A stretch of DNA of 64,000 nt, taken from positions 4,595,628 through 4,659,627 of the forward strand of contig NZ_CM001974.1 of the NCBI RefSeq assembly GCF_000406105.1, read 5' to 3'. Under the pieces are notes generated by a model. That model did no database searches. It was not told the origin of the DNA and worked only from the letters and a program-made list of their open reading frames with translations. The number at the start of each line of letters is the position of its first letter. Positions within the stretch are counted from its first letter, which is position 1. Below are positions 1 to 64,000 of this stretch, piece by piece. Source of the stretch: Dickeya chrysanthemi NCPPB 402. GTDB taxonomy: Bacteria; Pseudomonadota; Gammaproteobacteria; Enterobacterales; Enterobacteriaceae. The position numbers and the translations under genes are program-made.

Positions 1-63
1 CTGTTGCCGTGTCAGTGGAGGCGCATTATAGGGAGTTCTTCTGGCCTGACAAGCGATAAATAC

Positions 64-137
64 AAAAAAATCATCAATCGGATGATTTTCAAACAAACCG
101 GGTGGGAATTGGACAATATGCCGCTTTACAGCGGCAT
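64..137 (-). terminator. Probable rbsR terminator plus adjacent hairpin
   Basis: Downstream of the rbsR stop, read on the minus strand, an 8-bp perfect stem at 71-89 with a 5-nt loop is followed by a run of seven T (complement of the A run at 64-70). This is the form of an intrinsic terminator. Closer to the gene, 118-137 is a second perfect 8-bp stem with a 4-nt loop but no T run. It may be an RNA 3'-end protecting hairpin. Nothing coding is seen in 1-163. Confidence 0.6.
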
Positions 138-163
138 AAAACGCCAGAAATTAAAGAAGAGAC

Positions 164-1174
164 TCAACTACGAGGTAGTTTACCGACGGAATTCCGGACG
201 ATTAGTTCCGGCGTCAATACCAGTATATTGTGCTCTGCGTCTGGATGTTCCAGCCGATGGAGCAAAGTATCAATCGCGAGTTCACCCAGTTCACCTTTCG
301 GCTGATGAATCGTCGTCAATGGTGGAGACAGGTAGCACGCCAGTTCAATATCGTCATAGCCAACGACCGCCATATCCTCAGGGATAGATAACCCGGCTTC
401 GTACAACGCACGATAAACACCTACCGCCATCGCATCATTACTGGTAAAGACCGCTTCGGGACGCTCCGGTAATTCCAGCAGTTGTTGCATGGCGAGAAAC
501 CCAGCCTCAAACTCGAAATCGCCGATGACCTCATAACCGGGAAGAATCGACAAGCCTGACTGATGCATCGCCTTACGATAACCTTCCAGCCGATTATGCG
601 CGGTGGTTTTATCCTGTGGGCCAGCAATGCAGGCGATTTTGCGGTAGCCCTGAGAAATCAGGTAACGAGTCGCCATCTCGCCGCCTTGCAGCGAATTATC
701 TTTGATAATGTCGCTACTGCCTTCAAAAGGCGCCCAATCCATCATCACTACCGGAATAGAGGGGTAACGGCGAATAATATCGGGCGAAGGCATATGACTT
801 TCAGTGCACATCAATAACAGCCCATCCACCCGCTTCTGTAATAATGTTTCCAGACTACGACTCAGACGGTGATGATCGCCTTCGGTATTACACAGAATCA
901 GACTATAACCTCGTTCATAGCAGCAACGCTCCACACCGCGAACGACCTCGGCGTAAAACGGGTTGCTACTGGCAGTCAACAACATGCCGATGGTGCGGGT
1001 CTGGTTGATTTTAAGGCTACGCGCCAGCGCCGAAGGCGCGTAGTTTAGTTGTTCAACCGCTTGCATTACCCGGCTACGAATGGCATCGCTGACATAGCGG
1101 TTATCGTTGATGACATGAGAAACCGTTGATGTGGATACCCCAGCCAGACGGGCCACGTCTTTCATTGTCGCCAA
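164..1174 (-). CDS. rbsR: Ribose operon repressor RbsR (LacI family)
   Basis: DNA-binding repressor of the ribose operon, released by ribose. The first 60 residues hold a LacI-type helix-turn-helix with hinge ([17 protein letters not shown], then [10 protein letters not shown]). The rest is a periplasmic-binding-protein-like ligand domain. Length 336 aa fits the family. The start is TTG at 1174: it gives the MATMKDV start known for RbsR and lies 7 nt after the GGAG at the end of rbsK. An ATG three codons further in is the alternative. It is the last gene of rbsDACBKR, separated from rbsK by 3 bp, so it is autoregulated with the operon. Its predicted targets are the palindromes upstream of rbsD. 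Confidence 0.95.
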
Positions 1175-1177
1175 GGA

Positions 1178-2110
1178 TTACTCCTGTGCATTCAGGAAGG
1201 CATCAATCTCTTCACGCCAGGGAACGGAAGGCTGAGCGCCATAGCGAGTTACTGCGATAGCCGCCGCTGCATGCGCGAATTTAACTGCGGCATCCATTGG
1301 GCGTGACTCTAAAAGAGCCGTCACCAGTGCGCCGTTGAATGTATCGCCGGCGGCAATGGTATCAACCGCTTTGACACGGAAACCGGGAATGCGCCGCCCA
1401 TTACCCTGCTCGCTTAACCAAACACCGCGGCTACCCAGAGTAATCAATACCGTCGAAATGCCTTTATCATGCAGCACCTGTGCGGCACGTTGCGCATCCT
1501 CTTCGGTTTCGACGGTAACGCCGGTCAGAATCTGCGCTTCTGTTTCATTCGGGGTGATCATATCCACCAGCGACAACAACTCATCGGGCAACGGGCAAGC
1601 CGGTGCCGGATTCAGGATCACTTTCGTTCCGCTGTTATGAGCCAGACGAGCGGCCGCAATCACCGTTTCCAGCGGCGACTCTAACTGCATCAACAATGCG
1701 GATGCCGCTACAATTTTCTGTTGATAGCGATTCAGGTAATCAGGCGTGACGGCTGCGTTGGCTCCCGCATGAATAGCAATCATATTTTCAGCTTCACCGT
1801 TAACGAAAATCAGCGCTACTCCGGTAGTCTGCCCAGGAATCGCTTCGACAGCGGAGACATCAATCCGGTCTTTAATCAGTTGCTGGCGAATACGCTCGCC
1901 GATATCGTCCGCCCCGACACAAGCGATAAACTCGATATCAGCGCCGCTACGTCCGGCAGCTACCGCCTGGTTAGCGCCTTTGCCGCCGAATGCCACGCCA
2001 TACTGTTTACCGATCACCGTTTCACCTGGGCGGGGGAACTGAGCCAGATTCAAAATATGATCCGCATTGATACTTCCCAAGACAACCAGCTTGCCTGATT
2101 TCATTACCAT
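1178..2110 (-). CDS. rbsK: Ribokinase RbsK
   Basis: Phosphorylates D-ribose at O5 with ATP, so imported ribose enters the pentose phosphate pathway. It is a PfkB-family kinase: an N-terminal GGKGANQAVAAGRSG substrate motif and a C-terminal DTIAAGDTFNGAL anion-hole and catalytic-base motif are both intact. The open frame runs upstream to 2203 through the rbsB-rbsK spacer, but that extension is not protein-like. The start is ATG at 2110, or ATG at 2104, which has the better spacing from the upstream GGGG. The spacer contains a strong hairpin and an ERIC remnant, so rbsK and rbsR may be expressed below rbsDACB. Confidence 0.95.
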   Translation of the reverse strand: MVMKSGKLVVLGSINADHILNLAQFPRPGETVIGKQYGVAFGGKGANQAVAAGRSGADIEFIACVGADDIGERIRQQLIKDRIDVSAVEAIPGQTTGVALIFVNGEAENMIAIHAGANAAVTPDYLNRYQQKIVAASALLMQLESPLETVIAAARLAHNSGTKVILNPAPACPLPDELLSLVDMITPNETEAQILTGVTVETEEDAQRAAQVLHDKGISTVLITLGSRGVWLSEQGNGRRIPGFRVKAVDTIAAGDTFNGALVTALLESRPMDAAVKFAHAAAAIAVTRYGAQPSVPWREEIDAFLNAQE

Positions 2111-2129
2111 GAACCCCGATATTGATTGT

Positions 2130-2152
2130 GCGCCACCCGTTAGGGGTGGCGC
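2130..2152 (-). terminator. Intercistronic hairpin between rbsB and rbsK
   Basis: A perfect 9-bp GC-rich stem (GCGCCACCC paired with GGGTGGCGC) with a 5-nt loop lies between rbsB and rbsK. No T run follows on the minus strand. It is therefore more likely an RNA-stability or attenuating hairpin, protecting the abundant upstream binding-protein message, than a full terminator. Confidence 0.55.
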
Positions 2153-2156
2153 CGTA

Positions 2157-2183
2157 CTGCAACTCGAATTATTTTGGGTATAG
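2157..2183. repeat. ERIC element fragment (one terminus)
   Basis: The 27 bases match the terminal segment shared by the full ERIC copies elsewhere in this window (CTGCAACTCGAATTATTTTG then GGTATA). Only this end is present. It lies 6 bp beyond the rbsB stop and is probably the remnant of a decayed or partly deleted ERIC insertion. Confidence 0.75.
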
Positions 2184-2189
2184 ATGTGG

Positions 2190-3080
2190 TTATTGTTTGG
2201 CAACCAGTTTCAGGTCAACAGGGATGATCGGCTGTACTTTTTCGCCTTTCAGCACTTTGTCAGCAGTTTCCACACCGATGATACCGATCTGCTCCGGACG
2301 CTGAGCCACGGTAGCCGCCAGTTTTCCGCCTTCTACCGCTTTCACGCCATCAGCGGTGCCATCAAAACCGACCACCATGACATCGTCACGACCGGCAGTC
2401 TGCAGAGCACGCAGCGCACCCAACGCCATTTCGTCGTTCTGGGCGAATACCGCTTTGACATCCGGATGTGCCGTCAGCAGGTTTTGCATGACGTTCAAGC
2501 CTTTGGTGCGATCGAAATCAGCAGGCTGGCTCGCCAGCATGTTAAATTTGTTTTTCTCGGCAGATTTCATGAAGCCGGCGCCACGCTCACGAGCGGCAGA
2601 AGTACCCGCCAGGCCTTCCAGTTGAATAACTTTGGCGCCTTCACCCAATTTTTTAGCGATGAAATCACCAGCGACTTTACCGCCAAAGGCGTTATCGGAA
2701 GCAACGTGACTGACGACTTCGCCGCTGGCGGCCACACGGTCCAGCGTGATAACAGGAATTTTGGCCTGATTAGCCAGTTTCACCGCATTGCCTACCGCGT
2801 TGGAATCCGCCGGGTTGATCAGCAACAGCTTGGTGCCGCGTACAGTCAAATCCTGCACGTTGGAAAGCTCTTTAGCCGGGTTGTTCTGAGAATCAAGCAC
2901 CACCAGGTTGTAGCCCAGTTTGTCCGCTTCTTTTTGCGCGCCGTCTTTCAGCGACACAAAGAACGGGTTATTCAGCGTGGAAACAACAAGAGCAATAGTA
3001 TCCTTCGCCAGCGCATTGGTACTGACAGTGGCACTCAGCGCGACAGCGGAAACCAGAGTAGCAATCTTCTTCAAGTTCAT
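2190..3080 (-). CDS. rbsB: Ribose ABC transporter periplasmic binding protein RbsB
   Basis: High-affinity D-ribose receptor in the periplasm that delivers sugar to RbsAC; in E. coli it also serves Trg chemotaxis. A Sec signal peptide covers about residues 1-25 (charged MNLKK, hydrophobic core, ALA cleavage site), and mature sequence begins KDTIALV. It has the type I sugar-binding fold, with conserved TLNNPFF near the N terminus and VDLKLVAKQ at the C terminus. The length of 296 aa equals the E. coli protein. It is the fourth gene of the operon, 26 bp after rbsC. Confidence 0.96.
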
Positions 3081-3106
3081 ATTTCAATTCCTGTGTGAAT
3101 GAAAAG

Positions 3107-4075
3107 TTATTTACTGCCTTTGTTATCTACCAAAACCGCCAGCAGAATAACCACCGCCTTGACGATCATCTGGTAGTAAGAAGAAACACCTAACAGGTTA
3201 AGCCCATTATTCAGGAAGCCCAGAATCAAGGCACCGATTAACGTTCCCACCACGCGTCCTTTACCACCCGACAAACTTGTGCCACCCAGCACTACCGCCG
3301 CAATGGCATCCAGTTCGTACCCCGTTCCTGCCGTTGGTTGCGCGGAAGACAGACGAGCCACTTCAATAATGCCAGCCAGAGCCGACAACAAACCGCACAA
3401 CGAATAAACAACGATTTTCACTCTATCAACGCTTATCCCGGAAAGGCGGGTTGCCGCTTCATTTCCGCCCAGCGCATAGATATAGCGACCGATGCGGGTA
3501 TGGTGCAGCATGTACCAGGTTGCCAGGAATACCACGGCCATAATCCAGATTGGCGTGGGTACGCCGAGAGGACGTCCGATGCCGAACCAGCCTAGCGCAT
3601 CCGCCGCGTCGGAAAAACCGGTGTTGATTGGGCTGCCGTTGGTATACACCATGGTCACACCGCGCAGCAGCAGCATCATCACCAGTGTGGCGATAAAAGC
3701 CTGCACCCGCCCCTTGGCAATCACGATGCCGGTGCCGGCGCCGATGATCGCGCCCAGCGCCAGCGCGGCGAACACCGCCACCAGCGCGTTGACCTCAAGC
3801 CCGACGATAGACGCGGCAACTGCGCCGGTCAGCGCCAACAACGACCCCACAGACAAGTCAATGCCGGACGTGAGGATCACCAGCGTCATCCCCACCGCCA
3901 TGATGGCGTTCACCGAAGTCTGCTGCAGGATGTTGAACAAGTTGTTCAGGGTAAAAAAGTTGGGACTCATTGAAGACACCACAGCGATAAGAATCAGCAG
4001 GGCGATCAATGATTTTTGCTCCATCAGCCACTCTTTGCTGAGCCAGCGCTTGGCTGTGATAGTTTGAGAACTCAT
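3107..4075 (-). CDS. rbsC: Ribose ABC transporter permease RbsC
   Basis: Integral membrane subunit of the ribose importer; two copies form the channel with RbsA. At 322 aa it is typical in length. It has many hydrophobic segments and a short cytoplasmic N terminus. The conserved permease loop ELDAIAAVVLGGTSLSGG is present before the last helices. The start ATG at 4075 lies 7 bp after the rbsA stop, which suggests coupled translation. Confidence 0.95.
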   Translation of the reverse strand: MSSQTITAKRWLSKEWLMEQKSLIALLILIAVVSSMSPNFFTLNNLFNILQQTSVNAIMAVGMTLVILTSGIDLSVGSLLALTGAVAASIVGLEVNALVAVFAALALGAIIGAGTGIVIAKGRVQAFIATLVMMLLLRGVTMVYTNGSPINTGFSDAADALGWFGIGRPLGVPTPIWIMAVVFLATWYMLHHTRIGRYIYALGGNEAATRLSGISVDRVKIVVYSLCGLLSALAGIIEVARLSSAQPTAGTGYELDAIAAVVLGGTSLSGGKGRVVGTLIGALILGFLNNGLNLLGVSSYYQMIVKAVVILLAVLVDNKGSK

Positions 4076-4082
4076 GTCTGAT

Positions 4083-5588
4083 TTACTCCTGCTTTACGCC
4101 GTATTGCTTACCAACGGCCGCGGCCATCAGCGTTTCCTGTGTCGCCTGTTCAATCGGGAACTCGCCGCTCAGACGCCCTTCGTGCATCACGATGATGCGA
4201 TCGCTCATCCCTAGTACTTCGGGCATTTCCGACGACACCAGAATGATGCTTAATCCTTCCTGCTTGAACTGGTTGATTAATTGATAGATTTCTTTTTTGG
4301 CGCCGACATCCACACCGCGGGTCGGCTCATCCAGAATCAATACCTTGGGACGCGTCATCAGCCCGCGGGCAATCGCCACTTTTTGCTGATTACCGCCAGA
4401 CAACAGCCCAATCGGCTGAGACATGGACGGCGTGCGAATATTGAACATACGGATGAAATCGCCCACCGCCTGTTGTTCATCGCCGTGCCGCAACGACCCC
4501 GCCGCGTTACTGAAATAACGCAACGCCGTCAGGGACATGTTTTCCTTCACCGACATGCCGAGCACCAGCCCGTCTCGTTTACGGTCTTCGGAAATATAGA
4601 CGATGCCGTTGGCGAGTCCGTCCTGCGGGCTGCGGGCTACCACGTCATTACCGTCCAGAGAGACTTTGCCGTGAGTATGCGGCAACGCGCCATACAGCAC
4701 TTTCATCAATTCGGTGCGACCGGCGCCCATTAATCCGGCCACCCCGAGAATTTCACCTTTACGCAGGGTGAAGCTCACGTTTTCCACCCCTGGGCCGGAC
4801 AATTCGCTAACCTGCAAACGCACATCGCCGGGTGCCTGATCGAGACGGGGATACTGATCTTCCAGCTTACGTCCCACCATCATTTCAATCAGTGAGTCTT
4901 CCTGTAATTCGCTCACCGAGCGCTCGCCAATAAACTGGCCGTCACGGAACACGGTCACATCGTCGCAAATTTCAAAAATTTCTTTCAATCGGTGAGAAAT
5001 ATAGACAATGCCGCAGCCTTGAGACTGCAATTCCCGGATAACGCTAAACAGCGATGCGGTTTCGGTATCCGTCAATGCGTCGGTGGGTTCATCCATGATG
5101 ATGACCCGAGACTCAAAGCTCAGCACTTTGGCGATTTCAACCATTTGCTGATCGCCAATCGACAATTCCCCGACCAGACGACGGCTGTCATAACGCAGAT
5201 TCAACCGCTTAAGCAGTTTATCCGCCTCGATATACATTCGTTTCCAGTCAATACGCCCCAGACGGTTGGTAAATTCACGTCCAAGGAAAATATTTTCCGC
5301 AATAGTCAGTTGAGGAATCAGGTTCAGTTCCTGATGAATAATGCCGATCCCAGCTTCCTGAGAGGCTTTAGGGCCGCTGAAATCAACATCACTCCCCAGA
5401 AACTGGATACTGCCAGCATCCCGACGGTAAATGCCCGTCAGCACTTTCATCATGGTGGATTTGCCGGCACCGTTTTCTCCCACCAGCGCCATCACTTTGC
5501 CTGGATAAACATTTAATGCTGCGCCAGACAACGCTTTAACGCCGGGAAAAGTTTTGGTGATGCCTTGCAATTGCAGTAAAGGTTGCAT
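4083..5588 (-). CDS. rbsA: Ribose ABC transporter ATPase RbsA
   Basis: Cytoplasmic ATPase of the ribose importer, with two fused ABC domains typical of the sugar CUT2 class. The first has an intact Walker A (GENGAGKST, about residues 37-45), signature LSIGDQQ and Walker [11 protein letters not shown]. The second has the degenerate Walker A usual for this family ([10 protein letters not shown]) with LSGGNQQ and [10 protein letters not shown]. The frame opens at 5615, but the ATG at 5588 gives the family N terminus [12 protein letters not shown] and is preceded by GAGG. The upstream Met lies inside rbsD. Confidence 0.95.
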
Positions 5589-5595
5589 CGCTACC

Positions 5596-6015
5596 TCAGA
5601 AGGTGACGCCAGCACAAAGAATCACATTCGCATAGGGAGAACATTCCCCGGTACGAATAATGGCTCGGCTTTGGCCAGTTTGTTTTTTAAACTCTTCGTG
5701 GCTGACGTAATGCAGTGAAATGGTATTTCCCTGGTGTTGTTCAAGTTGTGCTAACTGCTTTAGTAATGCGTCATGGAGCAGCGTATTTTTCTCGACGATT
5801 TCCTGAGCCAGGATTGCAGCTTCAACCTGCATCTCCGCCGTCACCACATCCAACACCTGTAAAAAGCCAGGAACGTTATGGGTCAAAGCCAAATCAATAC
5901 GGCTTGTGGTTTCCGGAATCGGCAAACCGGCATCGGCAATCACAACCTGGTCGGTATGTCCCAGTTGGGAAATCACCGACGAGATATCGGAATTAAGTAA
6001 CACGCCTTTTTTCAT
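5596..6015 (-). CDS. rbsD: D-ribose pyranase RbsD
   Basis: Interconverts the pyranose and furanose forms of ribose so that RbsK gets its substrate. At 139 aa it matches the family. The conserved N-terminal region [22 protein letters not shown] contains the catalytic His, and the C terminus [17 protein letters not shown] is typical. It is the first gene of the operon; rbsA begins 7 bp after its stop. A promoter, two LacI-family operators and a CRP-like site lie within the 110 bp upstream. Confidence 0.95.
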
Positions 6016-6030
6016 TGTATTTACCCTGAG

Positions 6031-6046
6031 AGCGAAACGTTTCGCT
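6031..6046 (-). promoter_or_regulatory. RbsR operator O1 (promoter-proximal)
   Basis: A perfect 16-bp palindrome, AGCGAAACGTTTCGCT, of the LacI-family type with central CG. It lies just downstream of the predicted rbsD transcription start (a -10 like TACACT at 6061-6056 and a -35 like TTGCCT at 6083-6078, spacer 16 bp). RbsR bound here would block initiation. Confidence 0.8.
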
Positions 6047-6097
6047 TGTGCAGTAAGTGTAGAAAAAGAACAGTAGAAGGCAACGATTATCTTATGA

Positions 6098-6126
6098 AAA
6101 TGTGATCGTTATCGAAACGTTTCGTT
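6098..6126 (-). promoter_or_regulatory. Second RbsR operator O2 overlapping a CRP-like site
   Basis: At 6111-6126 a second copy of the operator matches O1 in 14 of 16 positions, with the core CGAAACGTTTCG perfect. Its centre is 80 bp from that of O1. Overlapping it, 6098-6119 has one good CRP half (TGTGA at 6101) and a weak second half (TCGAA). The CRP centre falls near -60 from the predicted start, a class I activator position. RbsR at O2 could loop to O1 or exclude CRP. Confidence 0.6.
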
Positions 6127-6129
6127 GGC

Positions 6130-6518
6130 GTAATAATAAGGAAGATGTTAAGTGATTATCCCCCTCAATCACTCGAGTTACAGGACAACACCCATTGCGT
6201 GTTGAACAACGCAACGCGTTGGCCCGCCAGGACAAGGCCCATTAAGAGCCTTGTAACACGGCGACCGAGTGACAAATTCGTTGGGAACGAATTTGCCCCG
6301 CCAACGGCTGGCCTTCGGTGAGAGACAGGATGCCTCTCATTTCATCCTCTGGAGTTTACTCAGGTCAGTGATTCGGATGAGCGACAACGCAGCCGGGAGC
6401 CAGAGTTGAACGCAGTTCGCTGCGGCGCTAAAAGGGCGAGTCCCAAAGATGGGCCGAGTCATAACCGGCAACGTGGAGTAATACGGGTATAAAAACACTA
6501 AAAATGCCTGGCAGTGCG
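6130..6518. other. Gene-free, hairpin-rich intergenic stretch
   Basis: About 390 bp between the rbs promoter and the ygiW terminator hold no convincing gene. The strongest structure is a perfect 10-bp inverted repeat with a 3-nt loop at 6273-6295 (CAAATTCGTT / AACGAATTTG). Smaller hairpins such as GCAGTTCGCTGC near 6413 are also present. The texture (dense short inverted repeats, no reading frame) suggests an intergenic repeat family or a structured RNA. I do not recognise it. Confidence 0.4.
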
Positions 6519-6540
6519 CAAAAAGCGGGTTAAGACCCGC
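6519..6540 (-). terminator. ygiW terminator
   Basis: On the minus strand a perfect 6-bp stem GCGGGT / ACCCGC with a 4-nt loop (6525-6540) is followed by TTTTT. It lies 15 bp after the ygiW stop and is a short intrinsic terminator. Confidence 0.7.
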
Positions 6541-6554
6541 CCGATAGCATGGGA

Positions 6555-6956
6555 TTATTTCTGAATCTTCCGTATCTGTTTCACATCCAGTTGAACCGAA
6601 CCAAATTCTTTGTCCAGCTCACCTTTCAGTTCCACCAAGTCTTCCGGAGTAATCGTTTGACCTTCCCATCGCTTATCATCGATCTCCACCACCAGCGTGC
6701 CGGTGGCGTCATGAAACTGATAGTCATTGCTACCCACCCGCTGGGTAATATTGCCCTGCAATCGGACCCAACTGTCGTCGCGCATTTCTTTAGCTTGCGC
6801 CACCGTCGTCAGGCTAGCGTCCGGACCGTAAAAACCGCCGCTCTGAGGAGTGGCCGAACCCGAGGTATTCGGACCGAGAAATCCCCCATTCTGAGCGGCA
6901 GATAACGAGGCGGAAAACAATGCCGCAACAACAACCAGTACCACGCGTTTCTTCAT
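6555..6956 (-). CDS. ygiW: YgiW/BOF (bacterial OB-fold) periplasmic protein
   Basis: Small exported protein of the BOF (YgiW/YdeI/VisP) family, linked in other enterics to stress tolerance. A Sec signal peptide covers about residues 1-21 (MKKR, hydrophobic core, SLSAAQ). Next comes a repeated GGF-GP motif (NGGFLGP and SGGFYGP), then an OB-fold with the family features W-V-L-G-I, D-G and DLVELKGELDKE. Its position divergent from qseBC is the same arrangement as ygiW-qseBC in E. coli. The shared 197-bp spacer has a PmrA/QseB-like direct repeat. The molecular function is not established. Confidence 0.88.
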   Translation of the reverse strand: MKKRVVLVVVAALFSASLSAAQNGGFLGPNTSGSATPQSGGFYGPDASLTTVAQAKEMRDDSWVRLQGNITQRVGSNDYQFHDATGTLVVEIDDKRWEGQTITPEDLVELKGELDKEFGSVQLDVKQIRKIQK

Positions 6957-7018
6957 GAAATGATCTCCTGATGGATTAAGCCGGATGTGGCTACTGCTAG
7001 CTACTAGACCAAAAAGTT

Positions 7019-7035
7019 CTTAACAGGATCTTAAA
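7019..7035 (+). promoter_or_regulatory. PmrA/QseB-like direct-repeat box
   Basis: CTTAAC-AGGAT-CTTAAA fits the YTTAAK-N5-YTTAAK direct-repeat pattern described for PmrA/BasR and bound by related OmpR-class regulators. It lies between the divergent ygiW and qseB genes. Autoregulation by QseB and control of ygiW is the natural reading. No binding data are available. Confidence 0.55.
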
Positions 7036-7153
7036 ACCCGCGGCGTTTCGGCGTTATTTCTCCGGATTGCGGGCCGTCTCGCGCCATGGCGCGGTCGTCC
7101 TGTTCATCAATGGCGGAAAAACGTATAAACACCCAGAAAAGGCAGGAGGGACG

Positions 7154-7825
7154 ATGCGTATATTGGTAATCGAGGATGACCGTCTGATTGGCGACGGTAT
7201 CAAAGCCGGGCTAATCAAACTCGGGTTTAACGTCGACTGGTTTACCCAAGGCCGGGAAGGCATGAATGCGCTCACCAGCGCACCTTATGACGCGGTGTTG
7301 CTGGATCTCAGCCTGCCCGAAATCGACGGGCTGGATATTTTACGACAATGGCGCCAACACGGGTACGACGTTCCCGTACTTGTAGTGACCGCGCGCGATG
7401 CCCTTGAACAACGCGTCCAAGGGTTGCAGCAAGGCGCCGACGATTACCTTTGCAAACCTTTCGAGCTGGCGGAGGTCGCCGCCCGTTTGCAGGCGCTAAT
7501 CCGCAGACGTTATGGTCAATTGCAGCCCGTGCTCAGGCACGGCGCCGTCACACTGGATCTGGGGTCACGCCAGGTCACCCACAACGGCGTATCACTGGCA
7601 CTAAAATCACGCGAACTGGCATTGCTGGAACTGTTTCTGATGAACCCTACCCACATCCTTACCCGCAACCAGTTAGAGGAAAAACTCTACAGTTGGGATG
7701 ACGAGGTATCGAGCAATGCGGTAGAAGTGCATATCCATCATCTGCGCCGAAAACTCGGCAACCATTTCATTCGTACGGTACATGGCGTGGGGTACACACT
7801 GGGAGCGGTTGATGCCGAAGCTTAA
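7154..7825 (+). CDS. qseB: Response regulator QseB
   Basis: OmpR-class DNA-binding response regulator. The receiver domain occupies about residues 1-115, with acidic pair E8-D9, phosphoacceptor D51, the T of VVTARDA and Lys in DYLCKPFE. The C-terminal winged helix (about 125-220) has the recognition region [17 protein letters not shown] and ends [13 protein letters not shown] at 7154 follows a strong AGGAGGG; the longer open frame from 7067 lacks one. Sequence and context with ygiW and qseC support QseB rather than PmrA, though the two are close relatives. Its stop overlaps the qseC start by 14 bp. Confidence 0.9.
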
Positions 7826-9161
7826 CCTGCGGTTGCGGTTACTATTGGGTTTTACGTTACTGATGCTGCTCATCGGCGGAATTGCCGCGATACTGTCATG
7901 GATACAAACCCGCCATAACATCAATGCGTTGTTTGATACCCAACAAATGCTATTTGCCAGTCGTCTGGCCGCTATCGACCCACAAAACTGGCAGCAAAAC
8001 TCCCCGGTTTTACCCTCGTATCCCAAACTGTCACGCCATCAGCGTGGTGAATTCGACGATGACGCACTGGCATTCGCTATTTTTAGCCGTGACGGCAAGA
8101 TGATTTTAAATGATGGCGAGAACGGCAGAAATTTTATCTTTGACTATCAGCAGAATGGTTTTACTGATTCCCGTTTGCGGGACGACGACGATACATGGCG
8201 TCTGGTATGGCTGGCCACCAAAGATCACCGCTATGTGGTAGTCGTAGGGCAGGAGTGGGATTACCGTCAGGATATGACGCTGGATATCGTGAAAACCAAC
8301 CTGATTCCCTGGCTGGCTGGGCTTCCCGTACTGTTAGTGCTGCTGTTCTGGTTACTCAGTTATGAACTGGCACCACTAAGGCGAATTACCGCCCGGCTGC
8401 ATCAACGTAATCCGGATGACGGGACACCACTCAATATCACTCGGGTACCGCAGGAAGTTCAGCCGCTGGTGACTGCACTCAACCAGTTGTTCATCCGCCA
8501 TCAGGATAGTTTGTTACACGAACGTCGCTTCACTTCGGATGCCGCCCACGAGTTACGCAGTCCGCTGGCAGCACTGAAGGTGCAGGCTGAAGTCGCACAA
8601 CTGGCGCAGGACGATGCGGCGGTACGCCAGCACGCGCTGACGAATCTGGGGCTCGGCATCGATCGCGCCTCTCGTTTGGTTGATCAACTGCTGACGCTTT
8701 CACGTCTGGACGCCGGCGCGGCCGTTGGGGAATCCGTACCGGTGCATTGGCAACCGTTGCTGCAGCAATTAGTGATCGAGCATTATTCTGCAGCGCAAGC
8801 CGGTCGGAAGGAAATCGCTCTGGATGCACCAACATCTCCCGTAATCACGCAAGGGAACTCGTTACTCCTGGCGTTGCTGGTACGCAATCTGCTGGATAAC
8901 GCTATCCGCTACTGTCATTCAGGCGGCACCATTACGCTGACGCTGACCAACTCCGCCTTACATATCGCGGATGATGGGCCCGGTGTGGATAACGAGGTAC
9001 TGAAACGTCTTGGCGAGCGTTTTTTTCGTCCCCCCGGTCAGGAGCAATCCGGCAGTGGGCTGGGCCTGTCGATTGTGAAGAATATTGCCCGTTTACACGG
9101 CATACAAACCCGTTTTGCCAACCGCCCGGAAGGCGGATTTATCGCAACGCTGAGCTGGTGA
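7812..9161 (+). CDS. qseC: Sensor histidine kinase QseC
   Basis: Inner-membrane sensor kinase partner of QseB; in E. coli QseC responds to adrenergic or quorum signals. It has two transmembrane segments (about residues 8-30 and 160-185) with a periplasmic sensor domain between them, then a HAMP-like linker. The H-box is [17 protein letters not shown], the N-box NLLDNAIRY, and the G-boxes DDGPGV and [10 protein letters not shown]. All catalytic motifs are intact. The start at 7812 lies inside qseB (14-bp overlap), so translation is coupled. The longer frame from 7782 is unlikely. About 449 aa, as in E. coli. Confidence 0.9.
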
Positions 9162-9231
9162 TAAGACTCCACCAAGGAAGAGAAACAGAAACTCATGCCG
9201 GCAAGAGGCGAAGTTGTCGTCAGCAGACAAG

Positions 9232-9260
9232 AAAACGGGCGAGCTCTTAGGAGCTCACCC
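9232..9260 (-). terminator. kup terminator
   Basis: Read on the minus strand, a near-perfect 10-bp stem (GGGTGAGCTC / GAGCTCGCCC, loop CTAA) is followed by GTTTTC. It lies 27 bp beyond the kup stop and may also stop qseC transcripts arriving from the other strand. Confidence 0.65.
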
Positions 9261-9287
9261 GCATCGACAACGTTCCCCTATCAGGGA

Positions 9288-11156
9288 TCAGATTTCGACC
9301 TGAATCCCGAGTTCGATCAGCCGGTTCGGTGGAATTTCGAACTGGTCTGCCGCACGTAGCGCGTTGCGGCTCAGCATCATGAACAGTTTACCGCGAATAC
9401 GCAGATACCAAGGGCGAGCGCCCATCATCAACGATTCATTCGACAGGAAGAACGTCGTTTCCATCATCTGGCAAGTCAGCCCATCCTGCCAGCAACGATG
9501 GAAGACCTCTTCGACATTCGGCGTTTCGCGCCAGCCATAGCTGGCGACAACACGCCAGAAAGTCGGAGACAGCTGCTCCACCGAAACACGGCGGGCGTTA
9601 TGCACATAAGGCGCGTCTTCGGTCCTCATGGTCAGCAACACGACGCGCTCATGCAACACCTTGTTGTGCTTAAGATTGTGCAACAAGGCAAACGGAATGA
9701 CGTGGGTAGCGCGCGAAAGATAAACAGCCGTTCCCGTCACACGAACGGGAGGGTTCTTCTCCAGCGAAACGATCATCGCATCCAGCGAATTACCGTGCTC
9801 GTGGATACGGCGCAACAGCCGGAAACGCTCACTTTTCCAGGTAGTCATGATGATGAACATCACCATCCCCAGCGCCAGCGGCAACCAACCACCAGAAATA
9901 ATCTTCACGACGTTGGCCAGGAACATCGGCAAATCGATAGCCAACAGCGCCACCAACAGCAACCAGACCAGATAGCGATACCAGTGCCAGTTTTTCAGCG
10001 CCACCGTACAGGACAGGATGCTGGTCAGTACCATCGTACCGGTCACGGCAATCCCGTAAGCGGCAGCCAGATTGCTGGAATGCTCAAAGCTGATAATAAC
10101 GATTACCACCGCCACATACAGCAACCAGTTAATCGCCGGAATGTAAATCTGCCCGGACTCCATATCCGAAGTATGCACGATACGCATTGGCGGCAGATAC
10201 CCCAGACGCACCGCCTGACGGGTCAGCGAGAACACCCCGGAAATGACCGCCTGAGAAGCGATGATGGTGGCGAGCGTAGCCAGCACCAACAGCGGAATCA
10301 GCGCCCAATCCGGCGCCAACAGGAAAAACGGGTTTTTGATAGCCTCTGGATTTTTCAGCAGCAGCGCACCCTGACCGAAATAGTTGAGCACCAGCGACGG
10401 CAGCACCGCAGAAAACCAGGCGATACGAATCGGCAGTTTGCCAAAGTGCCCCATGTCGGCATACAGCGCCTCAACCCCAGTGATCGCCAGTACTACCGCT
10501 CCCAGCGCAAAGAAAGACACCGCTTTGTACTGAATGAAGAAGTTAATCGCCCATTTGGGATTCAGCGCCTGCAACACTTCCGGATTGGCAATAATGCTAC
10601 GAGCCCCCAGCACGCCCAGCGACAAGAACCACAGCATCATGATCGGCGCAAACAGGCTGCCTACTCTGCCAGTACCGTGCTTCTGAATCATAAACAACAA
10701 TGTCAGAACGATGATCGAAATAGGGACAATGTAGGTATCCAGCGACGGGGCGACGATATCCAGCCCCTCAATCGCCGACATCACGGAGATAGCCGGCGTG
10801 ATCACCACCTCGCCATAGAAGAAGCTGCCGCCGATCAACCCCATGATCACCACCATCGCGGTAACCTTATCGGACGTATTGCGCCCCGCCAGCGACATCA
10901 GCGTTAAAATACCGCCTTCACCGGCGTTATCGGCGCGCATGACATAGCTGAGATACTTAAGAGAGACGACGAGTACCAGCAGCCAAAAGATCAGAGAGAG
11001 AAAGCCGAAGACGGAATCAGGTTCCACCCCAAAGCCAAACTGTCCGGAAAGACACTCCCTCAGCGTATAAAGCGGGCTGGTGCCGATATCGCCATACACT
11101 ACCCCGATGGCAGCCAGCGTGACCGCTGGAAGTGAACGTTTATGTTCTGAATTCAT
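9288..11156 (-). CDS. kup: Low-affinity potassium transporter Kup (TrkD)
   Basis: Constitutive K+/H+ symporter of the inner membrane, of the KUP/HAK family. At 622 aa it equals the E. coli length. The N-terminal motif [17 protein letters not shown] is the family signature. About 12 transmembrane segments fill residues 15-460, followed by a cytoplasmic C-terminal domain that ends in QVEI. It lies opposite to ravA and separated from it by 262 bp. In E. coli kup sits beside rbsD; here ygiW-qseBC intervenes. Confidence 0.96.
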
Positions 11157-11418
11157 AAACCTTGTCTTCTGTTATCAATTCATTAACAAATCGGGCCTTA
11201 TTCTGGTTGGAGTAGCCCGAAAACGCACAGTATGCACAAATCACGTTAAAAGCCCATTTTTTAATACTAGCTTCGTTCTGACTCAGGACAGGTAGCTTTG
11301 TTGATTAACACCAGTAATGGTGACAATAATTAATGTATAGCTAATGAAGAAAACGTAATCTTTTTGACGTTTTCACAGACTCTTTCCGACGGCTATTCAC
11401 AGCAATGACGGATCAATT

Positions 11419-12927
11419 ATGATACAACCCACAGCGCTGGCTGACCGTATCTCTCGCCTGAGCCATGCTCTCGAACACGGTCTTTATGAACGGCAACATG
11501 CCATCCGACTTTGCCTGCTGGCGGCGCTCAGCGGCGAGAGCGTCTTCCTGCTGGGGCCGCCAGGGATTGCCAAGAGCCTGATTGCCCGCCGTCTGAAATA
11601 CGCATTCAGGCACGCGCGCGCCTTTGAATACCTGATGACGCGTTTTTCAACGCCGGAAGAAGTCTTCGGCCCGTTATCCATTCAGGCGCTGAAAGATGAA
11701 GGGCGATATCAGCGTCTAACGACCGGCTATCTGCCGGAAGCTGAAATTGTGTTTCTGGATGAAATCTGGAAAGCCGGCCCCGCCATCCTCAATACCCTAC
11801 TGACCGCGATTAACGAGCGACGTTTTCGCAACGGTAACAGCGAAGAACCGATCCCGATGCGGCTGCTGGTCACCGCCTCCAACGAACTGCCTGAAGCCGA
11901 CAGCAGTCTGGAAGCGCTGTATGACCGTATGCTGATCCGCCTCTGGCTGGACCGGGTGCAGGATAAACACAATTTCCGCGCCATGCTCACCGCTTCACCT
12001 TCCGAACAAGACAACCTTATCAGCCCGGCACTGAGCGTCAGCGACGAAGAGTACCAGCAATGGCAATCTCATATTGAGAATATACCGTTGCCGGAAAATT
12101 GCTTCGAACTGATTTATCAGTTGCGCCAGCGCCTGGATACGCAGGATGGCTCACCATACGTCTCTGATCGGCGCTGGAAGAAAGCCATCCGTTTATTGCA
12201 AGCCTGCGCCTTCTTTAGCGGACGAGAAACGATCACCCCAGTCGATCTTATTCTCCTTAAGGATTGCCTGTGGCATGACCTCAGCACCCACGAATTGGTG
12301 GAGCAGCAACTGCAACAATTGATGAGCGAGCAGGCCTATCAACAGCGAACACTGTTATTCCGCTTACAGCAATTGAATGTGAAACGTCAGCAATACCAGC
12401 AGCAACAAAGTGAACAGCAGGCGTTTAAGGTTGAACGTCAGGTTAACTTTTTCGGCCGAAAGCCGCATCATTCGCTGCCTGAAAGCCTGACGTCGCCCGA
12501 AATAACGCTGATGCTGCAAAAACCCTTACTGCTGCATGATTACACGGTAACCCACGTGACCCTCGATCGGGAAGCGTTGGAAAACTGGTTACAGAAAGGC
12601 GGTGAAATTCGCGGGAAGCTCAACGGCGTCGGTTTTAGCCAGCATCTGGATATGGAAGTGGATGAGCGCCAGCATGTGATCATTCGCGATATCAGCTTGC
12701 AAAGCTCGGTGTTATCTCTGCCTGGCACCATCAAGAGCGAACTGCCTGAAGAAATAATTAAAGAATATGAAACGCTGAAAATTCAGTTACGTGAGCAGCG
12801 TCGACTGTTTGAGCGTCACCAGCCTTGCTTATTTGTTCCCAAAGAATGGCTCGCCAGGGTTGAAGAAAGCCTGCAGCAGGTCGATGAGCAAATTGAGCAG
12901 TCACAACGGGAGTCACGATCATGCTGA
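11419..12927 (+). CDS. ravA: MoxR-class AAA+ ATPase RavA
   Basis: Regulatory ATPase that, with ViaA, acts on membrane respiratory complexes and binds the lysine decarboxylase LdcI in E. coli. The AAA+ domain occupies about residues 1-310: Walker [12 protein letters not shown], Walker [13 protein letters not shown], sensor 1 VTASNEL, and [16 protein letters not shown] in the lid. The C-terminal discontinuous LARA region follows, Gln-rich around residues 310-345. Length 502 aa against 498 in E. coli. The start at 11419 has only a weak GGATC upstream. It overlaps viaA by 7 bp. Confidence 0.95.
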
Positions 12928-14396
12928 CGCTGGAATCCCTGGAGATGTTGTTATCCCTCGACGAAAACGAACTGCTGGATGACGTGATTGTGGCTCTGAT
13001 GGCAACACCTCAACTGGTGATGTTCTTCGACAAGTACCCGCGTCTGAAAAGTGCCGTGATGCGTGATTTGCCGCAGTGGAAAGAAAACCTCCGGCAACGG
13101 TTGCGCAGCACCCAGGCACCTCCAGAGCTGGAAAAAGAGTTCGTCTGTTATCAGCAAACGCAGCTGTTTAGCGATCGTACCTTTCAATCCAGCCTGCCGG
13201 ACATTATGTCCACCTTGCACCATGTGGACTCTCCTTTCCTGAGTCAGGCCGAAAAACTGATCCGTTTCGCGTCACATTCGTCGGAACATCCTATCAGCAG
13301 CAGCCAGCACAGCTTATTCATGCAGCGCTGGCACCTTAGCCTGACGATGCAAACCCTGAATCTGCACCAGCAGATCATGGAGCAGGAACGGGACCAATTG
13401 CTGGACGAAATCCAAAAACGCCTGACGATAAGCGGCGCGCTTGAACCCATTCTCGCTGAAAATGATACCGCTGCCGGCAGACTGTGGGATCTCAGCGCCA
13501 GCAAACGGATGAAACAACCATTCCGTGCGTTACTGGAAACCGGTGCTTTTTTGCAACAACAGCCGGAATTGCAACGCCTGGCGGAACGCCTGGGTCGCAG
13601 CAGAGAAACGAAGTCGGTACTTAGCCATGATGCGCCTAAAGAAACTTTTCAGATCATGGTACGTGAACCGGCGTTTGCACCGGAGCAAGTCAGCGGTATC
13701 CATCAAAGCGACGATATCCTCCGGCTACTGCCCACCGAGCTGTCTACCCTTGGGATCCGTGAGCTGGAGTTCGAGTTTTATCGTCGCTTGTCGGAACACC
13801 GGTTACTGACTTATCGGCTGCAAGGGGAAAGCTGGCGGGAAAAAACGCTTGAACGGCCGGTTGTCCATCAGCATAGCGAGCAGCAACCGAGAGGGCCGTT
13901 TATCGTCTGCGTAGATACATCGGGTTCAATGGGCGGATTTAACGAACGTTGCGCCAAAGCTTTCTGTCTGGCGCTGATGCGGATAGCCCTGGCGGACAAC
14001 CGCCGCTGTTACATCATGTTGTTTTCTACCGGTATCGTCAGTTACGACCTGACATCGCCAGGCGGTCTGGAGGAAGCCGTTCGTTTTCTCAGCCAGACTT
14101 TCCGGGGCGGTACTGATCTCAGCAGTTGCTTATCTGCGCTGCTGGAAAAAATGGACAGTCAAGCCTGGCAGGATGCCGATGCCGTCATCATTTCAGATTT
14201 TATCGCTCAACGTCTGCCGGACGAGCTGGTCAACGAAGTCAAACGCCGCCAGCACCGGCTGCAACACCGTTTCCATGCCGTCGCCATGTCTGCGCACGGC
14301 AAACCCGGCATCCTGCGCATTTTCGATCATATCTGGCGCTTCGATACCGGGCTTAAAAGCCGCCTGTTGCGGCGCTTTCAGACCGAAAAAGTCTAA
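12921..14396 (+). CDS. viaA: VWA-domain protein ViaA
   Basis: Partner of RavA that stimulates its ATPase and links it to respiratory complexes. The N-terminal 300 residues are alpha-helical. The C-terminal von Willebrand factor A domain carries the MIDAS motif DTSGSMGG at about residue 331, with later conserved GGTDLS and ISDF. Length 491 aa (E. coli 483). It starts inside the last codons of ravA, so the two are translationally coupled. The short 107-bp gap to asnC has no asnA gene, unlike E. coli. Confidence 0.94.
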
Positions 14397-14503
14397 ACTT
14401 CCTTATTATATATCGCATCCTGAAATAACCTGCCGTTTTGACCGTTGATTCATTCAGCAATAATCAGTAAAACGCTTCAGACAGCTCTTCACGGAACAGC
14501 GCC

Positions 14504-14968
14504 ATGCCAGCAGACACTTACACGATGGACGAACTTGACCGCGGTATCCTCAATGCACTGATGGATAACGCCCGCACGCCCTACGCCGAACTGGCCAAAC
14601 AGTTCACGGTTAGCCCTGGGACAATCCACGTTCGGGTGGAAAAAATGAAGCAGGCCGGCGTCATCGTGGGTACACGGCTGGACGTGAACCCCAAACAATT
14701 GGGCTATGACGTCTGTTGTTTTATCGGCATCATCCTGAAAAGCGCCAAGGACTATCCCTCTGCGCTGGAGAAACTCAATAATCTGGAAGAAGTGGTGGAA
14801 GCTTATTACACCACTGGGCATTACAGCATTTTCATCAAAGTCATGTGTCGTTCTATCGATGCACTGCAGCATGTACTTATCAACAAGATTCAGACAATTG
14901 ATGAAATTCAGTCCACCGAAACCCTGATCTCTTTGCAGAACCCGATTATGCGTACCATCGTGCCCTGA
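14504..14968 (+). CDS. asnC: Lrp-family regulator AsnC
   Basis: Feast/famine transcription factor which in E. coli activates asnA in response to asparagine. The N-terminal helix-turn-helix (LDRGILNALMDNARTPYAEL) and C-terminal RAM ligand domain are intact, and the C-terminal half is nearly invariant among enterics. 154 aa. The classical target asnA is absent from both sides here, so its regulon in this strain may be limited to itself or genes elsewhere. It lies directly upstream of mioC on the same strand. Confidence 0.94.
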   Translation: MPADTYTMDELDRGILNALMDNARTPYAELAKQFTVSPGTIHVRVEKMKQAGVIVGTRLDVNPKQLGYDVCCFIGIILKSAKDYPSALEKLNNLEEVVEAYYTTGHYSIFIKVMCRSIDALQHVLINKIQTIDEIQSTETLISLQNPIMRTIVP

Positions 14969-14989
14969 TGCTTTTTTACTATCCCCCTA

Positions 14990-14998
14990 TTATCCACA
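14990..14998 (+). promoter_or_regulatory. DnaA box upstream of mioC
   Basis: A perfect TTATCCACA lies 60 bp before mioC. In E. coli a DnaA box in the mioC promoter represses transcription towards oriC. The position here is equivalent. Confidence 0.8.
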
Positions 14999-15058
14999 GG
15001 TAGATCCCACCAAGATCACAGCGTACAATGTGCCGTCATCAATCAGGCGGGATCGCGT

Positions 15059-15502
15059 ATGTCAGACATTACCCTCATCAGCGGCAGCACGCTTGGCAGC
15101 GCCGAGTACGTTGCCGAGCATCTGGAATCATTGCTGCAACAGGATGATTTCACTACCAGGCTGCTGCATGGCCCGGAACTGAATGAGGTTGAACCTGAAA
15201 ATCTGTGGCTAGTGATCACGTCCACCCATGGCGCAGGCGATCTGCCGGATAACTTACAACCGTTTTATGCCGATCTGCAGACGCAACGGCCCGATCTATC
15301 GGCAGTTCGCTATGGCGCCATCGGCATCGGCAGCAGTGAGTACGACACCTTCTGCGAAGCGATCGTTAAAATGGATCAACTGCTGCAGGATCTGGGGGCG
15401 CATCGGATCGGCTCTCTGCTGAAGATCGACATTACCCAGCACGATATTCCGGAAGATCCGGCAGAGGTCTGGCTGGGATCATGGATAAAATTACTCAAGT
15501 AA
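15059..15502 (+). CDS. mioC: Flavodoxin-like protein MioC
   Basis: FMN-binding flavodoxin needed in vitro for biotin synthase activity in E. coli. The phosphate-binding loop ISGSTLGSAEYVAEHL at the N terminus and flavin loops STHGAGDLP and GIGSSEYDTFC are conserved. 147 aa, full length. Transcription from its promoter runs into oriC, immediately downstream, which is why the gene is tied to initiation control in enterics. Confidence 0.94.
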   Translation: MSDITLISGSTLGSAEYVAEHLESLLQQDDFTTRLLHGPELNEVEPENLWLVITSTHGAGDLPDNLQPFYADLQTQRPDLSAVRYGAIGIGSSEYDTFCEAIVKMDQLLQDLGAHRIGSLLKIDITQHDIPEDPAEVWLGSWIKLLK

Positions 15503-15519
15503 TCTGATTTTTTTATCCT

Positions 15520-15785
15520 CATCCTGTGGATAAATAGCTTGAAATGCAGGGTAAAACCCGTAGTTATCCAAATAACAACTGCGGGTGATTTTTTGAGCTG
15601 TGCATAACTAGCCTTTCAGATCCCAGCTAATACAGTCTGGGATCACCGATCATTCACAGTTAATGATCGACAATAACCTATTGATCTTCTTTTTGGATCC
15701 CGGCTTATCCACAGCACATCGGGATCCTAATAAGAGATCTAATAAAGAGATCTTTAAATAAAAAGATCTTTCTTTAACTACCTAT
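15520..15785 (+). other. oriC: Chromosomal replication origin oriC
   Basis: DnaA boxes: TGTGGATAA at 15525 (R4-like), TTATCCAAA at 15564 (R3-like), TGTGCATAA at 15601 (R2-like) and TTATCCACA at 15705 (R1-like). Next to mnmG lie three AT-rich 13-mers beginning GATCT at 15736, 15749 and 15765, which form the unwinding element. GATC sites are densely clustered, as needed for SeqA and Dam control. The order mioC, R4, R3, R2, R1, 13-mers, mnmG is the same as in E. coli. Assignment is by sequence and synteny. Confidence 0.95.
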
Positions 15786-15880
15786 CGATCCAACACACTT
15801 GGTAGACGGTACAAACTTAAGTAGAATCCCCCACCCCAGGGCAAGTAACGATCATTCGCAACCACGCGAGGTGTAGCACC

Positions 15881-17770
15881 ATGTTTTATCCGGATCCTTT
15901 TGACGTTATCGTGATCGGTGGCGGTCATGCGGGTACAGAAGCCGCCATGGCTTCGGCCCGAATGGGACGTCAAACCCTTTTGCTGACGCATAACATTGAT
16001 ACGCTGGGACAAATGTCCTGTAACCCGGCGATCGGCGGTATTGGGAAAGGTCATCTGGTAAAAGAGATCGATGCGATGGGCGGGTTGATGGCACGCGCTA
16101 TCGATCGTGGCGGCATTCAGTTTAGGATACTAAACTCCAGTAAAGGCCCGGCGGTGCGTGCCACTCGTGCTCAGGCCGACAGAGTGTTGTACCGTCAGGC
16201 GGTGCGTACGGCACTGGAGAATCAGCCGAATCTGACGCTCTTCCAGCAAGCCGTAGAAGATCTGATTGTCGAAAATGATCGCGTCGTCGGCGCGGTCACT
16301 CAAATGGGGCTGAAATTCCATGCTAAAGCGGTGGTGCTCACGGTCGGTACTTTCCTGGACGGCAAGATCCATATCGGTCTGGATAATTACAGCGGCGGAC
16401 GAGCAGGCGATCCGCCGTCGATCGCGTTGTCGCATCGTTTGCGTGAACTGCCGCTGCGTGTTGGTCGTCTGAAAACCGGTACGCCGCCGCGTATCGATGC
16501 CCGCACTATCGACTTTAGCGTATTGACGCCGCAGCACGGTGACGATCCCATGCCGGTATTTTCCTTCCTGGGGAAAGCCAGCGAACATCCAACCCAAATG
16601 CCGTGCTACATCACCCATACCAATGAACGTACGCATGATGTGATCCGTAGCAATCTGGATCGCAGTCCAATGTATGCCGGCGTGATCGAAGGGATCGGCC
16701 CGCGCTACTGCCCTTCCATTGAAGACAAAGTGATGCGATTTGCCGATCGCAACGCGCACCAAATTTTCCTGGAGCCGGAAGGGCTGACCAGTAACGAAAT
16801 TTACCCGAACGGCATCTCAACCAGTCTGCCGTTCGATGTACAGTGGCAAATCGTTCGTTCTATGGACGGTATGCAGAATGCGCGTATCGTTCGCCCCGGT
16901 TACGCCATTGAGTATGATTATTTTGACCCGCGTGACCTGAAACCGACGTTGGAAAGTAAGTTTATCCACAATCTGTTTTTTGCCGGTCAAATCAACGGCA
17001 CGACCGGTTACGAAGAAGCGGCGGCGCAGGGGATGCTGGCGGGCCTGAATGCCGCTCGTCTGGCGTTTGATCAGGAAGGCTGGACGCCACGCCGTGATCA
17101 AGCCTACATCGGCGTGCTGGTGGATGATCTTTGTACGCTGGGAACGAAAGAGCCCTACCGTATGTTTACCTCTCGCGCCGAATACCGGCTGATGCTGCGT
17201 GAGGACAATGCCGACTTGCGTTTGACTGCCATTGGCCGCGAACTGGGCATGGTAGACGACGAACGCTGGGCGCGTTTTAACGAGAAGCTGGAAAATATCG
17301 AGAAAGAACGCCAACGTCTGCGCGATGTGCTGGTTCATCCACACTCTGAAGGCGTAGAACAGATCAACAGCCTGTTGAAATCGCCGTTGTCGCGTGAAGC
17401 CAACGGGGAGGACTTGCTAAGACGCCCGGAAATGGACTATGTGCAGCTGACCGGATTGTCAATGTTTGCACCGGCGTTGCCTGATGTTCAGGCTGCAGAG
17501 CAGGTAGAGATTCAGGTTAAATACGAAGGCTACATCGCGCGTCAGCAGGATGAGATCGAAAAGCAACTGCGCAACGAGAACACGTTGCTGCCGGCGGATC
17601 TGGATTATCGTCAGGTTAGCGGTCTGTCGAATGAGGTTATCGCCAAACTCAACGATCACAAACCGAGCTCGATTGGTCAGGCATCGCGCATTTCCGGCAT
17701 CACGCCGGCGGCCATTTCAATTCTGCTGGTCTGGCTGAAAAAACAAGGTATGCTGCGCCGCAGCGCTTAA
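15881..17770 (+). CDS. mnmG: tRNA uridine 5-carboxymethylaminomethyl modification enzyme MnmG (GidA)
   Basis: With MnmE it installs the cmnm5 group on U34 of several tRNAs, using FAD, a folate one-carbon donor and glycine or ammonium. An N-terminal FAD-binding [10 protein letters not shown] motif lies at about residues 13-22. Family blocks around [12 protein letters not shown] and [18 protein letters not shown] are conserved, as is the C-terminal helical domain that contacts MnmE. 629 aa, full length. ATG 15881 follows GAGGTG. It is the first gene to the right of oriC and forms the usual pair with rsmG. Confidence 0.97.
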
Positions 17771-17846
17771 CCACCACCACTCGTTTATGTTGATGCATGG
17801 CCGCTTTCGCGGCCATGTTGCCTTAAACCGACAACAGGATTCATTT

Positions 17847-18467
17847 GTGCTCGAGATACTTAACAGCCTGCTGCAGCGTGCCGGAATGACGCTGACCGAT
17901 CAGCAAAAAAACCAGTTGCTTCAGTATGTAGCGTTACTTCACAAGTGGAACAAAGCCTATAACCTGACATCGGTACGTGAGCCGGAGCTGATGTTGATTC
18001 GGCATATCATGGACAGCCTGGTGGTTGAGCCGCACCTGGTCGGCAGTCGTTTCATCGATGTGGGTACCGGGCCGGGTTTACCCGGCGTACCGTTGGCTAT
18101 TGTTCGTCCCGACGCGCATTTTGTCCTGCTGGATAGCCTGGGAAAACGGGTACGCTTCCTGCGTCAGGTTCAGCATGAGTTGAATCTGGGCAATATTGAG
18201 CCTGTACAGAGCCGCGTTGAAGACTTTCCGGCTGACCCGCCATTCGATGGCGTAATCAGTCGGGCATTTGCATCGCTGCAGGATATGGTGAACTGGTGTC
18301 ATCACTTACCATCTCGACCGCAGGGGCGATTCTATGCCCTCAAAGGCGTGGTGCCGCATGACGAAATGGGAGTACTGCCGCAAGGCGTGTCGGTTGAAAA
18401 GGTCGTTCCGCTGTCTGTCCCTGAACTGGAAGGGGAACGACATCTGGTGGTGCTAAAGCCCAACTAA
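17847..18467 (+). CDS. rsmG: 16S rRNA m7G527 methyltransferase RsmG (GidB)
   Basis: Methylates N7 of G527 in 16S rRNA with S-adenosylmethionine. The SAM-binding motif [17 protein letters not shown] is intact, with [13 protein letters not shown] and the C-terminal [10 protein letters not shown]. The start is GTG at 17847, preceded by CAGGA, which gives 206 aa, close to the 207 aa of E. coli. An in-frame ATG at 17787 would add 20 residues without family similarity. It lies 76 bp downstream of mnmG. Confidence 0.94.
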
Positions 18468-18960
18468 TTTTGTCATTTATCAAAAAAATCATGAATAGTT
18501 GTAAATTTTTCATACTGATAGCTCAAAGTGAAATAATGACCAGAGTCATCTTTATGTTCACCTTAATTTTACAACTCTGCTGTATAACCTTTCATTTCCA
18601 GGGGAAAAAGCTCAATGACAGCAAAATATTTTCATGGTTCAGCAAAAGATTTGATGACGAATTTGTGTTAAAAACATGGAAAAAAATATCCTGCTTGTCA
18701 ATAGATGGTTTTGAAGCTGTATTCGGGCTGTTTTGTGAGTGTTCGTTTTTTAAATTATTGAAATTAAAAATATATATGGCTTTTTTGCCAAAGACAAAAA
18801 AAATCAATTCAGCTATAAAAGGTCTGGTTCTATTTTATGTGAGAAATATCACATATTGTCGGCGTCAGATGCACAGGGGTGCCAAAATGCAGTTTGGGGA
18901 TAGTTAGTGAAAATAAGGCTTCGGAAATAAATTTAAATAATCGTTCACCTTTTTGCTACT
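18468..18960. other. AT-rich intergenic stretch with doubtful ORF
   Basis: The 490 bp between rsmG and the atp promoter are visibly richer in A and T than all neighbours. An open frame of 145 codons (18470-18907, TTG; first ATG at 18491) crosses it. It has no ribosome-binding site, begins 2 bp after the rsmG stop, and its product is rich in Lys, Phe and Ile with one hydrophobic segment near the N terminus. I do not recognise it. It is either foreign DNA or non-coding. Confidence 0.3.
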
Positions 18961-18966
18961 TATCGA

Positions 18967-18994
18967 TTGAATTCGCATGGATGACCCGTATAAT
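18967..18994 (+). promoter_or_regulatory. Probable atp operon promoter
   Basis: TTGAAT at 18967-18972 and a perfect TATAAT at 18989-18994 are separated by 16 bp. They lie about 90 bp before atpI and are the best sigma-70 promoter in the gap. Confidence 0.65.
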
Positions 18995-19083
18995 TTGCTC
19001 GTTTTTCGCTGCTTGACTCGGTACTGCAAAGGCAGTTTTATACGGTCATTCAGCATACCTCTGAAAAGGTACGGAGAATCGTC

Positions 19084-20281
<1,198 letters not shown>

Positions 20282-20311
20282 TTTTTCACAACACTACAAC
20301 GTTTTAACTGA

Positions 20312-20589
<278 letters not shown>

Positions 20590-20633
20590 TAAAAGACATC
20601 GACTCATTTAACTCATGAAAGAGGCATTGTGCT

Positions 20634-21104
20634 GTGAATCTTAACGCAACAATCCTCGGCCAGGCCATTGCGTTCGTCCTGTTTGTCTGGTTCTGCATGA
20701 AGTATGTATGGCCGCCGATTATGGCTGCCATCGAAAAGCGTCAGAAAGAAATTGCTGACGGTCTTGCTTCTGCTGAACGTGCCAAAAAAGATCTGAACTT
20801 AGCGCAGGCCAATGCGACCGACCAACTGAAGAAAGCCAAAGCGGAAGCTCAGGTGATCATCGAGCAGGCAAACAAACAGCGTGCTCAGATTCTGGACGAA
20901 GCTAAAGCGGAAGCGGAAGCGGAACGCAACAAAATCGTGGCGCAGGCGCAGGCTGAAATCGAAGCCGAACGCAAACGTGCCCGTGAAGAGTTGCGTAAGC
21001 AGGTTGCCATTCTGGCGATTGCCGGTGCCGAGAAAATTATTGAACGTTCCGTGGATGAAGCTGCCAACAGCGACATCGTTGATAAACTGGTCGCTGAACT
21101 GTAA
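20634..21104 (+). CDS. atpF: ATP synthase F0 subunit b
   Basis: Peripheral stalk subunit. An N-terminal membrane anchor (about residues 5-25) is followed by a long charged Ala/Lys/Glu-rich coiled coil to the C terminus. The start codon is GTG at 20634, as in E. coli; the conserved N terminus [13 protein letters not shown] follows at once. 156 aa. Confidence 0.96.
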
Positions 21105-21118
21105 GGAGGGAGGGGCTG

Positions 21119-21652
21119 ATGTCTGAATTTGTCACGGTAGCTCGCCCCTACGCCAAAGCAGCTTTTGACTTTGCCGTTGAGAACCAGGCGCTTGATCGCT
21201 GGCAGCAAATGCTGGCGTTCGCCGCCGAGGTTGCGCGCAATGAACATATTGCCGGCATGCTGGCTGGAGCCATCGCTCCCCAGACCATGGCGCAAACGTT
21301 CATTACCGTATGTGGTGATCAACTGGATGAAGCGGGCCAGAACCTGATCCGGGTAATGGCTGAAAACGGACGTTTGCCGGTGCTGCCTGAAGTACTGGAA
21401 CAGTTTGTTCAATTGCGTGCGGAGCTGGAATCGACCGTGGATGTCGAGGTTATTTCCGCCGCCACGTTGAGCGAGCAGCAGTTATCAGGGATAACCGCTG
21501 CAATGGAACAACGTCTGTCACGTAAAGTGAAGCTGAATTGCAAAATTGATAAGTCTGTTATGGCCGGCGTGGTAATTCGCGCGGGCGATATGGTGATAGA
21601 CGGCAGTATTCGCGGTCGTCTGGAACGTCTGGCAGACGTCTTGCAGTCTTAA
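21119..21652 (+). CDS. atpH: ATP synthase F1 subunit delta
   Basis: Joins the peripheral stalk to the top of the F1 head. 177 aa, with N-terminal [14 protein letters not shown] and a C-terminal region [19 protein letters not shown] that is the family hallmark. A strong GGAGGGAGG precedes the ATG at 21119. Confidence 0.96.
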
Positions 21653-21664
21653 GGGGACTGGAGC

Positions 21665-23206
21665 ATGCAACTGAATTCCACCGAAATCAGTGAACTGATC
21701 AAGCAGCGGATTGCTCAGTTCAACGTTGTGAGCGAAGCTCATAACGAAGGTACGATTGTTTCCGTCAGTGACGGGATCATTCGCGTACACGGTCTGGCCG
21801 ATGTGATGCAGGGTGAGATGATCTCCCTGCCGGGCAACCGTTACGCGATCGCACTGAACCTGGAGCGCGACTCCGTTGGTGCGGTAGTAATGGGTCCGTA
21901 CGCGGATCTGGCCGAAGGCATGAAAGTCAAATGCACCGGCCGTATTCTGGAAGTGCCGGTTGGCCGTGGCCTGCTGGGCCGCGTGGTTAACACGCTGGGT
22001 GCGCCGATCGACGGTAAAGGTCCGCTGGAACATGATGGTTTCTCTGCCGTAGAAACCATTGCGCCGGGCGTTATCGATCGCCAGTCCGTTGATCAGCCGG
22101 TTCAGACCGGTTACAAGTCTGTGGACGCCATGATTCCAATCGGTCGTGGTCAGCGTGAGCTTATCATCGGCGACCGTCAGACTGGTAAAACTGCGCTGGC
22201 GATTGATGCCATCATCAACCAGCGTGATTCCGGTATCAAATGTATTTATGTCGCTATCGGCCAGAAAGCGTCCACCATTGCTAACGTGGTGCGTAAACTG
22301 GAAGAGCACGGTGCGTTGGCCAATACCATCGTGGTGGTGGCAACCGCGTCTGAGTCTGCTGCGCTGCAATATCTGGCGCCGTATGCCGGTTGCGCCATGG
22401 GCGAATACTTCCGTGACCGCGGTGAAGATGCGCTGATCATTTACGATGACCTGTCTAAACAGGCTGTCGCTTATCGTCAGATTTCCCTGTTGCTTCGTCG
22501 TCCGCCTGGTCGTGAAGCTTATCCGGGTGACGTATTCTATCTGCACTCCCGTCTGCTGGAGCGTGCTGCGCGTGTTAACGCCGAGTACGTGGAAGCCTTC
22601 ACTAAAGGTGAAGTGAAAGGACAAACCGGTTCTTTGACCGCACTGCCGATCATCGAAACGCAGGCCGGCGACGTGTCCGCGTTCGTTCCGACCAACGTTA
22701 TCTCGATTACCGATGGTCAGATCTTCCTGGAATCCAACCTGTTCAACTCCGGTATTCGTCCGGCGGTTAACCCGGGGATTTCCGTATCCCGTGTGGGTGG
22801 TGCCGCACAGACCAAGATCATGAAGAAACTGTCCGGTGGTATTCGTACCGCACTGGCACAGTACCGCGAACTGGCAGCGTTCTCCCAGTTTGCCTCTGAT
22901 CTGGACGATGCAACCCGTAAACAACTGAGCCACGGTCAGAAAGTGACCGAGCTGCTGAAACAGAAACAGTATGCGCCGATGTCCGTTGCGCAGCAGTCTC
23001 TGGTGCTGTTCGCGGCAGAACGCGGTTATCTGGAAGACGTTGAACTGGCGAAAGTCGGCAGTTTTGAAGCCGCACTGCTGGCTTACGCCAGCCGTGAGCA
23101 CGGCGAGCTTCTGCAGCAGATCGACCAGACTGGCGCTTATAACGATGAGATCGAGGGTAAATTCAAAGGCATCCTCGATACCTTTAAGGCAACCCAGTCC
23201 TGGTAA
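21665..23206 (+). CDS. atpA: ATP synthase F1 subunit alpha
   Basis: Non-catalytic nucleotide-binding subunit of the F1 hexamer. 513 aa. The P-loop [11 protein letters not shown] lies near residue 170, and the ATP synthase alpha/beta signature [14 protein letters not shown] is present near residue 365, including the catalytic-site arginine. The large antisense open frame over this gene is a codon-bias shadow. Confidence 0.98.
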
Positions 23207-23259
23207 CGCCCCGTGGCCTGCCTTAACGGCAGGCCGCTAGGCATTGAGGAGAAGCTAAG

Positions 23260-24123
23260 ATGGCCGGCGCAAAAGAGATACGTAGTAAGATCGGAAGCGT
23301 CCAGAACACGCAGAAGATCACCAAAGCGATGGAAATGGTCGCCGCTTCCAAAATGCGTAAATCGCAGGATCGTATGGCGGCCAGCCGTCCTTATGCGGAA
23401 ACCATACGCAAAGTGATTGGTCACCTTGCGTTAGGGAATCTGGAATATAAACACCCGTACCTGGAAGAGCGTGAAGTCAAACGCGTCGGGTATCTGGTGG
23501 TGTCTACCGATCGTGGCCTGTGTGGCGGCCTGAACATTAACCTGTTCAAGAAGCTGCTGGGTGATATGAAAGCCTGGAATGAAAAAGGCGCCGAGGTTGA
23601 TCTGGCGATGATTGGTTCCAAAGGCGTTTCTTTCTTCGGCTCAGTAGGCGCAAACATTGTTGCTCAGGTTACCGGCATGGGGGACAACCCTTCGCTGTCC
23701 GAACTTATCGGGCCGGTGAAAGTCATGCTGCAGGCCTACGACGAAGGTCGTCTGGACAAACTGTACGTGGTGAGCAACAAGTTCATCAATACCATGTCTC
23801 AGGTTCCACAAGTTGTTCAGCTGCTGCCATTGCCTCCGGCAGAAGAAGGCGGGCTGACGAAGAAATCCTGGGATTACCTGTATGAACCCGATCCTAAGCC
23901 GCTACTGGATACCCTGTTGCGCCGCTATGTGGAGTCTCAGGTTTATCAGGGCGTCGTAGAAAACCTGGCCAGTGAGCAGGCCGCGCGAATGGTAGCGATG
24001 AAGGCCGCAACAGATAACGGCGGCAACCTGATCAAAGAGCTGCAGTTGGTTTACAACAAGGCTCGTCAGGCAAGCATCACTCAGGAACTCACCGAAATCG
24101 TATCGGGAGCCTCCGCGGTTTAA
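23260..24123 (+). CDS. atpG: ATP synthase F1 subunit gamma
   Basis: Central rotor shaft. N- and C-terminal helices form the coiled coil ([23 protein letters not shown] at the start and an Ala-rich helix at the end ending [10 protein letters not shown]). 287 aa. A Rossmann-like middle domain contains [11 protein letters not shown]. Full length. Confidence 0.97.
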
Positions 24124-25554
<1,431 letters not shown>

Positions 25555-25574
25555 CGCCTTGATAGGAGGGTGAT

Positions 25575-25997
25575 ATGGCTGCTATGACTTACCATCTGGA
25601 TGTCGTTAGTGCGGAACAGGCAATGTTTTCCGGTCTGGTGCAGAAAATCCAGGTGACCGGTAGCGACGGCGAACTGGGAATTTATCCTGGCCACGCCCCC
25701 CTGCTCACGGCCATTAAGCCTGGTATGGTGCGCATTGTTAAACAGCACGGCGAAGAAGAGTATATCTACCTGTCCGGCGGTATCCTTGAGGTACAACCGA
25801 ACATGGTGACCGTGCTGTCCGATACCGCCATTCGTGGGCAGGACCTTGATGAAGCGCGTGCGATGGAAGCGAAGCGCAGAGCCGAAGAGCATATTCGTAA
25901 TTCACACGGTGATGTGGATTATGCTCAAGCCTCTGCCGATTTGGCGAAAGCCATCGCTAAACTGCGTGTCATCGAGCTGACCAAAAAAGCGATGTAA
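25575..25997 (+). CDS. atpC: ATP synthase F1 subunit epsilon
   Basis: Rotor subunit and intrinsic inhibitor of ATP hydrolysis. An N-terminal beta-sandwich with [17 protein letters not shown] is followed by a two-helix C-terminal domain. The start is taken as ATG 25575, which follows AGGAGGG. A second ATG at 25584 would give the more common [12 protein letters not shown] terminus. It is the last gene of the operon; a strong terminator follows 33 bp downstream. Confidence 0.96.
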
Positions 25998-26030
25998 CAG
26001 ATGCAGATGTAACCATCATGCAGATGTAAA

Positions 26031-26060
26031 AAAGCCAGCTGATTCAAGCTGGCTTTTTTT
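26031..26060 (+). terminator. Bidirectional terminator between atpC and pelX
   Basis: A perfect 10-bp stem AAAGCCAGCT / AGCTGGCTTT with a 6-nt loop is followed by seven or more T on the plus strand. The A run before it makes it work on the minus strand too, serving the convergent pelX. A further perfect 7-bp hairpin lies at 26063-26081. Confidence 0.9.
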
Positions 26061-26127
26061 ATGCCTGACAGAGCGTCAGGCTGGTGTTGATGGGTACCGG
26101 TTTCGGTGCCTTTGGGTTTTATGTCGG

Positions 26128-28329
26128 TTACTTCTTCTGCAGAAAATCACCCAGTTGCAGGCTGCCTTTTTCATCCCGGCTGAAGACCGCTGGCACCGCG
26201 ACGGATTTGTAATTCGCCGTCGTGATTTCCTTACCCTGACTGTTGACCGCTCGATTATTCCTGATGAAGTAGTTGCTGGCGTCCAGCCGGCCTACCACGG
26301 CATCGTCATACTTGCCGGGTTGGGTACGCAGTGAAACGTTGTTTTTGAAAATCCCTTGTTTTTCATAGCCATAGTAAGGGCTTGGGCGGAAGATAAAGTT
26401 GAAGCGAACGTTATCCAGCGCGATGTTATTGGAGACTTGCAGCGCGCCGGGGTTGAAGTTGTCGCTGAACCCGTCCATGTGGTTACCGATAGCAATGCTA
26501 TTTTTCACCTGATGCGCTACGGGTTGGCCTTCTCCGCCCAGTTTAAAGCCGTTGCTGGTGTTGTTGAGTGAAATGGAATTCTCGATCATCACAGCCCCAT
26601 TCGGGCCATCCTCAATTTTGTTGAACAGGTCGAAGCCGTCGTCAACGTTGTCATGGGAGAATGCGCCGCGAATGACGTTACCCTCGCCAACACGCATTTT
26701 TACTGCAAAACCATCGGCATCTTTTTTGCTTGGGTCCTGATTGCTGTGTGATTCTGAATTGAGAATCAGGTTATGGCTGGCCCACAACGGGCGACCTACG
26801 TTATCGCTGGACGACACCTGAATACCGGTATTGTCGCAGTGGTGCGCCAGGACGCGTTCAATCTGGTTGTGGCTACCTTCAATACGGAAGCTTTTTTCCG
26901 TGATTTCAATCCCTTTGACTTTCCAATAGCTGGCGTTGAGCTGGAGGCCGTGGAATACCGCTTTTTTGCCGACAGGCATCAACGTTTTCATGCCTTTGGC
27001 GTTGCCGCTGGCGCTGACAGGAATAACGGTGGCGCTGTAGTCGCCATCCATCAGCCACAATGTGCCGCCACCCGGCAACGCATTGATGGCGGTTTTAATA
27101 TCCAGCGGTGCATTTTTACTACCATCGTTACCCGCTTTGCCTTCCGGGGAGACATACAGATTTCTGGCGTCGGCCAGCGTAATTTTTTCTACGCTGAAAG
27201 AGGTTTCTTTTGCCGTTTTATCTTCACCCTCGCTTGGGATATAGACCAGTTTGAAATCTGATTTTTGTTGCGTCAGCCTGGTGGTCAGAGAGAAATCATC
27301 GCCGGCGCGAACACGTTGCGGTTTACCCAGCGATTTACCGTTTTGGAACACTTCGACTGTGCCGTTGTAATTCACTCGCGCCTGTACCGGATAGGTGTCG
27401 CTGGTGGAAAGCGAAGACGATGCGACTTGCAGCAGTGGCGCAGTGGTTTCTGCTTTGAACGGCGCGGAAGGTTTGGTATTCGCCGGGCTGGTGGTCAGAC
27501 TGGCGTTACTGATGGTTATTTTCGCATTACGTGACGCGAAGAACCCCACATAGTAGTGATCCTTGTCCTGATGGGTCACTAAATCCGCCCCTTTGACGGT
27601 TTTGCTGACCCATTGGTCACTGCCCTTAGGGGCGTAAGCGGTGATGAAACCGTCATTGGTACGCTCCAGTTTCAGGCGGAACGTTGGCGTCTGTTCCAGA
27701 TTAATTTTTTCCTGGTAGCTGGTGCGGGTAATTTCTGCGTTGGTATTGCCCCAGGGCTGCGTCACGCCATTGCGGCTGATGAGCTGCATTTTCACTTCGG
27801 TTTTCGATTTTTTATCCTGCGTCATGATGGCGTTCATCACCATATTCGACGCCGCCGGAAACTCTTCGTATCCTTCTTTCAACGGTTCCTGACGGGGGAC
27901 ACCGAGAATATCGCGTACCAGCAGGCCAGCACCTTCCTGAGCGTTGGGTTTGGCATCGCTTTCCGGGCCGAACTGCTCGACCGTCACATCAGATTGCAGC
28001 GTGAAATTTACATTGGCAGGCAATTGAGTGTAGAAGAAGGTCAATCCGTCATGAGTGTTGGCGATTTTCCCGCCCCGGCTTTCGATGGTAATCGGTGCGG
28101 ACAGATCGGCTTTATCGTTGACCGTCAGTTTCTTGCCGTTGATGGTCACGTCGTTGACGCCCACCTTTTCCGGTAATACGTTGGTGGCGAAATTCACATC
28201 CGTAGACTGGCCGAACGCGATGCCACGCCAGACTGGCGCCACATCCTGAGTAGCGAAAGCGGTGTTGGAGCCCAGAAGCAAAAGCGAATTAAGGGCGACA
28301 GAGAGCAGCCCCGAAGCAGCGTATTTCAT
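26128..28329 (-). CDS. pelX: Exopolygalacturonate lyase PelX (polysaccharide lyase family 9)
   Basis: Cleaves pectate chains by beta-elimination; PelX of Dickeya releases digalacturonate from chain ends in the periplasm. A Sec signal peptide covers about residues 1-26 (MKYAASGLL to AFA, then TQDV). An N-terminal jelly-roll-like region of roughly 400 residues precedes a right-handed parallel beta-helix lyase domain starting near LADARNLYVSPEGKAGNDGS. The repeated Asn-rich coils (NQIERVLAHHCDNTGIQV, NLILNSESHSN) are typical of PL9. The start is ATG 28329, preceded by GGGGAA; the frame runs 40 codons further upstream through the KdgR-like box. 733 aa. It is the main pathogenicity-related gene of the window. 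Confidence 0.93.
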   Translation of the reverse strand: MKYAASGLLSVALNSLLLLGSNTAFATQDVAPVWRGIAFGQSTDVNFATNVLPEKVGVNDVTINGKKLTVNDKADLSAPITIESRGGKIANTHDGLTFFYTQLPANVNFTLQSDVTVEQFGPESDAKPNAQEGAGLLVRDILGVPRQEPLKEGYEEFPAASNMVMNAIMTQDKKSKTEVKMQLISRNGVTQPWGNTNAEITRTSYQEKINLEQTPTFRLKLERTNDGFITAYAPKGSDQWVSKTVKGADLVTHQDKDHYYVGFFASRNAKITISNASLTTSPANTKPSAPFKAETTAPLLQVASSSLSTSDTYPVQARVNYNGTVEVFQNGKSLGKPQRVRAGDDFSLTTRLTQQKSDFKLVYIPSEGEDKTAKETSFSVEKITLADARNLYVSPEGKAGNDGSKNAPLDIKTAINALPGGGTLWLMDGDYSATVIPVSASGNAKGMKTLMPVGKKAVFHGLQLNASYWKVKGIEITEKSFRIEGSHNQIERVLAHHCDNTGIQVSSSDNVGRPLWASHNLILNSESHSNQDPSKKDADGFAVKMRVGEGNVIRGAFSHDNVDDGFDLFNKIEDGPNGAVMIENSISLNNTSNGFKLGGEGQPVAHQVKNSIAIGNHMDGFSDNFNPGALQVSNNIALDNVRFNFIFRPSPYYGYEKQGIFKNNVSLRTQPGKYDDAVVGRLDASNYFIRNNRAVNSQGKEITTANYKSVAVPAVFSRDEKGSLQLGDFLQKK

Positions 28330-28375
28330 GTTTTCCCCATCATTATTTGTTTTTGAACGGCGTATTATGTCAAAA

Positions 28376-28394
28376 AATGAAACACTGTTTCTTT
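28376..28394 (-). promoter_or_regulatory. KdgR-like operator upstream of pelX
   Basis: AATGAAACACTGTTTCTTT contains the palindrome GAAACA-C-TGTTTC flanked by A/T. This resembles the KdgR box that controls pectinolysis genes in Dickeya and is relieved by KDG, a pectin catabolite. It lies about 50 bp before the pelX start codon, a position suited to repression. Confidence 0.75.
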
Positions 28395-28430
28395 TGTTCG
28401 CTTCACAATCTGAGCGGTGAAATTCATCTA

Positions 28431-28449
28431 ATGAAACAATTAGTTTCAT
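28431..28449 (-). promoter_or_regulatory. Second KdgR-like palindrome
   Basis: ATGAAACAATTAGTTTCAT is a near-perfect palindrome with the same GAAAC/GTTTC arms but 2 bp wider spacing than the proximal box. It could be a weaker KdgR site or another regulator's operator. The rest of 28450-28680 holds the glmU leader, with nothing else clearly coding. Confidence 0.4.
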
Positions 28450-28688
28450 TTTGTTATGCCGTCTTGATGTGAACGGATAGGGTGCCTTGGTTTGCTCCGG
28501 CGGGTGTTGGTGTTGGCACCGATATCCTTCCGGGTTAGGTAGACTTTGATTAATGCTTTTTTCAGACAGGAATAGATTCTGAGACGTATTTTTCGCTGAA
28601 AAATATGTAGTAATCCGGTGCGATAACGGGTTTACTTTCGTTCGTCCATCTTCAGTGGGACACCATTCAGTTTTTAGTCAGGATGCCT

Positions 28689-30059
28689 ATGTCAAACAGT
28701 GCAATGAGTGTGGTTATCCTTGCCGCCGGTAAGGGAACCCGCATGTATTCCGATCTTCCCAAAGTTCTTCACCCTCTGGCGGGTAAACCGATAGTTCAGC
28801 ATGTGATCGATGCGGCGATGGCGGTTGGCGCACGTCGTATTCATCTGGTTTACGGACACGGTGCAAACCTGATTCGGGAAACGCTGACGGAAACGTCGTT
28901 GAATTGGGTATTGCAGGCCGAGCAGTTGGGAACCGGCCATGCGGTGCAGCAAGCGGCCGATGGTTTTGACGATAACGAAGACATCCTGATTTTGTACGGC
29001 GACGTGCCGCTGATTTCCCCTGCAACGTTGCAGCGTTTGGTGGCAGCCAAACCGCAAGGCGGGATTGGCCTGCTGACCGTCAATCTGGCTGACCCTACCG
29101 GTTACGGCCGTATTGTGCGGGACAACGGCGAAGTGGTGGGGATTGTGGAGCATAAAGACGCCACCGAACAGCAGCGTGCGATCACCGAAATCAACACCGG
29201 CATTCTGGTGGCGGGCGGTCGCGATTTGAAGCGTTGGTTAAGCCAGCTCAATAATCACAATGTGCAAGGCGAATATTATCTTACCGATATCATCGCCATG
29301 GCCTCGCAGGAAGGCCAACGCGTGGTGGCGGTGCAGCCGTCGCGTCTGAGTGAGGTGGAAGGCATCAATAACCGTCTGCAACTGGCGACGCTGGAGCGTA
29401 CTTACCAGCGCGAGCAGGCGGAACAGTTATTGCTGGCGGGTGTCATGCTGCTGGACCCGGCGCGTTTTGACCTGCGTGGCGAACTGGTGCATGGCCGTGA
29501 TGTGACGATCGATGCCAACGTCATTCTGGAAGGCCGGGTGACGCTGGGTAATCGGGTGAAAATCGGCGCGGGCTGCGTGATCAAAAACAGTGAGATCGGC
29601 GACGATTGCGAGCTTAGCCCCTACACCGTGGTGGAAAACGCAGTACTGGAAGCGCGTTGTACCGTTGGCCCGTTTGCTCGCCTGCGCCCTGGCGCGGTGC
29701 TGGAAGAAGAGGCGCATGTCGGCAATTTTGTTGAATTGAAAAAAGCGCGTCTCGGCAAAGGATCGAAAGCCGGTCATCTGACTTACCTCGGTGATACGGA
29801 AATCGGCTCTGATGTGAATATCGGCGCAGGTGTGATTACCTGTAACTACGATGGCGCCAATAAACACCAGACGATAATTGGCAACGATGTGTTTGTCGGT
29901 TCGGATAGCCAGTTGATTGCACCGGTTAAGGTGGCCAACGGCGCCACCATTGGGGCAGGCACCACGGTCACCCGTGATGTGGGTGAAAACGAACTGGTTA
30001 TCAGCCGCGTAAAACAAACCCATATCACCGGCTGGAAACGCCCGGTGAAGAAAAAATAG
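28689..30059 (+). CDS. glmU: Bifunctional GlcNAc-1-P uridyltransferase / GlcN-1-P acetyltransferase GlmU
   Basis: Makes UDP-GlcNAc for peptidoglycan and LPS in two steps. The N-terminal nucleotidyltransferase domain carries [25 protein letters not shown] linker near residue 230 leads to the left-handed beta-helix acetyltransferase with hexapeptide repeats and CoA-site motifs such as [11 protein letters not shown]. The start is taken as ATG 28689, six bases after an AGGA; ATG 28683 overlaps that site. 456 aa. It lies upstream of glmS as in other enterics, with a 254-bp spacer. Confidence 0.96.
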
Positions 30060-30313
30060 TTTTATCCCCCGGATGCGGCGTTCTACTTTATCTTTATTGC
30101 GTGTTTAGCTTTAGCGCGTGGAACGCCGCTGAACCTTAGGGGGAATGCGTCTTGATTTAAGACGGTTTCGGCCTGTGTTCTCATGGTGAATACAGGCCAA
30201 AACATAATAATCCCCATTCTCTACAAGGCTCGGGGAACCCGGAAAAAACCGGAACAATCAGGTCTAAAGACATCGTGGTGACACAATATGTCACGTTTAC
30301 AGGAATACAACCG

Positions 30314-32149
30314 ATGTGTGGAATTGTAGGCGCTGTTGCGCAACGAGATATTGCTGAGATCCTGCTGGAGGGGCTACGCCGCCTCGAGTACCGTGGTTAT
30401 GACTCTGCCGGTCTGGCGGTGGTGAATAGTGAAGGAACGGTGTCCCGCCTGCGCCGTCTGGGTAAAGTGCAGGTGTTGGCTCAGGCGGCGGAAGAGCATC
30501 CGCTGTTGGGCGGAACCGGCATTGCCCACACCCGTTGGGCGACCCACGGTGAACCGTCTGAGCAGAATGCTCACCCGCATGTGTCTGGCGACATTATTGT
30601 GGTGCACAACGGTATCATTGAAAACCATGAGCCGCTGCGCGAGTTACTGGTATCCCGTGGCTATCATTTTGTTTCCGAAACCGATACCGAAGTGGTGGCG
30701 CATCTGGTGCATTGGGAACAGCAGCAGAACGGCGGTTCGTTGCTGGATATCGTACAGCGCGTTATCCCGCAGTTGCGTGGTGCGTACGGCATGGTGCTGC
30801 TGGATAGCCGCGACCCCAGCGTACTGGTTGCCGCACGTTCCGGTAGCCCGCTGGTGATTGGCCGTGGTGTCGGTGAAAACTTTATTGCTTCCGATCAGCT
30901 GGCATTGCTGCCGGTAACTCGTCGCTTCATCTTCCTGGAAGAAGGTGACATCGCCGAAATCACGCGTCGTACCGTGCGCATCGTCAACCGCCAGGGGCAG
31001 GACGTTCAGCGCGAAGAAATTGAATCAAAGGTACAGTACGATGCCGGCGATAAAGGCGCGTACCGTCACTACATGCAAAAAGAGATCTACGAGCAGCCGA
31101 TGGCGATTAAAAACACCCTGGAAGGGCGTTTTAGTCACGGCGAGATCAACTTGTCCGAACTGGGTCCGCAAGCTGATGCATTGCTGGCACAGGTGCAGCA
31201 TATCCAGATTATCGCCTGCGGTACGTCTTATAACTCCGGCATGGTATCGCGTTACTGGTTTGAGTCGCTGGCGGGGATTCCATGCGACGTGGAAATCGCC
31301 TCGGAATTCCGTTACCGCAAACCGGCGGTGCGCGCTAACAGCCTGATGATTACCCTGTCTCAGTCCGGTGAAACCGCCGATACGCTAGCGGCATTGCGTT
31401 TGTCGAAAGAACTGGGGTATCTGGGGTCGCTGGCGATTTGTAACGTAGCGGGTTCGTCGCTGGTGCGTGAATCGAATCTGGCGCTGATGACCCGCGCCGG
31501 TACCGAAATCGGCGTGGCATCCACCAAGGCATTCACGACACAATTGACGGTATTGCTGATGCTGGTGGCGCGTATTGGTCGTCTGCGCGGTATGGATGCT
31601 CGTATCGAGCACGATATCGTACATGCTTTGCAGGCATTGCCGGCGCGTATCGAACAGATGCTGTCGCAAGACAAACTGATCGAATCGCTGGCGGAAGGCT
31701 TCTCCGACAAGCACCATGCGTTGTTCCTGGGCCGTGGCGACCAGTATCCGATAGCAATGGAAGGGGCGCTCAAGCTCAAAGAGATCTCCTATATACACGC
31801 GGAAGCCTATGCGGCGGGTGAACTGAAACACGGGCCGCTGGCGCTGATCGACGCCGATATGCCGGTGGTGGTGGTCGCGCCCAACAACGACCTGCTGGAA
31901 AAACTGAAATCCAACATTGAAGAAGTGCGTGCCCGCGGTGGTGAACTCTACGTATTTGCCGATGAACAGGCCGGTTTCACTTCCGACAGCGACATGATGA
32001 AGATCATCCAGTTGCCGCACGTGGAAGAGGTGATTGCGCCGATCTTCTACACCGTGCCGCTGCAACTGTTGTCGTACCATGTTGCTCTAATCAAAGGCAC
32101 CGATGTAGACCAGCCGCGTAACCTGGCGAAGTCGGTAACGGTGGAGTAA
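30314..32149 (+). CDS. glmS: Glutamine-fructose-6-phosphate aminotransferase GlmS
   Basis: First enzyme of amino-sugar synthesis: makes GlcN-6-P from Fru-6-P and glutamine. The N-terminal Ntn glutaminase begins MCGIVGAV, so processing exposes the catalytic Cys. Two SIS domains follow ([15 protein letters not shown] and the region around [18 protein letters not shown]), and the protein ends in NLAKSVTVE. The start is ATG 30314, needed to put Cys at position 2; the frame begins at 30275. 611 aa. In enterics the glmUS spacer is processed and the sRNA GlmZ activates glmS; that control is likely but not shown here. Confidence 0.97.
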
Positions 32150-32180
32150 AAGGGTCGATATTATTTAATCTTGACCCGAA
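32105..32180 (+). other. Predicted attTn7 region at the glmS 3' end
   Basis: The last ~40 bp of glmS encode the conserved [17 protein letters not shown], the DNA recognised by TnsD of Tn7 in enterics. Insertion normally occurs about 25 bp beyond the stop. No Tn7 end or tns gene is seen here. The segment between glmS and pstS is nevertheless filled with accessory genes. Confidence 0.55.
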
Positions 32181-32188
32181 AAAACATA

Positions 32189-32226
32189 TATCAAAAGCCT
32201 TGGGGTTCTGTCTCAGGGCTTTTTTC
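32189..32226 (+). terminator. glmS terminator
   Basis: AAAAGCCTTGGG and CTCAGGGCTTTT form an imperfect 12-bp stem with an 8-nt loop, followed by TTTTTT. It is probably an intrinsic terminator for glmS, and on the other strand for the convergent diguanylate cyclase gene. Confidence 0.7.
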
Positions 32227-32268
32227 ATTGTATTTAGAATGAAAGGACGACGACTCAATCAATACCTT

Positions 32269-34584
32269 TCATTTCCACACCACCCGATTGCGGCCGGCGT
32301 TTTTCGCTTCGTACAGCGCGTCGTCGGCCCGCTTCATGTCGCTTTCGAAGTTGTCCTTTAGACTCTGAACATTGCGGTGTTTGATAAAAGTAGCGCCGAT
32401 ACTGACGGTAAAATGGAAGGAATAGCCATCAACGGTGAACAGGGTATTTTCCACCTCGGTACGGATACCGTTCATGATGGCGTCCACATTATCGAGATTG
32501 GCGTTGTGCACAATCAGGCCGAACTCTTCGCCACCCAACCTGGCAACGAAGTCATCGGTGCGTAATTTGCTGGTAATGATCTCCGCCAGACGGCAAATCG
32601 CCACGTCTCCGACATGATGGCCGTACTGGTCATTAACCTTCTTGAAAAAGTCGATATCGATAATCGCCAGCGCGGTGTTTTTCTCATGATTTCGGTAGCA
32701 TTTTTCCGTTTCCAGAATGTAGGCGCGCCGGTTATGGATACCGGTCAGGACATCTGTATTGGCCATTTCCAGCAGTTTGGCTTCCAGTTCTTCTCTGGCG
32801 CGTTGGGTTTCCAGCGCGTAGAACAGTGAACCCAGCGTGTCGACGAACGGGTTGAGAAAGCGCAATTGCTGTTCATTGTAACCGTCGAAGCGGTTACCTA
32901 ACCCGATCATTCCCACCACTTCGTTACGAAAATAGATGGGCAACCCCATGAACTGACGCAGAACTGGATGACCCGGCGGCACGCCGCGCGAGGCAGAGTG
33001 CGCGCGCGGTGTATTGGTGATCACCGGTTTGCCGGTGGTTACCACATGCCCGAACAGGTTATCCAGGCTGGTGAACTGCAGTTTGTTTTGCAGGAAGGTA
33101 TCGTAAGAGTTTTTACTGTCGCCGTTCCAACTGACATTGGAAATGGCGACGATATGCAGCACTTTCTTACCATCGTGTTCCCTGACCTGGCCGATGAAAC
33201 CAAACTCCGACTCAGAGATGGAAAGCAGGTCGTTAAAGATGGACATACAGGCTTCCTGAATATCCGTTTTTTCCAGAAAGATCTTTTGCGCCCGGTTAAT
33301 CAGTTCCAGCAGGCGTTTATCCGCCTCTTCCTGCAATTCCTTGTGCTTCTTTTCCGTGATATCGCGGTGAGTGCCGGCAACCCGGATGGGTTTACCTTTT
33401 TCGTTGTATTCAACCACCTTGCCGTAGGTTTCAATCCATACCCAATGGCCTTTATTGTGGCGCATCCGGTATTGCTCGTTGATAAGCGTAGCCTGGCCGG
33501 TGATGCAGGCTTCCGCCGCCAGCACCATTTTTTCCCGATCCAGCGGGTGCATCATCTGTTGCCAGTGATCCATTGAGGAATCGAACTGATCCTGCGTGAG
33601 CCCCATCATTTCGCACCACTGTTTATTCACGCGAATGTTGTGTCGCCCCAGATCCCAGTCCCAGGTGCCAAGGCTGGAGGATTCCAGCACCAGCCGCATC
33701 TGATTATTGGTATCCACCAGTAATTTTTGCAGGTATTTCTGGTGGGAGTTATCAATTAGCAGCGCCTGTACGTGGCTGAGTTTGCCGCTGTGATGATAAT
33801 TGGCGATGGAAAGCTGGCGAATCCACAGGGTTTTTCCTTTGGGCGACAGAAAGCGATATTCGCACTCCAGATTCGCCACGCCTTTTTTGTGGTTATCCAG
33901 CGTAAATAACAGATTTTCGTAGTCGTCCGGGTGGACATAGCTTTCCATCACCGTGCTGCTATGCCTGATCTCTGCTTCGCTAATACCCAGAACATGTTGC
34001 GCGTTGGGGGAGATGTAGGAAATCTGCAGCATATTTTCTTGCTGCCAGTTGATAAGCACCACGGAAGAGTTGTTTAGCAGCCGGATTTCCTGCTCCCGGT
34101 GCAGCCGGTCGTTGTGCAATCGGAACAGAGACTCCGTGGTGCTGGCGATAAGCGCGGCGGTTTCGCGTACCGTCTCATCCAGTGTACGTGGCTGGTAATC
34201 GATGGCCGCCAGCGTGCCGACCACGACCTTGTCGAGTACCAGAGGAATGCCAAAGTAGCTGCGGATATGCGGGGCGCCGGTCACCAGGGGGTGTTCGCAA
34301 AACTGGCTATTCGTCAGGGTGTCAGGAATAAACAGGGTGGTGGCGGTGGTAATCACTGTGTTGCAAAACGCCAGTTCCCGGTCTGTGCATTCGATATTGA
34401 TGCCTTCGCTGAAAATCAGCCATTGCTTGTCGTGATCGATAATCGAGATAAATGACGAGGGAAAATTCAGTATCCGTGCAAATAATCTGACCTGGTTTTG
34501 AAAGGATTGCTGTAAGTATAAGTCGAGCAAATGATATTCATTAATCTTTGCGACGCGCTGCTCGTCGGCGTTATATTTTTTCAT
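32269..34584 (-). CDS. Multi-sensor diguanylate cyclase (GAF-PAS-PAS-GAF-GGDEF)
   Basis: Predicted soluble sensor that makes cyclic di-GMP. Domains in order: an N-terminal GAF-like domain (about residues 15-160), PAS (about 165-290), PAS/PAC (about 300-430, with WVWIETYGKVVEYNEKG), a second GAF (about 440-600) and GGDEF (about 610-770). The active site is GGEEF, a functional variant. An RTDD inhibitory I-site lies five residues upstream, so product feedback is likely. No membrane segment or EAL domain is seen. The start is ATG 34584 after AGGAA; the frame extends to 34638. It is not present between glmS and pstS in E. coli, so it is accessory. Confidence 0.88.
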   Translation of the reverse strand: MKKYNADEQRVAKINEYHLLDLYLQQSFQNQVRLFARILNFPSSFISIIDHDKQWLIFSEGINIECTDRELAFCNTVITTATTLFIPDTLTNSQFCEHPLVTGAPHIRSYFGIPLVLDKVVVGTLAAIDYQPRTLDETVRETAALIASTTESLFRLHNDRLHREQEIRLLNNSSVVLINWQQENMLQISYISPNAQHVLGISEAEIRHSSTVMESYVHPDDYENLLFTLDNHKKGVANLECEYRFLSPKGKTLWIRQLSIANYHHSGKLSHVQALLIDNSHQKYLQKLLVDTNNQMRLVLESSSLGTWDWDLGRHNIRVNKQWCEMMGLTQDQFDSSMDHWQQMMHPLDREKMVLAAEACITGQATLINEQYRMRHNKGHWVWIETYGKVVEYNEKGKPIRVAGTHRDITEKKHKELQEEADKRLLELINRAQKIFLEKTDIQEACMSIFNDLLSISESEFGFIGQVREHDGKKVLHIVAISNVSWNGDSKNSYDTFLQNKLQFTSLDNLFGHVVTTGKPVITNTPRAHSASRGVPPGHPVLRQFMGLPIYFRNEVVGMIGLGNRFDGYNEQQLRFLNPFVDTLGSLFYALETQRAREELEAKLLEMANTDVLTGIHNRRAYILETEKCYRNHEKNTALAIIDIDFFKKVNDQYGHHVGDVAICRLAEIITSKLRTDDFVARLGGEEFGLIVHNANLDNVDAIMNGIRTEVENTLFTVDGYSFHFTVSIGATFIKHRNVQSLKDNFESDMKRADDALYEAKNAGRNRVVWK

Positions 34585-34662
34585 TGTCACTGTTCCTGTA
34601 AAAATAAATAAAATCAGTGCTTTATGTCCTGGTGGCAAAACAGAAAAACGCGACTATTAGGC

Positions 34663-34698
34663 TCGGTTATAAATTCGGTTATAGATTCGGTTATAAAT
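34663..34698. repeat. Three 12-bp tandem repeats upstream of the cyclase gene
   Basis: Three consecutive 12-bp units (TCGGTTATAAAT, TCGGTTATAGAT, TCGGTTATAAAT) lie about 80-115 bp upstream of the diguanylate cyclase start. Iterated AT-rich units here may contain overlapping -10-like TATAAT-type elements or bind a regulator. Copy number may vary. Confidence 0.85.
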
Positions 34699-34797
34699 AA
34701 AGTGGAAACACCCTGTAGGGGCGTTGGGTCCTGACGTGAGAACGCTGTTTTTTCAGCGACATATTTGAGTATAGAACAGGTTTTTTATTGCTTGCGC

Positions 34798-34841
34798 TAT
34801 ACCTGTCATACTTTACGTTGCTGGTATGCAGGCTTGCTGCA
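34798..34841. repeat. Degenerate ERIC fragment
   Basis: The segment TATACCTGTCATACTTTACG onward to CTTGCTGC resembles the left third of the ERIC copies in this window, with several substitutions and no right half. It is probably a decayed remnant. Confidence 0.5.
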
Positions 34842-34896
34842 CTACAAGAGGATTTTTAGTGCTTTTTATTACTTGGATGGTTTTTCCAGGAATTAA

Positions 34897-34937
34897 ATAA
34901 AAAAAACCTCCATTTTTAAGGAGTAGGGAGGTTTTTT
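34897..34937 (-). terminator. Terminator after the three-gene cassette
   Basis: AAAAAACCTCC (34901-34911) and GGAGGTTTTTT (34927-34937) form an 11-bp perfect inverted repeat with a 15-nt loop. A and T runs on both sides suit termination in either direction. It lies 20 bp beyond the stop of the P-loop ATPase gene and closes the cassette. Confidence 0.8.
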
Positions 34938-34957
34938 ATAAGTGTTTTATTATTAGA

Positions 34958-36397
34958 TCAGGATTTTTGGGGTTTAACGCCACCTTTTCGGCCTAAACCA
35001 AAGCCAACCCGATAGAGATCGGGCATATCAATACGCTCGCTGTTACGCTCTTCAAATACGCCTATTCTTAACAAGTCCAGTTTTAGGCCCGGCCAGCCTT
35101 TCTGGGCATGTTGAGGGGGTAACTTGTTTGGGTTTTCTGGCATTCCTTGTGGGAATGCGTGATCCCAGCGCTGTTGTATTACGCTGGAATCGATAGGTAC
35201 GTTAAGCCCATGCAAGGGTGTTAAGAACTCGCTTACCCACGGATAATCTTCTGTCAGTTCACTGACTCTGATCTCGGATGCTTTTTGAACGCCTCGTTTA
35301 ATACTTTCATAGTGCAACGAGTAGGTATAGTCGGGGTAGCGATCCATCGAATCTTCGGCAGCCTGTCGTATTGCCGCTAAAAACGAGCGGGGGGAGGTTC
35401 GACCTTTCCCATCGGCCAGATGGCTAACAGCCCAGACATAAGGAACACCACGACGGCGGTCCTTACCCATCCACGGCCCGGCCAGTGTTTCAAACAATTC
35501 TCTTTGTGATGATGTTTCACGCTTTACGTCATCATGCGGTACAAAACGGGAATCGGAATGCTCGGGCGGTTTATTCAGGGTTTGGGTATAACACTTGCGC
35601 AGTACGTCACCCTGTGATGTTTCACCATTAATCAGATACTGCCATAGCAGGCCATGCAAGTCATGTCTGGCCCAGGACAGTTCTGCTTTGGTGGCAAGTA
35701 ACTTGGAAGCATCAGGAAAGTCGGTAACGGTTCTTTCCAGTTGGTCTTCGCGTAAGAAGACTTTAGCGGTGAGACGGCTATATGGTTTTAACCACAAAAC
35801 AACCCGTAACAGACCACGCACAATATTATCCATGATTGACCAATTGGTACTGAGTCTGTCTAGCGCGTCAAATAAAATCAAAGCATAGCGACCGCCCCCT
35901 TCAAACGATTGGTTGGCCTGAGACATGGCTGTTGCAATATTTTCTGGATTTTGCTGTACCCAGAATATTTTATCTGACCACGTTGCCTGTTGAGCTAACA
36001 GTGACTGTTGTGCCAGTTTGTCGATACCGGATACGACAATTGTGCGCCAGATATCGTAGGCATCAAAGCTCTTCACCAAGTGAGAAAAAGTATCTGGGTC
36101 TGGATAATCGTTATTATTGGGACGTTCTGAAAAACCGATATGAATATCAGTGCTATCTAGTTGCGGAATGGATGAACCTAACACTTTACGCAATGCAGGA
36201 TCACCAAGTGCCGCCGTCCAGACGGACTTCCCTACTCCTCGTGTGCCCACAACCAGTAAACTTTCCGGTCTTAGCGCTTTCAAATGTGCGGGCGGAATAT
36301 AGAGATGTTTTAATGGCGGCGCAGACCCGCTGTATGAGGTATCCGCAGGTAAGGTTTCATAAATGGCTCGACGGATATCTGCTGCGCTACTCATCAT
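34958..36397 (-). CDS. P-loop ATPase of an accessory three-gene cassette
   Basis: Product family not recognised. The 479-aa protein has a clear Walker A, GTRGVGKS (residues 51-58), and a Walker B-like RYALILFDALDRLS (about 170-183). There is no obvious signal peptide or membrane span. The large C-terminal half after residue 200 has no motif I can name. The arrangement (short lead-in, P-loop, long variable tail) resembles STAND or AAA effectors of prokaryotic conflict systems, but that is inference. ATG 36397 or 36394 is preceded by GGAGAG. It is third in a minus-strand cassette with a ParA-like ATPase and a HEPN-like protein, separated from them by an ERIC element. Confidence 0.7.
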   Translation of the reverse strand: MMSSAADIRRAIYETLPADTSYSGSAPPLKHLYIPPAHLKALRPESLLVVGTRGVGKSVWTAALGDPALRKVLGSSIPQLDSTDIHIGFSERPNNNDYPDPDTFSHLVKSFDAYDIWRTIVVSGIDKLAQQSLLAQQATWSDKIFWVQQNPENIATAMSQANQSFEGGGRYALILFDALDRLSTNWSIMDNIVRGLLRVVLWLKPYSRLTAKVFLREDQLERTVTDFPDASKLLATKAELSWARHDLHGLLWQYLINGETSQGDVLRKCYTQTLNKPPEHSDSRFVPHDDVKRETSSQRELFETLAGPWMGKDRRRGVPYVWAVSHLADGKGRTSPRSFLAAIRQAAEDSMDRYPDYTYSLHYESIKRGVQKASEIRVSELTEDYPWVSEFLTPLHGLNVPIDSSVIQQRWDHAFPQGMPENPNKLPPQHAQKGWPGLKLDLLRIGVFEERNSERIDMPDLYRVGFGLGRKGGVKPQKS

Positions 36398-36425
36398 GCT
36401 CTCCGGGATAGCTGGTTAGACTCTG

Positions 36426-36552
36426 TATACCCGTCATACTTCAAGTTGCAGGTGCGTTGGCTGCACTCGCTCACCCCAGTCACTTACTTGAGTAAGTTCT
36501 TGGGGATTCACTCGGTTGCCGTCTTCCTGCAACTCGAATTATTTTGGGTATA
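36426..36552. repeat. ERIC element (127 bp)
   Basis: A complete ERIC/IRU: TATACCCGTCATACTTCAAG at one end and CTCGAATTATTTTGGGTATA at the other, with the central CTCACCCCAGTCACTTAC segment that matches ERIC PCR primer sites. The two ends are inverted repeats. It lies between the two ATPase genes of the cassette, and its right end overlaps the last codons of the ParA-like gene. Confidence 0.92.
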
Positions 36553-37828
36553 TACCTTCAATTAACGTGCCGAAAATTGATTTTACTTCGGCGGAGTCTA
36601 TCGTGTTTTGCGCAAATCTGGAATGTAGCGATGTTAGTGCGGAGAATCCTCTATTCCAGCGAATCGCCCATGGATAGTGAGGTGCCGATTCGTCATTCAT
36701 CTCAAAGCTGAAAAGATTTTCTACTGTTTCACCCGGTGGTACTTCGTCATAAAGTGTTGAGGAAAACAATTCATAGGCGTTCTCACACAAGCCGGAAAAA
36801 TAGCCCTCGCGTCGTTCGTCATCAGGAATCATTGCACCGATAAGCTGCAAACGTTCACGAATGTCAGCGGCCTTACCCGAACGGTTCCAGTGGTCAAATA
36901 ACACCCGATACCCCGACCAGGTTTGCTCACCGTCCAGTGTAAACAATAGCACTGTATTGGCACCGATATCGGTAACACAACTGGAGGCGACCTCATCAAT
37001 TCCTGAGCGTGAATCAATTAAAATGACATCAGGCTTAATCCTTTCTTCCAACTGATCAATCAGGCGGTGGAGCCTGTGGGACCAGCTTTCCCGGGTGCCG
37101 TTGCGATCCATTTTGGGCATCCAGGCCCTACCCAACTTGGCGATATATTCGCCAGGATTTTTGCCATGCGCGGGTATCACGTAAATGTCGCCGTCATGAG
37201 ATAGCGTGCTGGTAGCCACCATGTCGGCAATCAGGTTGTTGCCATTCTCGACGAGGTCTTCCACTAGCCAGTCGGCAATACCATAAGTCGGGCGACGGTC
37301 TTCCGGTAGCAAGGCGGTAGATAAGCCTGGGGACTCAAGATCCAGATCAAGAACCATGACTTTTTTACCGGCTTGCGCCAGCGACCATGCACAAGCCGCC
37401 ATCGCGGTCGAACGACCAACACCGCCCTTGATAGAAAAAAAGACGATGCGACTGGCACCGTTAGATTCTGGCGTGATCATATCCCAACGGCTTTCTGTCG
37501 CCAGTCGGTCAACCACATAGACGCCGGGAATATCATCAGCCAGTGCAAAATGGGCGGTACATTGATAAACCGACTCGACATTGGATTCGTATAAGACGGT
37601 GCCATCTGGTGCAAAGCTGTGGGGTGCCAGTTCGGCTGAAAACTGCTCGGCAATCGCACTAACTGCAGCCTGTTGTTCAGGATTGTTATGGACGGATTCA
37701 GAAACGATTAACCTGACTTTGCCATTCAGATCTCGGTTGATCACTACCGGTTGAATATGGCTGATAAGATCAGCGTAAGGTTTAAGAATATCTTTAATCT
37801 TAGGTAGCAATTCGTCAAAGGTGATCAT
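36539..37828 (-). CDS. ParA/MinD-like ATPase with KGGVGR P-loop
   Basis: A 429-aa protein. An N-terminal region of about 125 residues has no recognised domain. It is followed by a deviant-Walker ATPase: KGGVGRST (residues 134-141), where canonical ParA has KGGVGKT, then LDLDLESPGLS (about 160-170) and ILIDSRSGIDEV. NCBI naming has, to my recollection, a KGGVGR-motif variant AAA ATPase family; membership should be tested. The final residues IYPK and the stop codon are encoded by the end of an ERIC element, so the native C terminus may have been altered. Its start overlaps the upstream HEPN-like gene by 4 bp (ATGA type), so both are translated together. Function unknown; a conflict or defence role is inferred. 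Confidence 0.72.
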   Translation of the reverse strand: MITFDELLPKIKDILKPYADLISHIQPVVINRDLNGKVRLIVSESVHNNPEQQAAVSAIAEQFSAELAPHSFAPDGTVLYESNVESVYQCTAHFALADDIPGVYVVDRLATESRWDMITPESNGASRIVFFSIKGGVGRSTAMAACAWSLAQAGKKVMVLDLDLESPGLSTALLPEDRRPTYGIADWLVEDLVENGNNLIADMVATSTLSHDGDIYVIPAHGKNPGEYIAKLGRAWMPKMDRNGTRESWSHRLHRLIDQLEERIKPDVILIDSRSGIDEVASSCVTDIGANTVLLFTLDGEQTWSGYRVLFDHWNRSGKAADIRERLQLIGAMIPDDERREGYFSGLCENAYELFSSTLYDEVPPGETVENLFSFEMNDESAPHYPWAIRWNRGFSALTSLHSRFAQNTIDSAEVKSIFGTLIEGIYPK

Positions 37829-38238
37829 ATCGCACCATCCGTTTTAGCTTGCTTGAGTATATTTTGAACCTGCTTGGCTCCGTTGCGATGTTTTTCCGCT
37901 GTCATTTGAGTGAAATTTTGTTGATGGGTGTAGCGCTGTGATGCCCGCCAGTCATCGAACGGATTGTCGGAAGGTAGGAGATAGTCAGTAACACATCGAC
38001 CGCTGCGATAAGTTTCGTATCGTAGCCAAATAGTATCAATATGCTTTTTGTCGTTGGTGTTACTGGGCATGTCTTTGTTGGTATCAAAGGGCATACCAAA
38101 CGCCAGCATCAACTTTTTTAATCCACTCTCTGCCGAGAAGCCATAAAGATGATCGGCATTGGCCCAGCGTTCCTGCGTAAACAGAATTTCTGCATCTTGC
38201 CAGTGGCGTTCACAGGCGTCTTCAAAGTCGGTTGCCAT
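37825..38238 (-). CDS. Small HEPN-like protein, first gene of the cassette
   Basis: A 137-aa soluble protein. The N-terminal pattern ERHWQDAEILFTQERWANAD followed by HLYGFSAESGLKKLM resembles helix 1-2 of HEPN-fold proteins (the GYAAE-LK pattern). Near the C terminus, WRASQRYTH gives R98-x6-H105, close to the R-x4-6-H catalytic motif of HEPN RNases, but alignment is needed to confirm it. There is no signal peptide. ATG 38238 follows an AAGGAG about 12 bp upstream. It is first in an operon with the ParA-like and P-loop ATPases. HEPN partners in such sets are often toxins or nucleic-acid sensors; this is inference. Confidence 0.6.
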   Translation of the reverse strand: MATDFEDACERHWQDAEILFTQERWANADHLYGFSAESGLKKLMLAFGMPFDTNKDMPSNTNDKKHIDTIWLRYETYRSGRCVTDYLLPSDNPFDDWRASQRYTHQQNFTQMTAEKHRNGAKQVQNILKQAKTDGAI

Positions 38239-38413
38239 GACGGTATTTCGCTCCTTGTAACCTTAGACCGATTTATTCAAGGTCTAAATAAGCATTGTGA
38301 CAAGTGATTTTACCGAAACCAGAGGCTGATAGAATTATCTCTTTGAAAGTATTACATAGATGACTAAATCAATGGTTGCCTATTCCTGGTGGATATCTCC
38401 ATTCCTGACTCAC

Positions 38414-38453
38414 CTGTCACATAACTGTCATATTAAGTACATTTTACTGTCAC
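38414..38453 (+). promoter_or_regulatory. Pho boxes upstream of pstS
   Basis: CTGTCACATAACTGTCAT (38414-38431) is a PhoB box of two CTGTCA repeats with 11-bp periodicity. A further CTGTCAC at 38447 suggests a second box. They lie about 100 bp before pstS, as in E. coli, and predict induction under phosphate limitation by PhoB. The rest of 38239-38543 carries the divergent leaders of pstS and the cassette. Confidence 0.85.
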
Positions 38454-38543
38454 TGAATTGACCTATTTTCTCCACCAGCAAACTACACTCTGATTAAACA
38501 ATAGCTCCGGGTTTACACGTCTACGGATCCCACAGGAGGGATT

Positions 38544-39584
38544 ATGAAACTCATGCGTACCACTGTTGCCAGTATCGTTGCTGCAAGTTTTTCTCTGACG
38601 GCGGTTTCTGCTTTTGCCGCGGCAAATCTCACTGGTGCAGGTGCGACGTTCCCCGCTCCGGTTTATGCAAAGTGGGCTGATTCTTACGAAAAAGAAACCG
38701 GCAACAAAGTTAACTATCAGGGCATTGGTTCATCGGGCGGCGTGAAACAGATCACCGCCAAAACCGTGGATTTCGGTGCTTCTGACGCACCGCTGGCGGA
38801 TGACAAACTGGCTCAGGACGGTCTGTTCCAGTTCCCGACCGTGATCGGCGGTATCGTGCTGGCGGTTAATGTGCCGGGCGTGAAAGCCGGTGAGCTGACG
38901 CTGGACGGCAAAACGCTGGGTGACATCTACCTGGGCAAGATTAAGAAATGGAACGATGACGCTATCGCCAAACTGAACCCTGGCGTGAAACTGCCGGATC
39001 AGGATATCGCCGTGGTGCGCCGTGCCGACGGTTCCGGTACGTCTTATGTGTTCACCAGCTATCTGGCGAAAGTGAACAGCGAGTGGAAAGAGAAGATTGG
39101 CGCCGGCAACACCGTAAACTGGCCGACCGGTCTGGGTGGCAAAGGCAATGACGGTATCGCGGCATTTGTTCAGCGTCTGCCGGGGTCTATCGGCTATGTT
39201 GAGTATGCGTATGCCAAGCAGAATAACCTGGTGTACACCAAACTGATTTCTGCCGACGGCAAAGCCGTTAGCCCGACGGAAGGCGCATTCAGCAACGCAG
39301 CCAAAGGCGTTGACTGGAGCAAGTCCTTCGCACAGGACCTGACCAACCAGAAAGGCGCGGATGTATGGCCGATCACCTCTACGACCTTCATCCTGATTCA
39401 CAAAGAGCAGAGCAAGCCTGAGCAGGGTACGGAAGTGCTGAAGTTCTTCGACTGGGCGTACAACAAAGGCGGCGATCAGGCGAAAGCGCTGGATTACGCC
39501 ACCCTGCCGAAAGACGTGGTTGCGCAGGTACGTGCGGCATGGAAAACCCAAATCAAAGACAGCAGTGGTAAGGCGCTGTATTGA
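38544..39584 (+). CDS. pstS: Phosphate ABC transporter periplasmic binding protein PstS
   Basis: High-affinity phosphate receptor in the periplasm. A Sec signal peptide covers residues 1-25 (MKLMRTT to AVSAFA). The mature protein starts [19 protein letters not shown], with phosphate ligands in GSSGGVK and the RADGSGTS loop. 346 aa, the same as E. coli. An AGGAGG precedes ATG 38544. It is the first gene of the pst operon, behind Pho boxes. Confidence 0.97.
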
Positions 39585-39714
39585 TTGCGGTTAGCAACAT
39601 CAGTTAGGTGAGTCACGCGGGGTGGATAAACCGGAAACGGGGTATCCGCCTCTGACCTTCATGGGGTTCATCCCCATTATCTGAAAGACGCAGTTACTGA
39701 AAGAAGAGAGACGT

Positions 39715-40695
39715 ATGGCTGAGCAAAAGCCAACTATTACACCTCCGGGAAAAACTATTACACCCCCGGGAAAACAGGGCGACATTCTCTTCGGGGCGCT
39801 GGTCAGGCTGGCGGCCCTGTTAACGTTGCTGCTGCTGGGCGGAATTATCGTTTCCCTGATTTTTGCCTCCTGGCCAAGCATCAAAACATTCGGCTTTTCC
39901 TTTTTATGGACCAAAGAGTGGGATGCCCCCGCCGGGCAATTCGGCGCGCTGGTACCGATTTACGGCACTATCGTGACCTCGTTGATCGCACTGATCATCG
40001 CCATTCCCATCAGCTTCGGTATCGCGTTGTTCCTGACGGAACTGGCGCCGGGCTGGCTGAAACGTCCGCTCGGGGTGGCGATTGAACTGTTGGCCGCGAT
40101 CCCAAGTATCGTTTACGGCATGTGGGGGTTGTTTGTGTTCGCCCCGCTGTTCGCCAAATATTTCCAACAGCCGGTAGGCAACGTGCTTTCCAGCATTCCA
40201 CTGGTCGGCACCCTGTTTTCCGGGCCGGCGTTCGGTATCGGCATTCTGGCCGCCGGGGTGATTCTGGCTATCATGATAATCCCCTACATTGCAGCAGTGA
40301 TGCGCGATGTGTTCGAACAAACGCCGGTAATGATGAAAGAATCCGCTTACGGCATCGGCTGCACCACCTGGGAAGTTATCTGGCACATCGTGCTGCCGTT
40401 CACCAAAAACGGCGTGATTGGCGGCGTTATGCTGGGGCTCGGCCGCGCGCTGGGTGAAACCATGGCGGTGACGTTCATCATCGGTAATACCTACCAGCTC
40501 GACAGCGTCTCGCTCTATATGCCGGGCAACAGTATTACGTCTGCGTTGGCCAACGAATTCGCCGAAGCAGACACCGGGCTACATACCGCCGCGTTGATGG
40601 AACTGGGCCTGATCCTGTTTGTGATTACCTTTATCGTGCTGGCCTGTTCGAAGCTGATGATCATGCGTCTGGCGAAAAACGAAGGAGCGCGCTGA
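39715..40695 (+). CDS. pstC: Phosphate ABC transporter permease PstC
   Basis: Inner-membrane channel subunit of PstSCAB, with six transmembrane segments. The permease loop is in [21 protein letters not shown]. 326 aa against 319 in E. coli; the difference is exactly one extra heptapeptide, because TITPPGK is repeated twice at residues 7-20 (codons 39733-39774). Its stop overlaps the pstA start by 1 bp (TGATG). Confidence 0.96.
39733..39774 (+). repeat. In-frame 21-bp tandem duplication in pstC
   Basis: Two adjacent 21-bp units, 39733-39753 and 39754-39774, differ at one base (CCT against CCC). They encode TITPPGK twice in the cytoplasmic N terminus of PstC. Confidence 0.9.
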
Positions 40696-41582
40696 TGGCA
40701 AGCATTGGTATTGAAAACCGTTCTGACTCGATGGAAACCCGTCGCAAGATGCAAGCCTGGCGCCGTCAGAAAAACCGCATCGCGCTGTTTCTGTCGATGC
40801 TGACGATGGCATTTGGCCTGTTCTGGCTGGTGTGGATTTTGATGTCTACCGTGACCAAGGGCATCGATGGGATGTCGCTGTCGCTGTTTACCGAAATGAC
40901 GCCGCCGCCCAATACGGCGGGCGGCGGTCTGGCGAATGCTATCGTCGGCAGCGGCCTGCTGATTCTGTGGGCGACGCTGTTCGGCACGCCGCTGGGGATT
41001 CTGGCCGGCGTCTATCTGGCGGAATACGGCCGTAAATCGCTGATTGCCGAAGTGATCCGTTTTATTAACGACATTCTGTTGTCGGCGCCGTCGATTGTCG
41101 TCGGGCTGTTCGTCTACACGCTGGTGGTGGCCAAAATGGAGCACTTCTCCGGCTGGGCGGGGGTGATTGCGCTGGCGTTGTTGCAGGTGCCCATCGTGAT
41201 TCGTACCACCGAGAACATGCTGAAACTGGTGCCGGATAGCCTGCGTGAAGCGGCTTACGCACTGGGGACGCCGAAATGGAAGATGATCTCGGCGATTACC
41301 CTGAAGGCATCGATATCCGGCATCATCACCGGGGTGTTGCTGGCGGTGGCGCGTATCGCCGGCGAAACAGCGCCGTTGCTGTTTACCTCGCTGTCGAACC
41401 AGTTCTGGAGCACGGATCTGATGCATCCGATCGCCAACCTGCCGGTCACCATTTTCAAGTTCGCCATGAGTCCGTTCAAGGAGTGGCAGGAGCTGGCATG
41501 GGCCGGGGTATTGCTGATCACCCTGTGCGTGCTACTGCTGAATATCCTGGCGCGCGTACTATTCGCCCAAAAAACACATTAA
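40695..41582 (+). CDS. pstA: Phosphate ABC transporter permease PstA
   Basis: Second channel subunit of the phosphate importer. 295 aa, six transmembrane helices after a basic N terminus ([16 protein letters not shown]). The conserved [18 protein letters not shown] and the permease loop around [21 protein letters not shown] are present. Translation is coupled to pstC by TGATG. Confidence 0.96.
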
Positions 41583-41624
41583 CAGCTTGTCAAAAAGACA
41601 GATTAACAACGCAACATTAAATGA

Positions 41625-42449
<825 letters not shown>

Positions 42450-42462
42450 TTACGGGAGTATC

Positions 42463-43191
42463 ATGGAAAATCTCAATCTAAACAAACATATTTCCGGTCA
42501 GTTTAATGCCGAGCTGGAAAGCATCCGCACCCAGGTGCTGACCATGGGCGGGCTGGTGGAACAGCAACTGACCGACGCCATCACCGCCATGCATAACCAG
42601 GATGCGGAACTGGCGCAGCGCGTGATCGAAGGCGACGCCAAAGTTAACATGATGGAAGTGAGTATTGACGAGGCGTGCGTGCGCATCATCGCCAAACGCC
42701 AGCCTACCGCCAGTGACTTGCGTCTGGTGATGGCGATCATCAAGACCATTTCCGAGCTGGAGCGTATCGGCGATGTGGCGGACAAAATCTGCCGCACCGC
42801 GCTGGAGAAATTCTCCCATCAGCATCAGCCGCTGTTGGTGAGCCTGGAATCGTTGGGCAACCACACCGTACAGATGCTGCATGATGTGCTGGACGCGTTC
42901 GCCCGTATGGATCTGGATGAAGCCAAGCGCATCTACATGGAAGACAAGAAGGTGGATAAGGAGTACGAAGGCATTGTGCGTCAGTTAATGACCCACATGA
43001 TGGAAGACTCCCGCACCATTCCCAGCGTGCTGACCGCGTTGTTCTGCGCCCGTTCCATCGAGCGTATTGGCGACCGTTGCCAGAACATTTGCGAGTTCAT
43101 TTTCTACTTCGTCAAAGGCCAGGATTTCCGTCATCTGGGCGGCGACGCGCTGGAAAAAATGCTGGCGCAGAAAGATACGCCTAAAGAATAA
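42463..43191 (+). CDS. phoU: Phosphate signalling protein PhoU
   Basis: Connects PstSCAB to the PhoR kinase and keeps the Pho regulon off in high phosphate. Two similar three-helix bundles contain the metal-binding motifs near [17 protein letters not shown] and the second-half [17 protein letters not shown]. The start is ATG 42463 after GGGAG; the frame opens at 42367 inside pstB. 242 aa, full length. Confidence 0.96.
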
Positions 43192-43230
43192 GTCCGGCTT
43201 ATTTATTACCAGCTTGCCGACGATGTTCTC

Positions 43231-43258
43231 AACGCCCCGTTTTCGGGGCGTTGTCATT
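43231..43258 (+). terminator. pst-phoU terminator
   Basis: A perfect 9-bp stem AACGCCCCG / CGGGGCGTT with loop TTTT, followed by GTCATTT. The hairpin is strong but the T run is short. Confidence 0.65.
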
Positions 43259-43444
43259 TATAACGCCGCACCACCATTGCGTCACCCGTTGTTGCCACTG
43301 ATGGGATATAACATAAGTTTATATTATGGGGTTTTATGTTATTTCCGACGTGTGGGAGCCGCTGTTAGCCTGCATTTATTGAGTTAATCCTCATTTGTGA
43401 AATGAAAATTTTTTATGAACAGCGGCTTACAGGCGGATAATAAG

Positions 43445-44281
43445 ATGAAAAAATCTCTTTTGGCATTTTCCCTTCTGGCAGGATTGGTTTCCCTCGCTGG
43501 TAATGCACAGGCCGACAAGCTGGATGACATTCAAAAAGCCGGTGTGGTGAAAGTAGCGGTGTTCGACAGCAATCCGCCGTTTGGTTATGTCGATCCGCAA
43601 AGCAAAAAACTGGTGGGCTACGATGTCGACGTGGCGCAAGCTATCGGCAAGGCGCTGGGCGTCAACGTCGAATTGCGTGCGACTAACCCGGCTAACCGTA
43701 TCCCGTTGCTGACCTCGAAAAAAGTCGATCTGATTGCCGCCAACTTCACCATTACCGACGAGCGCGCCAAACAGGTCAACTTCAGTGTGCCTTACTTCGC
43801 TACCGGCCAGAAATTTATCGCCCGCAAAGGTGTGCTAAAAACGCCGGACGATATCAAAAGCCTGCGCATTGGCGCCGACAAGGGCACCGTGCAGGAGATT
43901 ACCCTGCGTGAACATTACCCGACCGCGAAAGTGATTTCCTACGACGATACCCCGCTGGCGTTTGCGGCGCTGCGTAACGGCAATGTGCAGGCCATCACCC
44001 AGGATGACGCCAAACTGGTCGGGTTGCTGGGCAACTTGCCGGCGGCGCAGAAAGCCGATTTTGAAATTTCTCCGTTCAGCATCACCAAAGAATATCAGGG
44101 CATGGGTATTCCGAAGGGCGAAGATCGCCTGACGCAGAAAGTGAACGAGATCCTGCTGAATCTGGAAAAACAGGGCGACGCCGTGAAGATTTATAACCGT
44201 TGGTTCGGGCCGCAAACACCGTCTGCCCAGCCGCGTGGTGACTTCAACATCGCGCCGCTGGACCAGCAACCCAAGGCTTGA
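43445..44281 (+). CDS. Amino-acid ABC transporter substrate-binding protein (SBP_bac_3)
   Basis: Periplasmic receptor of the polar amino-acid family 3. A signal peptide covers about residues 1-23 (MKKSLLAFSLLAGLVSLAG, cleaved after AQA). The ligand-binding motifs GYDVDVAQAIGKALG, VDLIAANFTITDERA and RIGADKGTVQEI are typical. 278 aa; the ligand cannot be told from sequence. ATG 43445 is chosen because it starts the signal peptide. Two permease genes follow, but no ATPase gene is in the cluster. Confidence 0.88.
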   Translation: MKKSLLAFSLLAGLVSLAGNAQADKLDDIQKAGVVKVAVFDSNPPFGYVDPQSKKLVGYDVDVAQAIGKALGVNVELRATNPANRIPLLTSKKVDLIAANFTITDERAKQVNFSVPYFATGQKFIARKGVLKTPDDIKSLRIGADKGTVQEITLREHYPTAKVISYDDTPLAFAALRNGNVQAITQDDAKLVGLLGNLPAAQKADFEISPFSITKEYQGMGIPKGEDRLTQKVNEILLNLEKQGDAVKIYNRWFGPQTPSAQPRGDFNIAPLDQQPKA

Positions 44282-44349
44282 GTGCGCTGCGACAGTATTC
44301 TCCATCCGACAGTGGTTACCGTAGGCTCTTACCTGATGGTTGTGATTTG

Positions 44350-44370
44350 CCCCCGGACCGATTCCGGGGG
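44350..44370 (+). terminator. Intercistronic hairpin after the binding-protein gene
   Basis: CCCCCGG / CCGGGGG with a 7-nt loop lies in the 100-bp gap between the binding protein and the first permease, followed by CCTTCTTGTTT. It probably lowers read-through so that the binding protein is made in excess over the membrane subunits. Confidence 0.6.
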
Positions 44371-44381
44371 CCTTCTTGTTT

Positions 44382-45128
44382 ATGATGACTGATGAATCTA
44401 TCCGATATTGGCTGACCGATTGGCTGCTGGCGCCGCAGTATCTGCAATGGCTGTGGCAAGGCTTTCTGGTCACGCTGGGCCTTGCCGCCGTTACCGTGGT
44501 GCTGGCAACGCTATTGGGGCTCATACTGGCGGCCGGGCGCGACAGCCGTACCCGATTGCTACGCTGGCTGGTGATCGCCTATTGCTCCTTGTTTCGTAAT
44601 ACCCCGCTGCTGGTGCAACTGTTCTTCTGGTACTTCGGCGCAGCGCAGTTGCTGCCCGCCGGGTTAATGCCGTGGCTTAACAGCCCGCATATCATCCCGC
44701 TGGTTGGGCTGAACATACCGTCGTTTGAGTTTCTGGCCGGATTATTTGGCCTGACGCTCTATTCCGCGGCGTTTATCGCAGAAGAGATCCGCGCCGGCAT
44801 CGCCGGCGTGGCGCGTGGTCAGCAGTATGCCGCCTGTGCGTTGGGGCTGACTCACTGGCAGTCGATGCGTTATGTGGTGTTGCCGCAGGCGCTGCGCATC
44901 GCATTGCCGCCGCTGCTGGGTCAGTACATGAACATAATAAAAAACTCATCGCTGGCGATGGCCATCGGCGTGGCGGAGCTGTCTTACGCTTCCCGGCAGG
45001 TGGAAACCGAAACGCTACGTACCTTTCAGGCGTTCGGGGTGGCGACGGTGCTTTATATCGCGGTGATTGCCCTGCTGGAAGGATGGGGACAGTGGCGTCA
45101 GCATCGGCAATCGGCCAGGGAGCACTGA
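44382..45128 (+). CDS. Amino-acid ABC transporter permease (HisM/GltJ family)
   Basis: Inner-membrane permease of the polar amino-acid class. 248 aa with about five hydrophobic segments. The conserved EEIRAGIAGVARGQQYAACA and LGLTHWQSMRYVVLPQALR EAA loop are present. ATG 44382 or 44385 (adjacent Met codons). The next permease gene starts one base after its stop. Confidence 0.87.
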   Translation: MMTDESIRYWLTDWLLAPQYLQWLWQGFLVTLGLAAVTVVLATLLGLILAAGRDSRTRLLRWLVIAYCSLFRNTPLLVQLFFWYFGAAQLLPAGLMPWLNSPHIIPLVGLNIPSFEFLAGLFGLTLYSAAFIAEEIRAGIAGVARGQQYAACALGLTHWQSMRYVVLPQALRIALPPLLGQYMNIIKNSSLAMAIGVAELSYASRQVETETLRTFQAFGVATVLYIAVIALLEGWGQWRQHRQSAREH

Positions 45129-45129
45129 G

Positions 45130-45889
45130 ATGGACTTTTCTATTATCCGCGACAATTTGGGTTACCTGATGTGGGGCACCTTTCCGGATGGACCATTGGG
45201 GGGGGGCGGCGCTGACGCTGGTGCTTAGCCTGATGGCCGGGCTGACTTCGGCGGTACTCGGTACGTTGCTGGGCGTGGCGCTGGCGATGCTGCGCGGCTG
45301 GGCGGGCGGGCTGTTGGCGATGGTGCTCGGGTTTTTTCGGGCGATTCCGGTGATCATGCTGATTTTCTGGACTTACTTCCTGCTGCCGATGGTTTTGGGC
45401 GTCGATATTCCCGAAATCACCACCGTGGTATGCGCGTTGGCGCTGATCGCATCCGCTTATCTGGCGCACGGCGTGAAGGCGGGCATTGTGGCGATAGGCC
45501 GCGGCCAGTGGCAGGCCGGGATGTCGCTGGGATTGGGACGCTGGCAGACGCTGTGGTACATCGTTCTGCCGCAAGCGTTGCGCATGATGGTGCCGTCGTT
45601 CATCAACCAGTGGATCTCCCTGATTAAAGATACGTCGCTGGCTTACATTGTCGGTGTTGGTGAACTGACGTTTCTGGCGACCCAGGTTAACAACCGCAGT
45701 ATGGTTTATCCGACGGAAGTGTTTTTGTTTATCGCGCTGGTCTATTTTATCTTTTGCCTGTCGCTGGATCTGCTGGCGCAGGGCGTCAGCCGGCGTTTTC
45801 GCACCGGGCCGCAACCGACCCGGCGTAGGCTATTCGGTCGGCGCCAGGCGGTACGCGTGCCGGAGTCGCCGTTACGAGAGTCCGCCTGA
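45130..45889 (+). pseudogene. Second amino-acid ABC permease, frameshifted in a G9 tract
   Basis: The start ATG 45130 follows AGGGAG at the end of the previous gene and encodes MDFSIIRDNLGYLMWGTFPD. Nine consecutive G (45198-45206) then shift the frame, so the product stops at 45228. With eight G the frame would read through GPLGGAALTLVLSLMAG and continue to 45889 as a normal 252-aa permease with the loop LGLGRWQTLWYIVLPQALR. The downstream part is intact, with no further stops. This is a recent mutation, a phase-variable tract or a base-call error. The alternative start at 45188 lacks the first helix region. Confidence 0.8.
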
Positions 45890-45893
45890 ATTC

Positions 45894-46565
45894 TCAGTCG
45901 GTGGTAGTCAGTGCCCAACCACGGGCCTGCCATAGCGCCGGCAACTGCGCCATGTCGTGAAACATTGTCACTAATGGGTGATGGATTGGGGCGTTATGCT
46001 CGTCGGCGCAGTAATAGAACACCGGTATGCCGGCGGCAATGCCGGCCTGCGTGCCGGAGACGGAATCTTCCACCAGAATACAATTTTCCACCGCTACCCC
46101 CATCTGCTGTGCCGCGTGATGAATCAACGCCGGGTCTGGCTTCCATTTGCCGATGTCGTAGCCGCTGTACAGATGGTCGCCAAAGAACGGCAGCAGGCCG
46201 GTCAACCCCAGCGAATGCTGCATTTTGCTGACCGGGCCGTTGGATACCACCGCTACAGGCGCCTGCAACGTCGCCAATACTTCTTTCACGCCGGGAATCG
46301 GTTGTAGCGAGAGTTCGAAAAGCCGCGCCACCTCCTGACGGAAATGACGCTCCATGTCCTCCACTGAAACCGTCAGGCCGAAACGCTCACTGATGCTGTC
46401 GATAATGTCGTAGAGCTTCATACCCTTAAAGGTTTTGATCACTTCATCCAGCGGTAAGTGGACGCCGTGGGGGACAAAGATATTGACATAGGCCTGGCAA
46501 CAGATGACTTCACTATCGACCAGCGTACCGTCGCAGTCGAAAAATACGCATTCAATTCGGGACAT
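45894..46565 (-). CDS. yieH: HAD-family phosphatase YieH-like
   Basis: HAD-superfamily hydrolase; E. coli YieH is a 6-phosphogluconate phosphatase. Motif I FFDCDGTLVDSE lies at the N terminus, motif II VVSNGP near residue 105, motif III Lys in GKWKPDPAL, and motif IV VEDSVSGTQAG. A helical cap lies between motifs I and II. 223 aa. It converges with the frameshifted permease and diverges from adeP, as yieH and yieG (adeP) neighbour each other in E. coli. Confidence 0.9.
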   Translation of the reverse strand: MSRIECVFFDCDGTLVDSEVICCQAYVNIFVPHGVHLPLDEVIKTFKGMKLYDIIDSISERFGLTVSVEDMERHFRQEVARLFELSLQPIPGVKEVLATLQAPVAVVSNGPVSKMQHSLGLTGLLPFFGDHLYSGYDIGKWKPDPALIHHAAQQMGVAVENCILVEDSVSGTQAGIAAGIPVFYYCADEHNAPIHHPLVTMFHDMAQLPALWQARGWALTTTD

Positions 46566-46668
46566 GAGCGTTCCTTATTGGAGGACGAAAATCCCCACTT
46601 TACCCGACTGACGGGATAATGCGACGTTTGCAGAAATAAGGGGTGTGCTGGCCGTTATCTCTGCATCA

Positions 46669-46684
46669 GACAAACGTTTTCCCG
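46669..46684 (+). promoter_or_regulatory. Possible PurR operator upstream of adeP
   Basis: GACAAACGTTTTCCCG has the CAAACGTTTTC core of the PurR box (consensus ACGCAAACGTTTTCGT) with mismatches at both edges. PurR controls adeP in E. coli. It lies 155 bp before the adeP start and about 105 bp before yieH on the other strand. Confidence 0.4.
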
Positions 46685-46838
46685 TCGTGAAGTGAGACGA
46701 AACCGCTGCGAACAGGCGGGAGATATAGAAAATTGTTATCGCTGGGAAAAAAAAGCCCGTTGGCGCGTTAACTGCTCTGCATTTTGGTATAGGATACCGG
46801 GCGATTATCTTTCCTTTCTTCTCTTTGGGTCATTTATC

Positions 46839-48176
46839 ATGGATAAATCTCAGTCTGGTTCCGCTGTTGAGCAGGGGCTGCTGGGTCGTGTGTTTAAACT
46901 CAAGCAGCACGGCACTACCGCTCGTACCGAGACTATCGCCGGGTTCACCACCTTCCTGACGATGGTGTATATCGTTTTCGTCAACCCGCAGATTCTGGGC
47001 GCAGCCGGGATGGACACCAAAGCGGTGTTCGTCACCACCTGTCTGATCGCCGCTTTTGGTAGTATTTTCATGGGCCTGTTGGCCAACCTGCCGGTGGCGC
47101 TGGCACCGGCGATGGGCCTGAACGCCTTTTTCGCTTTTGTGGTGGTCGGCACCATGGGCCTGTCGTGGCAGGTGGCGATGGGCGCCATCTTCTGGGGTTC
47201 GGTCGGTTTCCTGCTGTTGACGGTATTCCAGGTTCGCTACTGGATGATCGCCAATATTCCGCTCAGCTTGCGTTTGGGTATTGCCAGCGGTATCGGTCTG
47301 TTTATCGCGATGATCGGGCTGAAAAACGCCGGGATTATCGTGCCGAACCCGGAAACGCTGGTCTCGGTTGGTAAACTGACCTCACATAGCGTGCTACTGG
47401 GTGCGTTGGGCTTTTTCATTATCGTGGTGCTGGCGTCCCGCAATATTCATGCGGCGGTGCTGATCTCCATCGCGGTTACCACCTTGCTGGGCGCGATGCT
47501 GGGGGATGTAAAATTCACCGGCGTATTTTCCATGCCGCCGAGCGTCAGTAATGTGGTAGGGCAGGTCGATCTGGCCGGGTCGCTGAATTTGGGCCTGTCC
47601 GGGGTGATTTTCTCCTTCATGCTGGTGAACCTGTTTGACTCTTCCGGCACTCTGATTGGCGTGACCGACAAAGCCGGCCTGGTGGACGCTCGTGGTAAAT
47701 TCCCGCAGATGAAACAAGCGCTGTATGTGGATAGCATCAGTTCGGTGGTTGGGTCGTTCATTGGTACGTCGTCCGTGACGGCGTATATCGAGAGCTCCTC
47801 CGGCGTGTCCATCGGTGGTCGTACCGGCCTGACGGCGGTGGTGGTGGGGATTCTGTTCCTGCTGGTGATGTTCCTGTCGCCGCTGGCAGGGATGGTGCCG
47901 GCCTATGCCGCGGCTGGCGCGCTGATTTACGTCGGTGTGTTGATGACATCCAGCCTGGCGCGCGTGAAATGGGATGATCTGACCGAGTCCGTGCCGGCGT
48001 TTGTGACCGCTGTGATGATGCCGTTCACTTTCTCAATCACTGAGGGTATTGCGCTGGGTTTCATTTCCTACGCGGTGATGAAAGCGGCGACCGGTCGCTG
48101 GCGCGACATCAGCCCTTGCGTCATCGTCGTAGCGGTGCTGTTCCTGCTGAAAATTATTTTTATCGACGCCCATTAA
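46839..48176 (+). CDS. adeP: Adenine permease AdeP (NCS2 family)
   Basis: High-affinity adenine:H+ symporter of the AzgA-like COG2252 group. 445 aa, about 12-14 transmembrane segments. Family motifs are ETIAGFTTFLTMVYIVFVNP, ALAPAMGLNAFFAF, NLFDSSGTLIGVTDKAGL and SSSGVSIGGRTGLTA. It ends in KIIFIDAH, as in E. coli YieG/AdeP. The start is ATG 46839; the frame continues upstream to 46692 without similarity. The ribosome-binding site is weak. Confidence 0.93.
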   Translation: MDKSQSGSAVEQGLLGRVFKLKQHGTTARTETIAGFTTFLTMVYIVFVNPQILGAAGMDTKAVFVTTCLIAAFGSIFMGLLANLPVALAPAMGLNAFFAFVVVGTMGLSWQVAMGAIFWGSVGFLLLTVFQVRYWMIANIPLSLRLGIASGIGLFIAMIGLKNAGIIVPNPETLVSVGKLTSHSVLLGALGFFIIVVLASRNIHAAVLISIAVTTLLGAMLGDVKFTGVFSMPPSVSNVVGQVDLAGSLNLGLSGVIFSFMLVNLFDSSGTLIGVTDKAGLVDARGKFPQMKQALYVDSISSVVGSFIGTSSVTAYIESSSGVSIGGRTGLTAVVVGILFLLVMFLSPLAGMVPAYAAAGALIYVGVLMTSSLARVKWDDLTESVPAFVTAVMMPFTFSITEGIALGFISYAVMKAATGRWRDISPCVIVVAVLFLLKIIFIDAH

Positions 48177-48183
48177 TCACTGG

Positions 48184-48215
48184 CGAGCCGGGGTGCCCCG
48201 GCTCGCGCTTTTCTG
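48184..48215 (+). terminator. adeP terminator
   Basis: CGAGCCGGGG / CCCCGGCTCG (48184-48205) is a perfect GC-rich inverted repeat, followed by CGCTTTTC. It probably terminates adeP, and in reverse the convergent transferase gene. Confidence 0.75.
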
Positions 48216-48244
48216 CCGTTTTCCCGCTTGTTACATCACATTTG

Positions 48245-48991
48245 TTACATCACATATTGCGGCGCTGCATTTTCCGTCGCGTGGCTGCTCAGCTTGATAT
48301 AACGCCGTGACTGGCGTTGTTGCTGGATGATTTCACCGGATTTCCGCATGCCGTAGGCCGAGGTGTAATTCCACATTACCAGCCGATCGAGGCGCGGCGT
48401 ATGGGCACAAGCCCAGGCCAGATAATCATCGATATCGCTTATCACTTCCACGTCAGGAATATGTCGCGACCGCAATCGGCCTGACGCCGGGTGCAGTTTT
48501 AACGATTCCGGACCACCGGCATTGAAACCGGGGATTTTCAGTACCGACTGGCGGATGGTACACAACTGGGTGGCGGCTTCCAGCGGGTCGAGCTGGGCGT
48601 CAATCCAGGCTTTTTCCGCGTGGGTCTGCGTTTGCAGATGCGGCGGCGTTTCGCGGTTCCAGACGCGGACAATTTCCACGTCCATCCCCACTTTGCCCTC
48701 TTCGCTAAGCAGGATTGCGATGGTATTTCCTGCATAGCCAAGGCTGAAGTCGGGAAGATGCGGGTCAACAAAACAGGGTCTGCCGTTTGGCGAGACCATC
48801 AATGGTGGAAGTACCGGATAACCGAAGAAATAAAACATCATTTCTGCCAACAGCGCCCGGCTTTTCAGATAACGCTCGCGGCGCTTTACTGAAAAGCAGT
48901 GCGTGGATGAAATCAGGTCATCCGATAACCGTTGCAGATCGGGTAACGCTTCCGTGCTTGCCCACCTGACGAAATGACAGGTCATATTCAC
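48245..48991 (-). CDS. 4'-phosphopantetheinyl transferase-like protein with altered catalytic motif
   Basis: A 248-aa protein of the Sfp/EntD-like fold, which transfers phosphopantetheine from CoA to carrier proteins. The N-terminal region with RRERYLKSRALLAEM and SPNGRPCF, and the metal motif VGMDVEIVR (about residues 100-108), are conserved. The second motif, normally W-x-x-K-E-(S/A)-x-x-K, reads CTIRQSVLK: W to C, K to R, and the metal or catalytic E to Q. Activity is therefore doubtful. No NRPS or PKS gene lies in the window. The start MNMTCHF at 48991 has another Met two codons in. Confidence 0.72.
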   Translation of the reverse strand: MNMTCHFVRWASTEALPDLQRLSDDLISSTHCFSVKRRERYLKSRALLAEMMFYFFGYPVLPPLMVSPNGRPCFVDPHLPDFSLGYAGNTIAILLSEEGKVGMDVEIVRVWNRETPPHLQTQTHAEKAWIDAQLDPLEAATQLCTIRQSVLKIPGFNAGGPESLKLHPASGRLRSRHIPDVEVISDIDDYLAWACAHTPRLDRLVMWNYTSAYGMRKSGEIIQQQRQSRRYIKLSSHATENAAPQYVM

Positions 48992-49289
48992 TCCATGATG
49001 CCAACGAAAAAAACCTGATAGTTTTTAGTGGAATAACTGCTCTGTGAAGTTTATTTCCGACGCAAGTGGTCAGATAAATATCCGTACCAAAGAGAAACTG
49101 GCGGATAAATCGGCGATAATTATCCTTGTTTGAGCAGAATACGTCAAAAAGCACTTTTTATTAAAACTGATTTTATTTTGTTTGAAATAAAATCGGGCTG
49201 ATATCACATCATGCATAACAACCAGGTGCAATGACGCCGTCTGTGCGGCGTGCCCGTGAAGGCATCCTTGGCATCACGGGCAAAAGGCA
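48992..49289. other. Intergenic stretch with stacked hairpins near its right end
   Basis: No gene is seen. At 49230-49247 there is a 6-bp stem ACGCCG / CGGCGT, and at 49251-49281 an 8-bp stem GCCCGTGA / TCACGGGC. Both lie just beyond the stop of the ferredoxin gene and probably act in 3'-end formation. The remainder is AT-rich and holds the leader of the transferase gene. Confidence 0.45.
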
Positions 49290-51919
<2,630 letters not shown>

Positions 51920-51929
51920 TCAATTTGGG

Positions 51930-52070
51930 ATGTCTGTTGTGATTACAGGCTGCGTCGCGCCGGAGTTGCCTACCGAAGCAGACGAAAGATGACGAAACCA
52001 GCCTGAGCGGGTCACTAAGAAAGTGATTCTGGAAGGGGCCTGGTACCTGTCTCGTCAGGAGAAAAAATAA
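51930..52070 (+). pseudogene. Possible short lipoprotein remnant with in-frame TGA
   Basis: From ATG 51930 the frame reads MSVVITGCVAPELPTEADER, with a lipobox-like ITGC, then TGA at 51990. The same frame continues as RNQPERVTKKVILEGAWYLS to a TAA at 52068. One nonsense codon in an otherwise protein-like 47-codon frame suggests a decayed gene. It is short enough to be chance, and no strong ribosome-binding site is seen. Confidence 0.3.
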
Positions 52071-52444
52071 CGATCCCCTCAGTTACTGAGGTTCATCCTA
52101 GCGGCTCGGGTCAGCATGAATCTTGATATAGAACAGATAAAGTGGGGTAAAAATAACCAAAAATTTTCATGCAGTTATCAAAAAAGACAAAAATATCGCC
52201 CGAAGAGCAATCAATAGCAGAAGGTTTATTACCTGAAATATCCCCATGAACATATATCCCCATGAACATATTTATATTTTTAAATGATATCTGAATTAGT
52301 TTTTTGCGTGAAATATATGGTTACTTATCTTTACGTTAAGCATAATGGTTTTTGCCGTTGGCTGGATGCAGGCGCTATCAGGCATCGGTCTCTTCATGAG
52401 GCACGCCAAACGGTATTAACAATAAATTAATAAGGGATTGGTCT
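52071..52444. other. Gap with a 16-bp tandem duplication upstream of the lipoprotein operon
   Basis: No gene is seen. ATATCCCCATGAACAT occurs twice in immediate succession (52238-52253 and 52254-52269). The surrounding DNA is AT-rich and probably carries the promoter of the csgG-like operon. Confidence 0.6.
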
Positions 52445-53116
52445 ATGAATAAAAAGGCTGTTTTTTGTTCTATGGTCATTTCCGCCACCTTGTTGGGCGG
52501 ATGTGCTACAGAATCCTCACGTACAGTGGAAACGCCTAAAGTCGTCTCCTACAACACGTCTTATCAGGGCGTCCGCAGCCCGATTTCAGTTGGGAAATTT
52601 GAAAATCGTACCAACTATATGAATGGCATTTTCTCCGATGGTGTAGACCGTTTGGGGAATCAGGCTAAAACCATTCTTGTCAGCCACTTACAGCAGACGG
52701 GACGTTTTAACGTGCTTGATCGTACCAATATGGACGAGCTGAAAACGGAAGCCGGCATTAAAGGTCAGACACAGACATTAAAAGGCGCCAATTACGTTGT
52801 GACCGGCGACGTTACGGAATTCGGCCGTAAGGAAGTGGGCGATCAGCAACTGTGGGGGATTTTGGGAAGAGGTAAATCTCAGATTGCTTATGCCAAGACC
52901 ACATTGAACATCGTGAACGTTCAGACCTCTGAAGTGGTGTATTCCGTTCAGGGGGCGGGTGAGTATGCCCTGTCCAACCGCGAAATCGTCGGATTTGGCG
53001 GTACGGCTAGTTATGACTCAACGCTGAACGGCAAAGTGCTGGATTTAGCGATTCGTGAAGCGGTCAACAATTTGGTTGCAGGTATTGAAAGCGGCGCATG
53101 GCGTCCATCGAATTAA
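52445..53116 (+). CDS. CsgG/HfaB-family lipoprotein
   Basis: Outer-membrane-type lipoprotein related to CsgG, the curli export pore, and to HfaB. A lipoprotein signal ends at LLGGC (Cys 20). The CsgG-like core includes SPISVGKFENRTNYMNG, LQQTGRFNVLDRTNMDEL and GANYVVTGDVTEFGRK. 223 aa, shorter than E. coli CsgG (277). No csgA/B/E/F genes are nearby. Instead it leads an operon with DUF4810 and GNA1162-like lipoproteins, an association seen in other Gram-negatives. Export or envelope function is inferred. Confidence 0.85.
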   Translation: MNKKAVFCSMVISATLLGGCATESSRTVETPKVVSYNTSYQGVRSPISVGKFENRTNYMNGIFSDGVDRLGNQAKTILVSHLQQTGRFNVLDRTNMDELKTEAGIKGQTQTLKGANYVVTGDVTEFGRKEVGDQQLWGILGRGKSQIAYAKTTLNIVNVQTSEVVYSVQGAGEYALSNREIVGFGGTASYDSTLNGKVLDLAIREAVNNLVAGIESGAWRPSN

Positions 53117-53134
53117 AAGAACGGGAAAATAATA

Positions 53135-53488
53135 ATGTTATTCAATAAAAAGACTGTGCTGTTGTTGACGGCGACTTTACTGGCAGGATGTGCTTCCGCA
53201 CCTAAGACCATCTATAGCTGGGATAATTATCAGACTACAATTTATCAATATTATCAGCAGGATAAAACCAGTCCTGAAGAGCAGATCGCATCGTTGCAGA
53301 AATCATTAGACGTTGCTAAATCACAGAATAAGCCCGTGCCGCCAGGATTACATGCTCAACTGGGCCTGTTATATGCCAAAACGGGTCGCGGTGTGGATGC
53401 CCGTCAGCAATTCGAGACGGAAAAATCATTATTCCCCGAATCCGCCCCTTTCATGGACTTTCTGTTGAGCAAGAATAAAGGAAAATAA
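53135..53488 (+). CDS. DUF4810-type lipoprotein
   Basis: A 117-aa lipoprotein whose signal ends LLAGC (Cys 19). Aromatic-rich YSWDNYQTTIYQYYQQDKTS follows. The C-terminal half is helical and TPR-like (QLGLLYAKTGRGVDARQQFE). Family assignment to DUF4810 is from recall of its association with CsgG-like and DUF799 genes. It is 18 bp after the CsgG-like gene. Function unknown; probably a periplasmic accessory. Confidence 0.75.
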   Translation: MLFNKKTVLLLTATLLAGCASAPKTIYSWDNYQTTIYQYYQQDKTSPEEQIASLQKSLDVAKSQNKPVPPGLHAQLGLLYAKTGRGVDARQQFETEKSLFPESAPFMDFLLSKNKGK

Positions 53489-53491
53489 TCA

Positions 53492-54151
53492 ATGAACCGT
53501 TTTTTAGCATTAATCAGCCTGATGGGTGTTCTGGTTCTTACGGGGTGCGCCAAGCCGCAGCCTTATGACTACACAGCATTCAAGCAAAGTAAACCGAGAA
53601 CTATTCTGGTGCTACCACCGCTGAACCACTCTCCGGATGTGAAAGCGGGCCCCAGTTTTCTTAGCCAGGTAACCTACCCGTTAGCCGAGTCTGGATATTA
53701 TGTGTTGCCTGTCGCCGTGACGGATGAAACGTTCAAACAGAACGGCTTGACGACGGCTCAGGATATTCACGCCGTCAGCGTCGCGAAGTTGCACCAGATT
53801 TTCGGGGCGGATGCCGCGCTGTACCTGGATATCACTGATTACGGTTCAAAGTATAGGGTTGTTAATAGTGAAACCCGTGTTACCGCCAGTGCACGTTTGG
53901 TGGATCTGCGTACTGGTAAGGAACTGTGGAAAGGTAGCGCGACCGCTTCCACCAGCGAACAGCAGTCGAATTCTAATGGCGGCGTGGTTGGTTTGTTGGT
54001 TCAGGCTGCGGTGGCGCAGATTGCCGATACTATTACCGATAAAGGCCATGATATCGCCGGTATCACCAGTACGCGCTTGTTGACGGCGGGTGGCGGTTCT
54101 TCCTTGCTATACGGGCCTCGTTCGCCGATGTATGGTAAAGATGCTAAATAA
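53492..54151 (+). CDS. GNA1162 (DUF799)-family lipoprotein
   Basis: A 219-aa lipoprotein with signal ending VLTGC (Cys 19). The mature part contains PRTILVLPPLNHSPDVKAG, VTYPLAESGYYVLPVAVTDE and GADAALYLDITDYGSKY. These are typical of the GNA1162 family, whose fold resembles TolB or CsgG-like domains. It is 3 bp after the DUF4810 gene, the third member of the operon. Role unknown; envelope assembly is inferred. Confidence 0.78.
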   Translation: MNRFLALISLMGVLVLTGCAKPQPYDYTAFKQSKPRTILVLPPLNHSPDVKAGPSFLSQVTYPLAESGYYVLPVAVTDETFKQNGLTTAQDIHAVSVAKLHQIFGADAALYLDITDYGSKYRVVNSETRVTASARLVDLRTGKELWKGSATASTSEQQSNSNGGVVGLLVQAAVAQIADTITDKGHDIAGITSTRLLTAGGGSSLLYGPRSPMYGKDAK

Positions 54152-54170
54152 TCATTATTGATAATGTAAC

Positions 54171-54206
54171 AAAACCCGTCCATGGCAACATGGGCGGGTT
54201 TTTTCT
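54171..54206 (+). terminator. Terminator of the lipoprotein operon
   Basis: AAAACCCGTCCATG and CATGGGCGGGTTTT form a 14-bp stem with one G-T wobble and a 4-nt loop, followed by a T run. A strong intrinsic terminator. Confidence 0.88.
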
Positions 54207-54307
54207 TTGATATAACGGACGAATTTCGAGCAGATGAATCCGATATTACCCTTGCTTGATTGCCATATCGGAAAACCTGACTATGCTTTGTTAATGATAA
54301 TTAAGGA

Positions 54308-54333
54308 TATATACCCGTCGTACTTCACGTTGC
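54308..54333. repeat. Short ERIC-like fragment
   Basis: TATACCCGTCGTACTTCACG followed by TTGC matches the left end of ERIC with two changes. It lies 75 bp before a complete copy and is probably a decayed fragment. Confidence 0.5.
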
Positions 54334-54383
54334 CGCTATCGGGACTGTCTATCCTATTGGGTTAATTTCTGCGGTCGGGCTAT

Positions 54384-54562
54384 TTCACCGAAACATAAAT
54401 AAATTATATACCCGTCATACTTCAAGTTGCAGGTGCGTTGGCTGCGTTCGTTCACCCGAATCACTTACCTGAGTAAGCTCATCGGGATTCACTCTCTTGC
54501 CGCCTTCCTGCAACTCGAATTATTTTGGGTATATGAATAAGATTTATTTCTGTTTCGGTGAA
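54384..54562. repeat. ERIC element (54407-54533) nested in a longer inverted repeat
   Basis: A complete 127-bp ERIC occupies 54407-54533. It is flanked by extra inverted arms outside the element: 54384-54404 and 54542-54562 are reverse complements in 20 of 21 positions (core TTCACCGAAACA-AAATAAAT). The combined structure could fold as one long hairpin. It lies between the lipoprotein and arn operons. Confidence 0.85.
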
Positions 54563-54796
54563 TATTAATAATATTGCAAGAGATCGTAATTATTGTTTTG
54601 TTTTTATGTCTGCGTGATTTTTATCACAAAAACTATTATTTTTCGTGCGCTTATATGCGGTTTCATCAGTGTCGTCGCTATTGAACGCTATTTTTATTGA
54701 CGATGGGTTTAAACATCGCTTGATACCCTTTTCCTGCGTTGAGTTCTTAGGGTTGAGCATCGCTCTACAGATTGAACATCGACTGAAAAGAAGCAT

Positions 54797-54813
54797 CTTA
54801 ATATTCAACTAAG
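54797..54813 (+). promoter_or_regulatory. PmrA-like box upstream of arnB
   Basis: CTTAAT-ATTCA-ACTAAG fits the YTTAAK-N5-YTTAAK pattern with two deviations in the second half. It lies about 240 bp before arnB. PmrA activates arn operons in other enterics, and a closer match lies between ygiW and qseB in this window. 54814-55053 holds no gene and presumably contains the arn promoter and leader. Confidence 0.45.
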
Positions 54814-55053
54814 AAATCTTCGTTATGCTCGTCTGCTAACAGTCAGGCGGGCGATATTATTGATAGTCATATTTCTGTCACTTATTGCTTTTCTACTTAT
54901 GCTTCGCAAGAACCTAAGGAGTGGTTTCCCCTGACGTATTTATTCCCAGATCCGATTCTGATGGCAGGATGGCGATGTTACCAGAGTGTTTAAAATTATC
55001 TCGTCACACCAACAATCATCGATTTAAGATTTAACCTGAGAGTGAATTTTTAC

Positions 55054-56196
55054 ATGGCTGATTTTCTACCTTTCTCACGCCCCGCGTTAGGTGAGGAAGA
55101 ACTTGCCGCAGTTGAGCAGGTTCTTCGTTCCGGATGGATTACCACTGGCCCTAAAAATCAGGAACTGGAACAACAGTTTGCAGCGTTAACCGGAGCGAAA
55201 CACGCCATTGCGGTCAGCTCCGCGACCGGCGGTATGCACGTCACCCTGATGGCGATGGGGATTGGTGCCGGTGATGAGGTGATCACCCCGTCGCTGACCT
55301 GGGTTTCCACCCTGAATATGATTGTGCTGCTGGGCGCTGAGCCGGTCATGGTGGATGTCGATCGCGACAACCTGATGGTGACGCCACAAGCGATCGAAGC
55401 GGCCATTACCCCCCGTACCAAAGCCATCATTCCGGTTCACTACGCCGGTGCGCCTGCCGATATTGACGCAATTCGTGATATCGGGCGTCGTCACGGTATC
55501 CCGGTGATTGAGGATGCCGCCCACGCCGCAGGCACCTATTACCGTGGTCGTCACGTCGGTGGTGAAGGTACGGCGATTTTCTCTTTCCATGCCATCAAAA
55601 ATATGACCTGTGCTGAAGGCGGTTTGGTGGTAACGGACGACGACGAACTGGCTAACCGTATTCGCAGCCTTAAGTTCCACGGTCTGGCAGTCGACGCGTT
55701 CGATCGCATGGTTCAAGGGCGCGCTCCGCAGGCGGAAGTGGTTTCGCCGGGCTTCAAATACAACCTGCCGGATATCAGTGCGGCCATCGCGCTGGTGCAG
55801 TTGAACAAGCTGGCCGCCAACAATGCCCGCCGTGAAGCGCTGGCGCAGCGTTATCTGCAAAAACTGGCCTCGTTGCCGTTTCAGCCGCTGTCGCTGCCGT
55901 CATGGCCGCATCAGCACGCCTGGCACCTGTTTATCATCCGAGTGGATGAGGCGCGTTGCGGTATCGATCGCGATGGGCTGATGCAGGCGTTAAAAGAGCG
56001 CAATATCGGTACCGGCCTGCATTTCCGCGCCGCTCATACCCAAAAATATTACCGCGAACGTTTCACCAACCTGCATCTGCCGAATACCGACTGGAACTCG
56101 GCCCGCATCTGCTCTCTGCCGTTGTTCCCGGATATGCGTGACGAAGACGTGGACAGGGTGGTGGATGCATTGACTGAACTGGCGGGGAAACACTGA
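55054..56196 (+). CDS. arnB: UDP-4-amino-4-deoxy-L-arabinose aminotransferase ArnB
   Basis: PLP enzyme that transaminates UDP-L-Ara4O to UDP-L-Ara4N. DegT/DnrJ/EryC1 fold. The cofactor lysine is in [15 protein letters not shown], with [11 protein letters not shown] and HYAGAPADI conserved. 380 aa (E. coli 379). The start is ATG 55054 ([10 protein letters not shown]); an upstream GTG at 55042 is in frame. First gene of arnBCADTEF, whose product confers resistance to polymyxin and plant antimicrobial peptides. Confidence 0.96.
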
Positions 56197-57179
56197 TGTC
56201 GGATATGGAAGCAATTAATAAAGTCTCGGTAGTCATTCCGGTTTTCAACGAGCAGGAAAGCCTGCCGGAACTGATTCGTCGTACTACCACCGCCTGTGAG
56301 CAACTGAGTCAGGATTATGAAATTCTGCTGGTAGACGACGGCAGTAGCGACAATTCGGCCGCAATGCTGACTGAAGCCGCGCAAGCGCCGGGCAGCCACG
56401 TGGTGGCGGTGATCCTTAATCGTAATTACGGACAACATTCGGCGATCATGGCGGGATTCAGCCATGTATCGGGCGATCTGGTCATCACGCTGGATGCCGA
56501 CCTGCAAAACCCCCCGGAAGAGATTCCCCGGCTGGTGAGTACGGCGGAACAAGGGTATGACGTGGTGGGCACCATCCGTGAGAATCGCCAGGACAGTTGG
56601 TTTCGTAAAACCGCCTCCCGCATGATCAATCACCTGATTCAGCGTACAACCGGTAAGGCGATGAACGATTACGGCTGTATGTTGCGCGCCTATCGCCGCC
56701 ATATCATCGAGGCGATGCTGCACTGCCATGAACGCAGCACCTTTATTCCGATTCTCGCCAACACCTTTGCCCGCCGCACCACCGAGATTCTGGTGCGTCA
56801 TTCCGAGCGCGAATTTGGCGATTCCAAATATAGCTTCATGAAGCTGATTAACCTGATGTACGACCTGGTGACCTGCCTGACCACCACGCCGCTGCGCTTG
56901 CTGAGTCTGGTCGGCAGCGTGATTGCGATTTCCGGTTTTTCGCTGGCGTTATTGCTGATTCTGCTGCGGCTGTTTTTCGGCGCGGCCTGGGCGGCGGACG
57001 GCGTGTTTACGCTATTCGCCGTACTGTTCTCTTTTATTGGCGCCCAGTTCGTCGGCATGGGGCTGCTGGGGGAATATATCGGACGAATCTACAACGATGT
57101 CCGTGCGCGTCCCCGTTATTTTATTCAACGTATTGTTGGCAATGATTCACGATTTTCTGAACAGGACAATGAAGAATGA
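56196..57179 (+). CDS. arnC: Undecaprenyl-phosphate Ara4FN transferase ArnC
   Basis: Transfers formylated Ara4N from UDP to undecaprenyl phosphate at the inner membrane. The N-terminal GT2 domain has [24 protein letters not shown] and the DxD-type [14 protein letters not shown]. Two C-terminal transmembrane helices lie at about residues 235-260 and 270-295. 327 aa. TGATG overlap with arnB. Confidence 0.96.
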
Positions 57180-59167
57180 AAGCTGTTGTTTTTGCCTATC
57201 ATGATTTCGGCTGCGTGGGACTCCGCGCGTTGGTCGCAGCGGGCTATACCGTAGAAGCGGTGTTTACCCATGCGGATAATCCCGCGGAAAATCAGTTTTT
57301 TGGATCGGTAGCCCGTACCGCCGCGGAGCTGGGCATTCCGGTATTTGCGCCGGAAGACGTTAATCACCCGCTGTGGGTGGAGCGCATCGCCGCGATGTCG
57401 CCGGACGTCATTTTCTCTTTCTACTATCGTCACCTGTTGAGTGACGCCATTTTGCAGAGCGCGACGTACGGCGCGTATAACCTACACGGTTCGCTGCTGC
57501 CGCGTTATCGCGGCCGGGCGCCGCTGAACTGGGCGCTGGTCAACGGCGAAACCGAAACCGGCGTGACCTTGCACCGTATGGTGACGCGCGCCGATGCCGG
57601 CAATATCGTGGCGCAACAGCGTGTGGCTATTGATGAGAGCGATACCGCGCTGAGCCTGCACCGCAAGCTGCGTGATGTTGCCGACCAGTTGCTGAAAGAC
57701 GCCTTGCCCGCCATCGCCGCCGGTAAAGCGAATGATATTCCGCAGGATGAGAGCCAGGCCACTTATGTGGGCCGCCGTACCCCGGAAGACGGGCGTATTG
57801 AGTGGCAGAAACCGGCGCGTACCCTGTACAACCTGGTGCGTGCGGTGACCGAGCCGTGGCCGGGCGCGTTCAGTTTCGTCGGTACCACCCAATTCATTAT
57901 CTGGCAGGCGAAAGTGCGTACTGATTTCGCCGCCGCCAAACCGGGCACCGTGCTGAGCACCTCGCCGCTGGTGGTCGCTTGTGGTAACGACGCGCTGGAA
58001 ATCGTGACCGGTCAGGGCAACAACGGTATCTATTTGCAGGGCGCGCAACTGGCTCAAAGTCTGGGGCTGGTGACGGGCGCTATCCTCAACAACGCGCCGG
58101 TGGTGAGCGTTAAACGCCGCACCCGGGTGCTGATCCTCGGGGTGAACGGCTTTATCGGCAACCACCTGACCGAGCGTTTGTTGCAGGAAGATAATTATGA
58201 GGTGTTCGGTCTGGATATCAGTTCCGATGCCATCGAACGTTTTCTCGGCAATCCGCATTTCCACTTCGTGGAAGGGGATATCAGCATTCACTCCGAGTGG
58301 ATCGAATACCACATCAAGAAATGCGACGTGGTGCTGCCGCTGGTGGCGATCGCCACCCCGATTGAATACACCCGTAACCCGCTGCGCGTGTTCGAGCTGG
58401 ATTTCGAAGAAAACCTGAAAACCATCCGCGACTGCGTGAAGTACAAAAAACGCATCATTTTCCCGTCCACCTCCGAGGTGTACGGCATGTGTACCGACCC
58501 GGTGTTCGACGAAGACAACTCCAACCTGATAGTCGGGCCGATCAACAAACAGCGTTGGATTTACTCGGTATCCAAACAACTGCTGGACCGCGTTATCTGG
58601 GCTTACGGCGAAAAAGAAGGGCTGCGTTTCACCCTGTTCCGTCCGTTCAACTGGATGGGGCCGCGTCTGGATAACCTGAACGCCGCGCGCATCGGCAGTT
58701 CTCGTGCCATCACCCAGTTGATCCTGAATCTGGTGGAAGGCTCGCCGATCAAGCTGGTTGACGGCGGTCGTCAGAAACGTTGCTTTACCGACATTAAAGA
58801 CGGTATCGAAGCGCTGTTCCGCATTATCGAGAACAAAGACGGCGTGTGCGACGGTCAGATCATCAACATCGGTAACCCGGACAACGAAGCGAGCATTCGC
58901 CAACTGGCGGAAATGCTGCTGGAGAGCTTCGAGAAGCATCCGCTGCGTAATCAGTTCCCGCCGTTCGCCGGTTTCCGTGAAGTAGAAAGCAGCAGCTACT
59001 ACGGCAAAGGCTATCAGGATGTGGAGCATCGTAAGCCCAGCATCCGCAACGCCAAACGCCTGTTGCACTGGCAGCCGACTATCGAGATGGAAAAAACCGT
59101 GGCGGAAACGCTGGACTTCTTCCTCCAGACTGTTGAAACCGGTCAATTGAGTCAGGACAGCGAATAA
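57176..59167 (+). CDS. arnA: Bifunctional UDP-Ara4N formyltransferase / UDP-GlcA decarboxylase ArnA
   Basis: The C-terminal half oxidatively decarboxylates UDP-glucuronate; the N-terminal half formylates UDP-Ara4N. Residues 1-300: formyltransferase with [15 protein letters not shown] (catalytic His). From about residue 320: NAD-binding [23 protein letters not shown] with the catalytic Glu, and YSVSK. 663 aa, full length (E. coli 660). Starts 4 bp inside arnC. The large opposite-strand frame here is a shadow. Confidence 0.97.
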
Positions 59168-59180
59168 AACAGGACGGCGA

Positions 59181-60083
59181 ATGAGAAAAGTAGGGTTACG
59201 GATCGATGTTGATACCTGGCGCGGCACGCGGGTGGGCGTCCCCCGCTTGTTGGAGTTGCTGGACGTCTATGGCGTCCGGGCCAGCTTTTTCTTCAGCGTC
59301 GGTCCCGACAATATGGGGCGCCATCTCTGGCGCCTGATTCGACCGGTGTTTTTGTGGAAGATGCTGCGCTCGCGCGCGGCATCGCTGTATGGCTGGGACA
59401 TTCTGCTGGCGGGCACCGCCTGGCCGGGCCGAGTGATCGGCCGCGGCCTGCCGGAGCCGATCCTCGCGGCGGCGCAGCAGCATGAAGTCGGGCTGCACGC
59501 CTGGGATCACTTCGCCTGGCAAACCTGGGCCGGGGTGTGGGATCAGGCCAAAATGGAACAGCAGATCCGATTGGCCTACGAGGCGTTGCAGTCGATTACC
59601 GGCGAACCGGTGACGTGCTCGGCAGTGGCCGGCTGGCGTGCGGATCAAACCGCCGTCGAAGCCAAACAGCGGTTTGGCTTTCGCTACAACAGCGATTGTC
59701 GCGGCACCGCGCCGTTCCGTCCGTTACTTAACGACGGCAGCACCGGTACGGTACAGATTCCGGTCACGCTGCCCACCTGGGATGAAGCGGTCGGCCGGGA
59801 AACCAGCGCCGCCGATTTCAACCGCTATATTCTGGATAAAATCCATCAGGATCAGGGTACACCGGTCTATACCATTCATGCCGAAGTGGAAGGCATTGTG
59901 ATGAGCGATCAGTTCAGCGAATTGCTGGCGCTGGCGGAACAGGAAGGTATTCGCTTTTGTCCGCTCAGTGAATTGCTGCCGGACGATACCACTACGTTGC
60001 CGGTCGGACGCGTGGTGCGGGGTTCTCTCGCCGGACGCGATGGCTGGTTGGGATGTCAGCAGACCGTGGAGGAGGCGGCCTGA
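59181..60083 (+). CDS. arnD: Undecaprenyl-phosphate Ara4FN deformylase ArnD
   Basis: Removes the formyl group from the lipid-linked sugar before transfer to lipid A. NodB-like polysaccharide deacetylase fold: [20 protein letters not shown] at the N terminus (metal Asp), then [13 protein letters not shown] with metal His residues. 300 aa. It lies 13 bp after arnA and ends in TGATG with arnT. Confidence 0.95.
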
Positions 60084-61741
60084 TGAAATACGCACGTCAA
60101 ACAACGCTATGGCTGGCGTTGTTACTGCTCTACTACTTTATTCCCCTCAATGGCCGCCTGCTGTGGCAACCGGATGAAACCCGTTATGCGGAGATTAGCC
60201 GGGAAATGCTGGCGGGCGGCAACTGGATTGCCCCGCATTTTCTGGGGATTCGCTATTTTGAAAAACCGATCGCCGGTTATTGGGTGAATAACATCGGCCA
60301 GTGGTTGCTGGGCGATAATAACGCCGGTGTACGCGCCGGCTCGGTGTTCTCCATTTTGCTGACGGCGGCGCTGATTTACTGGCTGACGCAACGGCTATGG
60401 CAACAACGGCGTACCTCACTGCTGGCGATGGCTATCTATCTGAGCTGTCTGTTGGTATACGGCATCGGGACTTATGCGGTGCTCGACCCTATCGTCACCC
60501 TGTGGTTGGCGGCGGCGATGTGCAGCTTCTGGGGTGCCGCGCAGGCCACTACCCGCGGTAGTAAAGTCGGTGGTTATTTACTGCTGGGCGTGGTGTGCGG
60601 CATGGGCTTCATGACCAAGGGCTTTCTGGCGCTGGCGGTGCCGGTGATTGCGGTACTGCCGTGGGTCACGCAGGAGCGGCGCTGGAAAGAGGTGTTGTTG
60701 TACGGCCCGCTGGCGATTGTCAGCGCCGTGGTGGTTTCGCTGCCGTGGGCGCTGGCGGTGGCGCGTCAGCAGCCGGATTTCTGGCACTATTTCTTCTGGG
60801 TTGAACATATTCAGCGCTTTGCCGATTCCGAAAACGCTCAGCACAAAGCACCGTTCTGGTACTACCTGCCGGTGTTGATAGCGGGTGTGCTGCCATGGCT
60901 GGCGTTACTGCCGTCGTCACTATTGCAGGGCTGGCGTGAGCGGCGTCAGGATAACAGCGTCTTCTATCTGCTGGGTTGGGTGGTGATGCCGTTGCTGTTT
61001 TTCAGCATCGCTAAAGGGAAACTGCCGACGTACATTCTGCCTTGTTTTGCACCGTTGGCGATCCTGATGGCCCGGCGCGCCACCACCTTGCTGAACCCGC
61101 GAGTGCTGGCCGTCAACGGCTGGATCAATCTGGCGTTTGGTGTGTTGTGCGCGTTGATTGTGGCGCTAGTGTTGGCGCCGTGGGGGTTGTCGCATCGGCC
61201 GCTCTATCAGCCTCAGGAAGGTGCCAAGGTGGCGTTGGGCATCGCGGCGTTCCTGTTTTGGGGGCTGATCGGCGGGTGGACGTCGCGTCAGGCGGCCGCT
61301 CGCTGGCATTGGGCGGCGGTCTGCCCGCTGGGTATTGCGCTGCTGATTGGTATGGCGATTCCGCAGCGGGTGATGGAGAGCAAGCATCCGCAGTGGTTCC
61401 TGCGTGCGCCCGAAGTGGCGTCTCACCTGGCGCAGAGCCGCTACATTCTGGTGAACAACGTTGGCATCGCCTCTGCCGCCGCCTGGGAACAAAAGCGCAG
61501 CGATATTTTGATGTACGATAATCAGGGCGAGCTGGAATACGGCTTGTCGTATCCGGATAGCGTCGATCGCATGGTGCCTGCCAGCGCATTTGCCGACTGG
61601 CTGGCGGCGCATCGCCGTGAAGGTAATGTCTCGCTGGTACTGATATTCTCTTCGGCAACTGATCCGATCACCGGCGTACCGCCAGCGGATTACACTGACC
61701 GGAAAGGACGTGTCGCCTTATTGTGGTATCGTCAGCAATGA
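60083..61741 (+). CDS. arnT: Lipid A Ara4N transferase ArnT
   Basis: Inner-membrane glycosyltransferase (GT83) that moves Ara4N from undecaprenyl phosphate to lipid A on the periplasmic face. Some 12 transmembrane segments. The first periplasmic loop carries the catalytic-type WQPDETRYAEISREML. 552 aa (E. coli 550). ATG 60083 overlaps the arnD stop. The frame opens at 60053 inside arnD. Confidence 0.95.
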   Translation: MKYARQTTLWLALLLLYYFIPLNGRLLWQPDETRYAEISREMLAGGNWIAPHFLGIRYFEKPIAGYWVNNIGQWLLGDNNAGVRAGSVFSILLTAALIYWLTQRLWQQRRTSLLAMAIYLSCLLVYGIGTYAVLDPIVTLWLAAAMCSFWGAAQATTRGSKVGGYLLLGVVCGMGFMTKGFLALAVPVIAVLPWVTQERRWKEVLLYGPLAIVSAVVVSLPWALAVARQQPDFWHYFFWVEHIQRFADSENAQHKAPFWYYLPVLIAGVLPWLALLPSSLLQGWRERRQDNSVFYLLGWVVMPLLFFSIAKGKLPTYILPCFAPLAILMARRATTLLNPRVLAVNGWINLAFGVLCALIVALVLAPWGLSHRPLYQPQEGAKVALGIAAFLFWGLIGGWTSRQAAARWHWAAVCPLGIALLIGMAIPQRVMESKHPQWFLRAPEVASHLAQSRYILVNNVGIASAAAWEQKRSDILMYDNQGELEYGLSYPDSVDRMVPASAFADWLAAHRREGNVSLVLIFSSATDPITGVPPADYTDRKGRVALLWYRQQ

Positions 61742-62079
61742 TCAATTACCTGCTGATTTTGCTGGTCAGTTTGTTGACCTGCGCCGGTCAGCTTAGCCAG
61801 AAACAGGCCGCCAGCTGGCAAAGCGGCGGCCGCTCTCGTCGCGCCCATATTCTGTTATGGATGGGGATAAGCCTGCTGCTGCTGGGGCTGGCGATGGTAT
61901 TGTGGCTGGCGGTGCTGCAACGGGTGGCGGTCAGTGTGGCGTATCCGATGCTGAGCCTGAATTTCATTCTGGTGGCGCTGGCGGCGCGTTGGCTGTGGCG
62001 GGAAGCCATCAGTTTGCGTCAGTGGGCAGGCATCGTGCTGATTGTTATCGGTGTCATTTTGATGGGAGGGAGTGCGTGA
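61738..62079 (+). CDS. arnE: Ara4N-undecaprenyl flippase subunit ArnE
   Basis: Small multidrug-transporter-like membrane protein that, with ArnF, flips the lipid-linked sugar. 113 aa, four hydrophobic segments. The conserved AGQLSQKQA and VAVSVAYPMLSLNFILVALA are present. ATG 61738 overlaps the arnT stop (ATGA). Confidence 0.92.
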   Translation: MINYLLILLVSLLTCAGQLSQKQAASWQSGGRSRRAHILLWMGISLLLLGLAMVLWLAVLQRVAVSVAYPMLSLNFILVALAARWLWREAISLRQWAGIVLIVIGVILMGGSA

Positions 62080-62474
62080 AAGGCTATGGATGGGCATTGT
62101 TGAGTGTGTTACTGGTCAGCGCAGCACAGCTGTCGATGAAATGGGGGATGTCTCAATTGCCCTCGCTGACGGAGCCGCTGCCGTTTATGTTCGCCATGCT
62201 GGTGTTACCGGTCGCCGCCGCTGCGGTACTGGTGGGGTTGGCAGCCTATGCTTTCTCGATGCTGAGTTGGTTTAACGCCTTGCGCTTTCTGCCGCTAAGC
62301 CGGGCCTACCCCTTGTTGAGCCTCAGCTACGTACTGGTATGGGGACTGGCGGTGGCGTTGCCTATTTTTCCCGATACGTTCAGTACCGGCAAGTTGCTGG
62401 CGATCGCGCTGATTATTGCCGGCGTATGGCTGGTGTGCAGCCGGCAAGCCTCACGTCTGGATGATGAATCCTGA
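62076..62474 (+). CDS. arnF: Ara4N-undecaprenyl flippase subunit ArnF
   Basis: Partner of ArnE. The start is GTG 62076, preceded by GGGAGGGAGT and overlapping the arnE stop (GTGA). This gives a 132-aa four-helix protein with SAAQLSMKWGMSQLP and LSRAYPLLSLSYVLVWGLA. The open frame upstream to 61857 is out-of-frame arnE and not real. Last gene of the arn operon. Confidence 0.9.
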   Translation: MKGYGWALLSVLLVSAAQLSMKWGMSQLPSLTEPLPFMFAMLVLPVAAAAVLVGLAAYAFSMLSWFNALRFLPLSRAYPLLSLSYVLVWGLAVALPIFPDTFSTGKLLAIALIIAGVWLVCSRQASRLDDES

Positions 62475-62572
62475 TGTCTGTCTGAAATAACGATGCCGGG
62501 TGGCGTCAGTTTCTCTTTTCCATTCCTCGCTTCCCGGTTATCGTTTTCGATTTGATTCACTGGATTGTTCTT

Positions 62573-63052
62573 ATGACCTTACATATCCGTTGGGCGGTGC
62601 AGCAGGATTCCGCCACCATCCTGAACTTCATTCGTGAACTGGCTGAATACGAGAAAGCGCTGCACGAAGTGAAGACCAATCAGCAGGAAATTGAGCAAAC
62701 GCTGTTTGGCGAAGGGGCGTCAACTGAAGCGCTGATTTGCGAATGGAACGGTGAGCCGATCGGCTTTGCCGTGTTCTTCACCAGTTACTCCACCTGGCTG
62801 GGGCGCAATGGTATTTATCTGGAAGATTTGTATGTCTCGCCGCACTATCGCGGTTATGGTGCAGGCAAGGCATTGCTGAAATATATTGCTCGTCTGGCGG
62901 TTGAACGCGGTTGCGGGCGGCTGGAGTGGAGTGTGCTGGACTGGAACCAACCTGCGATTGATTTTTACGATAGCCTGGGGGCGGCACCGCAAAACGAGTG
63001 GATCCGTTACCGGCTGGAAGGCGATAGCCTGCGACAGGCCGCACAAGAATAA
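62573..63052 (+). CDS. GNAT-family N-acetyltransferase (SSAT-like)
   Basis: Acetyl-CoA-dependent acyltransferase; its N-terminal IRELAEYEKALHEVKTNQQE resembles the spermidine/thialysine acetyltransferase branch. The acetyl-CoA loop is SPHYRGYGAGKALL (motif A, about residues 93-106). 159 aa. The start is ATG 62573 (MTLHIRWAV); the frame opens at a TTG at 62552. The substrate is unknown. It follows arnF by 98 bp with its own leader. Confidence 0.85.
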   Translation: MTLHIRWAVQQDSATILNFIRELAEYEKALHEVKTNQQEIEQTLFGEGASTEALICEWNGEPIGFAVFFTSYSTWLGRNGIYLEDLYVSPHYRGYGAGKALLKYIARLAVERGCGRLEWSVLDWNQPAIDFYDSLGAAPQNEWIRYRLEGDSLRQAAQE

Positions 63053-63165
63053 TCCGGGGTTATCCATAACAGGAAAAAACAGGCGGTGGAAAACCCGCCG
63101 CCTGCCGAGGGTAAAGGGCACAGCCTGGACACAGGAAGCTAATCCCCCGTTACATCGGGCATGAC

Positions 63166-63777
63166 TCAGTAACCAACGGTGAAACGCTGGCGGATGTGCT
63201 GCGGTTTTTCTACTTCATCCACCAGTGCAATGGCGTAGTCTGCGAAAGAGATACTGCTGCCTTGCTCGTTGGTCAGCAGGTCGTCTTTACCGAGACGGAA
63301 TGTGCCGGTACGTTCACCGTGGACGAACATCATGGACGGCGACAGGAACGTCCAGTCCAGATCGGTAACGGTTTTCAGCAGATCGAGAAAATCGGCGCCT
63401 TTGGTCGCTTCCGCCTTATACGCCTCCGGGAAACCGGGTTGGTCCACCAGGCGTTGACCCGGCGCCACGAATAAACTCCCTGCCCCCCCCACCACCAGAT
63501 AGCGTTTCACTCCCGCGGCGCGTACCGCCTCGATCAAAATATCCGGGTCGCTGCTGGTAAAGTGCACCGAACTGATGACCGCATCGTGGCCTGCCAGCAG
63601 GGCCGTTAGCCCGGCAACGTCAAAAACATCCCCTTGTTTGGCGGTCACGCCCGGCAGCGAGGCAATCTTTTCCGGGTGGCGGGCGATAGCGGTTATCTGG
63701 TGGCCACGTTCAGACAGTTCTTTGAGAATTTGTGAGCCAGCGTTGCCGGAAGCGCCGATAAGTGCAATATGAGCCAT
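63166..63777 (-). CDS. NAD(P)-binding Rossmann-fold oxidoreductase (NmrA/SDR-like)
   Basis: A 203-aa single-domain protein with the dinucleotide loop IALIGASGNAGSQI at the N terminus, AIARHPEKI and VVGGAGSLFV. It is of the atypical SDR class often found next to HxlR-type redox regulators. AAGGAA precedes the ATG, and an ERIC begins 14 bp upstream, in the leader. The substrate is unknown. Confidence 0.85.
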   Translation of the reverse strand: MAHIALIGASGNAGSQILKELSERGHQITAIARHPEKIASLPGVTAKQGDVFDVAGLTALLAGHDAVISSVHFTSSDPDILIEAVRAAGVKRYLVVGGAGSLFVAPGQRLVDQPGFPEAYKAEATKGADFLDLLKTVTDLDWTFLSPSMMFVHGERTGTFRLGKDDLLTNEQGSSISFADYAIALVDEVEKPQHIRQRFTVGY

Positions 63778-63790
63778 GTTCTGTTCCTTA

Positions 63791-63916
63791 TATACCCGTC
63801 ATACTTCAAGTTGCAGGCCCGTTGGCTTTCCTCGCTCACCCCAGTCACTTACTGATGTAAGCTCCAGGGGATTCACTGCGTCGCCGCCTTCCTGCAACTC
63901 GAATTATTTAGGGTAA
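63791..63916. repeat. ERIC element (126 bp)
   Basis: A complete ERIC with both ends and a central CTCACCCCAGTCACTTACTG, then ATGTAAGCTCCAGGGGATTC, almost identical to the classical ERIC primer sites. It lies between the NAD(P)-binding gene and its presumed promoter, so it would be transcribed into the 5' leader. Confidence 0.92.
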
Positions 63917-63935
63917 TGTCTTCATTAATGGAAAA

Positions 63936-63950
63936 GTCTACTATGTAGAC
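63936..63950. promoter_or_regulatory. Palindromic operator-like site
   Basis: GTCTAC-TAT-GTAGAC is a perfect 6+3+6 palindrome 14 bp before an ATG on the plus strand. HxlR- and MarR-type regulators bind such sites between divergent genes. No regulator gene is visible before the window ends. Confidence 0.5.
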
Positions 63951-63954
63951 CAAT

Positions 63955-63978
63955 GGAGGGATTATGCGTAAGGTCTAA
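63955..63978 (+). other. Strong ribosome-binding site with a four-codon frame at the window edge
   Basis: GGAGGG and ATT precede ATG 63964, but the frame MRKV ends at TAA 63976. After the stop it continues SLRKKLP to the window end. It may be a broken regulator gene or a leader peptide. The rest lies outside the window. Confidence 0.35.
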
Positions 63979-64000
63979 TCGTTGCGCAAGAAGTTACCCG

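Follow-up and report, generated by a model that had tools for sequence, protein, structure and literature searches.

What is the function of three adjacent genes that fill an accessory gap in the chromosome of Dickeya chrysanthemi NCPPB 402? The genes, here called g1, g2 and g3, lie on the minus strand at positions 34958-38238 of the window (the whole stretch of 64,000 nucleotides that was analysed), between glmS and a GGDEF gene on one side and pstS on the other. A first reading, made from the letters of the DNA only, took them for an undescribed system composed of a HEPN-like protein, a ParA-like ATPase and a second P-loop ATPase, possibly involved in defence.

The Dickeya locus and its insertion site

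In the window, g1 (37825-38238, minus strand) encodes a protein of 137 aa, g2 (36539-37828, minus strand) one of 429 aa and g3 (34958-36397, minus strand) one of 479 aa. The open reading frames bear out the 4-bp overlap of the first two genes that the sequence-only reading described. Folding also supports the terminator with which that reading closed the set: a Rho-independent stem-loop after g3 (34898-34940, minus strand), for which the fold of 34896-34948 on the same strand reaches -11.8 kcal/mol with a z-score of -3.3, and none of 200 shuffled sequences folded equally well. The terminator is absent from the list produced by a consensus scan because its loop is longer than the scan permits. 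An Rfam search of 34500-38700 gave nothing at the gathering threshold.

The proposal that this is an accessory insertion site proved right. Homology with three Dickeya genomes that lack the trio (L133, L138 and L139) ends at 34786 and restarts at 38405-38407, with about 180 to 300 bp between. The accessory insert (34787-38404) thus consists of the three genes and short flanks. The other three trio-less Dickeya genomes diverge more, with most or all of the GGDEF gene also missing. The G+C content is 0.48-0.50 in 35001-38000, versus 0.51-0.57 in 30001-34000 and 39001-42000. The ParA-like and ORC-like folds described below are common in housekeeping proteins, and an everyday role in the cell, for example in DNA segregation or stress regulation, could be imagined for the trio. 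The clean presence or absence at one site speaks against such a role, as does the patchy distribution (with the window's own genome counted, 8 of 369 in the class and 3 of 9 in Dickeya), and we regard it as very improbable.

The copy in the window carries an insertion of its own between g2 and g3. A repeat of about 120 bp (36432-36552), which we take to be ERIC-like, occupies the place of the last g2 codons and supplies the g2 stop, so that g2 has 429 aa in the window versus 437 aa in the relative L132. The repeat is absent from the two other trio-bearing Dickeya genomes, in which g2 and g3 overlap by 8 bp; the overlap is lost in the window through the repeat. The E. coli genomes among the matches listed contain this stretch at a median of 10 places per genome. 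The repeat alters the g2 C-terminus and uncouples g3.

Elsewhere, glmS points its 3' end towards the trio or its operon in three other loci (L053, L056 and L080) among the best 80 of 140, which by our estimate is far above chance. This is the attTn7 side of glmS, as it also is in the neighbourhood of the trio in the window, where the GGDEF gene intervenes between glmS and the trio. In L078 (1935-8874) the trio is located at the uvrA 3' end and a 98% identical copy of part of uvrA is present on the far side, an arrangement that looks as it might after integration at uvrA. The uvrA gene also precedes the trio in L050. tRNA genes were found in 9 of the 48 loci scanned, a number that has no control count beside it.

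A conserved three-gene unit

We assembled 82 loci, comprising 80 genome-contig loci found through g3 (the best 80 of 140) and two Dickeya loci found through g2. The genes g1, g2 and g3 occur in that order and on one strand in 72 of the 82 (70 of the 80 found through g3), a co-occurrence that is conditional on g3 because nearly all loci were gathered through it. The 4-bp overlap of g1 and g2 is present in 66 of the 72 full trios, and the overlap between g2 and g3 measures 4 bp in 40 of them and 8 bp in 19. Among the ten loci without a full trio, g1 is split over two frames in L012 and an internal deletion affects L015, while g3 lies close to a contig end in L014, L024, L034 and L083. The remaining four (L043, L061, L071 and L074) have no g1, and either no g2 or only a 36-aa remnant, in the sequence examined; in L071 a 36-aa piece of the g2 C-terminus persists upstream of g3.

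A survey of the class (274 genomes) gave six g1 matches, that of the window included, and each of them adjoins a g3 match. Three of nine g3 matches in the 369-genome survey (G076, G330 and G338) have no g1 match and may lie outside the 274 genomes surveyed for g1. We conclude that g1-g2-g3 is a real conserved gene unit, as the sequence-only reading had suspected, and that it extends well beyond this strain. Full trios occur in Pseudomonadota, Thermodesulfobacteriota, Chlorobiota, Chloroflexota, Spirochaetota, Bacteroidota, Myxococcota, Synergistota and Bacillota, nine phyla assigned by record titles and tree labels, some of which may be wrong because several records are metagenome bins.

Viral contigs contributed four g3 loci, with the full trio in L088 and its near copy L089. 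The L088 trio is surrounded by CII-like, repressor and endolysin families. A search of phage records with g2 gave no match. A lone g3 relative (31% identity) is encoded in the viral contig L091 (8824-10488), near genes that we read as ankyrin-type. Pseudomonas lopnurensis encodes a second, divergent full trio (L017, 8271-11430) beside the first and on the opposite strand.

The three proteins and a proposed mechanism

The structure model of g1 has the HEPN four-helix fold, which places the protein in the HEPN superfamily as first proposed; helices in the model span residues 25-46 and 67-81. In the alignment, all 84 g1 proteins share H66, W97, R102 and Y103, and the acidic residue E37 is located in helix 2. 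The motif R-x6-H (R98 and H105), initially put forward for g1, can be dismissed as the active site, as it is not conserved: His occupies position 105 in 41 of the 73 core proteins and in 1 of the 11 divergent ones, position 98 of the core proteins most often carries Asp, and R102 has no conserved His at the Rx4-6H spacing. The protein therefore lacks the conserved Rx4-6H of canonical HEPN RNases. By position and conservation it resembles instead the AbiV/AF0298-type HEPNs, with a conserved His in the insert between helices 2 and 3 and a basic residue at the motif position, and its invariant residues fit the alternative site published for these proteins. The Pfam AbiV score of g1 is 17.5 bits, below the cut-off of 27.1, and the g1 profile gave no significant alignment with the one AbiV sequence compared. 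A PDB sequence search with the g1 alignment retrieved no convincing relative (best E 0.12). The name "SAM-dependent methyltransferase", attached to g1 relatives in databases, was rejected given the HEPN model. RNA cleavage by g1 is a predicted activity.

For g2, profile matches agree with the initial assignment as a ParA-like ATPase. The NCBIfam model NF047398 (KGGVGR-motif ATPase) matches it at 203.2 bits against a cut-off of 90. The P-loop reads KGGVGR[ST], and KGGVGRST in the window as first noted. The P-loop lysine position, R139, is Arg in 85 of 85 proteins, and the substitution is therefore a family trait; the signature lysine K134 is kept, and D161, D163, D272 and R274 are also invariant. 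With Arg at this position g2 departs from the deviant Walker A of ParA/MinD proteins, KGGxxK[ST] with a P-loop lysine. The N-terminal segment of about 120 aa is less conserved. On its profile matches g2 is a ParA-like KGGVGR ATPase, and slow or absent nucleotide hydrolysis is a plausible consequence of the arginine P-loop.

The model of g3 has an AAA-type P-loop ATPase fold with Walker A and Walker B intact, and the GTRGVGKS reported earlier is present. The two proteins modelled, g1 and g3, thus both show the folds expected of them. Elements of the g3 model suggest a C-terminal winged helix, and its matches to NLR proteins are about as good as those to ORC proteins. Going by the model, g3 is an AAA ATPase that looks ORC/STAND-like. 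It scores 56 bits against the Sll1717 P-loop ATPase family (NF047389), short of the curated cut-off of 75. A PDB sequence search with the g3 alignment found no convincing relative, the best hit being an unrelated helical protein (E 0.0021).

That the trio has a defence role of some kind is in our view quite probable. We infer, with about even confidence, a three-component abortive-infection module with g3 as sensor, g2 as restraint and g1 as RNA-cleaving effector, which would work by itself or back up restriction. In this proposal g1 would be a HEPN RNase that uses the AbiV/AF0298-type alternative site (E37, H66 and R102) instead of Rx4-6H. The ATPase g2 would bind nucleotide and g1 and keep g1 inactive, occupying the role that MNT has in MNT-HEPN pairs. 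Infection, perceived by g3 as phage nucleic acid or as inhibition of a neighbouring restriction system, would lead g3 to assemble on ATP and free or activate g1, whose RNA cleavage would stop phage growth. In some lineages the module forms part of BREX-related Type-2 or BREX-2 operons, where it would serve as a backup effector; in Dickeya it would act alone.

The chief rival explanation, which we consider possible but rather doubtful, assigns the action to DNA. In that case g3, with its ORC/TnsC/BrxC-like character, and g2 would assemble on the DNA of the phage and keep it from being replicated or segregated, and g1 would be a non-catalytic HEPN adaptor or nucleotide binder. However, H66 and R102, conserved in every g1 protein, together with the acidic E37 look like an active site, and the NLR matches of g3 rival its ORC matches.

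Trios in restriction operons and comparison with known systems

A DUF1156 methyltransferase, a PLD-helicase or remnants of these flank the trio in 10 of the 80 genome-contig loci (best 80 of 140), and both are present in eight; L039, L049 and L085 have only pieces of the flanking genes, and contig ends truncate several of the ten. In L036 the two proteins carry the PADLOC names DUF1156_MTase and PLD_Helicase. Five loci (L153, L154, L036, L041 and L080) share the order DUF499, DUF3780, other genes, methyltransferase, g1, g2, g3, PLD-helicase. The methyltransferase is interrupted in L041, and L153 (genome G144) is a single contig of 4.0 Mb. DUF499, DUF3780, the DUF1156 methyltransferase and the PLD-helicase make up the Type-2 BREX-related system of Rakesh and Krishnan 2026 (PMC12839542). 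The idea that the trio replaces DUF499 and DUF3780 in BREX-related (BR) systems was discarded, since both genes lie upstream in all five loci; the trio is therefore an addition, not a replacement. The same system without the trio was found on five plasmids (5 examined of 20 methyltransferase-bearing plasmid records). In L162 (12600-13249) a VapC toxin gene sits in the slot between methyltransferase and PLD-helicase that the trio fills elsewhere.

In 12-row trees, all seven PLD-helicases from trio-bearing operons group in a single clade (support 80/99, not starred), and the methyltransferases nearly do so (6 of 7 at 95/95, with L011 unresolved). The trio-less rows in both trees are few and all from plasmids, and with this sampling the clades suggest that trio and BR operon were joined long ago and inherited together, and did not meet through repeated chance insertion. 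In the g3 tree, operon-bound trios are scattered among solo ones. Explaining the eight rows takes at least six changes on starred branches, but shuffled labels take as many, and short contigs hide partners.

Plasmids provided a further context. The gene g3 is present in 20 plasmid records, of which 13 were examined for context and 12 HMM-tested; in three of the 13, a divergent trio is embedded in a BREX-2 operon. The arrangements are pglW-trio-pglX on a Streptomyces plasmid, pglX pieces-trio-"phage resistance protein"-pglZ on a Thiodictyon plasmid and pglX-trio-DUF6079-pglZ on a Sphaerotilus plasmid. The other loci in the set gave no match to those BREX-2 proteins at 1e-15. An integrase gene adjoins or lies near the trio in 4 of the 13 contexts, as might be expected if the trio were a toxin-antitoxin or stabilisation module of mobile elements, with a HEPN toxin and a ParA-like antitoxin, and not a phage defence; HEPN-ParA dyads were indeed proposed as toxin-antitoxin systems in 2013 (PMC3710099). 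We nevertheless find this explanation quite improbable, given a third conserved ATPase of sensor type, the nesting in restriction operons with its single helicase clade and the one chromosomal site common to the Dickeya copies.

A search of the Dickeya genome gave no PLD-helicase or DUF1156 methyltransferase match, so by this test the trio in the window stands alone and outside a BREX-related Type-2 system; as controls, the helicase model matched in five control genomes and the methyltransferase model in G144 and G078. Among 129 neighbours of the trio (a random draw from 198), PADLOC families number 71, versus 7 among 74 control genes, but this enrichment is weak evidence, since a single helicase matches a large number of models, family members were not tallied one by one and the control stretches come from the starts of contigs. 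A link to known defence genes, which the first reading had proposed to look for, is clear only for the subset nested in BREX-related or BREX-2 operons; other neighbourhoods look mixed. The defence role that was earlier raised as possible is a probable one.

By analogy, the nested copies may form a second line behind restriction, as PrrC does for Type I restriction and PARIS-like modules do for BREX. A more specific and, to our mind, unlikely reading is a self-contained guard module, in which an arginine-P-loop ParA-like switch would keep a non-canonical HEPN RNase locked until a minimal NLR/ORC-like ATPase, watching over the integrity of BREX-type restriction, sets it off. The module would fire when a phage disables restriction and would also travel alone as a general-purpose alarm. 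If correct, these ideas would provide a mechanism and a setting for a catalogued, unexplained defence candidate that spans many phyla, and would place the guard principle of PrrC and PARIS in BREX and BREX-related operons with a new combination of sensor, switch and effector. Two questions become testable: whether alternative-His HEPNs are RNases outside AbiV, and what role an arginine P-loop has in a ParA-like switch.

The trio is not undescribed in the strict sense, as first claimed, for PADLOC-DB already lists it as PDC-M28, where PDC denotes phage defence candidate (PMC11514479). The adjacent genes g1, g2 and g3 match the PDC-M28A, PDC-M28B and PDC-M28C models, respectively, nearly over their full length (E 2.1e-57, 3.3e-183 and 4.4e-207). 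PDC-M28 is a computational candidate, and searches of a paper library by the names PDC-M28, KGGVGR and Sll1717 found no paper, description or mechanism. What is new here is the nesting of related trios in BREX-related Type-2 operons and of divergent trios in BREX-2, a link that we have not seen stated elsewhere. PMC12839542 counts HEPN genes, which typically stand alone or are fused to MNT, among the auxiliary effectors in BREX and BR systems, and its sections on these systems do not mention the trio.

Among described systems, the dyad of HEPN MAE_18760 and ParA/Soj (Anantharaman 2013) likewise pairs a small HEPN gene with a ParA-like ATPase gene. However, the MAE_18760 family keeps Rx4-6H and g1 does not, which on the motif, rather than on a MAE_18760 profile, sets g1 outside it, and the dyad as described there has no third ORC/STAND gene. 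In MNT-HEPN toxin-antitoxin pairs the partner is an MNT nucleotidyltransferase, whereas that of g1 is ParA-like. AbiV/AF0298-like HEPNs share with g1 the fold, the missing canonical His, an alternative conserved His before the motif and the retained basic residue, but differ in their partner genes and, for AbiV, in the sub-threshold Pfam score. The BREX-related Type-2 system hosts the trio between methyltransferase and helicase in several genomes, in contrast to the Dickeya genome. PrrC in Type I restriction operons (PMC3710099) and PARIS-like modules in BREX (PMC12839542) are alike in nesting an NTPase-controlled, RNA-cleaving effector as a second line, although their proteins differ: PrrC combines an ABC ATPase with HEPN, and PARIS-like modules an OLD ATPase with TOPRIM.
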